Below, in pieces: positions 1-49,328 of a stretch of DNA of 49,328 nt. The number at the start of each line of letters is the position of its first letter. Position 1 is the stretch's first letter. This DNA is from Clostridia bacterium. GTDB taxonomy: Bacteria; Bacillota; Clostridia; Oscillospirales; CAG-272. Both the position numbers and the translations under genes were made by a program. Under the pieces are notes generated by a model. It made no database searches. It was not told where the DNA came from and was given only the letters and a program-made list of their open reading frames with translations. The stretch spans positions 1 through 49,328 of the forward strand of contig JAGBCA010000044.1 in the NCBI GenBank assembly GCA_017938205.1, read 5' to 3'.

Positions 1-21
1 CCAAATTTCTCGTTGTGCCGA

Positions 22-216
22 TTACTTCTGAATCAGGCTTCTGTAGATAGGAGCGAAGCTCTCGCTGAGGATCGCGCCCTTACGCAGACCTCTCTTGCGC
101 TTGGAGGTCTTAATTCCCAGGTTGTGACGGTGGTTGTTGTGCGACATCTTTATCTTTCCGCCGCCGGTAAGAGAAAATCTCTTGGCAGATGCTTTATGCG
201 TCTTAATCTTTCCCAT
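22..216 (-). CDS. rpmI: 50S ribosomal protein L35
   Basis: Small basic protein of the large ribosomal subunit, 64 residues, the usual family length. The N terminus MGKIKTHKASAKRF and the stretch HRHNLGIKTSKRKRGLRKG are characteristic of L35. I start it at the ATG at 216 because a good Shine-Dalgarno (AAAAGGAG on the minus strand) lies just upstream; the same frame extends 14 codons further, but those residues do not resemble L35. It follows infC by about 75 bases, the standard infC-rpmI-rplT order; rplT would lie beyond the left edge of the window. Its expression should follow the infC leader attenuator. Confidence 0.97.
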   Translation of the reverse strand: MGKIKTHKASAKRFSLTGGGKIKMSHNNHRHNLGIKTSKRKRGLRKGAILSESFAPIYRSLIQK

Positions 217-292
217 GTTTTTACTCCTTTTCTTTGGGGAATCCCCATTTTTTATCATAGCGATCCGCGACGCGGATCTTATAATAACGAAA

Positions 293-826
293 TTATTTTT
301 TCTCGGGCTTCAGCGGTGCCAGAATTACGTGCATGAAGCGGCCCTCAAGCATGGGCTTCTTCTCTGCACTGCCACATTCCGCAAGCGCCTCACAGAACTT
401 TTCGATCACCTCGCGGCCAAGCTCCATATGCGTCATCTCTCTTCCCTTGAAGCGAACAACGGCCTTGACCTTGTTGCCCTCGGCGAGAAAACGCTTTGCG
501 TGGTTGACACGGGTATCAAAATCATGCTGCTCGATACGGCAGGAGAGCTGAACCTCCTTGACCTTCACGATCACCTGCTTTTTCTTTGCTTCCTTTTCTC
601 TTTTGTCTCTCTCGAAGCAGAACTTGCCGTAATCGATCGCGCGGCATACGGGGGGTGTGGCATTGGGCACGATCAGCACTAAATCAACCCCATGATTATA
701 AGCGTACGTCCTTGCATCATCGATCTTCATTATGCCGAGCTGCTCGTTCTCCGCCCCGATCACGCGGACCTCTGCCGCCTTGATCTCCTCATTGATGGGC
801 AAATCCTTCGTATTGTTGGTGCTAAT
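293..826 (-). CDS. infC: Translation initiation factor IF-3, AUU start
   Basis: IF-3 binds the 30S subunit, keeps it apart from 50S and proofreads start codon and initiator tRNA pairing. The 177-residue product has the N-terminal domain with LPINEEI and YGKFCFERDKREKEAKKKQ, and the C-terminal domain with KEVQLSCRIEQHDFDTR, RFLAEGNKVKAVVRFKGRE and a typical PLKPEKK tail. The open frame can be drawn from an ATG at 883, but that codon lies inside the leader terminator and upstream of the ribosome binding site. GGAGG at 836-840 sits 9 bases before an ATT codon at 824-826, in frame, giving ISTNNTKDLPINEE. An AUU start is the known autoregulatory feature of infC in other bacteria (IF-3 discriminates against its own start codon), so I place the start there. 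Confidence 0.93.
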   Translation of the reverse strand: MSTNNTKDLPINEEIKAAEVRVIGAENEQLGIMKIDDARTYAYNHGVDLVLIVPNATPPVCRAIDYGKFCFERDKREKEAKKKQVIVKVKEVQLSCRIEQHDFDTRVNHAKRFLAEGNKVKAVVRFKGREMTHMELGREVIEKFCEALAECGSAEKKPMLEGRFMHVILAPLKPEKK

Positions 827-842
827 GGCTTTGTACCTCCAT

Positions 843-960
843 GAAAAATAAAAAAGTGCGTGCAGAATCCGCACACACAACACTGCCCCATCAGAAGAAT
901 GAGGTGAAAGTTATGAACCATACGCACCCTTGTGGTATGGTGAGAACGGAGTCTGCTTGT
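843..960 (-). promoter_or_regulatory. infC leader attenuator (L20-leader type)
   Basis: The untranslated leader between the promoter and infC holds an intrinsic terminator: GTGTGTGC pairs with GCACGCAC (856-878) and is followed by a T-rich tract. Upstream, CAGACTCCG (947-955, minus strand) can pair with CGGATTCTG (863-871) in the 3' part of the terminator with one mismatch, so the two folds exclude each other. A separate hairpin ACCATAC/GTATGGT lies between. This matches the logic of the L20 leaders of Firmicutes infC-rpmI-rplT operons, where ribosomal protein L20 favours termination. Seen: the pairings. Inferred: the L20 ligand. Confidence 0.75.
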
Positions 961-989
961 TTTAGAAGCTTACACTTCTTACGGCGATT

Positions 990-1018
990 ATTATATCACA
1001 CATTTTTTCGTTTGTCAA
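990..1018 (-). promoter_or_regulatory. Sigma-A promoter of infC-rpmI operon
   Basis: Perfect consensus on the minus strand: TTGACA (1013-1018), 17-base spacer, TATAAT (990-995). Predicted start near 983, giving a leader of about 155 bases before the AUU start codon. Confidence 0.92.
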
Positions 1019-1101
1019 CACTTTTTTTGAAGATTTCTGTTTTTTTGCATTTTCTCTCATTTTGACAATTTGCAAGAGAAAAAATTGTGAAATATTCCAT
1101 C

Positions 1102-1131
1102 TTTACAAACAGGGGCGTTTGGGTGTATAAT
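1102..1131 (+). promoter_or_regulatory. Sigma-A promoter of the 1.14-1.30 kb small RNA
   Basis: TTTACA (1102-1107), 18-base spacer, TATAAT (1126-1131), plus strand. Transcription would start near 1138, upstream of a structured stretch ending in an intrinsic terminator, and about 300 bases before lon. Confidence 0.7.
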
Positions 1132-1137
1132 AACAAG

Positions 1138-1297
1138 GCACGCATCGGTGCACCCATGCACCTCGGCGCTTCTGACGGCCGGATCCATCAATCTTATGAT
1201 GGCCACCTCCCCCTTGGCAACGCCGCAAATATTTTTAAAGCTCGCGCTCACTCTCGGCCGATCCACGGCAGAGACGGAGGCGGGCTTTTTGCTTTTT
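1138..1297 (+). ncRNA. Unrecognised structured small RNA or lon leader
   Basis: About 155 bases bounded by a promoter and a strong terminator, with no convincing reading frame. Hairpins visible: GGTGCA-CCCA-TGCACC extended by CGC/GCG (1144-1172), CCATCA/TGATGG (about 1185-1203), then the terminator. The base composition (GC-rich inside AT-rich flanks) is what a structured RNA would show. I could not match it to SRP RNA, 6S RNA, tmRNA, RNase P or a riboswitch class I know. It could be a stand-alone small RNA, or an attenuated leader whose readthrough feeds lon. Confidence 0.55.
1237..1297 (+). terminator. Intrinsic terminator ending the small RNA
   Basis: Nested stem: AAAGCTCGC pairs with GCGGGCTTT (with one G-U), inside it CTC/GAG and CTCT/AGAG, then GCCG-ATCCA-CGGC at the tip. 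The run TTTTTGCTTTTT follows directly. It ends transcription before lon. Confidence 0.8.
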
Positions 1298-1381
1298 AAA
1301 TTATTTATTAAATATACTGAAAATATATAGATTTTTTTGGAAAGTTGTGCTATACTATTAAATTGAGATTTAATATCATTT

Positions 1382-1407
1382 GAAAGCCCCGTATATTCGG
1401 TGCTTTC
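1382..1407 (+). promoter_or_regulatory. Hairpin in the lon 5' leader
   Basis: GAAAGC and GCTTTC flank an inner CCG/CGG pair with the loop TATATT, 14 bases upstream of the lon ribosome binding site. There is no T-run, so it is not a terminator. A -10-like TATACT lies at about 1350 without a clear -35. It could stabilise the messenger or affect translation; no CIRCE or paired CtsR box was found. Confidence 0.4.
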
Positions 1408-1435
1408 CGACATTTCAAAGCAAAAGGAAATCCGC

Positions 1436-3784
1436 ATGAACAACGAAGAAAAGAACAACGAACAAATTGAAATATTTTCCGAGGTGACCCTGCCGCTCAT
1501 TCCCCTGCGCGGCGTTGTTGGCTTCCCCGGCGTGCAGCTAAACGTGGAGCTTGCGAGAGGCTTTTCTCTCAAGGCCTTTACGGAGGCGGCGACCTCCGCC
1601 GAAGCGCGCATTCTGCTTGTGGCACAGAAGGATCTCTCCGTGGAGGATCCCACTCCTGCCGACCTTTACGGCATCGGCATTCTGGCAACGATCAAGCACG
1701 TGGTTAAAAACCCGCAGGGCAACCTCTCCGTGGTATTTGAGGGAATGGCGCGCGCCAAGATCCGCGAGATCTATGCGGGTGACGGCTTTATGATGGCCTC
1801 CGCCGTGACGAAGACCGATAGCGTTAGTTTCCAAAAATCTCCGACAATGGAGGCGCTGATGCGCGAGGTGAAGAACCATCTTCTCACCGTTAAGGATATT
1901 CATCCCACCTTCACCGAGGAGATGCGCATTGCGGCCGAGGCGATCACCACCCCCGGATACCTTGCCGACTTTGTGGCATCCGCCGTTCTCATTGATTATA
2001 AGAACAAGCAGCAGGTTCTTGAGGCGCTGACCGCTAAGAACCGCCTTGAAAAGCTTCTCGTTTCGCTCGGAGAAGAGGCAATGCTTCTGCACTGTGAGCA
2101 CGAGATCCAGATGCAGGTGCGCGACAAGATCGATAAAAATCAGAAGGATTATTTCCTCCGTGAGCAGATCAAGGCGATCCAATCCGAGCTTGGCGAGGAG
2201 GACGATGATGAGATCCGCGAGTATGACGAGCGCATCCAGGCGGCAAAGCTGCCGAAGGACGTGGAGGAAAAGCTCTACAAGGAGCTTTCAAAGCTCGCAA
2301 AGACTCCCTTCGGCGCGGCCGAGGGCACGGTGCTTCGTACCTATCTTGATACCTGCCTTGACTTCCCCTTCGGCAAGCATACGAAGGAAAGCCCTACGGT
2401 TGAGAGCGCGAGAAGGATCCTCGATGCCGAGCACGACGGCCTTATTAAGGTTAAGGAAAGGATCCTTGAATTCGTGGCGGTGAAGCAATTCTCTCCCGAT
2501 GTGAAAAATCAGATCCTCTGCCTCGTTGGCCCTCCCGGCGTTGGCAAGACCTCGGTTGCGGCCTCCGTGGCAAATGCGCTGGGGCGCAAATATGCACGCG
2601 TTTCGCTTGGCGGTATGCACGACGAGGCCGAGATCCGAGGTCACAGAAAGACCTACGTTGGCGCTATGCCCGGCCGTATCGTTACCGCGCTGATCAATGC
2701 CAAGGTAGAAAATCCCGTGATCGTGCTGGACGAGATCGATAAGATAGCAAAGGACTTCCGCGGCGATCCGACCTCTGCCCTTCTTGAGGTGCTTGACCCC
2801 GAGCAGAACAAATTCTTCCGCGATAACTTTATGGAGATCCCGATCGATCTCTCCGACTGTCTTTTCATTGCTACGGCCAACAGCTACGACGGCATTCCTC
2901 TGCCTCTGCTTGACCGTATGGAGGTCATTGAGCTTTCCACCTATACCGATACCGAGAAGATGGCGATCGCGAAAAACCATCTTCTGCCGAAGCAGCTGAA
3001 GCGCAACGGCATGAATAAGAGAAGATTCCGCATCACGGACGAGGGGCTTGCCGCCCTGATCCGCGGCTACACGCGCGAGGCGGGCGTTCGTAATCTTGAG
3101 CGTGAGCTTGCCTCTCTGATCCGCAAGGCGGCAAAGAAGATTGCAGAGGGCGAGGCCAAGAGCGTGACCGTTACCGAAAAGAATCTTTCGAGCTTCCTTG
3201 GCAAGGTGAAGGTGATCCCCGAGCTTCCCGAGGAAAAAAATCCGATCGGCATCGTGAACGGCCTTGCCTACACGCAAAGCGGCGGCGATCTTCTCAAGGT
3301 AGAGGTTGCATCCATGGAGGGCACGGGAAAGATCGAGCTGACCGGCTCGCTTGGCGACGTGATGAAGGAATCGGCCAAGATCGCGCATTCCTACGTGCGC
3401 ACCATTGCGAAGGATTTCGGCATCGATACCGAATTTTATAAAAATCGCGATCTACATATCCACTTCCCCGAGGGTGCCGTTCCGAAGGACGGGCCTTCTG
3501 CGGGCGTTACGATGATGAGCGCGATCGTTTCGGCGCTCGGAAACATCCCCGTGAAGCGCGACGTTGCAATGACGGGAGAGCTGACACTGCGCGGAAAGGT
3601 GCTCCCCATCGGAGGCCTCAAGGAAAAGACGCTGGCGGCCTACCGATCCGGCATCCGCACGGTTCTTATTCCCGCACAGAATGAAAAGGATCTTGACGAG
3701 GTAGACACGGAGGCGCGCGCACATCTGACCTTTATTCCCTGCCATACCGCACAAGAGGTTCTCTCACACGTTTTAGACCGCTGA
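1436..3784 (+). CDS. lon: ATP-dependent endopeptidase Lon
   Basis: Cytosolic AAA+ serine protease that degrades damaged and regulatory proteins; 782 residues, the usual length. It has the N-terminal substrate-binding domain ([14 protein letters not shown] near residue 20), a coiled-coil linker around [19 protein letters not shown], Walker A GPPGVGKT near residue 364, Walker [10 protein letters not shown], and the C-terminal protease domain with catalytic Ser in KDGPSAG (about residue 687) and Lys in GGLKEK (about 730). I start it at the ATG at 1436 because AAAGGAAA precedes it; an in-frame ATG at 1400 lies in the leader hairpin and has no ribosome binding site. It heads a co-directional cluster with engB 16 bases downstream. 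Confidence 0.97.
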
Positions 3785-3800
3785 AATCGGGGTATACTGT

Positions 3801-4403
3801 ATGAAATTCAACGTGAACAACGTATCTCTGCGCCTTTCGGCCGGCAAGCTTTCGCAATTTCCGCGTGAGCCGAAGCCGCAGATCGCCCTTTCCGGGCGCT
3901 CCAACGTTGGAAAAAGCTCGCTGATCAACACGCTGCTTTGCAGAAAATCCTTGGCGAGAGTTTCCTCCGCCCCCGGAAAGACGATCACCGTAAACTTCTA
4001 TGACATAGACAAAAAGCTCTATCTCGTTGACCTGCCCGGCTACGGCTACGCACGCCGCTCGCAGGAATCGAAAAAGAGCTGGAGCACGCTGACGGAGGAT
4101 TATTTTCTCAAAAATCCTTCCGGTGATGCTTTGCGCCTCGTTTTGCAGCTGATCGATATTCGTACCGGTCCGACGGATGACGATATTATGATGATCAACT
4201 TCATGGTGGAAAACGAGATCCCCTTCGAGGTCGTAGCCACCAAAACGGATAAGCTTTCGAAGGCGCAGCTTGCGGCGACGCTCGACGAGCTTGAAAAGAC
4301 CGTTTTCAAGGGAACGGGCATTCGCCCGATCCCCTTCTCCGCCGTGAGCGGTGACGGCCGCGACACGCTGATGCGCATGATCGAGGAGGCCATCGAGGGC
4401 TGA
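3801..4403 (+). CDS. engB: Ribosome biogenesis GTPase EngB/YsxC
   Basis: TrmE-Era-EngA-like GTPase needed for late 50S subunit assembly; 200 residues, normal for the family. G1 is GRSNVGKS (residues 32-39), G2 region APGKT (58-62), G3 DLPGYGYA (77-84), G4 TKTDK (147-151), and the SAV motif near 180 completes the fold. It follows lon directly, as in Bacillus (lonA-ysxC), which supports co-transcription and co-regulation. The ribosome binding site (GGGGT) is weak, suggesting partial translational coupling to lon. Confidence 0.96.
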   Translation: MKFNVNNVSLRLSAGKLSQFPREPKPQIALSGRSNVGKSSLINTLLCRKSLARVSSAPGKTITVNFYDIDKKLYLVDLPGYGYARRSQESKKSWSTLTEDYFLKNPSGDALRLVLQLIDIRTGPTDDDIMMINFMVENEIPFEVVATKTDKLSKAQLAATLDELEKTVFKGTGIRPIPFSAVSGDGRDTLMRMIEEAIEG

Positions 4404-4442
4404 TCCACTCGCGCGCTTTTATTATAAGGAGGCGTTCTCTTT

Positions 4443-5171
4443 TTGGAAAATTATATTTTCGCGGCGCTTGCCGCACTGATCGCGCTGACCGCGCACGAAT
4501 ACTGCCACGGCTATGCCGCCTACCGAATGGGCGATCCGACGGCAAAAAGCATGGGGCGGCTCACGCTCAACCCGATGAAGCACCTGGATCCGATCGGCGC
4601 GCTTTGCATGATCCTTTTCCATTTTGGGTGGGCAAAGCCCGTTCCGATCAATCCGCGCTACTTCAAGAATCCGAAGAAGGGCTTCGCGCTCGTGGCGCTG
4701 GCGGGTCCCGCCATCAATCTTTTGCTTTCTTTTTTTGCGGCAGGCGCCTATCTTTTGCTTTGGGCACTCCTGAAGGGCGTTGCATTTGAAAGCGAGCTTT
4801 GGTTCAATATAGCAAGGAACGGACTTTTATTCCTTAATATCTTTCATTCGGTGAATCTCGGCTTTGCGATCTTCAATCTGATCCCGATCCCGCCGCTCGA
4901 CGGCTCGCGGCTTCTCGGCCTTATTTTGCCGCCGAAGCATTATTTCGGGCTTATGAAGTATGAAAGATATATCTATTTCGGACTTCTCGGATGGCTCTTT
5001 ATCGGAGACTTCCTCTACAGCCTTTTGCTCCGTATCTCCTTTATCGCACAGAGTGCTCTGCTCTCCTCCGTGCTGAAGGTGATCTCGCTCTCCGAGCTTC
5101 TCGGCAGTGCAATGCAGCTGATTTCCGATGGAATGCTTTGGCTCTGGCAGCTGATTCCATTCCTCGCTTAA
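4443..5171 (+). CDS. Site-2-protease-like membrane metalloprotease (M50)
   Basis: Integral membrane zinc protease, 242 residues. The zinc motif HEYCH (residues 18-22) lies in the first membrane helix, and the second motif NLIPIPPLDGSRLL (about 143-156) carries the third ligand Asp. Several hydrophobic segments fit the short M50B class typical of Firmicutes (YwmF/Rip-like), with no PDZ domain. The start is a TTG codon at 4443: AAGGAGG at about 4426-4432 is well spaced from it and no ATG is available nearby. It is followed by scpA, an arrangement common in Clostridia. The substrate is unknown. Confidence 0.85.
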   Translation: MENYIFAALAALIALTAHEYCHGYAAYRMGDPTAKSMGRLTLNPMKHLDPIGALCMILFHFGWAKPVPINPRYFKNPKKGFALVALAGPAINLLLSFFAAGAYLLLWALLKGVAFESELWFNIARNGLLFLNIFHSVNLGFAIFNLIPIPPLDGSRLLGLILPPKHYFGLMKYERYIYFGLLGWLFIGDFLYSLLLRISFIAQSALLSSVLKVISLSELLGSAMQLISDGMLWLWQLIPFLA

Positions 5172-5187
5172 CTTTTTTGAGGTGACT

Positions 5188-6027
5188 ATGTTTGAAACGA
5201 TTACCTATCGGCTCGATCAATTTGAGGGGCCGCTGGATCTGCTTTTAACGCTGATCAAAAAAAACAAGGTGAATATTACCGACATTCCCATTGCGCTGAT
5301 CTGCGATCAATATATGGAATACATTGAGAACGCAAAGAGGATGGACCTTGAGATCGCAAGTGAATTTATCGTGATGGCGAGCGATCTGATGCTTATCAAG
5401 AGCCGAATGCTCCTTCCTCACGAGGAGGGCACGGAAAATGACCCGAGACGCGAGATCGCGGATGCCCTGCGCCTCTACCAGCAGGCAAAATGGGCCGCAA
5501 AGGAGCTTGCGCCGATGTACGAGGAGTTCGGCGGCCGCTTCGTGAAGGGTACGGATGACGTTCCGCCCGAAAAGGGACTGCCTCTTAATCTCCAGACCGA
5601 TATGCTGATGAAGGCCTTAAACGCCGTGATGCGAAGAATGAAGATCGCAATGGCGGAAAGAAAGCCGGCCGACCTCGTAAATCCCCTGATCAAGCATCAC
5701 GTGGTTTCCGTGGAAGAAAAGATCGAGGAGATCTGCATGACGCTCGCCGACACGGGCGAGTCCTCACTTTACGATCTTCTCTGCGTTTCTCCCGACCGCG
5801 CGGATCTCGTGGCGCGCTTTATGGGCATTCTTGAGCTGATCAAGATCGGGCGCATTCTGATCACCACGACCAAGATCATTGAGGACGTTGTGGAATACGA
5901 GAGTCTCGGTATTGATATGCGTTTTATTCTGAACGAGGACTACGTACCGCCCGCAGAGGGATCGGCAAGCGAATTTGATGCACCGCCCGAAAGCGAGGAA
6001 AAGAAAGACGATGAAAAGAAGGAGTGA
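5188..6027 (+). CDS. scpA: Segregation and condensation protein A
   Basis: Kleisin subunit of the bacterial SMC-ScpAB condensin, which compacts and separates chromosomes. The N-terminal SMC-binding part YRLDQFEGPLDLLLTLIKKN is diagnostic, and the C-terminal winged helix (FMGILELIKIGRI...) binds the other SMC head. The product has about 279 residues with an acidic/basic charged tail. A GTG two codons upstream (5182) is possible, but GAGGTG serves as the ribosome binding site for the ATG at 5188. It ends five bases before the scpB start, so translation is coupled. Confidence 0.95.
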   Translation: MFETITYRLDQFEGPLDLLLTLIKKNKVNITDIPIALICDQYMEYIENAKRMDLEIASEFIVMASDLMLIKSRMLLPHEEGTENDPRREIADALRLYQQAKWAAKELAPMYEEFGGRFVKGTDDVPPEKGLPLNLQTDMLMKALNAVMRRMKIAMAERKPADLVNPLIKHHVVSVEEKIEEICMTLADTGESSLYDLLCVSPDRADLVARFMGILELIKIGRILITTTKIIEDVVEYESLGIDMRFILNEDYVPPAEGSASEFDAPPESEEKKDDEKKE

Positions 6028-6032
6028 CGATT

Positions 6033-6800
6033 ATGAGCGAAGAAACCAAGCCTATCGTAGATGAGGGCGCTCCCCAAAGAGATATTGTTTTTGAGGAGGC
6101 CATCGAGGCCATTCTCTTTGCGGCAGGCCACCCGATCACCTATACAAATCTTGCAAGAGTTCTGAATCTTACCCCCGGTAAGGTAAAGGACATGGTGGTG
6201 GAATACGCGCGCACCTACAATACCACGGACATGCCGCGCGGCGTGATCCTTCTGGCATACGAGGATTCCTGCCAGCTCTGCACCAAGCAATATTATCTGC
6301 CCGAGATCCGCGAGGCGCTCGGCATCAAGAAGAGCGGAACGCTCTCGACCTCCTCTATGGAGGCGCTTGCGATCGTGGCCTATAATCAGCCCGTGACGAG
6401 AATGTACGTGGATACGCTGCGCCGCGCAGACTCCTCTTACGCAATGAACAATCTGATCGACCGCGGACTGATCGAATGCAAGGGGCGCATGGACGTTCCC
6501 GGCCGCCCGATGCTTTACGGCACGACCAACGACTTTTTGCGTTGCTTCGGTCTCGGCTCGCTTGCGGATCTTCCCGGCACGAGCGAGGAGCTGATGGCAC
6601 TCTTTGCGCAGGGCAAGAACGTGCCCGACAAGCCGCAGGAGGAGAGCACGGACGGCGAGCAGATCGAGCTTGCGATCGATGAAGCGGTTACGGCGGAGGC
6701 ACAGACCACCGATGCTCCCAAGGAAGAGGCACCCACGGAAGATGGAGTCCTGCACGAGGATGAGGTCTCTGCAGAGGACGACGTGATCGATTACGAATAA
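6033..6800 (+). CDS. scpB: Segregation and condensation protein B
   Basis: Winged-helix partner of ScpA in the SMC complex. The core (residues 15-170) has EEAIEAILFAAGHPIT, SSMEALAIVAYNQPVTR and GLIECKGRMDVPGRPMLYGTT, all typical of ScpB. A long acidic tail rich in Glu, Asp and Ala (residues about 195-256) extends past the family core and is probably disordered. The ATG at 6033 is preferred over an in-frame GTG at 6024, which lies inside the GGAG ribosome binding site. The scpA stop overlaps this ribosome binding site. Confidence 0.94.
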   Translation: MSEETKPIVDEGAPQRDIVFEEAIEAILFAAGHPITYTNLARVLNLTPGKVKDMVVEYARTYNTTDMPRGVILLAYEDSCQLCTKQYYLPEIREALGIKKSGTLSTSSMEALAIVAYNQPVTRMYVDTLRRADSSYAMNNLIDRGLIECKGRMDVPGRPMLYGTTNDFLRCFGLGSLADLPGTSEELMALFAQGKNVPDKPQEESTDGEQIELAIDEAVTAEAQTTDAPKEEAPTEDGVLHEDEVSAEDDVIDYE

Positions 6801-6830
6801 ATACATAACTGCAGAGCGAGGTATGGGCCG

Positions 6831-7373
6831 ATGCTTTTTTTAGCCCTTTTCTTTGTTCTACTTTGCATCGGACTTACTTTGCTTTTCTCCCCCGTCGTTA
6901 TACGGTACACCAAGGATGAGCGCTCTTATCTGGTGGTGCATTTCGTTTTCTTCTCCGTAACGCTTTCAAGAAAGACGGCGGCAGGGAAGGAAAAGGAAAG
7001 AAAAAAGAAAAAGGCGAGCGGCCAAAAATCCGGCCGAAGCGCAAAAGGGCGCGCAATTCTGCGCGCCGTGCGATACGCTGTGCCGCGTGCTACAGTATGC
7101 GTCCAGAGCCTGCCCATGCCCACGGCGCTCCCTCCCTTTTGGGTTGGGATCGGCACGGGGGCTTATTATTCCGTGCTCGCTTTTTTTCTATCGCATTTTG
7201 AGCGTTACACGAGCGAGCCGCTTCTCTCCTTGAAAAAAGAGGAAACGGCGGCGATCGACCTTTGCTTTCAGATGCGGTTTTACACTTTTTTGCATACTTT
7301 TCTTATCTATTTGGTACAATATAGGAAAGAAAAGGAGGCAAGAATGAGCCATGTCGGAAACGAAAATGAGTGA
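6831..7373 (+). CDS. DUF2953-like membrane protein (YtfI-like)
   Basis: 180 residues with an N-terminal membrane helix (LFLALFFVLLCIGLTLLFS), then a strand-rich stretch (VVIRYTKDERSYLVVHFVFF), a Lys/Glu/Arg-rich cytosolic loop (residues 50-75) and two further hydrophobic segments. The layout and its position between scpB and ytfJ match the YtfI (DUF2953) genes of spore formers; sequence similarity alone is weak. GAGG 9 bases upstream sets the start at 6831. Its 3' end overlaps the ytfJ start by 23 bases. The role is unknown; the context suggests sporulation or envelope. Confidence 0.6.
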   Translation: MLFLALFFVLLCIGLTLLFSPVVIRYTKDERSYLVVHFVFFSVTLSRKTAAGKEKERKKKKASGQKSGRSAKGRAILRAVRYAVPRATVCVQSLPMPTALPPFWVGIGTGAYYSVLAFFLSHFERYTSEPLLSLKKEETAAIDLCFQMRFYTFLHTFLIYLVQYRKEKEARMSHVGNENE

Positions 7374-7734
7374 TATTATACGCACCTCGCTTGAGGGCGT
7401 TAAGGAATTTGCGGAAAAGGACACCTTTATTGGAGACGTGATCGTTACCCCCTCGGGCGTGAGCATTATTCCCGTTTCGCGCGTGAATATCGGCTTTGCG
7501 ACCGGGGGCATCGATTATGCAAACAAGCGCATCTCTCCCACGCAAAATTTCGGCGGCGGAGGCGGCACGGGGATCAGCATTACGCCGGTTGCCTTTCTGA
7601 CCGTTTCGCCCGATGCACAGGTCAATCTTATACCCTTGGCAGAGTCCTCGCTTCCCTCTGCCGTGGATCGCGTGGCAGACGTGATCGAAAGCACGCCGCG
7701 CCTGATACAAAAGATCAAGGAAGCGCTGTTTTAA
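7351..7734 (+). CDS. ytfJ: GerW/YtfJ family sporulation protein
   Basis: 127 residues. It shows the family hallmarks: TFIGDVIVTPSGVSIIPVSRVNIGFATGG, a glycine run NFGGGGGTGISITPVAFLTV, and a C-terminal helix ending RLIQKIKEALF (motifs quoted in parts; the first spans about residues 26-54). In Bacillus the homologue GerW is needed for spore germination. The ribosome binding site AAAGGAGG lies 12 bases upstream, rather far. It overlaps the preceding gene, implying coupling. Together with spoIIR at 42 kb it marks the organism as a spore former. Confidence 0.88.
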   Translation: MSETKMSDIIRTSLEGVKEFAEKDTFIGDVIVTPSGVSIIPVSRVNIGFATGGIDYANKRISPTQNFGGGGGTGISITPVAFLTVSPDAQVNLIPLAESSLPSAVDRVADVIESTPRLIQKIKEALF

Positions 7735-7840
7735 CATTTTTTGCAAGCAAGAAAACGGAATATCCTTTCTTTTCGAGGAAAAACTAACGGCAGAAGCACT
7801 GACCGCAAATATTCAGAGCTTTAAGAAAGGATAACGGACC

Positions 7841-8956
7841 ATGCGTTTTCACGGAAAATTCCGCCTGATCGCCACGGCGCTTTTGGCAGCGATCCTCTTC
7901 TCCGTTTTTACACTTTTCGCTTTTTCGGAGGAGCCGATCCGCGTGAGTGCCAAGGGGGCGGCGCTCTACTCTCCGGACACAAAAAGCTTCCTTTATGAAA
8001 AAAACGGGGACGTTCGCTCGCCTATGGCCAGCACCACGAAGATCATGACCGCGCTCGTTGCGGCAGAGGCAGGAGACCTCACGGAGAGGATCCGCATCCC
8101 GAAGGAGGCCGTGGGGATCGAGGGCTCTTCTCTGTATCTGCGCGAGGGCGAAAGCTTTACCTTAGAGGAGCTTTTATACGGCTTAATGCTTCGCTCGGCT
8201 AACGATGCGGCTACTGCCATTGCTCTCACCGTGAGCGGATCGATCTCCGCCTTTGCCGAAAAAATGAACGAAAAGGCGGCATCGCTCGGCCTTAACGACA
8301 CGAATTTTGAGAATCCCCACGGGCTTGACAGCGAAAATCATTATACCACCGCAAAGGATCTTGCCCGCCTTGGCGCGGCGGCAATCGAAAACGAGACCGT
8401 GCGAACCATTGCCTCTACTTATAAAAAGATCATTGGCGAGGGAGAGAGCGCGCGGCTGATCGTGAATCACAACAAGCTTTTGCGCTCCTATGACGGTGCG
8501 ATCGGACTGAAAACCGGTTTTACCAAGAAATGCGGCAGATGCCTCGTTGGAGCGGCAGAGCGAGAGGGCGTTACGCTTGTGAGCGCGACACTCTCTGCGC
8601 CCGATGATTGGACGGATCACAGAGAGATGCTGGACTACGGATTCTCCATGCTGCGGTCCTATATCCATCTTGCGCCCGAAGAATCTACGCACAAAATTTC
8701 CGTGCTTGGCGGAAAAAACAGTACCGTTCAGGTTGCAAACAAAGAGGGCTTTTCGCTTGTTGAACGCGCAGGGCTTGCCGACGTTTCGATGCGCGTTTGC
8801 CTCAACCCCTATGCGACCGCGCCGATCCGAAAGGGCGACGTGCTCGGTCAGCTGCTCTTTATCCGTAACGGAGAGGTTCTCGGCACGATTCCTCTGCTTG
8901 CAAAAACGGATATTGCGGCAATTGAAAGCAAGCGCCGCAGATTCTTTTTCTTTTGA
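7841..8956 (+). CDS. D-alanyl-D-alanine carboxypeptidase (PBP5/DacF type)
   Basis: Secreted or membrane-associated serine peptidase trimming the terminal D-Ala of peptidoglycan stem peptides. It has a signal peptide (residues 1-30), then the three penicillin-binding motifs S64-T-T-K67, S119-A-N121 and K224-T-G226, and a C-terminal beta domain (PBP5_C) from about residue 275. The length (371) is normal. The C terminus ends in Arg- and Phe-rich residues rather than a clear amphipathic anchor. In Bacillus dacF or dacB paralogues act in spore cortex formation; the neighbouring ytfJ fits that, but a vegetative role is equally possible. Confidence 0.92.
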   Translation: MRFHGKFRLIATALLAAILFSVFTLFAFSEEPIRVSAKGAALYSPDTKSFLYEKNGDVRSPMASTTKIMTALVAAEAGDLTERIRIPKEAVGIEGSSLYLREGESFTLEELLYGLMLRSANDAATAIALTVSGSISAFAEKMNEKAASLGLNDTNFENPHGLDSENHYTTAKDLARLGAAAIENETVRTIASTYKKIIGEGESARLIVNHNKLLRSYDGAIGLKTGFTKKCGRCLVGAAEREGVTLVSATLSAPDDWTDHREMLDYGFSMLRSYIHLAPEESTHKISVLGGKNSTVQVANKEGFSLVERAGLADVSMRVCLNPYATAPIRKGDVLGQLLFIRNGEVLGTIPLLAKTDIAAIESKRRRFFFF

Positions 8957-8985
8957 TACAACCTTACCACGCAAAAGGAGACCTT

Positions 8986-9723
8986 ATGAAAAAAGTTCGC
9001 TTACAGAAATTTTTGGCCGATGCGGGGCTGATGTCCCGCCGTGCGGCCGAGGAGGAGATCGCAAAGGGCCGCGTCTGTGTGAACGGACACGTGGCAGAGA
9101 TCGGAACACAGATCGATCCTGCGGCCGACCTCGTTACATATCGCGGAAAGCGTGTGCTCTTTGAGAAAAAGGAGCATATTTATATCATGATGAACAAGCC
9201 GCGCGGCTACCTCTGCTCTACGGAGGACGATCGCGGAAGAAAGTGCGTGACGGATCTTCTGGACGGAGTGACGGCACGCGTATATCCCGTTGGCCGTCTT
9301 GACCTGATCTCTGAGGGACTTCTTCTGCTGACGGATGACGGTGAGCTGAAAAACCGCCTCACGCACCCCTCATATTCCCTACCGAAGATCTACCGCGTGA
9401 AGGTTTCGGGCGAGGTGAGCGAGTCGCAGCATCTGACCTTGACCTCTCCGCTTGTGATCGACGGATACAAGATCCGCCCCGTTGACGTGACGGTCGGTGA
9501 GAGTGACGAGAGCGGCACGGTGCTGAAATTCACCTTAAAGGAAGGAAGAAACCGCCAGATCCGCAAGATGTGCGAGCAGGCGGGCCTCTGCGTGAAGCGA
9601 CTTTCGCGTATTTCGATCGGCAACTTGAAGCTGGACGGCCTGCCCGTTGGCAAATGGAGATACCTTGATGCAAAAGAGGTGGAATATTTATATAAGGCAA
9701 CGAAGGTGCAGAAAAATGTTTAA
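8986..9723 (+). CDS. rluB: rRNA pseudouridine synthase RluB family
   Basis: Converts a uridine of 23S rRNA to pseudouridine. The N-terminal S4 RNA-binding domain (RLQKFLADAGLMSRRAAEE..., GRVCVNG) is followed by the RsuA/RluB catalytic domain with MMNKPRGYLCST, catalytic Asp in PVGRLDLISEGLLLLT and the closing motif EGRNRQIRKMCEQAG. 245 residues, as usual. The ATG at 8986 has AAGGAG upstream; an earlier in-frame start at 8953 overlaps the preceding stop and lacks a site. This is the ypuL position of the Bacillus scp/dac/rlu cluster. Confidence 0.95.
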   Translation: MKKVRLQKFLADAGLMSRRAAEEEIAKGRVCVNGHVAEIGTQIDPAADLVTYRGKRVLFEKKEHIYIMMNKPRGYLCSTEDDRGRKCVTDLLDGVTARVYPVGRLDLISEGLLLLTDDGELKNRLTHPSYSLPKIYRVKVSGEVSESQHLTLTSPLVIDGYKIRPVDVTVGESDESGTVLKFTLKEGRNRQIRKMCEQAGLCVKRLSRISIGNLKLDGLPVGKWRYLDAKEVEYLYKATKVQKNV

Positions 9724-10123
9724 GATCTTTCCAATTCAGGACGAGGAAACAAAAAAAATATACGCCGAGGCCTGTGGTGCAAGCCTCGTGGACGGTGCGT
9801 TTTCCTACGGAATGGCAGATGCCGAGAGCCTTGCCATTATGGGATTTTCACAGTTTGATCTTGACGGCGAGGAGGCAACGCTTTACGATCTGAAGGAAAA
9901 GATCGGGCAAAGCGATTTTGAGGCGATCTTCATCCTCGGACGTGCTACCTTGGAATTTTGTGAGCGTTGCGGCGCGACCTCTTGCTTTGCAAAAAAGGAT
10001 GCGGCGGATGAAACGCTTCTTCGCGCGATCGGGCTTCGCACCGAGCGTGACGGCGGCTTTTATGGGCGCATCGAAGGAATGTTTGACGGCCATTGCGAGG
10101 GTGAAAACAAGGAGAATACATAA
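9716..10123 (+). CDS. Small uncharacterised protein, possibly GNAT-like
   Basis: 135 residues, start at the ATG at 9716 overlapping the rluB stop by 8 bases. The order of strands and helices (MFKIFPIQDEETKKIYAEA, then ESLAIMGFSQFDLDG, then DFEAIFILGRATLEFCERCG and a C-terminal ATSCFAKKDAADETLLRAIG) is reminiscent of a reduced GNAT acetyltransferase fold of the type found in clostridial clusters, but the acetyl-CoA loop is not clearly present. I do not assign a function. Its stop overlaps the next ATG (TAATG), so the two genes are translationally coupled. Confidence 0.6.
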   Translation: MFKIFPIQDEETKKIYAEACGASLVDGAFSYGMADAESLAIMGFSQFDLDGEEATLYDLKEKIGQSDFEAIFILGRATLEFCERCGATSCFAKKDAADETLLRAIGLRTERDGGFYGRIEGMFDGHCEGENKENT

Positions 10124-11421
10124 TGACGCTGAATTATAATAAGGCGCTTGACGTGCGCTACGACGTGGACGTTTTGGTTGCGGGCGGCGGCCCGGCAGGC
10201 GTTTCTGCGGCGGTGATGGCGGCTGAGGCGGGCGCTACCGTGGTGATCATTGAGCAAAGCGGCAGCTTTGGCGGCGCTTCCACGCTTGGGATGGTGCCCG
10301 AGATCATGAACTTCGACGACGGCGAGAATTTTCTTTGCGGCGGCTTTGGCAGACGGGTGCACGATGCGCTCTTCCCTCCCTGCAAATACGAGAGAGAATG
10401 GGTGATCACGAGCCCCGAGAAGCTCAAGCGGCTTTATGACAAGATGATCACCGAGGCAGGCGTTACCTATCTCTTTTTCAACAAGCTTACCGATGCGGTG
10501 ACGGACGGAAAGCGGATCACGCACGTGACCGTTTCTGCACCCGAGGGCACGTACGCCATCAAGGCAAAGTATTTTATTGACACCACGGGAAACGGCGCGC
10601 TTTCTGCGCTTGCGGGCTGCGGCTTTGCGTATGGAGATGAGAGCGGCGTTTGTATGCCCGCAACGCTTTGCAGTCTTTGGGGCAACGTGGATTTTGACGT
10701 GCTTGATATTGAGCAACAGAGAGAAAACGTGGAAAAGGCATATCGCGAGGGCGTTCTTTCGCAATATGACACCATTCTCCCCGGCATGAAGCCGATCTTT
10801 CCCGAATGCGAGGTTGCGGGCGGTAACATCGGACACGCCTTCGCCGTGGATGATACGAAGAGCCGTTCGCTTTCGGATGCGATGGTACAGAGCCGCAAAA
10901 TACTCGCGGAATATGAAACCTATTACAAAACCTACGTGAAGGGATGCGAAAATACGGTGCTGCTCCGCTCTGCGGATCTGCTCGGCGTGCGCGAATCCCG
11001 CCGCATTCATACGGACTACACGCTGACAAAGGAGGCGTTCTTTGCAAAGGGATCCTTCCCCGACGAGATCGGGCGGTATTCCTATCCCGTGGACATTCAT
11101 CCGATGAAGCCAAGCGCAGAGGGGATGGCGGATTTTGAGAAGAGCATTCAGCTGCGGCACGAGAAGGGACAATCCTACAGTATTCCCTACGGCGCGATCG
11201 TGGCGAAGGATATGGACAATCTTTTCGTTGCGGGACGGCACGTTGGCGCTGACCGCGCGATGCAGGCCTCCGTGCGCGTGATCCCGGGTGCTTACATCAC
11301 GGGCCAGGCAGCAGGCATCGCCGCCGCGCTTTGCGCGAAGGATGGGTGCGATACGCATAGTCTTGACGTGAAGGCCTTGCAGGCAACGCTCAAAAAGGTC
11401 GGGGCGTATCTTAGCGTATAA
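10123..11421 (+). CDS. FAD-dependent oxidoreductase
   Basis: 432 residues. The N-terminal Rossmann motif DVLVAGGGPAGVSAAVMAAE (about residues 15-34) ends in the acidic residue of VVIIEQ, binding FAD; FGGASTLGMV follows as in the PF12831-type FAD oxidoreductases. Near the C terminus DNLFVAGRHVGADRAMQASV and GAYITGQAAGIAAAL form the second flavin-binding region. No signal peptide or cysteine cluster is seen, so it is probably a soluble dehydrogenase or reductase of unknown substrate. The ribosome binding site GGAG lies in the end of the upstream gene. Confidence 0.82.
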   Translation: MTLNYNKALDVRYDVDVLVAGGGPAGVSAAVMAAEAGATVVIIEQSGSFGGASTLGMVPEIMNFDDGENFLCGGFGRRVHDALFPPCKYEREWVITSPEKLKRLYDKMITEAGVTYLFFNKLTDAVTDGKRITHVTVSAPEGTYAIKAKYFIDTTGNGALSALAGCGFAYGDESGVCMPATLCSLWGNVDFDVLDIEQQRENVEKAYREGVLSQYDTILPGMKPIFPECEVAGGNIGHAFAVDDTKSRSLSDAMVQSRKILAEYETYYKTYVKGCENTVLLRSADLLGVRESRRIHTDYTLTKEAFFAKGSFPDEIGRYSYPVDIHPMKPSAEGMADFEKSIQLRHEKGQSYSIPYGAIVAKDMDNLFVAGRHVGADRAMQASVRVIPGAYITGQAAGIAAALCAKDGCDTHSLDVKALQATLKKVGAYLSV

Positions 11422-11423
11422 TA

Positions 11424-11544
11424 GCCCTCTCCGTCACGGCAAAGCCGTGCCACCTTCTCACTGAGGTTCGGTCACGCTCAGGGGGGAAACGATTCTTAAT
11501 CGTTTTCTAAGACCCTCGCGCAGCTTCGCTACCCAGAGTGGGAG
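11424..11544 (+). repeat. Intergenic palindromic repeat, CCCTCTC family, copy 1
   Basis: Begins right after the oxidoreductase stop with CCCTCTCCGTCACGG, contains GGCAAAGCC and GAACGATT-like inverted arms (AACGATTCTTAATCGTTT), and ends GCTACCCAGAGTGGGAGG. A related element starts at the same place after the stop of the gene at 31.3-32.45 kb. Non-coding; resembles short dispersed palindromic elements of gut Clostridia. Confidence 0.6.
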
Positions 11545-11590
11545 GCGAAAGGTTGTTTTTCGATCGCATATATTTATATAGAAAGATTTC

Positions 11591-11632
11591 GCTCCGAGGG
11601 CAGAAATGCGCTCGGGGCGGTTTTCTGTTTTA
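11591..11632 (+). terminator. Intrinsic terminator after the FAD oxidoreductase
   Basis: GCTCCGAG pairs with CTCGGGGC around an inner GC pair, followed by GGTTTTCTGTTTT. It closes the plus-strand cluster. Confidence 0.65.
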
Positions 11633-11654
11633 AAGTGATTGTGCGTTTATTATA

Positions 11655-11706
11655 ATAAAAAACCGCCCGAAGGTGGCTTTTATGCCATTCTTCGGGTGTT
11701 TTTCTA
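11655..11706. terminator. Bidirectional terminator between convergent genes
   Basis: CCCGAAG-TGGC and GCCA-CTTCGGG form a stem flanked by AAAAAA on the left and GTTTTTC on the right, so it can stop transcripts from both directions. It lies between the plus-strand oxidoreductase and the minus-strand operon. Confidence 0.8.
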
Positions 11707-11719
11707 TGTATTTTGCTTT

Positions 11720-12697
11720 TTATTCGTAAAGCGAGAGGAACTCGAGGACCTTGGCAAGCGGCACGGCGCAGCCGTAGCCGAAGCTTTCACCCTTTTCGGG
11801 GGCGGTGCCTGCGTAGTTTACGCCAACGAGCTCGAGATCGCCGTTCAGAAGCGGGCCGCCGCTTGAGCCGTTTGTGATGGCGGCGGTATGGTAGATGATC
11901 TCAAAGGTGACGTTGCTCTCTTCCTTGGCACTTTCCGGGAGATCAACGGTGCGAAGGCCGAGCATTTCACCGAAGGTGATGGCGTGGCTTTGATTTTGAG
12001 GCGAGCCAAGCGAGATGACCTCCTGCCCTTCCACGGCCTCTTCCGTGGCAAAGGGGATCGCACAGAGCTCATTGCCCGTATAGGGGAAGGTCAGGATCGC
12101 AAGATCGTAGTCTGCCGAAATTGCAGGATCGGAGAGCAGCGTTTTGCGATAGAGAGAGGCGGTGTACTCTTCTCCCTGGAAATCCTTTACCTTAATCGTT
12201 TGAAATCCGCCCTCGGCATAGGCCACGTGGCAATTCGTTAGCACAAAGGCGCGGCCGTTCTCGATCTTATAGAGAAAGCCCGAGCCTTGCGCAACGGTCT
12301 CCGTTGTGGGAGAGGTGCGGTAGACGTTTTCCACCGTGACGAGAGCGGGCATCACGTCCAGAGTGATCGCGTTCGTGATGGCGGCGCCATCCAAAACAAA
12401 ATCCGCATAGAGCGTTATATCCGTGAGGACGGGGGTGGAAAAATCATATTCCCTTTCGCAGGCGGCATCGGTATACCAGCCGCTGAAAATGCGATCCTCT
12501 GCCTTGGGCGTTTTTGGCGGAGATACCACCATACCGAGAGGCACGCTGACCGTGCTTTCCTCTTCACCGACCACGAACGTGACCGTGACGCTCTCTCCTG
12601 CACCCATTGCAAAATTCAGAAGCGAGCATCCGGAAAGAGAAAGAAGCAGACAAGCGCAGATCAGCAAGACGGTCAAGGGGCGAAAAATACGTTTCAT
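11720..12697 (-). CDS. Trypsin-like serine protease lipoprotein with InlB-type repeat
   Basis: 325 residues. A lipoprotein signal ends in the lipobox LSGC (Cys24). Residues about 37-100 form one InlB B-repeat/Listeria-Bacteroides repeat (PPKTPKAEDRIFSGWYTDAA, ITLYADF), a beta-grasp module of surface proteins. Residues 115-325 are a trypsin-like (S1C, DegP-like) domain with His157 in TNCHVA, Asp198 in DYDLAIL and Ser279 in TNGSSGGPLL, so the triad is complete. No PDZ domain follows. It is the last gene of the miaB operon, 15 bases after tgt, with AGGTCTCT as ribosome binding site. Role probably surface protein processing or quality control. Confidence 0.82.
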   Translation of the reverse strand: MKRIFRPLTVLLICACLLLSLSGCSLLNFAMGAGESVTVTFVVGEEESTVSVPLGMVVSPPKTPKAEDRIFSGWYTDAACEREYDFSTPVLTDITLYADFVLDGAAITNAITLDVMPALVTVENVYRTSPTTETVAQGSGFLYKIENGRAFVLTNCHVAYAEGGFQTIKVKDFQGEEYTASLYRKTLLSDPAISADYDLAILTFPYTGNELCAIPFATEEAVEGQEVISLGSPQNQSHAITFGEMLGLRTVDLPESAKEESNVTFEIIYHTAAITNGSSGGPLLNGDLELVGVNYAGTAPEKGESFGYGCAVPLAKVLEFLSLYE

Positions 12698-12712
12698 AGA
12701 GAGACCTCCGTA

Positions 12713-13861
12713 TTACATATCATCGGGGAGCTTGCGAGCAAGGCGATCCTTATATTTATGATAAAATTCCTCGTATTTTCCCTCGTCCAAGGCATCGCGG
12801 ATCTTCTGCATCAGCTCGTTATAGAAATAGAGGTTATGCAGAACGGCAAGGCGCATACCAAGCATTTCCTTTGCCTTGAAGAGGTGGCGGATATAGGATC
12901 GCGAATAATGGCGGCAGGCAGGACAGCCGCAACCGGGGGAGATGGGGCGATCATCCTTCAAGAAGCGCTCGTTCTGAATGGTGATCTTCCCTTCCCAGGT
13001 AAAAACGTTGCCGTGGCGCGCGTTGCGGCTCGGCATTACGCAATCGAAGAAATCCACGCCGCGATACACGGCCTCCACGATATTCTGCGGTGTGCCGACA
13101 CCCATGAGGTAGCGCGGCTTATCGGTTGGCATATAGGGCTCAACCGTTTCGATGATGTGATACATCGTATCTGCATCCTCGCCAACGGCAAGGCCGCCGA
13201 TGGCATAGCCGTCGCAGGGGATCTTTGCGGTTTCGATCATATTTTCGATACGGAGATCCTCGTACGTGCCGCCCTGGTTGATGCCGAAGAGCATCTGATT
13301 CGGGTTTACCGTGCCGGGCAGGGCGTTCAGCCGATCCATTTCGGCGCGGCAACGCTTCAGCCAACGGATCGTGCGCTCCTGAGAGGCCTTGACGTATTTA
13401 TACGGTGCGGGATTTTCCACGCACTCGTCAAACGCCATGGCGATCGTTGAGCCGAGGTTAGACTGGATCTGCATGGATTCCTCGGGTCCCATGAAGATGC
13501 GCTTACCGTCAATATGCGAATTGAAGGAAACGCCCTCCTCGGTTATCTTACGCAGAGAGGCCAAGGAAAAGACCTGAAATCCGCCCGAATCCGTGAGGAC
13601 GGGGCGATCCCAATTGAAAAATTTATGCAGGCCGCCCATATCACGGATGAGATCGTCGCCCGGACGGATATGCAAATGATAGGTATTGGAAAGCTCGACC
13701 TGGCAGTTAACCTCCTTCAGATCCTGTGTAGAGATACCGCCCTTGATAGCGGCCGACGTTCCAACGTTCATGAAAACGGGAGTTTCGATCGTTCCGTGCA
13801 CCGTTTCAAAACGGCCGCGGCGCGCTTTTCCCTCTGTTTTCAGTAATGTGAATTTTCCCAT
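12713..13861 (-). CDS. tgt: tRNA-guanine(34) transglycosylase
   Basis: Exchanges guanine 34 for preQ1 in tRNAs with GUN anticodons, a step of queuosine formation. 382 residues. Features: FMNVGTSAAIKGG, catalytic Asp in VLTDSGGFQVFSL, LFGINQGG, YLMGVGTP and FFDCVMPSRNARHG, and a zinc site in PGCGCPACRHYSRSYIRH near residue 310. The start ATG at 13861 is 12 bases after mutL, inside one operon. No queD or queC genes are in this window. Confidence 0.97.
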   Translation of the reverse strand: MGKFTLLKTEGKARRGRFETVHGTIETPVFMNVGTSAAIKGGISTQDLKEVNCQVELSNTYHLHIRPGDDLIRDMGGLHKFFNWDRPVLTDSGGFQVFSLASLRKITEEGVSFNSHIDGKRIFMGPEESMQIQSNLGSTIAMAFDECVENPAPYKYVKASQERTIRWLKRCRAEMDRLNALPGTVNPNQMLFGINQGGTYEDLRIENMIETAKIPCDGYAIGGLAVGEDADTMYHIIETVEPYMPTDKPRYLMGVGTPQNIVEAVYRGVDFFDCVMPSRNARHGNVFTWEGKITIQNERFLKDDRPISPGCGCPACRHYSRSYIRHLFKAKEMLGMRLAVLHNLYFYNELMQKIRDALDEGKYEEFYHKYKDRLARKLPDDM

Positions 13862-13873
13862 AAAAGCTCCAAG

Positions 13874-15904
13874 TTATTTGATTCTGTCAAAATGTCTGTC
13901 CAGCTCGCGCTTGGATAGGCGATAGGCGATCGGACGGCCGTGCGGACAAACAGTGATGTCCGGAAGCATAAGCACACGCTCGATCAGCCATTTTGCGATC
14001 TCGGGATCGTATTTTCTGCCGCCCTTGATGGCCGCCTTGCAGGCGATCTGATACAGAGCCTTTTCGCGGCGAAGCGCCTCCGTGAGGCTCGGATTTCCGC
14101 GCCCACGCACAAGCTCGTCTGCCATCTTGGCAAACAGCGTTTCCGCATCCGATGCGGCAATGGCATCTGGAATCGCAGTAATTTCTGCGTTTTTGCCGTT
14201 TATATCAAAGCAGAATCCAACAGCTTCGAAGTCGGATTTATATTCCTCTGCCGCTGCAAGGCTCTCGGCATCCAAGGAAACGGAGAGCGGCAACAAAAGC
14301 GACTGCGAGGCAACGCGGCCGTCCTTCTCTCTCATGGCCTTCAGATCCTCGAAGATGATGCGCTCGTGCGCGGCGTGCTTATCGATGACCAAAAGCTCCG
14401 TGCCAAGCTCTACCATAAGATAGCAATCGAAGGCCTCACCTACGAATTTATAAGTGGGGGGCTCAGCGATGGGAGCGGCCGCCGGCTCGGCGGAAACGGT
14501 CTGCTTTTCCTCGCTCCTTGCGGTCTGCACAGGTGGGATGAAGGGCGCGGCAGGCTCAGACTTTTCTACCATATCTGCCGTGAAGGATGCAACGCGCATG
14601 GGCGCGTCCTGCGCCTCGGCTCTTTTGTATTTTTCAAGAATATCGATCGAGGCCTTGGGCGAAAGCTCCTCTGCGCGGCGCTCCGTGCGCTCGGCGGTGT
14701 GCGAGGTGCTGCTCTGCTTGATATAAGGCGGCAGGCGGTCTGCACGCAGCGATTGCGTGCTCTGCGTATACGCTTCGCGCTTGATCGGCTCGCGCATGGA
14801 TGCAGCAGCGGGCATTGCGATCTGCTCTCCCGCGGTTTTCTCGCCAACGGGAACAAACGCTCCGCTGAGGCGCTTTTCGGATGCTTTGGAGGAAAGCTCC
14901 AGCTCCGGCCGCCATGCGGCCTCCTCCAGCACGCGGCGCACCGCGTGATACACCGCCTCAAAGATCACGCGCTCGTCCGAAAACTTGACCTCAAGCTTTG
15001 CGGGATGCACGTTTACGTCCACGAAGGCGGGATTCATCGTAAGAAATAGCGCGCACACGGGAAAGCATTCCGGTGCGATATACGAGGTGTATGCCTTTTC
15101 AAGAGCGGCCATCACCGTCAGACTTTTCACGTAACGGCCGTTGATAAAGATGTTTTCAAGATTGCGGTTCTTGCGCGCGTTATCCGAGCGGCCGATAAAG
15201 CCCGTGACCTCGATTCCCTCAGCCTTGGCATCCACGGGGAGCATTTTTTTGGCAAACTCGCGGCCGTGAATGGCAGAGATGGCGCTTTTAAGGTTGCCGT
15301 CCCCGGGAGTTTTGAAGCGCTCCTCACCGTCCACCAAGAGCTGAATGCTGACGTCGGGACGCGAGAGTGCAACTCTCTCGATCAGAGCGGCAACGTTCAT
15401 TGCCTCCGTTGCGTCTTTTTTTAAGAATTTGCGGCGTGCCGGTACGTTATAGAAAAGATCCTCTACTACGACGGTCGTTCCCGTGGAAGCTCCAACAGCG
15501 GATACATCCAGGATCTGACCGCCCTCGGAGGTGAGCATCGTTCCCTCCTCCGCTTCTTCGGTTTTCGTGATGATGGTCACCTTGGAGACCGAGGAGATGG
15601 CGGCAAGCGCCTCACCGCGGAAGCCAAGCGTCATGATCGTGGAAAGATCCTCTTTTTCACGAATTTTGCTTGTTGCGTGGCGCTTCAAGGCAACGGGAAG
15701 ATCCTCTGCCGTCATGCCGCATCCGTTATCCGTCACGCGGATCATGGCAACGCCGCCGCGCTTGATCTCGGCAACGATGCGCGTAGCACCTGCATCTATG
15801 GAATTTTCAAGAAGCTCCTTTAAGACGGACGAGGGGCGCTCCACGACCTCGCCTGCGGCAATGAGGTTTGCGATCTCAAAGCTAAGTACGTTGATTTTTC
15901 CCAT
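13874..15904 (-). CDS. mutL: DNA mismatch repair protein MutL
   Basis: ATPase that links MutS recognition to strand removal; 676 residues. The N-terminal GHKL domain has ELLENSIDAGAT, DNGCGM and GFRGEAL; a variable Ala/Glu/Ser-rich linker spans about residues 340-480; the C-terminal dimerisation domain has DKHAAHERIIFE near residue 506, ACKAAIKGG and CPHGRP. These match the endonuclease-type MutL of Gram-positives, with Lys in place of the usual Gln in DQHA. It lies 20 bases downstream of mutS. Confidence 0.96.
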   Translation of the reverse strand: MGKINVLSFEIANLIAAGEVVERPSSVLKELLENSIDAGATRIVAEIKRGGVAMIRVTDNGCGMTAEDLPVALKRHATSKIREKEDLSTIMTLGFRGEALAAISSVSKVTIITKTEEAEEGTMLTSEGGQILDVSAVGASTGTTVVVEDLFYNVPARRKFLKKDATEAMNVAALIERVALSRPDVSIQLLVDGEERFKTPGDGNLKSAISAIHGREFAKKMLPVDAKAEGIEVTGFIGRSDNARKNRNLENIFINGRYVKSLTVMAALEKAYTSYIAPECFPVCALFLTMNPAFVDVNVHPAKLEVKFSDERVIFEAVYHAVRRVLEEAAWRPELELSSKASEKRLSGAFVPVGEKTAGEQIAMPAAASMREPIKREAYTQSTQSLRADRLPPYIKQSSTSHTAERTERRAEELSPKASIDILEKYKRAEAQDAPMRVASFTADMVEKSEPAAPFIPPVQTARSEEKQTVSAEPAAAPIAEPPTYKFVGEAFDCYLMVELGTELLVIDKHAAHERIIFEDLKAMREKDGRVASQSLLLPLSVSLDAESLAAAEEYKSDFEAVGFCFDINGKNAEITAIPDAIAASDAETLFAKMADELVRGRGNPSLTEALRREKALYQIACKAAIKGGRKYDPEIAKWLIERVLMLPDITVCPHGRPIAYRLSKRELDRHFDRIK

Positions 15905-15924
15905 ATAAATTCCTTTTCTCTCTT

Positions 15925-18546
15925 TTAAGAGAGCAGTTTTTTCAGGTTGAAGAGAAGATTCATGGCCTCAATGGGCGTCATGGTATTCAGATCTGCGGAT
16001 CGGATCTGCTCGGCGGCCTGCGCTTCATTGCCTGCGGCGAGCACCGAGAAAAGATCCGGCTCGCTTTCCTTTTTCACTACGGGTGCGGCCTTCATGCCGC
16101 CGCCCGATTCGATCTCGGCAAGGATCTCTCTTGCACGCTTGATCACCTCGTTTGGCAGGCCTGCAAGCTTTGCGACCTCAATACCGTAGGAATCGTCCGT
16201 TCCGCCTCTGACGATCTTGCGAAGGAAGGTAATGGTATCCGCGCGCTTCTTGGCGGCGATATTGTAGTTTACGATACCTTCAAACTGCTCTTCCATGGCG
16301 GTGAGCTCGTGATAATGCGTGGCGAAGAGGGTTTTTGCGCCGATCTTCTTCGAATGCGTGTATTCCACAACGGCGCGGGCAATGGCCATACCGTCAAAGG
16401 TGCTCGTTCCTCTGCCGACCTCGTCATACACGATGAGCGAGCGCTTGGTGGCGTTTTTGAGAATGGCGGAAACCTCGGTCATCTCCAGCATAAAGGTGGA
16501 CTGACCGGATGCAAGATCGTCCGATGCGCCGACACGCGTGAACACCTTGTCTACGATGCCGACACGTGCCTCTCTTGCAGGCACGAACGAGCCGATCTGC
16601 GCCATCACGACGATCAGGGCAACCTGACGCATATAGGTGGATTTACCTGCCATATTCGGTCCGGTGATGATCATCATACGGTTTGCCGAGGTATCAAGAA
16701 GCGTATCGTTCGGCACGAAATAATTATCCGTCACGAAGCGCTCCACCACGGGATGGCGGCCGTCCTTGATATAGAGATCGGTGGAAAGATCCACCTCGGG
16801 GCAAACGAAGCTGTTTTTATCCGCAACCTCGGCAAGACTGCGGTACACGTCCACGGCGGCAAGCACGGAGGCGGCGGCGCGGATGCGCTCGTTCTGCTGG
16901 CAGATCATCTCACGCAGCTCGGAGAAGAGCTCAAACTCCAGCGAGCAGAGCTTTTCCTCTGCGCTGAAAATGGTGCTTTCCATCTCCTTTAATTCCTGGG
17001 TGATATAGCGCTCGCAGTTAACGAGGGTCTGCTTTCTTACATAGCGATCCGGCACGCTGTCCGCAAAGGACTTGGAGACCTCGATATAGTAGCCGAACAC
17101 CTTATTGTAGCTGACCTTAAGGGTGCGGATGCCGGTCTCCTCCTTTTCCCTCTCCTCGATGGAGGCCATGATCTCCGTAGAATCGTTTTTGATATGGCGA
17201 TAATAATCCACCTCGGAATGGAATCCGTCACGGATCATGCCGCCCTCGCGCACGGTGAGCGGAGGTGCATCGGCAATGGCACGCATCAACAGATCGCAAA
17301 TATCCGTTAAGGGATCGAGCGTGGCGGCGAGAGACACAAGCGCCTCGTTTTCGGATTCCATCAGCATATTCTTCACGGCGGGCAGGCAGGCGATGCTGAC
17401 CGCGATGGCGCGAAGATCTCTTGCGTTCGCCGTGCCGTATACGGCCTTGGCCGTGAGTCTTTCAATATCCAGAACCGTGGAAAGCGCTTCTGCCATATCG
17501 GCACGAAGCTCGGAGTTTTTCACAAATGCACCTACGAGCGCCTGCCTGTGCGTGATCTGGACGGGATCGAGAAGCGGCTTTAATACAAAGGAGCGCAAAA
17601 GACGTGCGCCCATTGCGGTTTTCGTTTTATCAAGAACCCAGAGCAGAGAGCCGCGCTTTTCCTTGGTGCGCATGGCCTCGCAAAGCTCAAGATTGCGGCG
17701 CGTATTATAGTCAAGCTCAAGATATTGACCCTTGGAATACACGCGAAGCTCCTTGACGAAGGCCACCTCGGTCTTCTGCGTTTTCTGTATGTAAAGGAGA
17801 AGCGCGCCGACAGCCATCACCATTTCGGGGGCATCCAGCTTTTCGCTTTCCTTCGGATAGAAGCGAAGCATGGCGTTCTTCGCTTTGTCATAATCAAAAA
17901 GTGCGGTTTCGTTATCGGTGATATAGGTGTTGTATTTATCCTTCAGGGAGTGCGTAACGGCACCGCTTTCACCCGCCTCGTCGAAGAGGATAAGCTCAGC
18001 AGGCTGATACACCGCAAGCTCGCTCTCTAACATCGAGAAGGGCGTTCCCTTCTGAAAAAAGGTGACGAACACCTCACCCGTGGAGACGTCCACGGCGGAA
18101 AGAGCAACACCAAGCGTGCCGTAGCAAAGAGAGGCAAGGAAGTTGTTTTTGCCCTCGTTGAGCATATCCCCATCCGTTACCGTGCCGGGCGTGACAACGC
18201 GGGTGACGTCACGGCGCACGAGCCCCTGTGCACTCTTCGGGTCCTCCACCTGCTCGCAGATGGCAACCTTGAAGCCGCGCTCCACAAGCCGCGCAACGTA
18301 TACGTCCGATTTATGAAAGGGCACGCCGCACATCGCCGCGCGCTTGCCGCCGCCACAGTCTCTTGCCGTGAGCGTCAGCTCCATTTCCTTCGAAACCAGA
18401 ACGGCATCCTCGAAAAAGCACTCGTAAAAGTCCCCGAGACGGTAAAAGAGGATAAAGCCCTCGTACTGCTCCTTGACCTCGAGATACTGCTGCATCATCG
18501 GGGTTACGGTTTCGAGATCCTTTCTGTTGTCAATCACTTCCGCCAT
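15925..18546 (-). CDS. mutS: DNA mismatch repair protein MutS
   Basis: Mismatch sensor and ABC-type ATPase, 873 residues. The mismatch-wedging motif is F40-Y41-E42 in YRLGDFYECFFEDA; the connector and core domains follow; Walker A is TGPNMAGKSTYMRQVAL near residue 630, Walker B IVYDEVGRGTSTFDG, and the helix-turn-helix and C-terminal dimer tail end in MNLLFNLKKLL. An in-frame GTG three codons upstream exists, but AAGGAG spaced 8 bases from the ATG at 18546 decides the start. First of the mutS-mutL pair in the miaB operon. Confidence 0.97.
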   Translation of the reverse strand: MAEVIDNRKDLETVTPMMQQYLEVKEQYEGFILFYRLGDFYECFFEDAVLVSKEMELTLTARDCGGGKRAAMCGVPFHKSDVYVARLVERGFKVAICEQVEDPKSAQGLVRRDVTRVVTPGTVTDGDMLNEGKNNFLASLCYGTLGVALSAVDVSTGEVFVTFFQKGTPFSMLESELAVYQPAELILFDEAGESGAVTHSLKDKYNTYITDNETALFDYDKAKNAMLRFYPKESEKLDAPEMVMAVGALLLYIQKTQKTEVAFVKELRVYSKGQYLELDYNTRRNLELCEAMRTKEKRGSLLWVLDKTKTAMGARLLRSFVLKPLLDPVQITHRQALVGAFVKNSELRADMAEALSTVLDIERLTAKAVYGTANARDLRAIAVSIACLPAVKNMLMESENEALVSLAATLDPLTDICDLLMRAIADAPPLTVREGGMIRDGFHSEVDYYRHIKNDSTEIMASIEEREKEETGIRTLKVSYNKVFGYYIEVSKSFADSVPDRYVRKQTLVNCERYITQELKEMESTIFSAEEKLCSLEFELFSELREMICQQNERIRAAASVLAAVDVYRSLAEVADKNSFVCPEVDLSTDLYIKDGRHPVVERFVTDNYFVPNDTLLDTSANRMMIITGPNMAGKSTYMRQVALIVVMAQIGSFVPAREARVGIVDKVFTRVGASDDLASGQSTFMLEMTEVSAILKNATKRSLIVYDEVGRGTSTFDGMAIARAVVEYTHSKKIGAKTLFATHYHELTAMEEQFEGIVNYNIAAKKRADTITFLRKIVRGGTDDSYGIEVAKLAGLPNEVIKRAREILAEIESGGGMKAAPVVKKESEPDLFSVLAAGNEAQAAEQIRSADLNTMTPIEAMNLLFNLKKLLS

Positions 18547-18617
18547 TGGTATCACTCCTTAAATTGCATAATCATGGCATTGAAAGCCAAAATGCCCTTG
18601 TCCTCTCCGTTAAAAAG

Positions 18618-18642
18618 GACAGTCGAGGACGCCTGTCCCTAC
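18618..18642 (-). repeat. REP palindrome, GTAGGGACAG subtype, copy 1
   Basis: Reads GTAG followed by an imperfect palindrome GGACAGGCGTCC...GACTGTC on the minus strand, between mutS and the ylbF gene. The copy at 42553-42577 differs at two bases. GTAG plus palindrome is the hallmark of REP elements mobilised by RAYT proteins, and one RAYT lies at 33.7 kb. Confidence 0.65.
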
Positions 18643-18666
18643 GGGAATTGCCGCCTTTAAAACCAA

Positions 18667-19071
18667 TCAGTGGCTGCAGCCGCCGCAGGTCGAGCAATCG
18701 TGCGTGCAGGTAGAGGGGCGCTCACCCGTGATGCAGAACTTGATCTCCGCATTGACCTCGGCCATCAGATCGTTCAGCGCCTGCTGTGCGTTCGTGAAGG
18801 CAACGTACTTTTCATTCACAACGATCTCGGCGGCAAGCGCCTCCATATGATCGCGCAGCTTCTGCACGGCGGCCTGCTTTGCTTCCTCGTCCACGTCTTC
18901 CTTGACAAACTCCTCGGTGAGAAGCTTTCTGTCCGTTTCATATTCCGAAAGTTTTGCCTGCAGGGCGGCATCCGCCTCATAGGCATCCTTTGCAATCTCA
19001 AGCGCCTTGATCTCGTCGCTCTCTGCGATGGCAAGGCCCAGGGTGTGTGCAAGCTCAATAATCTTCGTCAT
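18667..19071 (-). CDS. YlbF/YmcA family regulator with Cys-rich tail
   Basis: 134 residues, almost entirely helical (IIELAHTLGLAIAESDEIKA, then DAALQAKLSEYETDRKLLTEEF), the YlbF/YmcA coiled-coil fold. In Bacillus YlbF, YmcA and YaaT form a complex that carries iron-sulfur clusters and affects RNA maturation and sporulation signalling. The C terminus CTHDCSTCGGCSH holds four cysteines and two histidines, a probable metal or cluster site. ymcA follows miaB in Bacillus, as here. The next gene, mutS, is separated by a REP element. Confidence 0.88.
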   Translation of the reverse strand: MTKIIELAHTLGLAIAESDEIKALEIAKDAYEADAALQAKLSEYETDRKLLTEEFVKEDVDEEAKQAAVQKLRDHMEALAAEIVVNEKYVAFTNAQQALNDLMAEVNAEIKFCITGERPSTCTHDCSTCGGCSH

Positions 19072-19105
19072 TTTTATATCCTCTTTTCTTATATATATCT
19101 TTTTT

Positions 19106-19131
19106 GCGGGAGAAGCAAGCCCCTCCCCTAC
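19106..19131 (+). repeat. REP palindrome, GCGGGAG/CTCCCC subtype
   Basis: GCGGGAGAAGCAAG then CCCCTCCCCTAC, so the minus strand reads GTAG plus palindrome. It resembles the type-A copies flanking the transposase at 33.6-34.3 kb. It sits between the miaB stop and the ylbF start. Confidence 0.55.
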
Positions 19132-19160
19132 CGTGTAAGACTATGGGGCAAGATGCCCGA

Positions 19161-20537
19161 TCAATCCACGGCCTCGCCGAACAGATCAAACGGCGTGGCC
19201 TTTGTTATTTTAACCGAGATAAATTCTCCGATACGGTTTTTCGTATCCGTGAAGCGGACAAGCTTTCCGCCCGCCGTTCTACCGATATAGTTCCCCTCAC
19301 CCTCGCGCGCGTTATCGTCCACAAGGACGCGCTCGGTGCGATCGAGATAGGGGAGATTTTTCTTCAGCGCGATCTCCTTTTGCATGGCAAGCAGGCGCGC
19401 CATGCGGTCATTCTTCTCCTCTTCGGTGATCGTGTTTTCCATTTTTGCGGCCTTCGTTCCCTCGCGCGGTGAGAAGATGAAGGAGAAGATCATATCGAAG
19501 CCGACCTCCTCCACGATTTTAAGCGTTCCGAGAAAATCCTCCTCTGTCTCTCCGGGAAAAGCAACGATGATATCCGTCGTCAGAACGATCTCGGGAACAG
19601 CCTCGCGAAGCTTTTTCGCGATGGAGAGATAATGCTCTGTATTGTAGGTGCGGTTCATGGCCTTCAAGATACGGTCACTTCCCGCTTGAAGCGGCAGATG
19701 GAAGCAGGGGGCGATCTTGCCCTTATATTTTTTCATAGCCGCGATCAGCTCGTCCGACACGTCCTTCGGGTGGCTGGTCATGAAGCGGATCAGAAAATCT
19801 CCTTCCATTTGTGCGATCGCAGAGATCAGGGCGGCAAAGCTCATATCCGAGCAATAGGAATTGACGTTCTGGCCAAGGAGGGTGATCTCCTTCACGCCGT
19901 TTTCAATGAGCGCCCTGCACTCGGCAAGTACGGCGGCACTCTCACGGCTTCTTTCCCTACCACGCACGTAGGGCACGATGCAGTAGGAGCAGAAATTGTT
20001 ACAGCCATACATGATCGAAACGTAGGCGCGGTGGTCGCTCGTACGGCGGATCGGAAGCCCTTCGGCAATTCTTCCATCATCCTCGCCGAGAACGAAGCTG
20101 CGGCGCTGCTCCATCAGCGCGGTTGCCACCAGCTCCGGCAAGCGGAAGAGGCGGTTCGGCTCCAAGGTGAAGGTGACGAAATGGAAATTCTTTTTGATAT
20201 GCTCCACCATGTGCGGCTCTGCGGCCATGCATCCGCAAATGCCGATCACCGTTTCCGGCCGTTCGGTTTTGATCGCCTTGAAGCGCCCAACGATCGAAAG
20301 CGCCTTTAATTCCGCATGGCGGCGGATGGCGCAGGTATTGACAATGATCAGCGATGCCTCCTCCGGCTCGGCGGCGGGGGCATATCCCATAGCCTCGGCC
20401 ATACCGCGGATACGCTCGCTGTCTGCCTCGTTTTGCTGGCATCCAAGGGTGAGAACGTAATACCTTACGCTCTGCCCTTCAATCAGACGGCGAACACGCT
20501 CTATGCCCGTTTCGGGATAAAAGGTTCTCGTTTCCAT
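19161..20537 (-). CDS. miaB: tRNA (ms2i6A37) methylthiotransferase MiaB
   Basis: Radical SAM enzyme adding a methylthio group to i6A37 of tRNAs; 458 residues. The N-terminal domain has the three cysteines of the auxiliary cluster (LGCQQNEADSERIRG, VNTCAIRRHAE, GICGCMA), the radical SAM motif is MYGCNNFCSYCIVPYVRG near residue 180, and a TRAM domain ends the protein (ERVLVDD, GRTAGGKLVRF, VKITKATPFDLFGE). It is the first gene of the operon and lies 37 bases downstream of a consensus promoter. Confidence 0.96.
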   Translation of the reverse strand: METRTFYPETGIERVRRLIEGQSVRYYVLTLGCQQNEADSERIRGMAEAMGYAPAAEPEEASLIIVNTCAIRRHAELKALSIVGRFKAIKTERPETVIGICGCMAAEPHMVEHIKKNFHFVTFTLEPNRLFRLPELVATALMEQRRSFVLGEDDGRIAEGLPIRRTSDHRAYVSIMYGCNNFCSYCIVPYVRGRERSRESAAVLAECRALIENGVKEITLLGQNVNSYCSDMSFAALISAIAQMEGDFLIRFMTSHPKDVSDELIAAMKKYKGKIAPCFHLPLQAGSDRILKAMNRTYNTEHYLSIAKKLREAVPEIVLTTDIIVAFPGETEEDFLGTLKIVEEVGFDMIFSFIFSPREGTKAAKMENTITEEEKNDRMARLLAMQKEIALKKNLPYLDRTERVLVDDNAREGEGNYIGRTAGGKLVRFTDTKNRIGEFISVKITKATPFDLFGEAVD

Positions 20538-20573
20538 AGCTTGTTCCTAAATAAAAAAATATTTATTCATGTT

Positions 20574-20602
20574 ATTATATCACAAAGTAAAGAGAATGTC
20601 AA
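20574..20602 (-). promoter_or_regulatory. Sigma-A promoter of the miaB-mutSL-tgt operon
   Basis: TTGACA (20597-20602), 17-base spacer, TATAAT (20574-20579), a perfect match on the minus strand. It drives miaB, ylbF, mutS, mutL, tgt and the protease lipoprotein. Confidence 0.92.
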
Positions 20603-20646
20603 ATGTTTTTACTCAAATGATCAAGCAGTTCAGATTTATAAAAATC

Positions 20647-20675
20647 TTGACAAGTAAACCAATATCTGCTACAAT
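20647..20675 (+). promoter_or_regulatory. Promoter of the metallopeptidase leader
   Basis: TTGACA (20647-20652), 17-base spacer, TACAAT (20670-20675), plus strand. It is nearly back to back with the miaB promoter. Transcripts would first meet the terminator hairpin at 20744-20792. Confidence 0.85.
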
Positions 20676-20743
20676 ATAAGTAGAAATACCCCACACACAG
20701 CGAAGGCTTATGTGACGGTTTAACAATATTATATATCAACAAG

Positions 20744-20792
20744 GCACACAGGCTTTCAATTTCGGAAATTGAGGGGCTTGTGTGCTTTTTTA
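20744..20792 (+). terminator. Intrinsic terminator or attenuator in the metallopeptidase leader
   Basis: GCACACA pairs with TGTGTGC, with an inner CAATTT-CGG-AAATTG hairpin, followed by TTTTTT. It lies about 65 bases after the start of transcription and 150 bases before the metallopeptidase gene, so it probably sets readthrough. Confidence 0.75.
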
Positions 20793-20807
20793 ATGGAGGC
20801 GTGCATT

Positions 20808-20873
20808 ATGCGATTAAAAATATCAAAAATCCTATGGATCATTCGTCGGCAGGTGTTGAAATTTTCTACATAA
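20808..20873 (+). CDS. Possible 21-residue leader peptide
   Basis: An ATG at 20808 lies 8 bases after GGAGG, directly behind the leader terminator, and opens a basic, hydrophobic 21-residue frame (starting MRLKISKILWIIRRQ). An overlapping frame beginning at 20834 (MDHSSAGVEIFYITVHTK) continues to the metallopeptidase start, so this may instead be debris of an older gene. The ribosome binding site is the only real support. Confidence 0.3.
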   Translation: MRLKISKILWIIRRQVLKFST

Positions 20874-20943
20874 CAGTCCATACAAAAAGTGTGGGCAAAA
20901 CGGTGAATGTATATCTGATAAAAATCATAGGAGGAGCATTGCA

Positions 20944-23900
20944 ATGATGAAAAAAATAATTTCTTTGGTTCTTGTAGTTTGTTTTTTGTTCAGCTGCTTC
21001 GTTGTTTCTACATCTGCCGAAGTATCAAATATTATTCCCGAAACGGAAGAAGATCTTATTCTTTCTCAAAATACTTCCGAGAGCGCCTACGATACGATTA
21101 AAAACGTATCGGAAACGCTCGATAATACGAAATATTTCTATGTGGCCCCAAACTACAAAACGCACTATACAAAAGGTGATGCATTATCCTTTCGGTTGAA
21201 TTTAAATTCTTTCAGCGAATATGATCGTTCAAAAACGTTTTTCTCGTCCACGGAAAATATAATACTGAACGATTATTCTCCGAAGGAATATAGTCAATCA
21301 GAGGATTTGAAAAATTTAAACGTATCGTTTGATATAAATCCTGTCATTATATCTAAAGCACCGTTGTTAAATTTCAAAGAGGTTTCCTTTGAAAAAATTT
21401 ATGCAACAACGAAGGTATACGCCGGAGAAAAGATCGTAGATAGCGAATTTACTCAGCTCTCGGTTTTGCCTACGGTACATGGCGTTTTCGTAAGTGAATT
21501 CGGTGATATATATGCTTATGATCAATATATCTCGTATCTGTATAGCAATGAACTTATTACGGATGCGGAGTATAAGCTTGCCGCAAAGAAAGCAACGGAA
21601 TTAACAGAGGTAGAGGAAACGAAGCCAACCATCGGAGTTATAAATCAGCCAAAATTACGAGTTTACAATGAGAAGACGAACAGCATTGAATTAAAAGCCG
21701 ATTACACGTTGCAGGAAATATCGGCAATATCCGGAGAAACCAGAGAAAACGCATCGGAATTGGAAGTTAATAATAGTATAATGACCCCAAGTGTTGCTAT
21801 TTCAAGAACCATTGAAGCAATGGACTCCGGGCAAAGACTCCGCATTTACGGTAATGTATCCTGGATAGATATTGAGGGCAATTGGCATCCGGCTAGAGAC
21901 GTTAAAGTTGAAATATTTGATGAAAACGCTATCAGCGATACATCGCTGGCAACTATGTATACACTTCTCGACGGTTCCTATAGCGCCACGCTCTACAATC
22001 AACTTGACATTCTTGAAAATGGCTATGATATATATATCAAAATTACTACTAAAAATGATAATTTTGAAATAGCCACCGACTGGGTAGACTCTTTGTTCTC
22101 GGAAGGATATTTTTTTACAACGGCAACAATGAGCAATGTAACCGGCTCACACGCGCAAGCAAATTATGCAGAGTACTCTTCCGATACGGCTAAGTCTATG
22201 AGCATACATCAAGCGTTTGTTGTAGGATATCACTACTACGAAACGATGAACAATTATGCCACAGACCATACAGTCGCATATTTTCCTGCCAATCCGAGCC
22301 CGATTTTTGGGGACGTTTCGTATGCAATTACCATTACGAATACGATTTATATTATAGCTAGCGATTATTGCGATTGGGATGTAATAATACACGAGTTAGG
22401 GCATCAAGCTGCCGCTCATATAAACGTTGATGCCTTGTTCTCGGGTTCTCATTATCTTCTCGAAAATTTATCCGAAAGATACGGAAAGCAATTCGGGGTG
22501 CAAGGAGGATGGAATGAAGGCTGGGCATCATATTTTAGCATGGCGGCTCAATTGTACTATAACGATAATGTCGCGATAATATCCAACATACCATATGTAG
22601 CAGATAATATGTATACGGATTTAGATGGTATTAGCCTTCCGATTACAAATGAGAATGATATAGATTATACTATAACCAGTGCACAATCCGGTTTCACAGA
22701 TGGAAATGAATATGCCGTAACCGCCGTATTGCTTTATCTGGTTCTTAACAGCGGCATGAATTTAGGCCATCAAACAGTCTGGGATATTTGCAAGCAGAGC
22801 GAAGCCAGTAATTTTTCTGATTTTATGGAAACATTATATAGCAGTGTTGACAAAAGACTCCATTCAAGAATCGGCGAATATCTTGAAAGGCATAATATTT
22901 GTGACGAACCAACTTTTGGAACAGCATTGTTTAGCAGAACACAACCCGGAACATTTTCCTGGACTGCTGCCGCGGTTAGAGATAATATAGATCGAAATGA
23001 TGATGAAGGAAATTTTAATGCGTACATATATTACAACCAATTGAAGTTAACTTTTTACGACGAAGACTTGAATATTATTTTGCAAACTCAAAATATAGAT
23101 TCATCTACAGAAGAAATAACGTTAACAAATGATCAATGGGCAACTCTGACAAATGCAATTGGAGTGGGAGAGCCGTTTTATTGGGGAATTGCAACGTATC
23201 AAAACGATTCTCCTGTTACCGGGCCGTATTATTCGAGCATCAAAAAGTATCATTTTCTTGAAGATTTCCCATCCATTCCATCGTTGAACACCGGATACAC
23301 CTATACTCTTGATGAAGGCGATTCTCATTTTTACAAATTTGATGCTCCCGAAACCGGAGATTACGTTTTCTTCTCCGAGGGCGATACAGACGTCAGATTA
23401 ACGTACTATGATTCCTATCAGTTTAATTACCCATGCACCGATGACGATTCCGGTACAGGCTTGAACTTTATGTACAGAAGAAACGTTTCATCAAGCACTA
23501 CGGTATATCTCGTGGTAGACAGCCCTACTTCCGATTCGGGACAATATAAAATCGCAGTTTCAAAAATAGCGGATCTTACAACCGCGCAAAGTGGAAATCT
23601 TTCCGGCACTGCGGGAAATTGGTATCAATTTACTGCTCCATATACGGGAACGTATCATTTTGTTTCACCAAATGATAGCGGTGCGTACGGAGAACTCTTT
23701 AGTTATCCAACAACCGATGGTTCTATTGCCAATCGGCTTGCATATAACGGTACACCTATTGGAAATTATAGTTTTAAACTAACGTATGCATTAACGGAAG
23801 GTCAGATCGTCTACTTACGCGTTCGCGGACAAAGCAATTCATCCAACAGTTCATTTAAAGTTGCCTACTCTTTAACGCTTTCAGAGCTAGACACTCCAAA

Positions 23901-24195
23901 AACAGCACGCCTTGAGCGATCTCTATATTTTATCTATGAATTTACGGCTCCCTATGCCGGAAACTTCACGTTTTATACAGAGGGATGGACGAACACCTAT
24001 GCCGACGTATTCAACGAGATGGTCTATGACAGATCAATCACAACGGGGCGTATTGCATATGATGACAATTCAGGAGATCAAGACAATTGTTCCGTAACGT
24101 GTGCTTTATCAGCGGGGCAGGTTATTTACGTGAGAATCAAAGGAAGTAGCGTAGCAACCTCGGGAATGTTTGATATACTTGTGATTGGAGAATAA
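20944..24195 (+). CDS. Large secreted zinc metallopeptidase with C-terminal beta-sandwich repeats
   Basis: 1083 residues. Signal peptide at residues 1-25 (ISLVLVVCFLFSCFVVSTSA). After an N-terminal region of unknown fold, the catalytic domain has H483-E-L-G-H487 and a downstream Glu525 in GGWNEGWASYFS, a gluzincin-like layout. C-terminal to it are three similar beta-sandwich modules of about 90-100 residues, each with a variant of YxFxAPxxGxYxFxS (SHFYKFDAPETGDYVFFS, NWYQFTAPYTGTYHFVS, FIYEFTAPYAGNFTFYT), like pre-peptidase C-terminal domains. GGAGG sits 9 bases before the ATG. Base composition is far more AT-rich than the flanking operons, which suggests acquisition. Substrate unknown; probably extracellular proteins or peptides. 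Confidence 0.85.
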   Translation: MMKKIISLVLVVCFLFSCFVVSTSAEVSNIIPETEEDLILSQNTSESAYDTIKNVSETLDNTKYFYVAPNYKTHYTKGDALSFRLNLNSFSEYDRSKTFFSSTENIILNDYSPKEYSQSEDLKNLNVSFDINPVIISKAPLLNFKEVSFEKIYATTKVYAGEKIVDSEFTQLSVLPTVHGVFVSEFGDIYAYDQYISYLYSNELITDAEYKLAAKKATELTEVEETKPTIGVINQPKLRVYNEKTNSIELKADYTLQEISAISGETRENASELEVNNSIMTPSVAISRTIEAMDSGQRLRIYGNVSWIDIEGNWHPARDVKVEIFDENAISDTSLATMYTLLDGSYSATLYNQLDILENGYDIYIKITTKNDNFEIATDWVDSLFSEGYFFTTATMSNVTGSHAQANYAEYSSDTAKSMSIHQAFVVGYHYYETMNNYATDHTVAYFPANPSPIFGDVSYAITITNTIYIIASDYCDWDVIIHELGHQAAAHINVDALFSGSHYLLENLSERYGKQFGVQGGWNEGWASYFSMAAQLYYNDNVAIISNIPYVADNMYTDLDGISLPITNENDIDYTITSAQSGFTDGNEYAVTAVLLYLVLNSGMNLGHQTVWDICKQSEASNFSDFMETLYSSVDKRLHSRIGEYLERHNICDEPTFGTALFSRTQPGTFSWTAAAVRDNIDRNDDEGNFNAYIYYNQLKLTFYDEDLNIILQTQNIDSSTEEITLTNDQWATLTNAIGVGEPFYWGIATYQNDSPVTGPYYSSIKKYHFLEDFPSIPSLNTGYTYTLDEGDSHFYKFDAPETGDYVFFSEGDTDVRLTYYDSYQFNYPCTDDDSGTGLNFMYRRNVSSSTTVYLVVDSPTSDSGQYKIAVSKIADLTTAQSGNLSGTAGNWYQFTAPYTGTYHFVSPNDSGAYGELFSYPTTDGSIANRLAYNGTPIGNYSFKLTYALTEGQIVYLRVRGQSNSSNSSFKVAYSLTLSELDTPKTARLERSLYFIYEFTAPYAGNFTFYTEGWTNTYADVFNEMVYDRSITTGRIAYDDNSGDQDNCSVTCALSAGQVIYVRIKGSSVATSGMFDILVIGE

Positions 24196-24198
24196 AAT

Positions 24199-24750
24199 AT
24201 GAAAATCAGATTTTCGGCACTTATATTATTGCTATTATTTTCATTATCCTCCTGTCATTCATCACCCAGCATAACAACCGAATTAAAGGTTGTGAAAGTA
24301 AATTCGGGCATTTACTACAACGATCTTATTATGTCGGCCGAAATTCAAACGAAACAAGTCAAGAAGGGGGACCCCTTCGAGATCGAAGTTGGATTCGGTC
24401 AGCTTTTTGACACGTTCGTTTATAGCGAAGCAACGCTTATAATAAAAGCCCCTGATTTAAAAATTATATTATTGGACGGCACGAGCTTTGAAAATACGTA
24501 TGAACGCAAAATTATGGATTTTTCCGAGGATAAATACGGCTACGATGGCGAAACAATGATGCCCTATCAGATAGAATCCTTTCGTTTTGTTTACATCGGA
24601 GCAGAGGAAGAGCACACCGGAAGTATTCTCTTTTGGATTACCCGACTACTACCGGAAAGAAATGACGGTATGCCAGGGCGGCAAGCCATTAACATGTATT
24701 ACAAGGTTAGCGAAGACCATATAACGCTTACTACAACGCGCCCCAAGTAA
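24199..24750 (+). CDS. Small secreted lipoprotein
   Basis: 183 residues with a lipoprotein signal (ILLLLFSLSSC, lipid Cys at about residue 19). The mature part is rich in beta strands and has no motif I recognise; the pattern (QVKKGDPFEIEVGFGQ, VYSEATLIIKAPDLKIILLDG) suggests an immunoglobulin-like sandwich. It starts three bases after the metallopeptidase stop and shares its AT-rich composition, so the two are an operon and probably act together at the cell surface. Confidence 0.7.
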   Translation: MKIRFSALILLLLFSLSSCHSSPSITTELKVVKVNSGIYYNDLIMSAEIQTKQVKKGDPFEIEVGFGQLFDTFVYSEATLIIKAPDLKIILLDGTSFENTYERKIMDFSEDKYGYDGETMMPYQIESFRFVYIGAEEEHTGSILFWITRLLPERNDGMPGRQAINMYYKVSEDHITLTTTRPK

Positions 24751-24759
24751 TAGAGGGCA

Positions 24760-24806
24760 AGCACCCCCACGGGCAGAATTTTCTTTGCCCGCGGGGGTGC
24801 TTTTTG
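24760..24806. terminator. Bidirectional terminator, metallopeptidase operon and GH20 gene
   Basis: AGCACCCCC pairs with GGGGGTGCT, with an inner GGGCA/TGCCC pair, followed by TTTTT on the plus strand. Serves the convergent genes at 24750 and 24811. Confidence 0.85.
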
Positions 24807-24810
24807 TATT

Positions 24811-26736
24811 TTATTTTCCGAGATATGCTTCGCTTCGGAAGGTGATCTCGCCCTTGCATTTTTCGGTTTTGGTGAGCTTTATTTCCTTAACGGTCTTTTC
24901 CGTGGGGATCAGAATGCGGTAGGCGATGCTCTCATTTTCATCCAAATGGACGAGGGCGGTGCCGGCGGCCTCCATAATGCTCATAGGCGCGGCGTTGCCA
25001 TCATCGGCGGCGGCACCTGCGCAGGAGAAGCTTGGGCCGATGTTTTCGCCCCAGATGATGGGATATGTCATTTCACTGCCATCCGTGAAGGTGATGTGAT
25101 AATCTCCGATATGGAAGTCCTCACTTTCGATCCAATAGCCGCAGTCAAACGAGATATGTGGCATATCAAAGTCGCAGGAATGCTCGATGGCAAGGCAATT
25201 CTTCTTCAGCGTTTCGCGGTTGAAATGCTCGAACATCCATTTTGCAGAGGCGAGCATATTTTCGTTTTTCTTTGCCTGGTCATAGTCCTTGCTCCAGATC
25301 GCATAGGACACCTCGAAGAGCTTATAGTATGTAAAGGCTCTTTGCATAGAGAGCGGATCGAGGCTACCCCAGTTGGAGGTGCAAACGCCGTGGATGAGGC
25401 TCTTTTGCATACGCTCACGAAGATTTTTGAAGTTTCTTGGCTGCCAGTTTCCGTAGATCGCATGCCAGCCCATTTCGCGGTATTCGTCCTCAATGCCGTC
25501 GCCCAAGGAATAATACCAGTTCACGATTTCGATGTCCTTCGGCATTTTTTCGCGGCAGGAGAAGGTTTCGTGAACGTACCAAGCCTCCACGTCCGGATGC
25601 TCCTTTTTATATTCCTCAAATTGCTCAGGGGAATAGCAACGGAAGGCGTGTACCTCATAGGCTTTCCCATCAATGGTATTATGGCCCATCAGCTCGGGAT
25701 TTTTAACGTGATAGGCACCCGTTCCGCCGTGGAAATTGGAGCAAAGCTTATCGCCCCAGAACATGGTTTTCACGCCGTGCGAGGTGAGATGACCGTGTAT
25801 TTTCTTAATATCCGACAAAAAAAGCTCGGCAGTCGTCTTTTTTCTGCACTTTTCACAGAGCCCGAAAACGTAGCCCTCATCGTGGCCGACATTGATTCTC
25901 TTCGGCTTGAATACGCGGATAACGTCATCGAAGAGATCAAAGAGAAGCTTGTAGTAATCCTCGTTTGAGGGGCAGGCAAAGGAAGGCAGAGGCTCCTCGG
26001 AATCCTCGGCAAATTCGGGATGCGCATAGAGTATGTAGTCAGCGTGGGAGAGGCTGGGCATTTCGGGAATGACCTCGATATGGCGGGCTTCACAGTAATC
26101 AAGGATCTCTCGCATCTGCTCTTCGGTGAGGAAGTCCCCTTCTCCGACCTCGATATGGATGGAGTCCTTCGGGAACTTATAGCTTCTCTGCGTTGCGATC
26201 GCTTTTCCGTTCTGCGCCTTGAAGATCTTGCAGTATTCGATCCAGCCCTCATTGATCTCGGGGTGGGACTTATATTCAAAGCCGCCGCCGAGCTCCAGCA
26301 TCAGCATATTGTAGCCGAGAAGGAGGCAAAGATCGATCTGCGTTTTGAAGTATTCGATCGCGCTTTTGTGCGGCAGATAGCATTTATAGCCGCGCACCTC
26401 GCAGAGCGCACGCGCATAAAACACGCCCGTGGGAAGGCCCTCGTCATAGAGAGAAAGCAGCTTATGCGCGGCGTAAAGCTTGCTGATCGAGGTGGAATAA
26501 TAGATCTCTACTGCCGTTTCGCTTACGAAAACAAGATATTTATCAAAGCCGTCTTCAAGTGTTTCACCGAGAAGGGACTCTGCGCGAGCGATGCGCTCTG
26601 CCGTGATGGGCAGAAAGACAACCTCTGCGCCGCTCCCCGTGCAAAGGGGGCGAAGAAGATCCTCGGCAATTCCCTCGCCCGAAACGGCGGCAAGGGTGAT
26701 TTTTTCATCATATAGAAGCTTATTCGTGATATTCAT
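24811..26736 (-). CDS. GH20-type beta-N-acetylhexosaminidase-like protein
   Basis: 641 residues with no signal peptide, so probably cytosolic. Residues about 10-105 resemble the GH20b small domain; the TIM barrel follows, with ALCEVRGYKCYLPHKS, VIPEMPSLSHADYIL and RINVGHDEGYVFGLC near residue 283, where Asp-Glu is the expected catalytic pair of family 20. CEKC after it is unusual. A C-terminal strand-rich domain closes the protein. The ATG at 26736 has AGGAG upstream; an in-frame ATG at 26769 falls inside the -10 box, so it cannot be the start. Likely acts on imported GlcNAc- or GalNAc-containing oligosaccharides. Confidence 0.78.
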   Translation of the reverse strand: MNITNKLLYDEKITLAAVSGEGIAEDLLRPLCTGSGAEVVFLPITAERIARAESLLGETLEDGFDKYLVFVSETAVEIYYSTSISKLYAAHKLLSLYDEGLPTGVFYARALCEVRGYKCYLPHKSAIEYFKTQIDLCLLLGYNMLMLELGGGFEYKSHPEINEGWIEYCKIFKAQNGKAIATQRSYKFPKDSIHIEVGEGDFLTEEQMREILDYCEARHIEVIPEMPSLSHADYILYAHPEFAEDSEEPLPSFACPSNEDYYKLLFDLFDDVIRVFKPKRINVGHDEGYVFGLCEKCRKKTTAELFLSDIKKIHGHLTSHGVKTMFWGDKLCSNFHGGTGAYHVKNPELMGHNTIDGKAYEVHAFRCYSPEQFEEYKKEHPDVEAWYVHETFSCREKMPKDIEIVNWYYSLGDGIEDEYREMGWHAIYGNWQPRNFKNLRERMQKSLIHGVCTSNWGSLDPLSMQRAFTYYKLFEVSYAIWSKDYDQAKKNENMLASAKWMFEHFNRETLKKNCLAIEHSCDFDMPHISFDCGYWIESEDFHIGDYHITFTDGSEMTYPIIWGENIGPSFSCAGAAADDGNAAPMSIMEAAGTALVHLDENESIAYRILIPTEKTVKEIKLTKTEKCKGEITFRSEAYLGK

Positions 26737-26767
26737 TGTATTCTCCTGAGATGGATTTTTCTTTTTC

Positions 26768-26796
26768 ATAATAACATAAAAATGTTTGCGTGTCTA
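26768..26796 (-). promoter_or_regulatory. Promoter of the GH20 gene
   Basis: TAGACA (26791-26796), 17-base spacer, TATTAT (26768-26773), minus strand. It excludes the upstream ATG as a start codon. Confidence 0.65.
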
Positions 26797-26837
26797 TATA
26801 GATATTGCTTTTTTTTAGCATAATCTTGCTTTTCGAG

Positions 26838-28685
26838 TTATTTTTCAAGAAGCCGATGCGCGAGGGCTGCAAGCCTTGCAGGGGAAAGCCCTACGAAGTC
26901 ATAGAGATCGCAGGGAGAGGCGGGCTTTGCAAAGCCGTTCGCGATCGCGGCCACAGTGATCTTTTTCTCGGGAAGGAGAGTGGAAAGGATCATACCTGCA
27001 CCGCCGTTTTTGATTCCTTCCTCCACGAAGATCACGCGCTCGGCATCCGCAAGATAGGGGCGCAGGCGCTCGGCCGTTTTTTCATAGGGAGCAAGAGCTT
27101 CAAGAAGGATCGTGCCGCAAGAAATACCTTCGGCCGAAAGAATAACCTCAGCCGAGAGAACGCGCTCTGCGATCTGCCCATAGGTGATAAAGAGGACTTC
27201 GAGCGTTTTCCCACTCTCAAAATTCGCGCGAACACCAAAGCTCTCGTAGTCCCCATCCTTATAAAAGGTATCGCGGACGAGGGGGGACTCGGCGGCGTTG
27301 GGATAGCGGATCGCAACGGGAGCTTTCGCATCCTTTGTTTTTTCAAGAATGGCGCGAAGTGAGCCGAAGGTGGCAGGTGCGTAGATCGAAATGCCCGGAA
27401 TGTGCGAAAGAAACGCCACGTCAAAAATACCGTGATGGGTGGCACCGTCAGAGACTGCAAGTCCCGCGCGGTCGATCATCAGATGCACGGGCAGATTTTG
27501 CAAAGCAATATCGTGAAGAATGTTATCGTACCCTCTTTGCAGGAAGGTGGAATAGATCGCCACGTACGGAACCATGCCTGCCGCAGAAAGCCCTGCGGCG
27601 AAGGTGAGAGCGTGCGGCTCGGCGATACCAACGTCAAAATAGCGCGACGGATATTGCTCTCCGAAGGATGCAAGCCCTGTGCCGATCCCCATTGCCGCGG
27701 TAACCGCGACTACGCGCTCATTCTGCGAGGCATGCGTGGCAAGACTACCTGCAAAAACGCTGTGAAAGCTTTCCGAGCTCTCCTTATGAGACACGCTGTG
27801 AAACGCCTCAGGGTGCTCTTCTGCCAAGGAATATCCCTTTCCTTTTACAGTTTCAATATGAAGAACTACCGTTCTCCCGATTTCCTTTGCTTCAAGAAGC
27901 GCGTTGGAAAGCGCGGCGTAATCGTTGCCTACAACGGGGCCGAGATAGGTAAGTCCGAGGCTTTCAAAGTAGTTTGATTTATAAACCACACGCTTCACAA
28001 GCGACTTGAATCCCGAAAAAAGCCTTGTGAGCGGCTTGCCGATCAAGGGCAGATGCGCAAGGAAGGATTTCGTGCCGCGCTTGAAGCGGCGGTATTTGCG
28101 GGAGAGGCGCACGCCCGAAAGATAGGAGGCAAAGGCACCTTGATTTTTGGAGATAGACATACGGTTTTCGTTGAGAATGATGATCATCGGCAGATCGGGG
28201 CGGCAATTGTTCATCGCCTCGTGGATCATACCTCCGGTATATGCTCCGTCTCCGAGCACGCAGACAGTGAAGGCTTCCCTGCCTGCAAGCTTATCTGCCA
28301 CGGCAAAGCCGAGCGCCGCGGAGACTGACGTGGAGCTATGCCCTGCGCCAAAGGGATCATGCTCGCTTTCCGCGCGCGAGGTAAATCCCGAAAGTCCGCC
28401 CGGCTTGCGCAGGGTGGAAAAGCCGGACTTACGCCCCGTGATCAGCTTATGCACGTAGGCCTGATGGCCAACATCGAAAATAATGTGATCCTTCGGAGAA
28501 TCAAAGATGCGGTGCAATGCCACGGAAAGCTCAACCACACCGAGATTGGAGGCAAGGTGGCCGCCGTGCTCTTTCGCGTTTTCGATCAAAAATGCCCGAT
28601 ATTCCTCGCAAACGGCGGGCATTTCGTTCTCCGGGATGGCGCGCAGCTCTGCAGGTGAACTGATCGCATCGATATATTTACTCAT
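26838..28685 (-). CDS. dxs: 1-deoxy-D-xylulose-5-phosphate synthase
   Basis: Thiamine-diphosphate enzyme of the MEP isoprenoid pathway, joining pyruvate and glyceraldehyde 3-phosphate; 615 residues. Motifs: GGHLASNLGVVELSVALH, FDVGHQAYVHKLITGR, the cofactor loop LGDGAYTGGMIHEAMNN with NENRMSIS, the transketolase domain DVGIAEPHALTFAAGL with the TFLQRGYDN loop, and a C-terminal domain. The start ATG at 28685 lies inside the end of the AraC-type gene (8-base overlap), so the two are translationally coupled. In Bacillus dxs sits elsewhere (with xseB-ispA), so this placement under a sugar-type regulator is odd. Confidence 0.95.
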   Translation of the reverse strand: MSKYIDAISSPAELRAIPENEMPAVCEEYRAFLIENAKEHGGHLASNLGVVELSVALHRIFDSPKDHIIFDVGHQAYVHKLITGRKSGFSTLRKPGGLSGFTSRAESEHDPFGAGHSSTSVSAALGFAVADKLAGREAFTVCVLGDGAYTGGMIHEAMNNCRPDLPMIIILNENRMSISKNQGAFASYLSGVRLSRKYRRFKRGTKSFLAHLPLIGKPLTRLFSGFKSLVKRVVYKSNYFESLGLTYLGPVVGNDYAALSNALLEAKEIGRTVVLHIETVKGKGYSLAEEHPEAFHSVSHKESSESFHSVFAGSLATHASQNERVVAVTAAMGIGTGLASFGEQYPSRYFDVGIAEPHALTFAAGLSAAGMVPYVAIYSTFLQRGYDNILHDIALQNLPVHLMIDRAGLAVSDGATHHGIFDVAFLSHIPGISIYAPATFGSLRAILEKTKDAKAPVAIRYPNAAESPLVRDTFYKDGDYESFGVRANFESGKTLEVLFITYGQIAERVLSAEVILSAEGISCGTILLEALAPYEKTAERLRPYLADAERVIFVEEGIKNGGAGMILSTLLPEKKITVAAIANGFAKPASPCDLYDFVGLSPARLAALAHRLLEK

Positions 28686-29496
28686 CTGCGCAGTCTCCTT
28701 TTTTCTGAATGGTAAGCGGAGAGTGCCCCGTCACCTTCAGACAAGCGCGATAAAACGCGCTGTAATCCCCAAATCCTACGCGATAGGCTGCACCTGATGC
28801 CGTTTCGCCCGACTCCATCAGCTGCTTTGCATACATCACGCGCTTTTGCGTTAAGTAGCCGTGGATGGAAATGCCGTTATGCCGCTTGAAGGCACGGCAG
28901 AGATAATATTTACTGACGAAAAAATGCCCTGCGATCTTATCAAGAGACATATCCTTTTCAATATGCGTATTTAAATATTTGATCACACGCGCACCCAAGG
29001 CCTCGTTTTCCTCCGCCTTCGTGGTATCGGCCGTGGAAAGCAGAATGAGAATTTCAGAAAGGATCAGCTGGGCATAGGTGGCGTGATGCGATTTCGGAAG
29101 CGCGGCAAGCACCTCAAGCTTTTCAAACACCGAGGAAAGCGAGGGGGAAAGCGATGCTGCCGTATAAAAAAGGCCTCCCTCGCACAGATCAAAGTCCTCC
29201 ATGATCTTAGCGATCTCGGGCATCGCGGAGGGCGAGAAATTGATAATAAAGCGTGCATACGGCACGCCCGGATCGATCTCTACCGAATGATAGGTATATG
29301 GCGAGACCAAGATCAGCGTGCCGGAGCGCATTGCGTAGGTATTTCCTTCTATAATATAACGGCCGCGGCCGCCCACAACGTACAAAATTTCATAGGTATC
29401 GTGCAAATGCCGATGAAAATTTTCCGGCGAGGGCGTGGGGTCAGAGGCATAGCCGAGAGTCATGCTCGGAAAATGAAAGCCACAGGGTTTCAGCAT
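28678..29496 (-). CDS. AraC-family transcriptional regulator
   Basis: 272 residues. The N-terminal cupin-like sensing domain has HRHLHDTYEILYVVGGRGRY and SGTLILVSPYTYHSV; the C-terminal part has two helix-turn-helix units, SLDKIAGHFFVSKYYLCRAFKR and ASGAAYRVGFGDYSAFYRACLK followed by TGHSPLTI. It is divergently transcribed from the sugar operon at 29.67 kb, across about 170 bases holding both promoters, and so is the likely regulator of that operon. Its own transcript continues into dxs. Confidence 0.88.
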   Translation of the reverse strand: MLKPCGFHFPSMTLGYASDPTPSPENFHRHLHDTYEILYVVGGRGRYIIEGNTYAMRSGTLILVSPYTYHSVEIDPGVPYARFIINFSPSAMPEIAKIMEDFDLCEGGLFYTAASLSPSLSSVFEKLEVLAALPKSHHATYAQLILSEILILLSTADTTKAEENEALGARVIKYLNTHIEKDMSLDKIAGHFFVSKYYLCRAFKRHNGISIHGYLTQKRVMYAKQLMESGETASGAAYRVGFGDYSAFYRACLKVTGHSPLTIQKKGDCADE

Positions 29497-29537
29497 CGGT
29501 TACTCCTTTTATTTAAAATAAAAGTATTATTTTTATA

Positions 29538-29566
29538 ATTTTAGCACAAAAGAGCAATTTTTGCAA
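29538..29566 (-). promoter_or_regulatory. Promoter of the AraC-type gene and dxs
   Basis: TTGCAA (29561-29566), 17-base spacer, TAAAAT (29538-29543), minus strand. Confidence 0.65.
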
Positions 29567-29598
29567 TAGTTTTCACAAAAAAAGCAAATAACTTTGTC

Positions 29599-29627
29599 TT
29601 GCAATGTAATTCTTGCTATGATATACT
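29599..29627 (+). promoter_or_regulatory. Promoter of the sugar isomerase operon
   Basis: TTGCAA (29599-29604), 17-base spacer, TATACT (29622-29627), plus strand. The weak -35, identical to that of the divergent promoter, fits activator control. TTGCAATAG and TTGCAATGTAA recur 38 bases apart and may be AraC-type half sites. Confidence 0.7.
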
Positions 29628-29665
29628 ATATACAGTAATGATTGATTCTCAAAGGAGACTATGTT

Positions 29666-30418
29666 ATGAGACTGGGTGCACAGTTTTATTCTATTCGAAA
29701 CCATACGCAGACACCTGACGGCGTTGAGGATGCCTTTCGCGAGATGAAGGAGATCGGCTATCAGACCGTTCAGCTTTCGGCGATCTGCCAAATGGATGCA
29801 GGCGAGCTGAAAAGGATCAGCGAAAAATACGCACTCCCCATCGTTACTACGCACACACCCGCCGCACGCATTCTGAATGAGACCGATGCGGTGATCGCAG
29901 AGCATAAGCTCTTCGGCTGCCCTGAGATCGGCATTGGATCGATGCCGCCGGAATATCACGGCTCGGTCGAGGGTGTCAGAAATTTCATCAAGGATTTCAC
30001 GCCCGCGATGAAAAAGATCAGAGCGGCAGGCCTCCGCTTCGCTTACCACAACCACGCATTTGAATTTGACGATCTTGGCGGCACGAATGCATACGAAATT
30101 CTGATCACCGAGATGCCTGACCTTTTCTTCATTGTTGACACCTATTGGCTTCGCTATGCGGGGCAGGACATTGAAAAAACGATCGAAAGACTGAAGGATA
30201 GGATCGTTTCCGTACACTTCAAGGATATGGCAAGTGAGCCTCAGGGAGCGATCTGCCCCTGCGGTGACGGCGTGATCGACTTTCAGCCGATCCTCTCTCT
30301 TTGCGACCGTCTTTCCATTCCCGAGGCACTCGTTGAGCAGGACAATGCACCCGACACGGACTCTTATCTTTGCATGAAGAAGAGCTTTGAGGGGCTTCGA
30401 AGCATCTTCGGACTTTGA
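29666..30418 (+). CDS. Sugar phosphate isomerase/epimerase (IolE/xylose-isomerase-like)
   Basis: About 250 residues forming an AP-endonuclease-2-type TIM barrel. Metal-site segments in order: LRFAYHNHAFEF (His), PDLFFIVDTYWL (Asp), IVSVHFKDM (His) and IPEALVEQDNAP (Glu). The ATG at 29666 is chosen; AAAGGAG lies upstream and an earlier GTG/ATG would sit in the ribosome binding site. First gene of an operon with a second isomerase, a Gfo/Idh dehydrogenase and an SDR. Substrate unknown, plausibly a keto-sugar or inositol-like compound. Confidence 0.85.
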   Translation: MRLGAQFYSIRNHTQTPDGVEDAFREMKEIGYQTVQLSAICQMDAGELKRISEKYALPIVTTHTPAARILNETDAVIAEHKLFGCPEIGIGSMPPEYHGSVEGVRNFIKDFTPAMKKIRAAGLRFAYHNHAFEFDDLGGTNAYEILITEMPDLFFIVDTYWLRYAGQDIEKTIERLKDRIVSVHFKDMASEPQGAICPCGDGVIDFQPILSLCDRLSIPEALVEQDNAPDTDSYLCMKKSFEGLRSIFGL

Positions 30419-30433
30419 TCGGAGGAAAACAAA

Positions 30434-31312
30434 ATGGCAGAGTTTTTCTTCTCCGCCTTTGCGGATGAGGCGGCAGATGATCTTGCAGGTCAGATCGCGG
30501 CACTCAAGCGCAACGGCATTGGCTATATCGAGCCGAGATTTATTGATAAAAAGGGCATCCTCACCCTCACCGAGGAAGAGCTTTTTGATATGAAAAAGCA
30601 GCTGGATGCCGCAGACATCAAGGTTGGCTCTCTGGGCTCTCCGATCGGAAAGTATCCCATTGAGGATCCGTTTGAGATCCATCTTGAGGATTTCAAAAAG
30701 GCGCTACGCGCGGCTAAGATACTCGGAACGGATAAGATCCGTATGTTCAGCTTCTTTCACAAGGAGACCTCCCTTGCAGATGCACGCGCAGAGGTCATAC
30801 ACCGTCTTAGCGTGATGGCAGAGATGGCGAAGGCCGAGGGCATAACCCTCTGCCACGAGAACGAATCGCATATTTACGGCGAACAGCCCACGGAGGTCAA
30901 GGATATACTTGAAAGCGTTCCTGCGCTTGGAGGCATTTTTGATGCCGCCAACTTCGTTATGGAGGGCGCGAATGCAATGGAAGGCGCAAGGGCAACGCTT
31001 CCCTCTCTTCGGTACATTCATATCAAGGATGCGCACCATGCGAGCCAGACCATTCTGCCCGCAGGCGAGGGCGAGGGACAAATCCTTGACGTTCTGGATC
31101 TTGTGAATGAGACCTATGACAGACCGATCATGCTGACACTCGAGCCGCATCTCAACCAATTTACGGCGTTTGCAAGCATTGATACGCATGAACTAAAGGG
31201 AAAATATTCCTTTAAGGATAACACGGAGTCCTTTGATTTTGCAGTGAAGGCCTTGGAGGCGCTGCTTACAAAGGGTGGATATAAAAAGGAGAACGGACGA
31301 TGGAAAAAGTGA
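30434..31312 (+). CDS. Second sugar phosphate isomerase/epimerase
   Basis: 292 residues, the same fold but only distantly related to its neighbour. Metal-site segments: ITLCHENESHIYG, LGGIFDAANFVMEG, YIHIKDAHH and IMLTLEPHLNQF. The N terminus FFFSAFADEAADDLAGQIAA is typical of the xylose-isomerase-like TIM barrel family. AGGA precedes the ATG. Its 3' end overlaps the next gene by 13 bases, so the two are coupled. Presumably acts in the same catabolic route. Confidence 0.85.
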   Translation: MAEFFFSAFADEAADDLAGQIAALKRNGIGYIEPRFIDKKGILTLTEEELFDMKKQLDAADIKVGSLGSPIGKYPIEDPFEIHLEDFKKALRAAKILGTDKIRMFSFFHKETSLADARAEVIHRLSVMAEMAKAEGITLCHENESHIYGEQPTEVKDILESVPALGGIFDAANFVMEGANAMEGARATLPSLRYIHIKDAHHASQTILPAGEGEGQILDVLDLVNETYDRPIMLTLEPHLNQFTAFASIDTHELKGKYSFKDNTESFDFAVKALEALLTKGGYKKENGRWKK

Positions 31313-32454
31313 GATTTGGCGTCATCGGATGCGGAAATATTGCGCAGAACCACACGAAAAACTTTGAAACGGGAAAGGTGAAGGACGGTGTTATCACCGC
31401 GATCTGTGACATAAATCCCGAAAAATACGAGGCGTTGAATGCCGCCTACGACAACAAATTTAAAACCTTTACCGATGCAAGGGAGATGCTTAGCTCCGGC
31501 CTTGTGGATGCCGTGATCATCTGCACGCCGCACTATCTTCACCCCGAGCTTGCGATCGCCGCTATGGATGCAGGCATTCATTGCATCGTTGAAAAGCCTG
31601 CGGGCGTATATACCTTGCAGGTTAAGGAAATGCTTGAAAGAGCGAAGACAGCAAAAACAAAGCTTTCCATGATGTTCAATCAGAGAACCAATCCCGCTTT
31701 CAAGAAGATGCGGCAGATGGTGGCAGACGGAGAGATCGGCGACATCAAGCGAACCAACTGGATCATTACCAACTGGTATCGCACGCAGGAATACTACGAC
31801 AGCGGCTCCTGGCGCGCGACCTGGGCCGGCGAGGGCGGCGGCGTTCTTTACAATCAGGCCCCCCATCAGCTCGACCTCTTCCAATGGATCGCAGGCATGA
31901 TGCCTTCTCGCGTGCACGCCTTCTGCCATTTCGGAAAGTGGCATAACATTGAGGTAGAGGACGATGTTACCTGCTACGTGGAATATCCGAACGGTGCGAC
32001 CGGCGTTTTCATCACCACGACGGCGGATGCGCCCGGCACGAACCGCTTTGAGATCACGGGAACAAAGGGCAAGCTCGTTTTTGAAAATGACAAGCTTTAT
32101 TTCACCGAGCTGGAGCTGAACGAGCGCGAGCATTGCTTTGCTACCAACATTGCCTTCAATGCACCGCCCGCAAAGCCTATGGTTGAAATTCCTATCGAGG
32201 GCGACAATCCTCAGCACGCAGGCGTTTGCAACAACTTTATTGATGCGATCCTTGGCAAAGGCGAGCTTCTTGCTCCCGTGGAGGACGGTATCAACGGCGT
32301 TATTCTCGCAAACTCTATGCTTCTCTCCTCTTGGCTTGGAAAAACGATCGATCTTCCCTTCGATGACGAGCTTTTCTACGAGGAGCTGAAGAAGAGGATC
32401 GCCGTTTCGAAGCCGCATCCCGTGAAGGATAAGGTTGCGCAGTACGGCGCATAG
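31300..32454 (+). CDS. Gfo/Idh/MocA family NAD(P)-dependent dehydrogenase
   Basis: 384 residues. The Rossmann motif VRFGVIGCGNIAQNHTKNF is N-terminal, the conserved catalytic-region motif EKPAGVYTLQVKEM follows near residue 103, and the C-terminal alpha/beta domain has GGVLYNQAPHQLDLFQWI, where the histidine is expected to be catalytic. The length is slightly above the family norm. It oxidises or reduces a sugar, sugar acid or inositol and overlaps the preceding isomerase gene. Confidence 0.9.
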   Translation: MEKVRFGVIGCGNIAQNHTKNFETGKVKDGVITAICDINPEKYEALNAAYDNKFKTFTDAREMLSSGLVDAVIICTPHYLHPELAIAAMDAGIHCIVEKPAGVYTLQVKEMLERAKTAKTKLSMMFNQRTNPAFKKMRQMVADGEIGDIKRTNWIITNWYRTQEYYDSGSWRATWAGEGGGVLYNQAPHQLDLFQWIAGMMPSRVHAFCHFGKWHNIEVEDDVTCYVEYPNGATGVFITTTADAPGTNRFEITGTKGKLVFENDKLYFTELELNEREHCFATNIAFNAPPAKPMVEIPIEGDNPQHAGVCNNFIDAILGKGELLAPVEDGINGVILANSMLLSSWLGKTIDLPFDDELFYEELKKRIAVSKPHPVKDKVAQYGA

Positions 32455-32570
32455 CCCTCTCAGTCACCTACGGTGACAGCTTCTCGCTGAAGCTCGGTCA
32501 CAGAACGGCTCTTGCGTTATTAACGCAATTCACCACCGTTCTGTCGCTATGCTACCCAAAGGGAGAGCCT
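32455..32570 (+). repeat. Intergenic palindromic repeat, CCCTCTC family, copy 2
   Basis: Starts directly after the dehydrogenase stop with CCCTCTCAGTCACC and ends GCTACCCAAAGGGAGAG, the outer arms pairing (CCCTCTC/GGGAGAG). Inner hairpins CACCTACGGTG, GCGTTATTAACGC and AGAACGG...CCGTTCT are clear. Related to the element at 11424-11544. Confidence 0.6.
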
Positions 32571-32612
32571 TAATCAAAACACTATAAAAAGAAAACGAAA
32601 GGAAATATAAAT

Positions 32613-33464
32613 ATGAATCTTCCATTTTCTATTGATCTGAAGGATAAGGTAGCTGTTGTTACCGGTGCAGGCGGTGTTCTCTGCTCTATTTTTGCCGAGG
32701 CCATTGCGGCTTGCGGCGCAAAGGTTGCGCTTCTCGATCTTAACGAAACGGCCGCAGAGGCAGTTGCGGAAAGAATCAGAAATGCGGGCGGCGAGGCCAT
32801 CGCGGTTAAGACCAACTGTCTTGAAAAGGAAAGCATTGAAGCGGCAAAGGTTGCCGTTGACAAGGCGTTTGGCGCTTGTGACATTCTGATCAACGGTGCA
32901 GGCGGCAACAATCCCAGAGCGACTACGGATGATGAGACCTTCAATCCCGAGAGCCTTGACAAGCTTGAGGGAAAGAATTTCTTCAATCTCTCTGCCGATG
33001 GCTTCCGCTTTGTATTTGATCTGAACGTAACCGCCGCCGTGCTGACCACGCAGGTATTCGCGCTGGATATGACCAAGAAGGGCGCAGGAAATATCATCAA
33101 CATCTCCTCGATGAACGCATACCGTCCTCTCACAAAGATCCCCGCTTACAGCTCCGCAAAGGCAGCCGTTTCCAACCTCACGCAGTGGCTTGCCGTTCAC
33201 TTTGCAGGCACCGGCATCCGCGTGAACGCCATTGCCCCCGGCTTCTTCTGCACGAATCAGAACAGAGCCCTGCTCTTCAACGATGACGGAACCCCCACCG
33301 CGCGTACGGGCAAGATCCTTGCCGCTACGCCCATGCACCGCTTCGGCGAAAGCGAGGAGCTGCTTGGCGGTCTTCTCTTCCTTCTTTCCGACAAGGCAGC
33401 AGGCTTCGTTACCGGCGTTGTTCTTCCCGTTGACGGAGGCTTCTCCGCTTATTCGGGCGTATAA
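32613..33464 (+). CDS. SDR-family oxidoreductase, possibly mannonate/fructuronate type
   Basis: 283 residues. Cofactor motif VVTGAGGVLCSIFAEAIA (the G-x-x-x-G-x-G pattern), NGAGG, catalytic Ser in NIINISSMNAY and the Tyr-Lys pair in YSSAKAA, C-terminal GFVTGVVLPVDGGFSAYSGV. The layout DLKDKVAVVTG...GGNNPRATT and the FFCTNQNRALLFNDDG insert resemble the D-mannonate oxidoreductase (UxuB/YjmF) SDRs of Bacillus; I hold this only moderately. AAAGGAAA precedes the ATG. It is separated from the dehydrogenase by a repeat element but probably belongs to the same transcript. Confidence 0.75.
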   Translation: MNLPFSIDLKDKVAVVTGAGGVLCSIFAEAIAACGAKVALLDLNETAAEAVAERIRNAGGEAIAVKTNCLEKESIEAAKVAVDKAFGACDILINGAGGNNPRATTDDETFNPESLDKLEGKNFFNLSADGFRFVFDLNVTAAVLTTQVFALDMTKKGAGNIINISSMNAYRPLTKIPAYSSAKAAVSNLTQWLAVHFAGTGIRVNAIAPGFFCTNQNRALLFNDDGTPTARTGKILAATPMHRFGESEELLGGLLFLLSDKAAGFVTGVVLPVDGGFSAYSGV

Positions 33465-33485
33465 GTTCAGATTTTTCCGATATAG

Positions 33486-33522
33486 AGATAGAGGGTGGCT
33501 CAAGATGAGCCACCCTCTATCT
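33486..33522 (+). terminator. Strong hairpin after the SDR gene
   Basis: Perfect 17-bp stem (AGATAGAGGGTGGCTCA and its complement) with a three-base loop AGA, 22 bases after the stop. There is no T-run, so it may be a 3'-end protecting hairpin rather than a full intrinsic terminator. Confidence 0.55.
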
Positions 33523-33605
33523 TCGTTGCGACGGGAGCAAAATTTCTCGCCTGCGGCGCAAGATGCTTTGCATCTTTTGGTCACGCCGCTTCGCTACCCC
33601 GCCTT

Positions 33606-33647
33606 ACAAGGAAGGCTTGCTTCCTGCTTCGTTTGAGCATTTTTTCG
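33606..33647 (+). repeat. 42-bp direct repeat, left copy (type B)
   Basis: Perfect match to 34287-34328. It begins ACAAGGAAGGCTTGCTTCCT, which contains the hairpin AGGAAGGCTTGCTTCCT, and ends GAGCATTTTTTCG. The two copies bracket the transposase gene. Confidence 0.85.
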
Positions 33648-33671
33648 GCGGGAGCAAAGCCCCCGCCCTAC
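33646..33671 (+). repeat. REP palindrome type A, left of the transposase
   Basis: Reads CGGCGGGAGCAAAG then CCCCCGCCCTAC; on the minus strand GTAG precedes the palindrome. It abuts the type-B repeat. Confidence 0.75.
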
Positions 33672-33693
33672 ATAATAACGAAAGAACGAATCG

Positions 33694-34227
33694 TTACTCC
33701 TCGGCATACAATTCATCGTAATACCAACACAACGGATTTTCTTGAATATACTTTGCATGCACTTCATAATCCTTGCGGTCGCGAACGACATGCTCATAAA
33801 ACGATGTTTGAAACAGTTTTTCGGTTAAACCAATTTTTTTACATTCTTTTGTCGTCAAAGACTTATAAGCACAAATAATATCCTCAACCGTAGGGCGGGG
33901 GCTTGCTCCCGCCGTTTTATTATCCAAAATCAAAATCACATGTATATGGTTAGGCATTATAACATATTGGTCTACCTTCAAATACGGATATCGCGTTTCC
34001 AACGATCGTAATTCCCGCTCCGCAACGATACCGTATTTTGTGCATGAAATTTTGGCCAATTCTGCGGGAGGATCGGAAGGTTCAGACTCCTCGCATTCAC
34101 TCCTTGAAACACTTGACAGAATACATTTTTGTTTTTGCACGCATATCGTGATAAAATATGCACCAGGAGAACTATAATCATAATTTTTTAATCGTGGATG
34201 CTTCCGCCTTGGAAATTCGTTTTCCAT
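33694..34227 (-). CDS. REP-associated tyrosine transposase (RAYT, Y1/HUH type)
   Basis: 177 residues, a compact single-domain HUH nuclease related to IS200/IS605 TnpA. The N terminus RKHPRLKNYDYSSPGAYFIT is typical; the HUH motif is H94-I-H96 in YVIMPNHIHVILIL; the nucleophile is probably Tyr144 in FQTSFYEHVVRDRKDY; the end HAKYIQENPLCWYYDELY matches the family. RAYTs cut and join single-stranded REP hairpins preceded by GTAG. The gene is flanked by such REPs and by 42-bp direct repeats, and codons 105-113 are themselves a REP palindrome, in a loop just after the HUH strand. All key residues are present, so it may be active. Confidence 0.88.
   Translation of the reverse strand: MENEFPRRKHPRLKNYDYSSPGAYFITICVQKQKCILSSVSRSECEESEPSDPPAELAKISCTKYGIVAERELRSLETRYPYLKVDQYVIMPNHIHVILILDNKTAGASPRPTVEDIICAYKSLTTKECKKIGLTEKLFQTSFYEHVVRDRKDYEVHAKYIQENPLCWYYDELYAEE
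33890..33914 (+). repeat. REP palindrome type A inside the transposase gene
   Basis: GTAG followed by GGCGGGGGCTTGCTCCCGCC on the plus strand, inverted relative to the two flanking type-A copies. On the coding strand it encodes TAGASPRPT, keeping the frame open. Confidence 0.85.
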
Positions 34228-34262
34228 TTTATGCTCCTAAAAAATTTTGAGTTTTAACAATA

Positions 34263-34288
34263 CGGCGGGAGCAGAGCCCCCGCCCTAC
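34263..34288 (+). repeat. REP palindrome type A, right of the transposase
   Basis: CGGCGGGAGCAGAG then CCCCCGCCCTAC, one base different from the left copy and in the same orientation. It overlaps the start of the right 42-bp repeat by two bases. Confidence 0.75.
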
Positions 34289-34328
34289 AAGGAAGGCTTG
34301 CTTCCTGCTTCGTTTGAGCATTTTTTCG
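34287..34328 (+). repeat. 42-bp direct repeat, right copy (type B)
   Basis: Identical to 33606-33647. Order is B-A on the left and A-B on the right of the transposase, both in the same orientation. Confidence 0.85.
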
Positions 34329-34373
34329 CAGGCCGCTACGCTACATGCCCTACAAAAATTGAGATAAAGTTTT

Positions 34374-34400
34374 AAGGAGAGGTGACAAGCACCTCTCCTT
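34374..34400. terminator. Hairpin after the beta-helix operon
   Basis: AAGGAGAGGTG and CACCTCTCCTT pair around ACAAG. On the minus strand it is followed by AAAACTTT, a weak T-tract, about 20 bases after the stop of the gene at 34422. Confidence 0.55.
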
Positions 34401-34421
34401 ATTATTTTAGCACAAATGCTT

Positions 34422-37400
34422 TTATCCGAGAACGGAAGCAAGGTTCCACAGCGCTTTTGCATATGCAGCTGCAGTGCCCTCGTTCTGGGCGGTTACGCCA
34501 CAAACGTAATCCTCAAGCGAATAGGTCAGGGTCTCAAGGACAGCGCCCTCGGCATCCTTCACGGTGAGGGTGATCTCCTCGCCGAGATCCGCAAGAGATA
34601 CGGTGGTGGTCGCATAGAGACGGTCAAAGCCTTCGAAGGGCTTGGAAAGAAGAGCTGCTACGCCGTCGATCTCAATGCTGCCGTCAAAGTCATTCTCTAC
34701 ACGGAATGCGAAGGTCACCTTCTCATCCGCTACGAGCACAACGCTCTTTACGTATGCCGAGGAGATCTCGCTCTCTGTGGGAAGTGCAGCCTCAACCTTA
34801 TACTCTGCGTAATCCGCGAGAAGGTTGTTGATACGGCCGAGATTCTTCATACGAACGTCGCCAAACGTGAAGCTGTAGTCAAAGTGGGAAACGAGCGCGC
34901 TCACGTAGCCTGCAACTGCGTACGCCTGCTTTGCAACCGCTTCCTCGGAGGTAGCAAGGAGCGTTCCGAGATAGTCGTGGAGAGCGGCAGATGCCGTAAC
35001 GGTAAAGGACTCGTCACCATTTACAAGATCCACGGAAAGCTCGCAGTTGCCAAGAGCATCCGCAAAGGTCTCAAAGGTCACGGGAATCACGTAATAGCTC
35101 TTCTCATCGATCAGGGTCTGCTCGAGAGCGGCAAGATCCAGTGTCTTACCATTCAGCGTAAGATTCTGAAGTACACCTGCAGACTCTACACGGAGGTAGT
35201 AGATATAGTTCAAAGCATCGGTGAGGATCACCTGCGCCTTAAGCTTTGATGCATCGGCGTGGAAGGTGCATTCGATCGTTGCACTTTCGGTCAGAGCAAC
35301 CTCGCCAACGTATTCAAAATAATACCCCTCGGTCAATTCTTTATAGAAGTTTGCGATACTGCCGTAGTAATACTTCTGCGTGCCGCGAACAGCCTCCTGA
35401 TACATATAGGTCAAGGTGATCGCCTTGACGGCATCGTCGGTAGCGGCTTCGGCATAAGCTACGGTGTAGGTCTGTCCGAGAACAGTGACGGTCTCGGTAT
35501 TGTTGTTAACGATAAGACCCGAGATCACACCATCTGCGTAAGCATTGCCGGCAAAGGTGCCATCGGTACCGAGAACAGTGCCGCCAACAGTTACGTTTGC
35601 ACCGAGAGCAACGCCCTTAATTTTGGCATCGGAAAGTGTTACCGAAACACCTTCTGCCGCCATAGAAGCAGAAGCAAGGTTATAAATATCAACATTCTCA
35701 CAAGTTACTGTGCCTGCGCCACCGAACACAACGGTTGCATCCGAAAGATAGATCTTTGCCGATGCAGAGAGCGAAAGCGTTCCGTTCACTACAAAGGGAG
35801 TTGCCTCGGCAGAGAGCACTTCTCCGCCTTTCACGTTCAGGGTTGCACCCGCGGAGACGGTGATAGCGCCACCCATGGTCAAGGTAGCATCCAAGAGCTC
35901 CACAGTCGTATCCTTTGCAAAGGTGAGCGCGGGAGCGGTGAGATCGCTATACACGTAAAGCGTTGCGGCATTTGCCTGTGCGGAAAGCGCTGCAACAAGC
36001 TCTGCGATAATCGTTTCACTATCTGCAAACGCATACACATACGTTCCTGCGGTTTCATCATAGAAAACGAAGGCGAGAGGCAAGAGATTGTCTTTGGGAG
36101 CTACGGTTATGGTCTGACCACCGTAGGATGCATCCAAAATAACGCCATCAGCAGGAACGTTTTCCCATACCTCGGGAATATTGACCGTGCCCGAAGTAAT
36201 ATCTACGGTTACGGTGTAATATGCGCTATCCATAGGAACGGAAGTAAATTCCTTACCAACAAGATATGCCTTCGTTACATTCGCAGCACCGTAGGTTACG
36301 GTGAAAACAGAGGATGCGGACGCATAGCAAATGAGATCCATGGCTTCAAAGCTGCCATCCGATTTGGGTATCTGGAATCCAAAGGTATACTTTGTAGTTC
36401 CCGCGGGAGCGGTAGCGTGGATCACGGCAAGATTTGCCTCGGTGTTTGTAAGGTTCACACCGTTATAGGTTACCTCGGAAAGCTGCGTGCTCGTTGCCGT
36501 GGTGGAAGGAACGGTGTTTACAAATATGCAATCGGAAACGGTTGCAGTATACGCATTCGAGCTGCTGACCGGCTTAAATGCAACAGCCGCTGCGTTTGCG
36601 GAGGAAAAGATCACGTTCTCAAAGGTGAGCGCACCGGTTCTGTATCCATCCAAATAGATCAGCTGCGCAACGGAAGCACTCGTGGAAATCAAAGTTGCGT
36701 TCTTGATCGAGGCACCGCGGGAAATCTTGAATACAGCCGTGCCCGAGCCGCAGATATACGTACCGCCATCTACGCCAAACAAAACGTCCTCCGGTTTATA
36801 ATCACGGCTGACCTCGCCGGAGTTCAAGATAAGCCCCTTAGGAGAAACGATGGTGAGATTCTCGCCCTCGAAGAAGATCTTGGTTTTTTTACCCTCGCCC
36901 GTTCCGAAGAGGTGCGCGGAGGACTCGTTTACGATCTTACCTCCGGGAGCGGAGGACTTAAGCGTGAAGGTATTAGTAGTCGTGCCCTCGAAGCCGAAGA
37001 CAGTATCGCCGGAATACGTAGCACCCGCACCTGTAGCAGTAAGCTTGCAGTTTGCGGCAGCCATTTTTACAAGGCCGGTAACGGTGGAGGCCACCGTTAC
37101 CGTAGTACCATTAAGATCCCAGACAATGTTACCGTTAACAAAAGACTTAAAAAAGTCACGGTTGTGTGCGTCCGTTTCTCTATCCAAGGTAAGCGGACCA
37201 AAGGGTACGGCCTTGGAAAGGGTCATATCCTTATACATGGTGATCACATATGCGGATGCGGGATCGGCAAAGAGCTCATGGAACTTTTCGCCAACGCCTG
37301 CGGCTGTACCGCCGCAATCGGTCTGATAATTCACACTGAACGTCTCCCCCGTCTTGGTATCAAGATACGTGAAGGCGAGGTCATCGTTTGCGGCAGCCGC

Positions 37401-37490
37401 ACCGTCCGCCGCGAAGGCGGCGACGGTGAGCGTGCTTACGAGCATGACGAGTGACAGAAGGAAAATGAGGAGTTTTTTATTCAGTTTCAT
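34422..37490 (-). CDS. Large secreted beta-helix-like protein, second of a tandem pair
   Basis: 1022 residues. Signal peptide residues 1-28 (LLIFLLSLVMLVSTLTVAAFA). Residues about 110-360 show short strand repeats with Asn/Gly turns (NIVWDLNGTTVTVAS, NTFTLKSSAPGGKIVNESSAH, VFGVDGGTYI-like rungs), as in right-handed parallel beta-helices; a second strand-rich run spans about 500-690. The C-terminal part from about residue 720 (TYMYQEAVRGTQKYYYGS, EGYYFEY, SAYVKSVVLVADEKVTFAFR) aligns over its whole length with the C-terminus of the neighbour at 37.5 kb. No LPXTG, choline-binding or SLH motif is seen, nor a clear catalytic site. Eighteen bases from its neighbour with AAGGAG, so co-transcribed. 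Function unknown. Confidence 0.8.
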   Translation of the reverse strand: MKLNKKLLIFLLSLVMLVSTLTVAAFAADGAAAANDDLAFTYLDTKTGETFSVNYQTDCGGTAAGVGEKFHELFADPASAYVITMYKDMTLSKAVPFGPLTLDRETDAHNRDFFKSFVNGNIVWDLNGTTVTVASTVTGLVKMAAANCKLTATGAGATYSGDTVFGFEGTTTNTFTLKSSAPGGKIVNESSAHLFGTGEGKKTKIFFEGENLTIVSPKGLILNSGEVSRDYKPEDVLFGVDGGTYICGSGTAVFKISRGASIKNATLISTSASVAQLIYLDGYRTGALTFENVIFSSANAAAVAFKPVSSSNAYTATVSDCIFVNTVPSTTATSTQLSEVTYNGVNLTNTEANLAVIHATAPAGTTKYTFGFQIPKSDGSFEAMDLICYASASSVFTVTYGAANVTKAYLVGKEFTSVPMDSAYYTVTVDITSGTVNIPEVWENVPADGVILDASYGGQTITVAPKDNLLPLAFVFYDETAGTYVYAFADSETIIAELVAALSAQANAATLYVYSDLTAPALTFAKDTTVELLDATLTMGGAITVSAGATLNVKGGEVLSAEATPFVVNGTLSLSASAKIYLSDATVVFGGAGTVTCENVDIYNLASASMAAEGVSVTLSDAKIKGVALGANVTVGGTVLGTDGTFAGNAYADGVISGLIVNNNTETVTVLGQTYTVAYAEAATDDAVKAITLTYMYQEAVRGTQKYYYGSIANFYKELTEGYYFEYVGEVALTESATIECTFHADASKLKAQVILTDALNYIYYLRVESAGVLQNLTLNGKTLDLAALEQTLIDEKSYYVIPVTFETFADALGNCELSVDLVNGDESFTVTASAALHDYLGTLLATSEEAVAKQAYAVAGYVSALVSHFDYSFTFGDVRMKNLGRINNLLADYAEYKVEAALPTESEISSAYVKSVVLVADEKVTFAFRVENDFDGSIEIDGVAALLSKPFEGFDRLYATTTVSLADLGEEITLTVKDAEGAVLETLTYSLEDYVCGVTAQNEGTAAAYAKALWNLASVLG

Positions 37491-37508
37491 ATTTCTCTCC
37501 TTTTCTGA

Positions 37509-40500
37509 TTAGTATGCGGCGGCAAGCGTTGCAAAGATATACAACGTCTTTACGTACGAAGGAACGTAGCCCATGTTCTGCACCGTCATTGCATCGGTAT
37601 AGGTTGCAAAGGAATAGGTGAAGGTTTCAACAACCTCTTCGGCAACGAGAACCTCCACAACGTAGTCCAGGGTGATCTCGGAGAATGCAAGATCCTCAAG
37701 GATGATGTAGGAGTTTCCGTCTACCGGAGTGATGTTCTCGGCCGTGTATGCAACGCCGTTCACCTTGACCGTGCCTGCAAAGTCGGGATCGATACGAAGC
37801 GCGAGATTTACCTTTTCATCTACGATATAAAGGATACCCTTTACGTAATCGGAGGTGATCTTCTCTCCCTCGGGTGCAACGTATGCGGTCTCATACTCTG
37901 CATTTTCTGCGAGAACGCTCTTAATTTCGCTCTCAACGTCATACTTAAAGTAGTCTACGATGGAATCCACGTACGCAAGGAGCGCATATACCAGCGACTT
38001 ATCCTTATCGGTGTAGATCTCGCCATCGAGGATCTGCTCCGCGTAATCAAGCAGGGATATCTCGGCGCTGACGGTTTCAACCGTTTCACCGAAGTCAACA
38101 TCAACGGCGAAGGTTACTACCTTCAGGCTATCGGCGAAGGTATCGAATACAACGGGAAGAACATAGTATTCCAGGTTTTCAATGGTATCGATCGCAAGAG
38201 AGGAAAGATCCTGCTCTACACCGTTCAAGCGAACGGAGGAGAGACCTTCCTGCTTCTGCAGATAGAATACAACGTTGAGTGCATCCGTGATAACGAACTG
38301 CGCCTTCAGCATAGCGGAATCTGCTACAAGCAGACATACGAACTCGGAATCCTCATAGATCTCCTCGGTCGCCGTGTAGGAGAAGTAATAGCCGGGAGTG
38401 GCAGAGGAATAGAAGTGCGGGAAGCTGCCCTCGTAGTAAGAAACGGTTCCCTTAACTTCGCCTTTATAGGTGAAGGTTGCAACAAAAACCTTAGAAGCAT
38501 CGTCCGTTGCGGCACGCGAGAACTCGATCTCGTGCACAGCATCGCCAACGGTGAGAAGCTCAAGGTTATTGTTATAACCCACGTTGCCCTCTACGCCATC
38601 CGCAAAGGAGGATGCATTCGCATCGGTATAGAATACCGTGCCGGAAAGGGTTGCCTTATCGGCAAGAAGAAGGTTATATACCTTGGAATTCTTTACAGTT
38701 GCGGTCGCGGCGGTCAGATCTGCCTCGGCGGCTACGTTATAGATCGCAGCGTCTTCGATGGCTACAATACCACCAAAGAGAGCATCCACGTCAGCGGCGA
38801 GGATCAGAGAGCCGTTTTTCACGGTGAGTGCGGCGGTCTGTGCAAATGCTGCGTTCACGGTCAAGGTCATGCCACCAAGATCCAGCGTAACGGCAGCGAC
38901 ATTCTCGATCGCATCGGCACAAGCAACGTCTGCATAGAGACGGATGACTTCACCCTCGGCGGCAGCCTTTACGGCGGCAACGAGGTCAGCGCCTACGTTC
39001 TCGGAGGCGAGGAGGCCGTGTGCTACGGCAAGCTCACCGGAGAGAACGACAAATGCAAGAGGCTTTTCTACATAATTTATATAGGCGACCGCATCGTAGG
39101 TCCTGCCGATCATTTTCTCGGTAACAACGAGGCTTGCCATATCGCTCTTGTAGCCCTCAATGTCTACGAAGATACCGGCATTCAGCTTGTAATAAGTATC
39201 CTTGAGATCCTCAGCCGCTACAGGCGTAAAGAAAGAGCCAACAAAATAATACTCCGTGGGGGCAAGCGTACCGTAGTTCACGGTAACGACCTCCTCCGTC
39301 TTACCGTAGCCAAGGAAGGTCAGGGTCTCGCCATACAGATCTATAATGTACTTTGCAAGATTCGTTCCTGCAGGCTGAGTACCGTATGCGGCAAGGAGAG
39401 CCGCCTCGCTATCTGCCTTGGTGATGCCGGAGATCTCAAAGGTATCGAGATGCTCATTCTTTGCAAAATCAACACCGGAGAAGGTGCAATCGGTCAAGGT
39501 CAGAGAATAGGTTTTTGCTGCATCTGCGGGAGTGGCCTCGCCGTAGGCTGCACCGGTAATGGCGAACAGTTTTACTTTGTTCTTGGAATAAATTATGGTA
39601 TTTTCAACGTTAAAGGATGCATTGCGCTTCCAGTTTGTCGTTGAGAATACAGAGAGCGGCGCATCTCCAAGGAGAAGGATCTGCGCATCCTTGATGGTCG
39701 TTACGCTCTGGAAAGAAAATGCAGGACGGTTAGACTCGATCACGTACGTTCCGCCGTTCACGGTCAAGGTAGGTGTCGTACCAACCTCAAAGGCATGCGT
39801 TACAGCGCCCTTGCCAACGTAGGTAATATTCTCACCCTCAATCACGATATGCACGCAGTCACTCTCGCCAACAGCGAAGAGCGCGAGGGAAGATGCGTTC
39901 AGGATCTTCGCATCGGGACGGGAGGATTTCAAGGTAAAGGTGTTTTGGCTTCCCTGCTCGAAGCCGAAGACTGCCGTAGAGGAGTGCGGATACGAGCCGG
40001 TATGGTTGGAGTTGGAAACGTTGATTCCCTGCTCCAGGTCAGGAATCGAAAGAACGTGACCGTTGAGGTCAAGCGTTACGTTACCGCCGATGAGGGATTT
40101 GTATTCGATCGCACCGTTATCATTGGTATACGAGGGTCCCCATGCCATTGCATCATAAAGAACAAAATCCGCATAGACCTTGATATCGGCTGCATAAGCC
40201 AACTCTTTGAACATATCGTAGAACGACATACCGATTCCTACGTCCGTCATTCCGTTGATCTGTTGAACAGAGAGCACGCCGTTGGTCGTCCAAGTGAATG
40301 CAACCGGCTCAATGCTTTCAAAAATCACTTCCACATCCAGCGTTGTACCGAGATCGCTCTCGGTTACCGGGCGAAGTATCGAGTAATCAATCGAAGGAGA
40401 GGAATAAAAGGTTGCCGTACCGTCCGCATGCTCTATAATATAGTTCAATGCGGCAATGTTGCAGGCCGGAGTTGTACCTACGGCCCAGTAATCGGTGTAC

Positions 40501-41768
40501 CGACCGCCCCAATTGACAGCCAAAGCAGAGGATACGTCCGTAACGAACTTCGAGCTGAATTGATAATATTCACCGTCTGCAACGACCGTGGTCGGCTGCA
40601 CGTGTGCAAGAACCTCACCCGCAGGACGCTCGGGAATCGCGCCCGTGAAGGTTGCCAGCGTTTCGCCGGAATATTGGATCTCCTTGCCGCCGTGCGCATA
40701 TGCAGGGTTCGTATTATAGAACTTGCAGTTCGTAATCGTGTTGACTGCGTTCATGGTTTCATTCGCAAAAATGTTCGCCATGCCACCGGCAGCATTGATG
40801 AAGGTACAGTTCTGATACGTACGCGCCGCGCTGGTGAAATGCCAAACGAAGCCCGCAGTCGATTTATTCAAAACAAAGGTACAGTTGCGGATCCTTTGCA
40901 CGTGGCTCTCGTTGGATGCCTTACGGCCGATCATGAGAAAATAGTCAGCCGTGCTGTTCGTTGTCTGAACATACGTACCGCCGTTAAAGTATGCGGACGA
41001 ACCGTACATATCGGAGTTCAGGCACTGCGCATACACCGTGAGGTTCTTACCGTAATCCGTGCGGGTATCATCATATTCGCCGATATGAAGGTCACCGTCG
41101 ATACGGATATCATTGTATGTACCGTTGTTGGTACGGAACATGTGAGATACCGCGCTCGTATCAAGAACACCGCCCTCCTTCGAGGAATAGAGGAAGAACT
41201 CGTTCTGACGAACGTCAAACGCGCCGCCGCCGGCATTGCTGGTCAGCTTCCAGGTATGACCGTTCAGGTCCAGACGGTAAACCGATTCCTTCTTACCGAC
41301 AACAGCCATACCCTCGGAGGTGATGTCCGCATAGAGCACCGTTGTGGAGCCTGCGGCATTCATATTCGTTATATATGCTTTAAGATCCTTACCTGCGGTA
41401 TCGGCGTTGGTGTAATAGATCGTATCACCGTCCGTTACCTCAACCGCGAAATAGACCTTATCGTAGCCGGAGGCAACAACGGTTTTACCGAGCATTGCTT
41501 CCGTTACCACCAGGCCGGAAAGCGGCGTTCCATCCAAGCTATATGCCCAGCCGGCGCCCGCATTCTTATATAAGGTATTGTCCTTACCTGCGTAAGTACC
41601 ACCGACGGGCGAGACAATCGTTTCGCCAACGGCGTACTGCACCTGCGTACCGTCCGGGTAAGAGACGGTTACCTTATCGGCACTCTCTGCAAACGCAACC
41701 GTGGCGAACACGCCAACAAGAAGCATCAAAGAGAGGACGAGGATGAGGAGTTTTTTGCTGTTTTTCAT
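37509..41768 (-). CDS. Large secreted beta-helix-like protein, first of a tandem pair
   Basis: 1419 residues with signal peptide 1-28 (cleavage after AFA). An N-terminal module (about 30-100) is followed by one beta-helix-like stretch (residues about 120-380, DLNGHTWKL, NCTFVLNKSTAGF, NCTFINAAGGM), a second (about 520-830, NVTLDLNGHVLSI, NTFTLKSSRPDAKILNASS, LTVNGGTYVIESN) and a short third (about 930-1060, AAVTLDLGGMTLTV). The C-terminal 300 residues match the neighbour (KGEVKGTVSYYEGS, PGYYFSY, SDYVKGILYIVDEKVNLALR). The second helix of this protein matches the only complete helix of the smaller paralogue, indicating internal duplication or loss. No anchor motif seen. Possibly an adhesin or a polysaccharide-binding or lyase-like protein. 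Confidence 0.8.
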   Translation of the reverse strand: MKNSKKLLILVLSLMLLVGVFATVAFAESADKVTVSYPDGTQVQYAVGETIVSPVGGTYAGKDNTLYKNAGAGWAYSLDGTPLSGLVVTEAMLGKTVVASGYDKVYFAVEVTDGDTIYYTNADTAGKDLKAYITNMNAAGSTTVLYADITSEGMAVVGKKESVYRLDLNGHTWKLTSNAGGGAFDVRQNEFFLYSSKEGGVLDTSAVSHMFRTNNGTYNDIRIDGDLHIGEYDDTRTDYGKNLTVYAQCLNSDMYGSSAYFNGGTYVQTTNSTADYFLMIGRKASNESHVQRIRNCTFVLNKSTAGFVWHFTSAARTYQNCTFINAAGGMANIFANETMNAVNTITNCKFYNTNPAYAHGGKEIQYSGETLATFTGAIPERPAGEVLAHVQPTTVVADGEYYQFSSKFVTDVSSALAVNWGGRYTDYWAVGTTPACNIAALNYIIEHADGTATFYSSPSIDYSILRPVTESDLGTTLDVEVIFESIEPVAFTWTTNGVLSVQQINGMTDVGIGMSFYDMFKELAYAADIKVYADFVLYDAMAWGPSYTNDNGAIEYKSLIGGNVTLDLNGHVLSIPDLEQGINVSNSNHTGSYPHSSTAVFGFEQGSQNTFTLKSSRPDAKILNASSLALFAVGESDCVHIVIEGENITYVGKGAVTHAFEVGTTPTLTVNGGTYVIESNRPAFSFQSVTTIKDAQILLLGDAPLSVFSTTNWKRNASFNVENTIIYSKNKVKLFAITGAAYGEATPADAAKTYSLTLTDCTFSGVDFAKNEHLDTFEISGITKADSEAALLAAYGTQPAGTNLAKYIIDLYGETLTFLGYGKTEEVVTVNYGTLAPTEYYFVGSFFTPVAAEDLKDTYYKLNAGIFVDIEGYKSDMASLVVTEKMIGRTYDAVAYINYVEKPLAFVVLSGELAVAHGLLASENVGADLVAAVKAAAEGEVIRLYADVACADAIENVAAVTLDLGGMTLTVNAAFAQTAALTVKNGSLILAADVDALFGGIVAIEDAAIYNVAAEADLTAATATVKNSKVYNLLLADKATLSGTVFYTDANASSFADGVEGNVGYNNNLELLTVGDAVHEIEFSRAATDDASKVFVATFTYKGEVKGTVSYYEGSFPHFYSSATPGYYFSYTATEEIYEDSEFVCLLVADSAMLKAQFVITDALNVVFYLQKQEGLSSVRLNGVEQDLSSLAIDTIENLEYYVLPVVFDTFADSLKVVTFAVDVDFGETVETVSAEISLLDYAEQILDGEIYTDKDKSLVYALLAYVDSIVDYFKYDVESEIKSVLAENAEYETAYVAPEGEKITSDYVKGILYIVDEKVNLALRIDPDFAGTVKVNGVAYTAENITPVDGNSYIILEDLAFSEITLDYVVEVLVAEEVVETFTYSFATYTDAMTVQNMGYVPSYVKTLYIFATLAAAY

Positions 41769-41873
41769 ACTTTTCTCCTTAGGTTTTTATAATTTAGTAT
41801 TATACGTATATATTGTAGCATTTTTTTTACAAAATTTCCATTGATAATTGCAACAATCTTTTTTGTATAAATT

Positions 41874-41901
41874 GTATAATAATGCGCGTGACGGGGAGAA
41901 T
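41874..41901 (+). promoter_or_regulatory. Sigma-F/forespore-type promoter of spoIIR
   Basis: GTATA (41874-41878), 14-base spacer, GGGGAGAAT (41893-41901), matching the known sigma-F/G pattern GYATA and GGNNANANT. spoIIR is a classic sigma-F target in Bacillus. A hairpin GACGGTT-TTA-AACCGTC-like sequence lies further down at about 41938-41956. Confidence 0.6.
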
Positions 41902-41976
41902 ATAGGGGAATACGGAACGCGGGGCGTTCATGATACGGACGGTTTTAAACCGTCGTGATAGAAAAGGAGACACGGA

Positions 41977-42549
41977 ATGATGAAAGGAATTTTAGAGGGC
42001 GTTGCGGTGATCTTATTTGCGGCGGTGCTGATGGCCGCGATCCCGACCGAAGCGGAGGGCAAGATCTATGAGGACACGGTGCGGCTACATATTTTGGCGC
42101 ATTCGAATGCAGAAGAGGATCAAAAGGTAAAGCTTTATATACGGGATCGGCTGCTTTCCGTTTACGGCGAGGCGCTTGACGGCTACGAAAATGCCGAGGA
42201 GGCGGCCGAGGCAATGGAGGCACTTTTACCGAAAATAGAGCAGGATGCCTGCATTTGGCTTGCCGAGGCGGGATTTTCATACGGAGCGCACGTTACGCTT
42301 GGAGAGGAATGGTATGAGCGGAGGGAATACGAGGACTGCGTTTATCCCGAGGGGCGATACACTTCCCTGCGCGTTATCCTCGGCGACGGTGAGGGAAAGA
42401 ATTGGTGGTGCGTGATGTTTCCGCCGCTTTGCTTGGATATGGCGCTCGGCGAGACGCTTCCCTATTCCGATGAGGAAAAAGGGCTGATCGGCGGAAAATA
42501 TAAATGGAAGCTCAAGGGCTTAGAGCTTGCGGCGAAGGTATGGGGATAA
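41977..42549 (+). CDS. spoIIR: Stage II sporulation protein R
   Basis: Secreted signalling protein made in the forespore that triggers SpoIIGA processing of pro-sigma-E in the mother cell. 190 residues with an N-terminal signal/membrane segment, then VRLHILAHSNAEEDQKVKLYIRD (motif spans about residues 35-57) and the C-terminal VILGDGEGKNWWCVMFPPLC, both diagnostic. AAGGAG lies 8 bases before the first of two adjacent ATG codons. It has a forespore-type promoter and stands alone, divergent from the beta-helix operon. Confidence 0.94.
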   Translation: MMKGILEGVAVILFAAVLMAAIPTEAEGKIYEDTVRLHILAHSNAEEDQKVKLYIRDRLLSVYGEALDGYENAEEAAEAMEALLPKIEQDACIWLAEAGFSYGAHVTLGEEWYERREYEDCVYPEGRYTSLRVILGDGEGKNWWCVMFPPLCLDMALGETLPYSDEEKGLIGGKYKWKLKGLELAAKVWG

Positions 42550-42552
42550 AAA

Positions 42553-42577
42553 GACAATCGGGGACGCCTGTCCCTAC
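42553..42577 (-). repeat. REP palindrome, GTAGGGACAG subtype, copy 2
   Basis: Minus strand GTAG then GGACAGGCGTCC...GATTGTC, three bases after the spoIIR stop. It differs at two of 25 positions from the copy at 18618-18642. Confidence 0.65.
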
Positions 42578-42617
42578 ATAATAAGAGAGAGTGGGTAGAT
42601 AAGCGCAATTTAGGGGG

Positions 42618-42646
42618 TTGATTTTTCCGCATTCCTATGATAAAAT
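42618..42646 (+). promoter_or_regulatory. Promoter of smpB
   Basis: TTGATT (42618-42623), 17-base spacer, TAAAAT (42641-42646), plus strand, 31 bases before the start codon. Confidence 0.7.
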
Positions 42647-42676
42647 ATAGGTGAAAAACAGGTATCGGAGATTATT

Positions 42677-43141
42677 ATGGCACAAAACAAGGGTGACAGC
42701 CGCATCATTGCCGAAAACAGAAAGGCGCGGCACGATTATTTCGTGGAAGAGACGTACGAGGCAGGCATTGCGCTTTACGGCACGGAGGTCAAGTCCGTTC
42801 GCCGCGGCGGCGTGAACCTCAAGGATTCCTATTGCGATCTGCGTGACGGCGAGCTTTTCGCGCTCGGCGTACATATCAGCCCCTACGAGCAGGGAAATAT
42901 TTTTAACAAAGAGCCTTTGCGCGAGAAAAAGCTTCTGATGCACAAGCGAGAGATCATGAAGCTGCTTGGTCTTGTAACGAGAGACGGCTATACCCTCGTG
43001 CCCCTTTCCCTTTATTTCAAGGGATCGAGGGTAAAGATGTGTATCGGGCTTTGCCGAGGCAAGAAGCTTTACGACAAGCGCGACAGCATTGCAAAGCGAG
43101 ATGCGGAGCGCGAGATGGAGCGCAGGATGAAGGACAGATAA
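42677..43141 (+). CDS. smpB: SsrA-binding protein SmpB
   Basis: Binds tmRNA and delivers it to stalled ribosomes for trans-translation; 154 residues. Motifs: [83 protein letters not shown] and the basic tail [12 protein letters not shown]. Motifs are quoted in parts. The start follows GGAG-like TCGGAGATTATT with normal spacing. No tmRNA gene is visible in the window. Confidence 0.96.
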
Positions 43142-43149
43142 TGAGAATA

Positions 43150-43191
43150 AAAAAGGTTGCTCTGCGGCTATGGCGGAGCAACCTTTTTTAT
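43150..43191. terminator. Bidirectional terminator, smpB and pseudouridine synthase
   Basis: AAAAAAGGTTGCTC pairs with GAGCAACCTTTTTT around an inner GC/GC stem; A- and T-runs on both sides allow use by both convergent genes. Confidence 0.88.
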
Positions 43192-43192
43192 A

Positions 43193-43795
43193 TTATGTGA
43201 GCGTGAGAGCTGCAATTTCTTCTTTCGTGAGCGGGCGGAGCGCACCAAGGGGGAGATCTCCGAGCGATAAAGGGCCAAAGGCGATGCGTTTCAGATAAAT
43301 CACGCGGCCGCCGACGGCAAGGAGCATTTTTCGCACCTGGTGCTTTTTCCCTTCCGTGATCGTAAGCGTGCCAACGGTGACCATATCACCTTCGTGGCCG
43401 CGCAAGCGCTTTTGCTCGTATTCCGAGAGTTCGGAGCGAAGCTCGGACAAGGGGCATTCCTTCAGAACGCAAAGCTTTGCCTTCGCGGTACGCACCGTTT
43501 TATCCAGATCGATAAAAACGCCGTTCTCAAGCGCTTGCCGATCCTCATCGGTAAGGTGTCCGTGCGAATAAAAGAGATAGGTTTTCTCCACGTGATGGCG
43601 CGGATGCAAGAGGCGTGCTGTGAGAGAGCCGTCATCCGTAAACAGGAGAAGCCCCTCGGTTTCCTTATCGAGCCGTCCTACGGGAAACAGATCCCGATAC
43701 TCCTCTGGAAAGGCATCCATCACCGTTTTTCTGTTTTGATCCTTGCGTGCAGTTAACTCACCGCGCGGCTTGTGATACATCAGATATCGATACAT
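43193..43795 (-). CDS. RsuA/RluE-like rRNA pseudouridine synthase without S4 domain
   Basis: 200 residues. Only the catalytic domain is present: YLMYHKPRGELTARKD, DLFPVGRLDKETEGLLLFT with the catalytic Asp, HVEKTYLFYSHG, VGTLTITEGKKHQVRKML and FGPLSLGDLPLGALRPL. There is no N-terminal S4 domain, as in RluE and some short RsuA-like enzymes of Firmicutes. I start it at the ATG at 43795, preceded by CGGAGA; a longer frame from 43837 has no ribosome binding site. The target uridine is not predictable from sequence. Confidence 0.85.
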   Translation of the reverse strand: MYRYLMYHKPRGELTARKDQNRKTVMDAFPEEYRDLFPVGRLDKETEGLLLFTDDGSLTARLLHPRHHVEKTYLFYSHGHLTDEDRQALENGVFIDLDKTVRTAKAKLCVLKECPLSELRSELSEYEQKRLRGHEGDMVTVGTLTITEGKKHQVRKMLLAVGGRVIYLKRIAFGPLSLGDLPLGALRPLTKEEIAALTLT

Positions 43796-43818
43796 TTTTT
43801 CTCCGTTTTTGGCAAATT

Positions 43819-43836
43819 TGCAAATGATTATTTGCA
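43819..43836. promoter_or_regulatory. Possible operator, TGCAAAT inverted repeat
   Basis: TGCAAAT-GATT-ATTTGCA, a perfect 7-4-7 inverted repeat 24 bases upstream of the pseudouridine synthase start. It may bind a repressor (Fur-family boxes have a similar shape), but nothing links it to a known regulator. Confidence 0.3.
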
Positions 43837-43858
43837 TTTAGTGCGTTATTTTGCTTTT

Positions 43859-45703
43859 TTATCCCTTGCGAAGCGTGCGCATGGAATTGAGAATTGCGAG
43901 AACGGCAACACCAACATCTGCAAAAACGCCCCACCACATTCCAACAAGGCCAAACGCGCCGAGGATCAGAACACCAAGCTTCACGGCAAGGGCAAACGCG
44001 ATGTTTTGCTTCGCGATACGAACGGTCTTTTTTGCAATGCGAACGGCATCGGGGAGGCGAGAAAGCACGTCCGACATAATGACGATATCCGAGGCCTCCA
44101 TGGCGCTGTCCGTTCCTGCACGGCCCATGGCAATGCCGACGTCCGCACGCGCAAGAGAGGGCGAATCGTTGATTCCGTCTCCCACATAGGCCACGCGATT
44201 TTTCGGGTCTTTGAGAATTTCTTCAAGCGCCGCATATTTATCCTCGGGGCGCAGAGATGCTGAATATGAATCAAGACCGAGAGAATCTGCCACACTTTTT
44301 GCGGCAGCTTCGGCATCTCCCGTGAGCATATGAAGCTCTTTTACACCGAGCGACCGAAGATCCGCGAGTGCGGCCTTGGCTTCGGGCTTAACCGTGTCCG
44401 AGAGATGGATCTCTCCGAGAAGCACACCGTCACGCGCGATAAGGATCGCTCCGTTTGCAGCATCAACACGGGGATCTCTGATGCCGCATTCAGCCATCAG
44501 GCGCGCATTGCCGACAGCGACTTCCTGACCGCCGATCCTTGCGATAATGCCTTTCCCCGCAAGCTCACGCACCGCATTTGCCTGAAGGGGTGTTTGCACG
44601 GCATTCTGCAATGCCTTGGCCACAGGGTGATTAGAGCCGTATTCCGCGGCGGCCGCGAGAGCAAGCAGCTCCTGCTCTTCCCCGTGGTAGGCGATCACGT
44701 GAGATACGGAAAAAGCACCCGTAGTAAGCGTTCCCGTTTTATCAAAAACAAAGTGTGTTGCCTTTGCAAGGGGTGAAAATACGTTTCCGCCCTTAAAAAG
44801 CACGCCGCGCGAGGCCGCGCCGCCGATGCCGCCAAAAAACGCCATCGGAACGGAGATCACGAGCGCGCAGGGGCAGGACACAACGAGAAACAAAAGTGCG
44901 CGGCGCACGCATTCAACAAGCGGCGCAAGTCCAAACAAGGGAGGAACGAGAGCAAGCATAAGCGCCGCGCCCACAACGAGCGGCGTATACCAGACAGCGA
45001 ATTTCGTAATAAAGTTCTCTTCCTTGGATTTATTCTCCGAGGCGGTTTCCACCAGGGAGAGAATACGCGCGGCCGCGCTTTCCTCCGCAGGGCGCAAGGC
45101 CTCTGCCGTCAGCATACCGCTGACGATCACGGTTCCGCTATCCAGGGCATCCGAAACGGTGACGGCACGGAGACGAGATTCACCCGTTAAGGCAGAGGTA
45201 TCCACATCGGCAGAGCCTGTGAGGATCTTAGCATCCAGGGGCACACGGTCACCTGCGCGCAAAAGAAGCGTTGCTCCTACGGGCACCTCCTCGGCATCCA
45301 TCTCCTCTTCCCCCTCTGCGGTGAGGACGGTGGCGGTATCGGGGCATATTTCCATTAAGGAACGGATGGAGCTGCGCGCTTTTTTCACGGCACGCTCCTG
45401 AAAGTATTCTCCGACCGAATAAAAGAGCATGACGGCAACGGCCTCGGTATATTCTCCGATGCACATAGCACCGATTGAGGCGATGCACATCAAGAATTTT
45501 TCATCCAGAAGGTCGCGGCGCAGAAGTCCGCGCACGGCATCAAGCGCCACCGGCCAACCAACGAGCGCCAAAGCCGCTATAAAGAGGCAAAGTGCGATAG
45601 CGAACGAGATCGGCCGCAGAAGAAGTGCCACGATCAGGACGAGCATGGACGAAAAAACAGGTGTGAGCGGATGCGAAACGATGGATTTTATTTTTTTCTT
45701 CAT
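43859..45703 (-). CDS. P1B-type heavy-metal (Zn/Cd/Pb) exporting ATPase
   Basis: 614 residues, a membrane pump that expels divalent metal using ATP. Six or more membrane helices; transport motif SCPCALVISVPMAFFGG near residue 275 (CPC), phosphorylation motif DKTGTLTTG near 320, HP in NHPVAKAL, and GDGINDSPSLARADVG near 507. The CPC motif with the final-helix Asp (GVFADVGVAVLAILN) fits the P1B-2 Zn/Cd/Pb class. It has no N-terminal metal-binding domain; that domain is the separate HMA protein next door. The ATG at 45703 is chosen; a longer start at 45760 would begin inside the intergenic hairpin. Confidence 0.92.
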   Translation of the reverse strand: MKKKIKSIVSHPLTPVFSSMLVLIVALLLRPISFAIALCLFIAALALVGWPVALDAVRGLLRRDLLDEKFLMCIASIGAMCIGEYTEAVAVMLFYSVGEYFQERAVKKARSSIRSLMEICPDTATVLTAEGEEEMDAEEVPVGATLLLRAGDRVPLDAKILTGSADVDTSALTGESRLRAVTVSDALDSGTVIVSGMLTAEALRPAEESAAARILSLVETASENKSKEENFITKFAVWYTPLVVGAALMLALVPPLFGLAPLVECVRRALLFLVVSCPCALVISVPMAFFGGIGGAASRGVLFKGGNVFSPLAKATHFVFDKTGTLTTGAFSVSHVIAYHGEEQELLALAAAAEYGSNHPVAKALQNAVQTPLQANAVRELAGKGIIARIGGQEVAVGNARLMAECGIRDPRVDAANGAILIARDGVLLGEIHLSDTVKPEAKAALADLRSLGVKELHMLTGDAEAAAKSVADSLGLDSYSASLRPEDKYAALEEILKDPKNRVAYVGDGINDSPSLARADVGIAMGRAGTDSAMEASDIVIMSDVLSRLPDAVRIAKKTVRIAKQNIAFALAVKLGVLILGAFGLVGMWWGVFADVGVAVLAILNSMRTLRKG

Positions 45704-45733
45704 AATCTTACCTATGATTCTTTTTCGAAAAAT

Positions 45734-45772
45734 GAGCAGCTCTTTTGCGCGAAGGCGCAAGGAGAGCTGCTC
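45734..45772 (-). terminator. Strong hairpin between HMA gene and ATPase gene
   Basis: GAGCAGCTCT pairs with AGAGCTGCTC, with an inner TTGCGC/GCGCAA stem. On the minus strand ATTTTT follows, so it may partly terminate or be a processing site, giving more chaperone than pump. Confidence 0.6.
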
Positions 45773-45777
45773 TCGGG

Positions 45778-45993
45778 TTATGCTTCGATCACAACGTTCT
45801 TAGAAAACTTTGCGGCGGTCTCCTTCACAAGCGCAAGGGCGGCATCGGCATCAAGGCTCGTTTCCACCGTTACCTTCTCCGTGAGAAAATTGATCTTCGC
45901 GCTCTCGATCCCCTCTTCCTTTTCAAGCATAGCAGAAAGCTTTGCGGCACAGTTCGGGCAATCAAGACCTGTGATGGTGTACTTACATTTCAT
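45778..45993 (-). CDS. Heavy-metal-associated (HMA) domain chaperone
   Basis: 71 residues, a single HMA ferredoxin-like fold (beta-alpha-beta-beta-alpha-beta). The metal motif is GLDCPNCAAKL (Cys-x-x-Cys), a variant of GMTCxxC in which Asp precedes Cys as in Zn/Cd HMA domains. It probably hands metal to the neighbouring ATPase, or is that pump's detached N-terminal domain. It lies between the repressor and pump genes and shares their operator. Confidence 0.88.
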   Translation of the reverse strand: MKCKYTITGLDCPNCAAKLSAMLEKEEGIESAKINFLTEKVTVETSLDADAALALVKETAAKFSKNVVIEA

Positions 45994-46029
45994 GGTGGTT
46001 TTCTCCTTATCTATTATATTTATTAAAAT

Positions 46030-46395
46030 TCATTCTTCAACGTGTGCGAGGGCGGTTTCTATGATCGAGCCAACGTGATCGTCCGCAAGCGTGTAATACA
46101 CGTTTTTCCCCACCTTTCGATAGGAAACGAGATCGCTTTGACGCAGTATCTTCAACTGATGGGAAACGGCGGATTTCGTCATTCCCAAAAGATCCGCAAG
46201 ATCGCAGACGCAGAGAGGCGCGCCGTCCAAGGCGAACAATATACGCATTCGCGTGCTGTCTCCGAGGATCTTAAAAAAATCCGAAAGCTCGTATAGCGTT
46301 GTTTCCTCCGGCATTTTTCCGAGGCTTTCTGCCACGGCTGCATGGTGATGCTCTTCGCGCTCGCAGGTTGGCAATTTTTCAACTTTGTGCTTCAT
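46030..46395 (-). CDS. ArsR/SmtB-family metal-sensing repressor (CadC-like)
   Basis: 121 residues, winged helix-turn-helix (LCVCDLADLLGMTKSAVSHQLKILRQSDLVSYRKVGKNVYY quoted in parts; recognition helix about 73-85). Two metal sites are visible. The alpha-3N site has C62 and C64 in LCVCDLA plus an N-terminal Cys11 beside HHH (residues 16-18), as in CadC. The alpha-5 site has D105, H107, H118 and E121, the exact spacing of SmtB. It should therefore sense Zn, Cd or Pb. An inverted repeat matching ArsR operators lies at 46410-46427 in its own promoter region, so it autoregulates the whole module. Confidence 0.92.
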   Translation of the reverse strand: MKHKVEKLPTCEREEHHHAAVAESLGKMPEETTLYELSDFFKILGDSTRMRILFALDGAPLCVCDLADLLGMTKSAVSHQLKILRQSDLVSYRKVGKNVYYTLADDHVGSIIETALAHVEE

Positions 46396-46409
46396 TTTTG
46401 CTCCTAACG

Positions 46410-46427
46410 GTTGAACGGTTGTTCAAC
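46410..46427. promoter_or_regulatory. ArsR-family operator
   Basis: GTTGAAC-GGTT-GTTCAAC, a perfect inverted repeat of 7-bp arms just downstream of the -10 box, where bound repressor would block transcription. It resembles known SmtB/CadC half-sites (TGAAC...GTTCA). Confidence 0.8.
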
Positions 46428-46434
46428 TGTTTGC

Positions 46435-46463
46435 ATTATATCATAAAATTCCGAGAAAGTCAA
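46435..46463 (-). promoter_or_regulatory. Promoter of the metal-efflux operon
   Basis: TTGACT (46458-46463), 17-base spacer, TATAAT (46435-46440), minus strand. Confidence 0.85.
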
Positions 46464-46515
46464 GCGGTGCCTCAGTTTTTTTCGAAAAATTTCTCAATAT
46501 TTTTTCAAAAAGGGG

Positions 46516-46544
46516 TTGACAAACGAATTTCAATCGTGTATAAT
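46516..46544 (+). promoter_or_regulatory. Promoter of tRNA-Leu
   Basis: TTGACA (46516-46521), 17-base spacer, TATAAT (46539-46544), plus strand, 14 bases before the tRNA. Confidence 0.9.
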
Positions 46545-46558
46545 ATATACCGTGCTCC

Positions 46559-46642
46559 GCGGGAGTGGCGGAACTGGCAGACGCGCACGTTTGAGGGGCG
46601 TGTGGTTTTACCGTACGGGTTCAATTCCCGTCTCCCGCACCA
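46559..46642 (+). tRNA. tRNA-Leu(GAG)
   Basis: 84 bases including an encoded CCA. Acceptor stem GCGGGAG/CTCCCGC, anticodon stem CACGT/GCGTG (one G-U) around loop TTGAGGG with anticodon GAG, a long class II variable arm (GGTTTTACC), and T arm ACGGG-TTCAATT-CCCGT. Its last 16 bases plus one recur at 48795, so it is the probable integration target of the adjacent accessory DNA. Confidence 0.94.
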
Positions 46643-46643
46643 A
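46627..46643 (+). repeat. Attachment-site candidate, copy in the tRNA 3' end
   Basis: CCCGTCTCCCGCACCAA, identical to 48795-48811. It covers the 3' half of the T stem, the acceptor strand and CCA. Confidence 0.65.
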
Positions 46644-46648
46644 TATGA

Positions 46649-46682
46649 GCCTAAGTTGAACCATCAGCTTAGGCTTTTTTAT
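46649..46682 (+). terminator. Terminator after tRNA-Leu
   Basis: GCCTAAG and CTTAGGC pair around a 12-base loop, followed by TTTTTT. Confidence 0.85.
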
Positions 46683-46711
46683 TTGACAAATTGCAATAAA
46701 AGTGGTATAAT
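46683..46711 (+). promoter_or_regulatory. Promoter of the small zinc-ribbon gene
   Basis: TTGACA (46683-46688), 17-base spacer, TATAAT (46706-46711), plus strand. Confidence 0.88.
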
Positions 46712-46740
46712 AATAAAAAACATTTTAGGGGGTATTTTTT

Positions 46741-46953
46741 GTGTTGAAAATTCATAAAACAATTTGTTCGCATTGTGGCAAAGAATATGCTTATGAAAAC
46801 AGAGGCGATGTTTATGCTGGTGGTAAAGATAGTGAAAATGTAAAATGCCCGTATTGCAAAAAAACAGATTTCTCAGAAATGACAAGCGGCTATTTTTGTA
46901 GTTACAAACTCGACGAAAATGGGAAGCCCGACCTTTTAGGGAAAATAAAGTAA
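46741..46953 (+). CDS. Small zinc-ribbon protein
   Basis: 70 residues, starting at a GTG at 46741, 8 bases after TTAGGGGG. Two Cys-x-x-Cys knuckles (CSHCGKEY and KCPYCKKTD) about 25 residues apart form one zinc ribbon; no other domain. It is the first gene inside the segment bounded by the repeated tRNA end and has its own strong promoter and terminator. Function unknown; such proteins often bind nucleic acids or partner proteins. Confidence 0.7.
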   Translation: MLKIHKTICSHCGKEYAYENRGDVYAGGKDSENVKCPYCKKTDFSEMTSGYFCSYKLDENGKPDLLGKIK

Positions 46954-46977
46954 TCGGTTAACATTAGTATACAAAGC

Positions 46978-47012
46978 AACAAGGCGAGCCATAAAAACTC
47001 GCCTTGTTTTCT
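46978..47012. terminator. Bidirectional terminator between the two zinc-ribbon genes
   Basis: CAAGGCGAG and CTCGCCTTG pair, followed by TTTTCTT on the plus strand; A-rich bases on the left side allow minus-strand use. Confidence 0.75.
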
Positions 47013-48172
47013 TAATTTATTGCTCGCTTAAAATATTTGACAATATCAACAAACCAACCAATATAAAATAGACCTACTGTAAAAATATACAGAATTCCCA
47101 TACCAACTTTGCCTTCTGCAAATTTGTGCACACCAAAATATCCTAAAAACAGACATAAGAAGAATAAAAGCCAATCATTTGATTTTGATGACTTTGATGT
47201 GCTTCTATGTGAAGAAGTATAGGAACTTACACTACTACTATATGATGATGTCGAAGAAGACTCTCTACGTGGCGTATGTGTAGAAGTTGTGTGAGTTGCT
47301 CTTTCCCTCGTATGCTTCACTTTGTATGGCTCATCTGTATAATAATGATACAGAAGCGTATGGCATACTTTACAAGTGTACTCATCAGCTTTATAATTAA
47401 ATTCATATTGTTTATTTAGCAGAGAACCACAATTCGGACAGTAAAACTTTTGAACTTCGCTTCTGCTTTCGCTGTGTGTTGTCTTACTTCTGCCATAGTC
47501 TGAGTAGGAATATCCACTGCTACTATGTGAATGTGAAGAAGTGTAACCGCTAGAACTATGTTCTTCTTTTTCTTCGACTACTTCGTATTCATCATCACAA
47601 TAATCGTGATGAAGTTTTGTACCGCAAGAACTACAAGTCCAATCATCATCGTATTTATTAAATCCCAATTGGTCATTTAACTCATCACCGCAGTTAGGAC
47701 ACTCAAATTTATCTTCCTCGTCCTCGTCAGAGGATTCTTCGTCTTCGACCACCGAAAAGCCATCGCAAGTATAATCACGATGAAGTTTTGCACCGCAAAA
47801 AGAACATTCGCAATCATTATCATATTCGTTAAAACCGAACTGTTTATTTAGCACACCATCACAATTAGGACATCGAATGATGTCACTTTCGTCTATGATA
47901 TCATCTTCCGTTATGCCATTAGTATGTCCGCATTCAGTACAAGTCCAAGAGCCTAAACTATCAGAAAATCCGTACTGTCTATTAAGAAGAGCATTACAAC
48001 AATCGCAACGCCATTCAACACCCTCAAATGTATCTCCATCATAAATATCATCATCCATTAAATGTTGACCACATTCTGTGCAAGTCCAAGAGCCTTTGTC
48101 GGGGTCGAAACCATATTGATCGTTCAATGTTGCTCCACAATTTGGGCAATAATATTCATCACCGTAACTCAT
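47012..48172 (-). CDS. Five-fold zinc-ribbon repeat protein with C-terminal TM2 membrane domain
   Basis: 386 residues. Five homologous zinc ribbons, each C-P-N-C or C-D-C-C, then L-N-x-Q-(Y/F/L)-x-F, then C-x-x-C after about 18 residues: CPNCGATLNDQYGF, CDCCNALLNRQYGF, CPNCDGVLNKQFGF, CPNCGDELNDQLGF, CPNCGSLLNKQYEF. Acidic linkers separate them; a Ser/Thr/Tyr-rich disordered region lies between units 4 and 5 and after unit 5. The C terminus (about residues 330-386) is a TM2 domain with two membrane helices and the motif FLGYFGVHKFAEGKVGMGIL. The ATG at 48172 has GGGAGG four bases upstream. It lies behind a structured, terminator-containing leader. I know no characterised protein of this build; it may be a metal-responsive membrane sensor or scaffold. 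Confidence 0.8.
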   Translation of the reverse strand: MSYGDEYYCPNCGATLNDQYGFDPDKGSWTCTECGQHLMDDDIYDGDTFEGVEWRCDCCNALLNRQYGFSDSLGSWTCTECGHTNGITEDDIIDESDIIRCPNCDGVLNKQFGFNEYDNDCECSFCGAKLHRDYTCDGFSVVEDEESSDEDEEDKFECPNCGDELNDQLGFNKYDDDWTCSSCGTKLHHDYCDDEYEVVEEKEEHSSSGYTSSHSHSSSGYSYSDYGRSKTTHSESRSEVQKFYCPNCGSLLNKQYEFNYKADEYTCKVCHTLLYHYYTDEPYKVKHTRERATHTTSTHTPRRESSSTSSYSSSVSSYTSSHRSTSKSSKSNDWLLFFLCLFLGYFGVHKFAEGKVGMGILYIFTVGLFYIGWFVDIVKYFKRAIN

Positions 48173-48193
48173 AAGTCCTCCCAAAGTCCTATA

Positions 48194-48227
48194 AAATCAA
48201 AAAGGTGCGCAGCCGAAACCACGCACC
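48194..48227 (-). terminator. Attenuator-type terminator in the zinc-ribbon/TM2 leader
   Basis: GGTGCG pairs with CGCACC around TGGTTTCGGCTG, followed by TTTTTGATTTT on the minus strand. It lies between the promoter and the gene, 22 bases before the start codon. Confidence 0.75.
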
Positions 48228-48250
48228 GAAAAACGCAGTTTCGCTTCTGT

Positions 48251-48343
48251 TGCGACACAGTTCACGTCCGAAGATATGACAAGCAAAGCCTACGTTTTTA
48301 CCAAGCATAGACTTCGGACGAAAAAATATTCAACTGTGTCGCA
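48251..48343 (-). ncRNA. Long hairpin leader RNA upstream of the zinc-ribbon/TM2 gene
   Basis: Two complementary segments: AACTGTGTCGCA (48332-48343) with TGCGACACAGTT (48251-48262), and CTTCGGACG (48312-48320) with CGTCCGAAG (48265-48273). They give 21 base pairs broken by an asymmetric internal loop (11 bases, A/T-rich, against 2) and an apical region of 38 bases. The predicted transcription start coincides with the outer end of the stem. With the terminator at 48194-48227 this is either a cis-regulatory leader or a roughly 145-base small RNA. Confidence 0.6.
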
Positions 48344-48348
48344 CGATT

Positions 48349-48377
48349 ATTATACCACGTTTTTATAGATATTTCAA
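48349..48377 (-). promoter_or_regulatory. Promoter of the zinc-ribbon/TM2 leader
   Basis: TTGAAA (48372-48377), 17-base spacer, TATAAT (48349-48354), minus strand. Confidence 0.85.
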
Positions 48378-48794
48378 GTAGTATTAAATAATAAAAAATA
48401 GATTTTGGCACCGTGGCGTGTGCTTGTCTTGATACAAGTCGGCTCGCTACGCTCGCCAGCTCCCTCCCGGAGGGAGCCTTTGACACAAGGACATTCTGCC
48501 CTGACTTTTTATTTGTTTTCTGCTTATCGGCAATAGCCTTTATTGAACCACGCGACTATCGCGTGGTTTTCGTTATACAACAAAAGGCAAGGCCTATCGG
48601 CTTTGCCTTTTTGTTTTGCGGGAAAGCCATCACTCTGCCGAGTATAAAACTCGCCAGAGTGATACCACGGGAATTGAAGGTTCCCCACCACCGTCGCATA
48701 GTCGTCGATCGTCGGGCCATAGCCCTTCTCCGACTCCTTGCTTTGGGCGGTTTCGGCTTCGCGAAAACAGTTATCAACTGTTTTCGCTCGCCTA
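48378..48794. other. Hairpin-rich stretch without a convincing gene
   Basis: Contains GCTCCCTCC-CGGAGGGAGC-like palindrome (48459-48477), ACCACGCGA/TCGCGTGGT followed by TTTTCG (48547-48567), AAAAGGCAA/TTGCCTTTT (48582-48611) and GCGAAAACAGTT-ATC-AACTGTTTTCGC (48761-48787). A minus-strand frame (48524-48940) is open through these hairpins and ends LLLYNENHAIVAWFNKGYCR, but it has no ribosome binding site and no recognised family, so I do not call it a gene. Confidence 0.5.
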
Positions 48795-48811
48795 CCCGTC
48801 TCCCGCACCAA
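48795..48811 (+). repeat. Attachment-site candidate, second copy of the tRNA-Leu 3' end
   Basis: Identical over 17 bases to 46627-46643 including CCA. No tRNA body precedes it. It is followed at once by a near-perfect terminator-like palindrome, as expected if the original 3' flank of the tRNA was displaced by an insertion. Confidence 0.6.
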
Positions 48812-48853
48812 AAAATGACTGTAATTTTGATACAAAATTGCAGTCATTTTTTT
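48811..48853 (+). terminator. Terminator-like palindrome after the second att copy
   Basis: AAAAAATGACTG and CAGTCATTTTTTT enclose AATTTT-GATAC-AAAATT, a nearly perfect inverted repeat ending in T7. Probably the displaced terminator of the tRNA gene. Confidence 0.65.
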
Positions 48854-48855
48854 AT

Positions 48856-49050
48856 CCATTACGGAGTAATGGTATATCATCACGCAACTTGTTTGCGTGC
48901 ATATCATCAAAAAGAGCGAGAAAATCGCTCTTTTTTGCATATCATCACGCTTTAGCGTGTGTTAAAACTCCGTAATGATGATATACAATGCTCCGCATTG
49001 ATGATATCCAGCCACTTCGTGCCTGATGATATACACTTTCTGCGAAAGTG
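48856..49050. repeat. Dyad-symmetric array of seven short hairpins
   Basis: Hairpins at 48856-48872 (CCATTAC/GTAATGG), 48881-48899 (CACGCAA/TTGCGTG), 48909-48935 (AAAAAGAGCGA/TCGCTCTTTTT), 48946-48959 (CACGC/GCGTG), 48987-48999 (AATGC/GCATT), 49011-49023 (GCCAC/GTGCC, one mismatch) and 49034-49050 (CACTTTC/GAAAGTG). Linkers are ATATCATCA three times (48874, 48901, 48939), then its complement TGATGATAT three times (48976, 48999, 49024). Stem sequences differ while linkers and small loops are conserved, so this is an organised array, not a simple repeat. Confidence 0.75.
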
Positions 49051-49094
49051 ATTAAAGTTACAAGCTTTTTTTGTTTTTAGCCGTAAAATACAAA

Positions 49095-49147
49095 TCGTTC
49101 ACTTTATACCCTTTTCGTTCAATTTATGAGGTATCGTTCAATTTGTG
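49095..49147 (+). repeat. Three iteron-like direct repeats
   Basis: TCGTTCACTTTATAC, TCGTTCAATTTATGA and TCGTTCAATTTGTGT start at 49095, 49115 and 49134, spaced 20 and 19 bases. They lie 20-70 bases upstream of a promoter, on about the same helix face, and probably bind a regulator or replication/conjugation initiator. Confidence 0.6.
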
Positions 49148-49165
49148 TTTTACTGAAGAAACACA

Positions 49166-49194
49166 TTGATTTTAGTTAGATTTTGTGCTATAAT
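49166..49194 (+). promoter_or_regulatory. Promoter reading out of the right edge
   Basis: TTGATT (49166-49171), 17-base spacer, TATAAT (49189-49194). The leader after it can form GAGCTTTT/AAAAGCTC (about 49229-49281) and CTCAAA/TTTGAG hairpins. Confidence 0.75.
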
Positions 49195-49310
49195 AAACTC
49201 ACCGATAAACCTGTTACTGTTTGTCAAGAGCTTTTTGAAAAAATACAAATAAAAAAGGCGTAACAACAAAGCCGAAAAGCTCAAACAATTTTGAGTGTTG
49301 AAAAAAGGGC

Positions 49311-49328
49311 ATGACTAAAAGACCACCG
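49311..49328 (+). CDS. Start of a gene running off the window
   Basis: ATG at 49311 opens MTKRPP and stays open to the last base. AAAAAAGGG immediately precedes it, a poor but possible ribosome binding site at very short spacing. It lies about 110 bases downstream of a strong promoter. Too short to identify; the context suggests the first gene of a mobile element. Confidence 0.35.

Follow-up and report, generated by a model that had tools for sequence, protein, structure and literature searches.

The hairpin array near the right end of the window (the whole stretch of 49,328 nucleotides analysed here) was found to be one copy of a repeated and probably mobile piece of gut-bacterial DNA. Its copies form a module with structure and a fixed orientation that follows terminator-like hairpins, often where a tRNA gene ends; in the genus, many PF05635 genes are preceded by arrays that share this plan but use different linkers. 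The array is probably a cis-acting nucleic-acid module of selfish, cargo-carrying elements built around the four-helix-bundle PF05635 protein, and the best reading of these elements is that they are related to the intervening sequences (IVSs) of 23S rRNA.

In the window, the array (48854-49054) consists of seven hairpins spaced by six exact copies of one 9-mer. Its left half carries ATATCATCA at 48874-48882, 48901-48909 and 48939-48947 (left linkers 1 to 3, minus strand), followed in the right half by TGATGATAT at 48976-48984, 48999-49007 and 49024-49032 (right linkers 1 to 3, plus strand); left and right linkers are complements of each other, and the orientation flips at the midpoint of the array. 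The hairpins, all listed on the plus strand, span 48856-48872 (outer hairpin), 48881-48899 (H1), 48909-48935 (H2), 48946-48959 (H3), 48986-49000 (H4), 49009-49025 (H5) and 49034-49050 (H6). The outer hairpin, CCATTAC-GGA-GTAATGG, forms the A-end together with a preceding ATCC (48854-48872, plus strand), and H6 runs into the B-end, ..GTGATT (49034-49054). The original prediction had described the seven hairpins and the threefold linker followed by its threefold complement, and all six linkers proved exact. It had also taken the 9-mer itself as the linker, but the 9-mer takes in the closing C-A/T-G pairs of the stems and the truly unpaired linker is about 8 nt. The predicted pairing of the outermost left segment with the centre was likewise found, slightly longer than claimed: the P1 strand (48857-48867, plus strand), made up of the 5′ arm and loop of the outer hairpin, pairs over 11 bp with the P1′ strand ACTCCGTAATG at the centre (48967-48977, plus strand), in competition with the outer hairpin. 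This outer/centre stem is the main stem of both the RNA and the DNA minimum-energy folds (folding z of -6.2 and -8.0, respectively), and none of 200 shuffles folded equally well. The 9-mer was expected 0.29 times per window on both strands together and was found eight times, six of them inside the array. Ordered inverted 9-mers (two plus two) occurred in 2 of 983 200-nt slices of the window, both being the array itself, and dinucleotide shuffles of the array (n = 2000) reached at best one plus one, against three plus three in the real sequence. No Rfam family reached the cut-off over 48000-49328, and no rRNA or ribozyme family was listed there. A CRISPR-like array was considered and dropped, as the stems vary and the linkers invert; a simple tandem repeat was also considered and dropped.

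Directly before the array stands a terminator-like hairpin with a T-run (48810-48853, plus strand; arms 48810-48829 and 48833-48852), which also precedes the arrays in loci L252, L349 and L350. In front of it lies CCCGTCTCCCGCACC (48795-48809, plus strand), a 15-nt copy of a tRNA-Leu 3′ end with the same letters that end the tRNA-Leu of L433. ARAGORN recognised no tRNA at the window site, CCCGTCTCCCGCACC having no complete tRNA attached; judged by its letters, it is a displaced tRNA end. The att-like site previously proposed beside the array is this tRNA-end copy. Displaced tRNA 3′ end copies were found in the window, L252/L353, L349, L357 and L370. The idea that such copies bound the array unit found no confirmation: 21 PF05635 genes with an upstream tRNA gave no such repeat (11 nt of tRNA end) behind the gene in the available sequence. 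A second kind of unit, of roughly 200 bp, was also noticed behind tRNA terminators (window about 48613-48809; L252 about 8110-8310; L361, L366 and L369), with two in tandem behind tRNA-Pro in L349; some of these units end in a tRNA 3′ end copy.

On its other side the array is followed by a separate conserved promoter module (49058-49209, plus strand) with three TCGTTCA repeats starting at 49095, 49115 and 49134, then TTGATT-N17-TATAAT (49166-49194) and ACTCACCGATAAA. The 'iterons' of the original prediction correspond to the three repeats, which are present but belong to this promoter module; the module occurs without an array in L251, and matches covering it alone were obtained in at least 10 genus genomes. 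The start of a repeat occupies 49210-49328 (plus strand), and contigs C6, C32 and C36 of the same genome all stop inside it, ending in the common repeat shortly after ..ATAAACC; what comes after the window copy is apparently a multi-copy element. The assembled sequence of the window copy contains no protein gene, running into the promoter module and being cut off by the repeat. A gene-cassette frame was also observed, in which ACTCACCGATAAATAAGAATTTGAC (or a close form) stands before, and GTCAAATTCCAATTTATCG..GGTATCAAAATTTTGGATTACTCACAA (or close forms) after, different genes, so that swappable cargo is enclosed by an imperfect inverted repeat of about 19 bp (window 49197-49209; L251 616-1195; L253, minus strand, about 8411-8540; L350 4575-5110); the window holds only the beginning of the 5′ part. 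Searches of plasmid DNA gave no match, and searches of phage DNA gave none for the last 134 nt of the window. One phage record, L251 (MT836745.1, labelled Bacteriophage sp.), matches the right part of the region, in the promoter module only; its ORFs read like recA, rny, rimO and pgsA, by which it looks like bacterial chromosome.

Presence at this site alone would have spoken against the original interpretation, but four such sites were found in the window's own genome (84% complete), their right-hand limits lying 45 to 1080 nt from a contig end, and many more in MAGs of related gut Clostridia. An exact-pattern search of GTDB contigs returned at least 119 stretches with the array linkers. Among the matches listed, all but three were titled as Clostridia, Oscillospiraceae, Ruminococcaceae, Christensenella or similar MAGs, many of them from herbivore guts; the exceptions, by record title, are a Bacillus, an alphaproteobacterial and a Bacteroidetes record. 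The paired-linker pattern was present in at least 35 of 69 genus genomes. A scan of viral contigs gave at least 120 stretches with paired linkers, 111 of 121 clusters therein being lone pairs, and these stretches served further only as random background for the upstream-array detector described below.

A common plan was apparent across copies. Reading from the A-end, a hairpin with a T-run is followed by ATCC, the outer hairpin, the left linkers (usually three) with hairpins, and the centre, after which come the right linkers (usually three) with hairpins and then GATT, the B-end. Among 134 arrays in the fetched genome loci, 101 were mixed and 33 one-way. Outer/centre pairing was found in 80 of the 101 mixed arrays in one orientation only, with none pairing in both; the 21 lacking it were counted against the best reading. 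When only exact linkers are considered, left linkers precede right ones in every one of the 57 mixed clusters from the genome loci. The window copy shows every feature by which the family was defined, namely ordered inverted linkers, outer/centre pairing and an A-end behind a hairpin and T-run. Long one-way linker runs with hairpins and no inversion, of up to nine linkers, were observed in L148, L151, L152, L163 and L236, and these are apparently expanded half-arrays.

The two ends of the module differ in setting. Of 117 elements considered for the A-end, 11 lacked the ATCC motif and 7 lay too near an end, leaving 99. A hairpin stands directly before the A-end in 95 of these and a run of at least five T in 75, while a control position about 350 nt upstream gave four hairpin matches, counted only among elements with 420 nt upstream. 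In 22 of the 61 copies tested, the TGAT of the B-end is followed at exactly 18 nt by a hexamer resembling TATAAT (5 or 6 of 6 letters), compared with 0-3 copies at other offsets, so that the B-end TTGATT has the spacing of a -35 box. In the window copy a promoter comes only later, at 49166-49194, and not directly at the B-end. The position relative to tRNA genes was scored in 105 of 119 distinct elements, 14 being too near an end: a same-strand tRNA gene ends 29-44 nt before the array in 34, an opposite-strand one in none, and the 71 with no recognised tRNA at that place were counted against the best reading. One terminator hairpin with its array was found at both tRNA-Tyr and tRNA-Leu (L347, L348), and the window's own terminator hairpin and array recur at tRNA-Pro (L349, L350) and in the C6 copy. 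Since one and the same terminator hairpin can accompany arrays at more than one tRNA, hairpin and array may move together, and a module entering any pre-existing T-run was dropped as an explanation. Conversely, one tRNA can be followed by different things: of the 24 loci in which the end of the tRNA-Tyr gene was located, 4 (L352, L353, L357, L376) have array linkers after it, and the remaining loci, among the matches listed, have different terminators and units and downstream sequence of varying length.

Comparison of copies supports selection for structure, since whole stems have been replaced while pairing was kept. Among 66 three-plus-three elements, 430 of 462 hairpin slots (outer and H1-H6) fold with at least 4 bp, the outer hairpin folding in all 66 with 7 different arms. 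The number of different arms per slot is 7-25 (13-25 in H1-H6), and arms swapped between elements pair at 0.41-0.74. These elements were picked by the outer/centre pairing rule, which makes the P1 score of 66/66 a matter of construction and the 134-array count the fairer one. The window and C6 copies are 90% identical over 469 columns, yet have different H1 and H5 stems, each of them self-complementary. Selection for structure had been proposed from the window alone; stems in relatives keep pairing where decay by non-compensatory changes would have spoken against it. Mismatches in 255 stems comprised 19 G.T, 6 A.C and 10 others, an excess of G.T that gives only a hint of one folded strand, the events being non-independent.

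The association with PF05635 came from the sequence directly behind the arrays. At 13 places a related four-helix-bundle protein, about 115 aa at full length, is encoded there; these places were found by two sequence motifs in the first two ORFs and are a lower bound. Two of the 13 proteins were scanned against Pfam and matched PF05635 (E 7e-17 and 4e-20), and a profile of all 13 matches one solved chain, 2rld. The scarcity of the gene, at 13 places among 117 TGATGATAT elements, was counted against the best reading. Other cargo is diverse: among 59 proteins chosen from 119 candidates, no Pfam family occurred in more than two, and PADLOC found no defence family in more than two of the 59. The first ORF of at least 60 aa within 300 nt of the B-end runs in the same direction in 76 of 117 elements and in the opposite one in 22, with at least 600 nt of downstream sequence available in 90 of the 117. 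PF05635 was present in at least 58 of 69 genus genomes. In the window's genome it was found, among the matches listed, only on C30 and, below the cut-off, on C45; the window's contig carries no PF05635 gene, and the detector found no array at the C30 gene, which was also counted against the best reading.

Upstream of genus PF05635 genes the same array plan was found with other linker words (GTGATAT, GTGAAGT, ATGAATT, ATGAAAT, ATGAAGC, GTTATGA, TCGATAT and AATGATG(T)). A blind detector of ordered inverted linkers was applied to 60 PF05635 places taken in about list order (some near contig ends omitted) together with 30 given loci, of which 81 of 90 had enough upstream sequence. It fired in 46 of these 81 upstream windows (39 with at least five linkers), compared with 2 of 70 downstream windows, no shuffled sequence out of 81 and 10 of 2000 windows taken at random from viral contigs (one with at least five linkers); the 35 windows in which it found no array were counted against the best reading. 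A same-strand tRNA lies 217-375 nt upstream of 21 of the 90 genes and an opposite-strand one of none, while five have a tRNA just downstream. Furthermore, linker type and protein clade correspond. In a tree of 60 proteins (103 columns, many forks open; 38 of 98 proteins left out as having no recognised linker), 11 linker labels require 11 changes, where the minimum is 10 and the shuffled mean 42.9, and none of 200 shuffles was as low. Such a match would be expected if the protein recognised the linker, although much of it could also arise from joint descent alone. A promoter follows 8 of 26 arrays from the other linker families, against 2 when shuffled, and 6 of the 8 stand behind a tRNA; behind the 11 arrays located at the ends of rlmD or guaA, no promoter reached a score of 9.

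Outside the genus the detector fired in 4 of 36 PF05635 loci, which was counted against the best reading. A broader search of the 36 for inverted repeats, judged against shuffles, was positive in 26 but is given little weight, as its own control window passed a loose threshold in 14. In the 36 loci, which comprise phylum-level, plasmid and phage-labelled ones, complementary short flanking words outnumber those in shuffles for 21 PF05635 genes, under a loose control. In other groups (L532-L566, including cyanobacterial and spirochaete plasmids), short degenerate tandem repeats were often seen beside PF05635 genes, with complementary copies on the other side of the gene, again with a loose control. 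In L567 and L568 (Bacteriophage sp., human faeces), PF05635 genes lie behind array-like sequences, the detector firing on L568 only, and the L567 gene is also behind a tRNA-Arg. PF05635 genes with no hairpin arrays were seen directly upstream of a tRNA-Leu gene in L391, L392, L393, L395 and L412, and sequence like a tRNA-Leu 5′ half lies upstream of the PF05635 gene in L395 and L397.

The 3′ ends of guaA and rlmD are further sites of arrays with other linkers; both gene names were read from conserved C-termini. Occupied and unoccupied ends of both genes coexist in one genus, array-free sites including L478, L484 and own-genome L487 for guaA and L509, L520 and L526 for rlmD, and several protein clades share one site across many species. 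At some filled sites an inverted copy of the gene end lies between gene and array. Its pairing with the gene end was scored with no gaps allowed, on sites sorted by linker, a sorting that misfiled L477, L480 and L494 (as empty) and L490 (as filled). For rlmD (21 filled, 9 empty), own pairing averaged 11.4 of 20, compared with 8.8 at empty sites and 10.2 when swapped; at 4 of the 21 filled sites at least 17 of 20 positions pair, and none of 5000 permutations reached the observed sum. For guaA (15 filled, 14 empty), own pairing averaged 10.0 of 15, compared with 7.4 and 9.4, respectively; 5 of the 15 filled sites pair at 15 of 15 and the rest at 6-10, with 140 of 5000 permutations as good. Most filled guaA sites have no inverted gene-end copy, which is thus not a general feature. 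In L510 and L522 the element-side inverted strand fits the gene end of another species better, suggesting that the strand travels with the element.

How the module might act was considered in the light of these settings. The PF05635 protein would recognise the repeated linkers displayed between the hairpins of a folded strand, and this strand would more likely be DNA than RNA, because the copies at tRNA sites place the module between terminator and promoter. The retention of one structure both there and in a read-through setting also points to a role at the DNA level. The protein-linker complex would mark the element DNA to be inserted beside a hairpin at the 3′ end of a conserved gene, constituting the element's own input to insertion. 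Given this pointer to DNA, and as RVT_1 and Y1 are absent from most genus genomes, host or foreign enzymes are proposed to join the strands. It can be put forward with moderate confidence that the linkers are read by the protein on a folded strand and that the complex contributes to insertion beside hairpins. The array-bearing elements are probably mobile; the material analysed was mostly MAG contigs, in which no excision, transposition or target duplication was seen, and this was counted against the best reading.

Alternatively, the array could be a passive part of small units that enter the 3′ ends of tRNA and conserved genes, either with a tyrosine integrase supplied in trans or through homologous recombination between conserved flanking sequences. 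The tRNA, guaA and rlmD 3′ ends are typical island sites, and the displaced tRNA 3′ ends, the sharing of one site by several protein clades in many species and the diverse cargo would all fit such hitchhiking. The lack of a tRNA-end repeat in the available sequence behind the 21 PF05635 genes with an upstream tRNA does not, and passive carriage leaves the kept structure and the protein-matched linker unexplained, so this explanation is regarded as possible though not probable. A somewhat less likely one is that the linkers are double-stranded sites for the PF05635 protein, or for another regulator of the B-end promoter, with the hairpins as spacers. Such an operator array would account for the -35 spacing of the B-end in 22 of 61 copies, for the promoters behind other-family arrays and for a linker that tracks protein clade, but stem replacement with kept pairing and the outer/centre pairing are needless for a double-stranded operator, and the promoterless arrays at rlmD or guaA ends make up 11 of the 26.

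A structured regulatory RNA, or a protector of mRNA 3′ ends read through from the upstream gene, appears unlikely. Strong RNA folding and the 19 to 6 excess of G.T would favour it, and the promoterless rlmD and guaA copies would fall in a read-through transcript; the window's own family, however, often lies between a T-run (75 of 99) and a promoter (22 of 61), where it should be mostly untranscribed, and both contexts keep the same structure. Still more improbable is a REP/BIME-like repeat moved by a Y1 transposase, or a non-autonomous retroelement moved by a reverse transcriptase. Hairpins in two orientations placed behind terminator T-runs would suit either, and group IIC introns also insert behind terminators. 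In the genus, however, RVT_1 was found in 11 and Y1 in 18 (15 over the cut-off) of 69 genomes, as against at least 58 with PF05635 and at least 35 with TGATGATAT pairs, and the window region gave no Rfam family at cut-off. A resident element of either kind was dropped for the window's genome, profile matches being 0 for both. The likeness of PF05635 to Avd, a reverse transcriptase partner in diversity-generating retroelements, as stated in an excerpt of PMC10053308, is a further point on the side of a retroelement.

A bolder version of the preferred reading, in which a PF05635 protein acts on the array, was also entertained. In several families the strand of 15-20 nt complementary to the target gene end would be a long built-in guide, the target being chosen by base pairing; the elements would then form a homing class whose sole own protein is the four-helix bundle, with protein-specific linkers and a 15-20 nt guide to the target gene end. 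This is offered tentatively and is itself rather unlikely. As PF05635 clades go with distinct repeated DNA words and both occupied and unoccupied sites are at hand, it can be tested whether the protein reads the word and moves the element. Some repeats and cargo genes that follow tRNAs in Clostridia of the rumen and gut may also be accounted for by the arrays. The original interpretation was partly supported, being right on selection and on the association with mobile-looking units, and the recurrence that it called for was found beside tRNA 3′ ends and cargo genes; the link to a four-helix-bundle protein, the B-end -35 box, the terminator-to-promoter orientation and the co-diversification of linker and protein go beyond it.

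Searches of open-licence PMC papers turned up no account of such arrays, in agreement with the earlier statement that no named element with this plan is known, and the arrays share single features with several known systems. REP/BIME sequences and REPINs are short hairpins in both orientations, dispersed between genes, with the Y1 transposase RAYT. The array likewise has short hairpins in both orientations, but its linker is constant, its stems vary and its order is left then right; where a REP/BIME has a conserved stem and tag, H1-H6 have 13-25 different arms, and the window's genome gave 0 matches to Y1. IS200/IS605 elements have hairpin ends with guide sequences of about 4 nt. Hairpin ends are shared, and some rlmD and guaA copies have an element-side strand complementary to the flank, but that guide-like strand is 15-20 nt long, the unit has no Y1 transposase and its partner is PF05635. 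Integron attC sites are folded single-strand sites beside swappable cargo and resemble the array in both respects, whereas the array has many hairpins and a constant linker. Group IIC introns share the position directly behind terminator hairpins, but no Rfam ribozyme family was found over 48000-49328 and RVT_1 is absent from the window's genome.

The closest likeness is to the IVSs of 23S rRNA. In an excerpt of PMC4990558, PF05635 is the S23/IVP ORF of these sequences, which are described as selfish and of unclear function and origin; the '23S rRNA IVP' named in a figure legend of PMC10910872, on associations of CRISPR adaptation modules, belongs to a different context. The window copy would be a relative of IVS-type elements by family and not a member by test, because its assembled sequence contains no protein gene. 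Array elements and IVSs share the protein family, complementary arms (in the window copy, the 11-bp P1 and the complementary linker sets) and a location in or behind a stable-RNA gene. They differ in that the arrays lie outside 23S rRNA, the window copy standing behind a terminator-like hairpin and a tRNA-end copy, and in that both arms of the array are upstream of the gene, with hairpins between the repeats, a linker that varies by protein clade, cargo, and sites at tRNA, guaA and rlmD 3′ ends.
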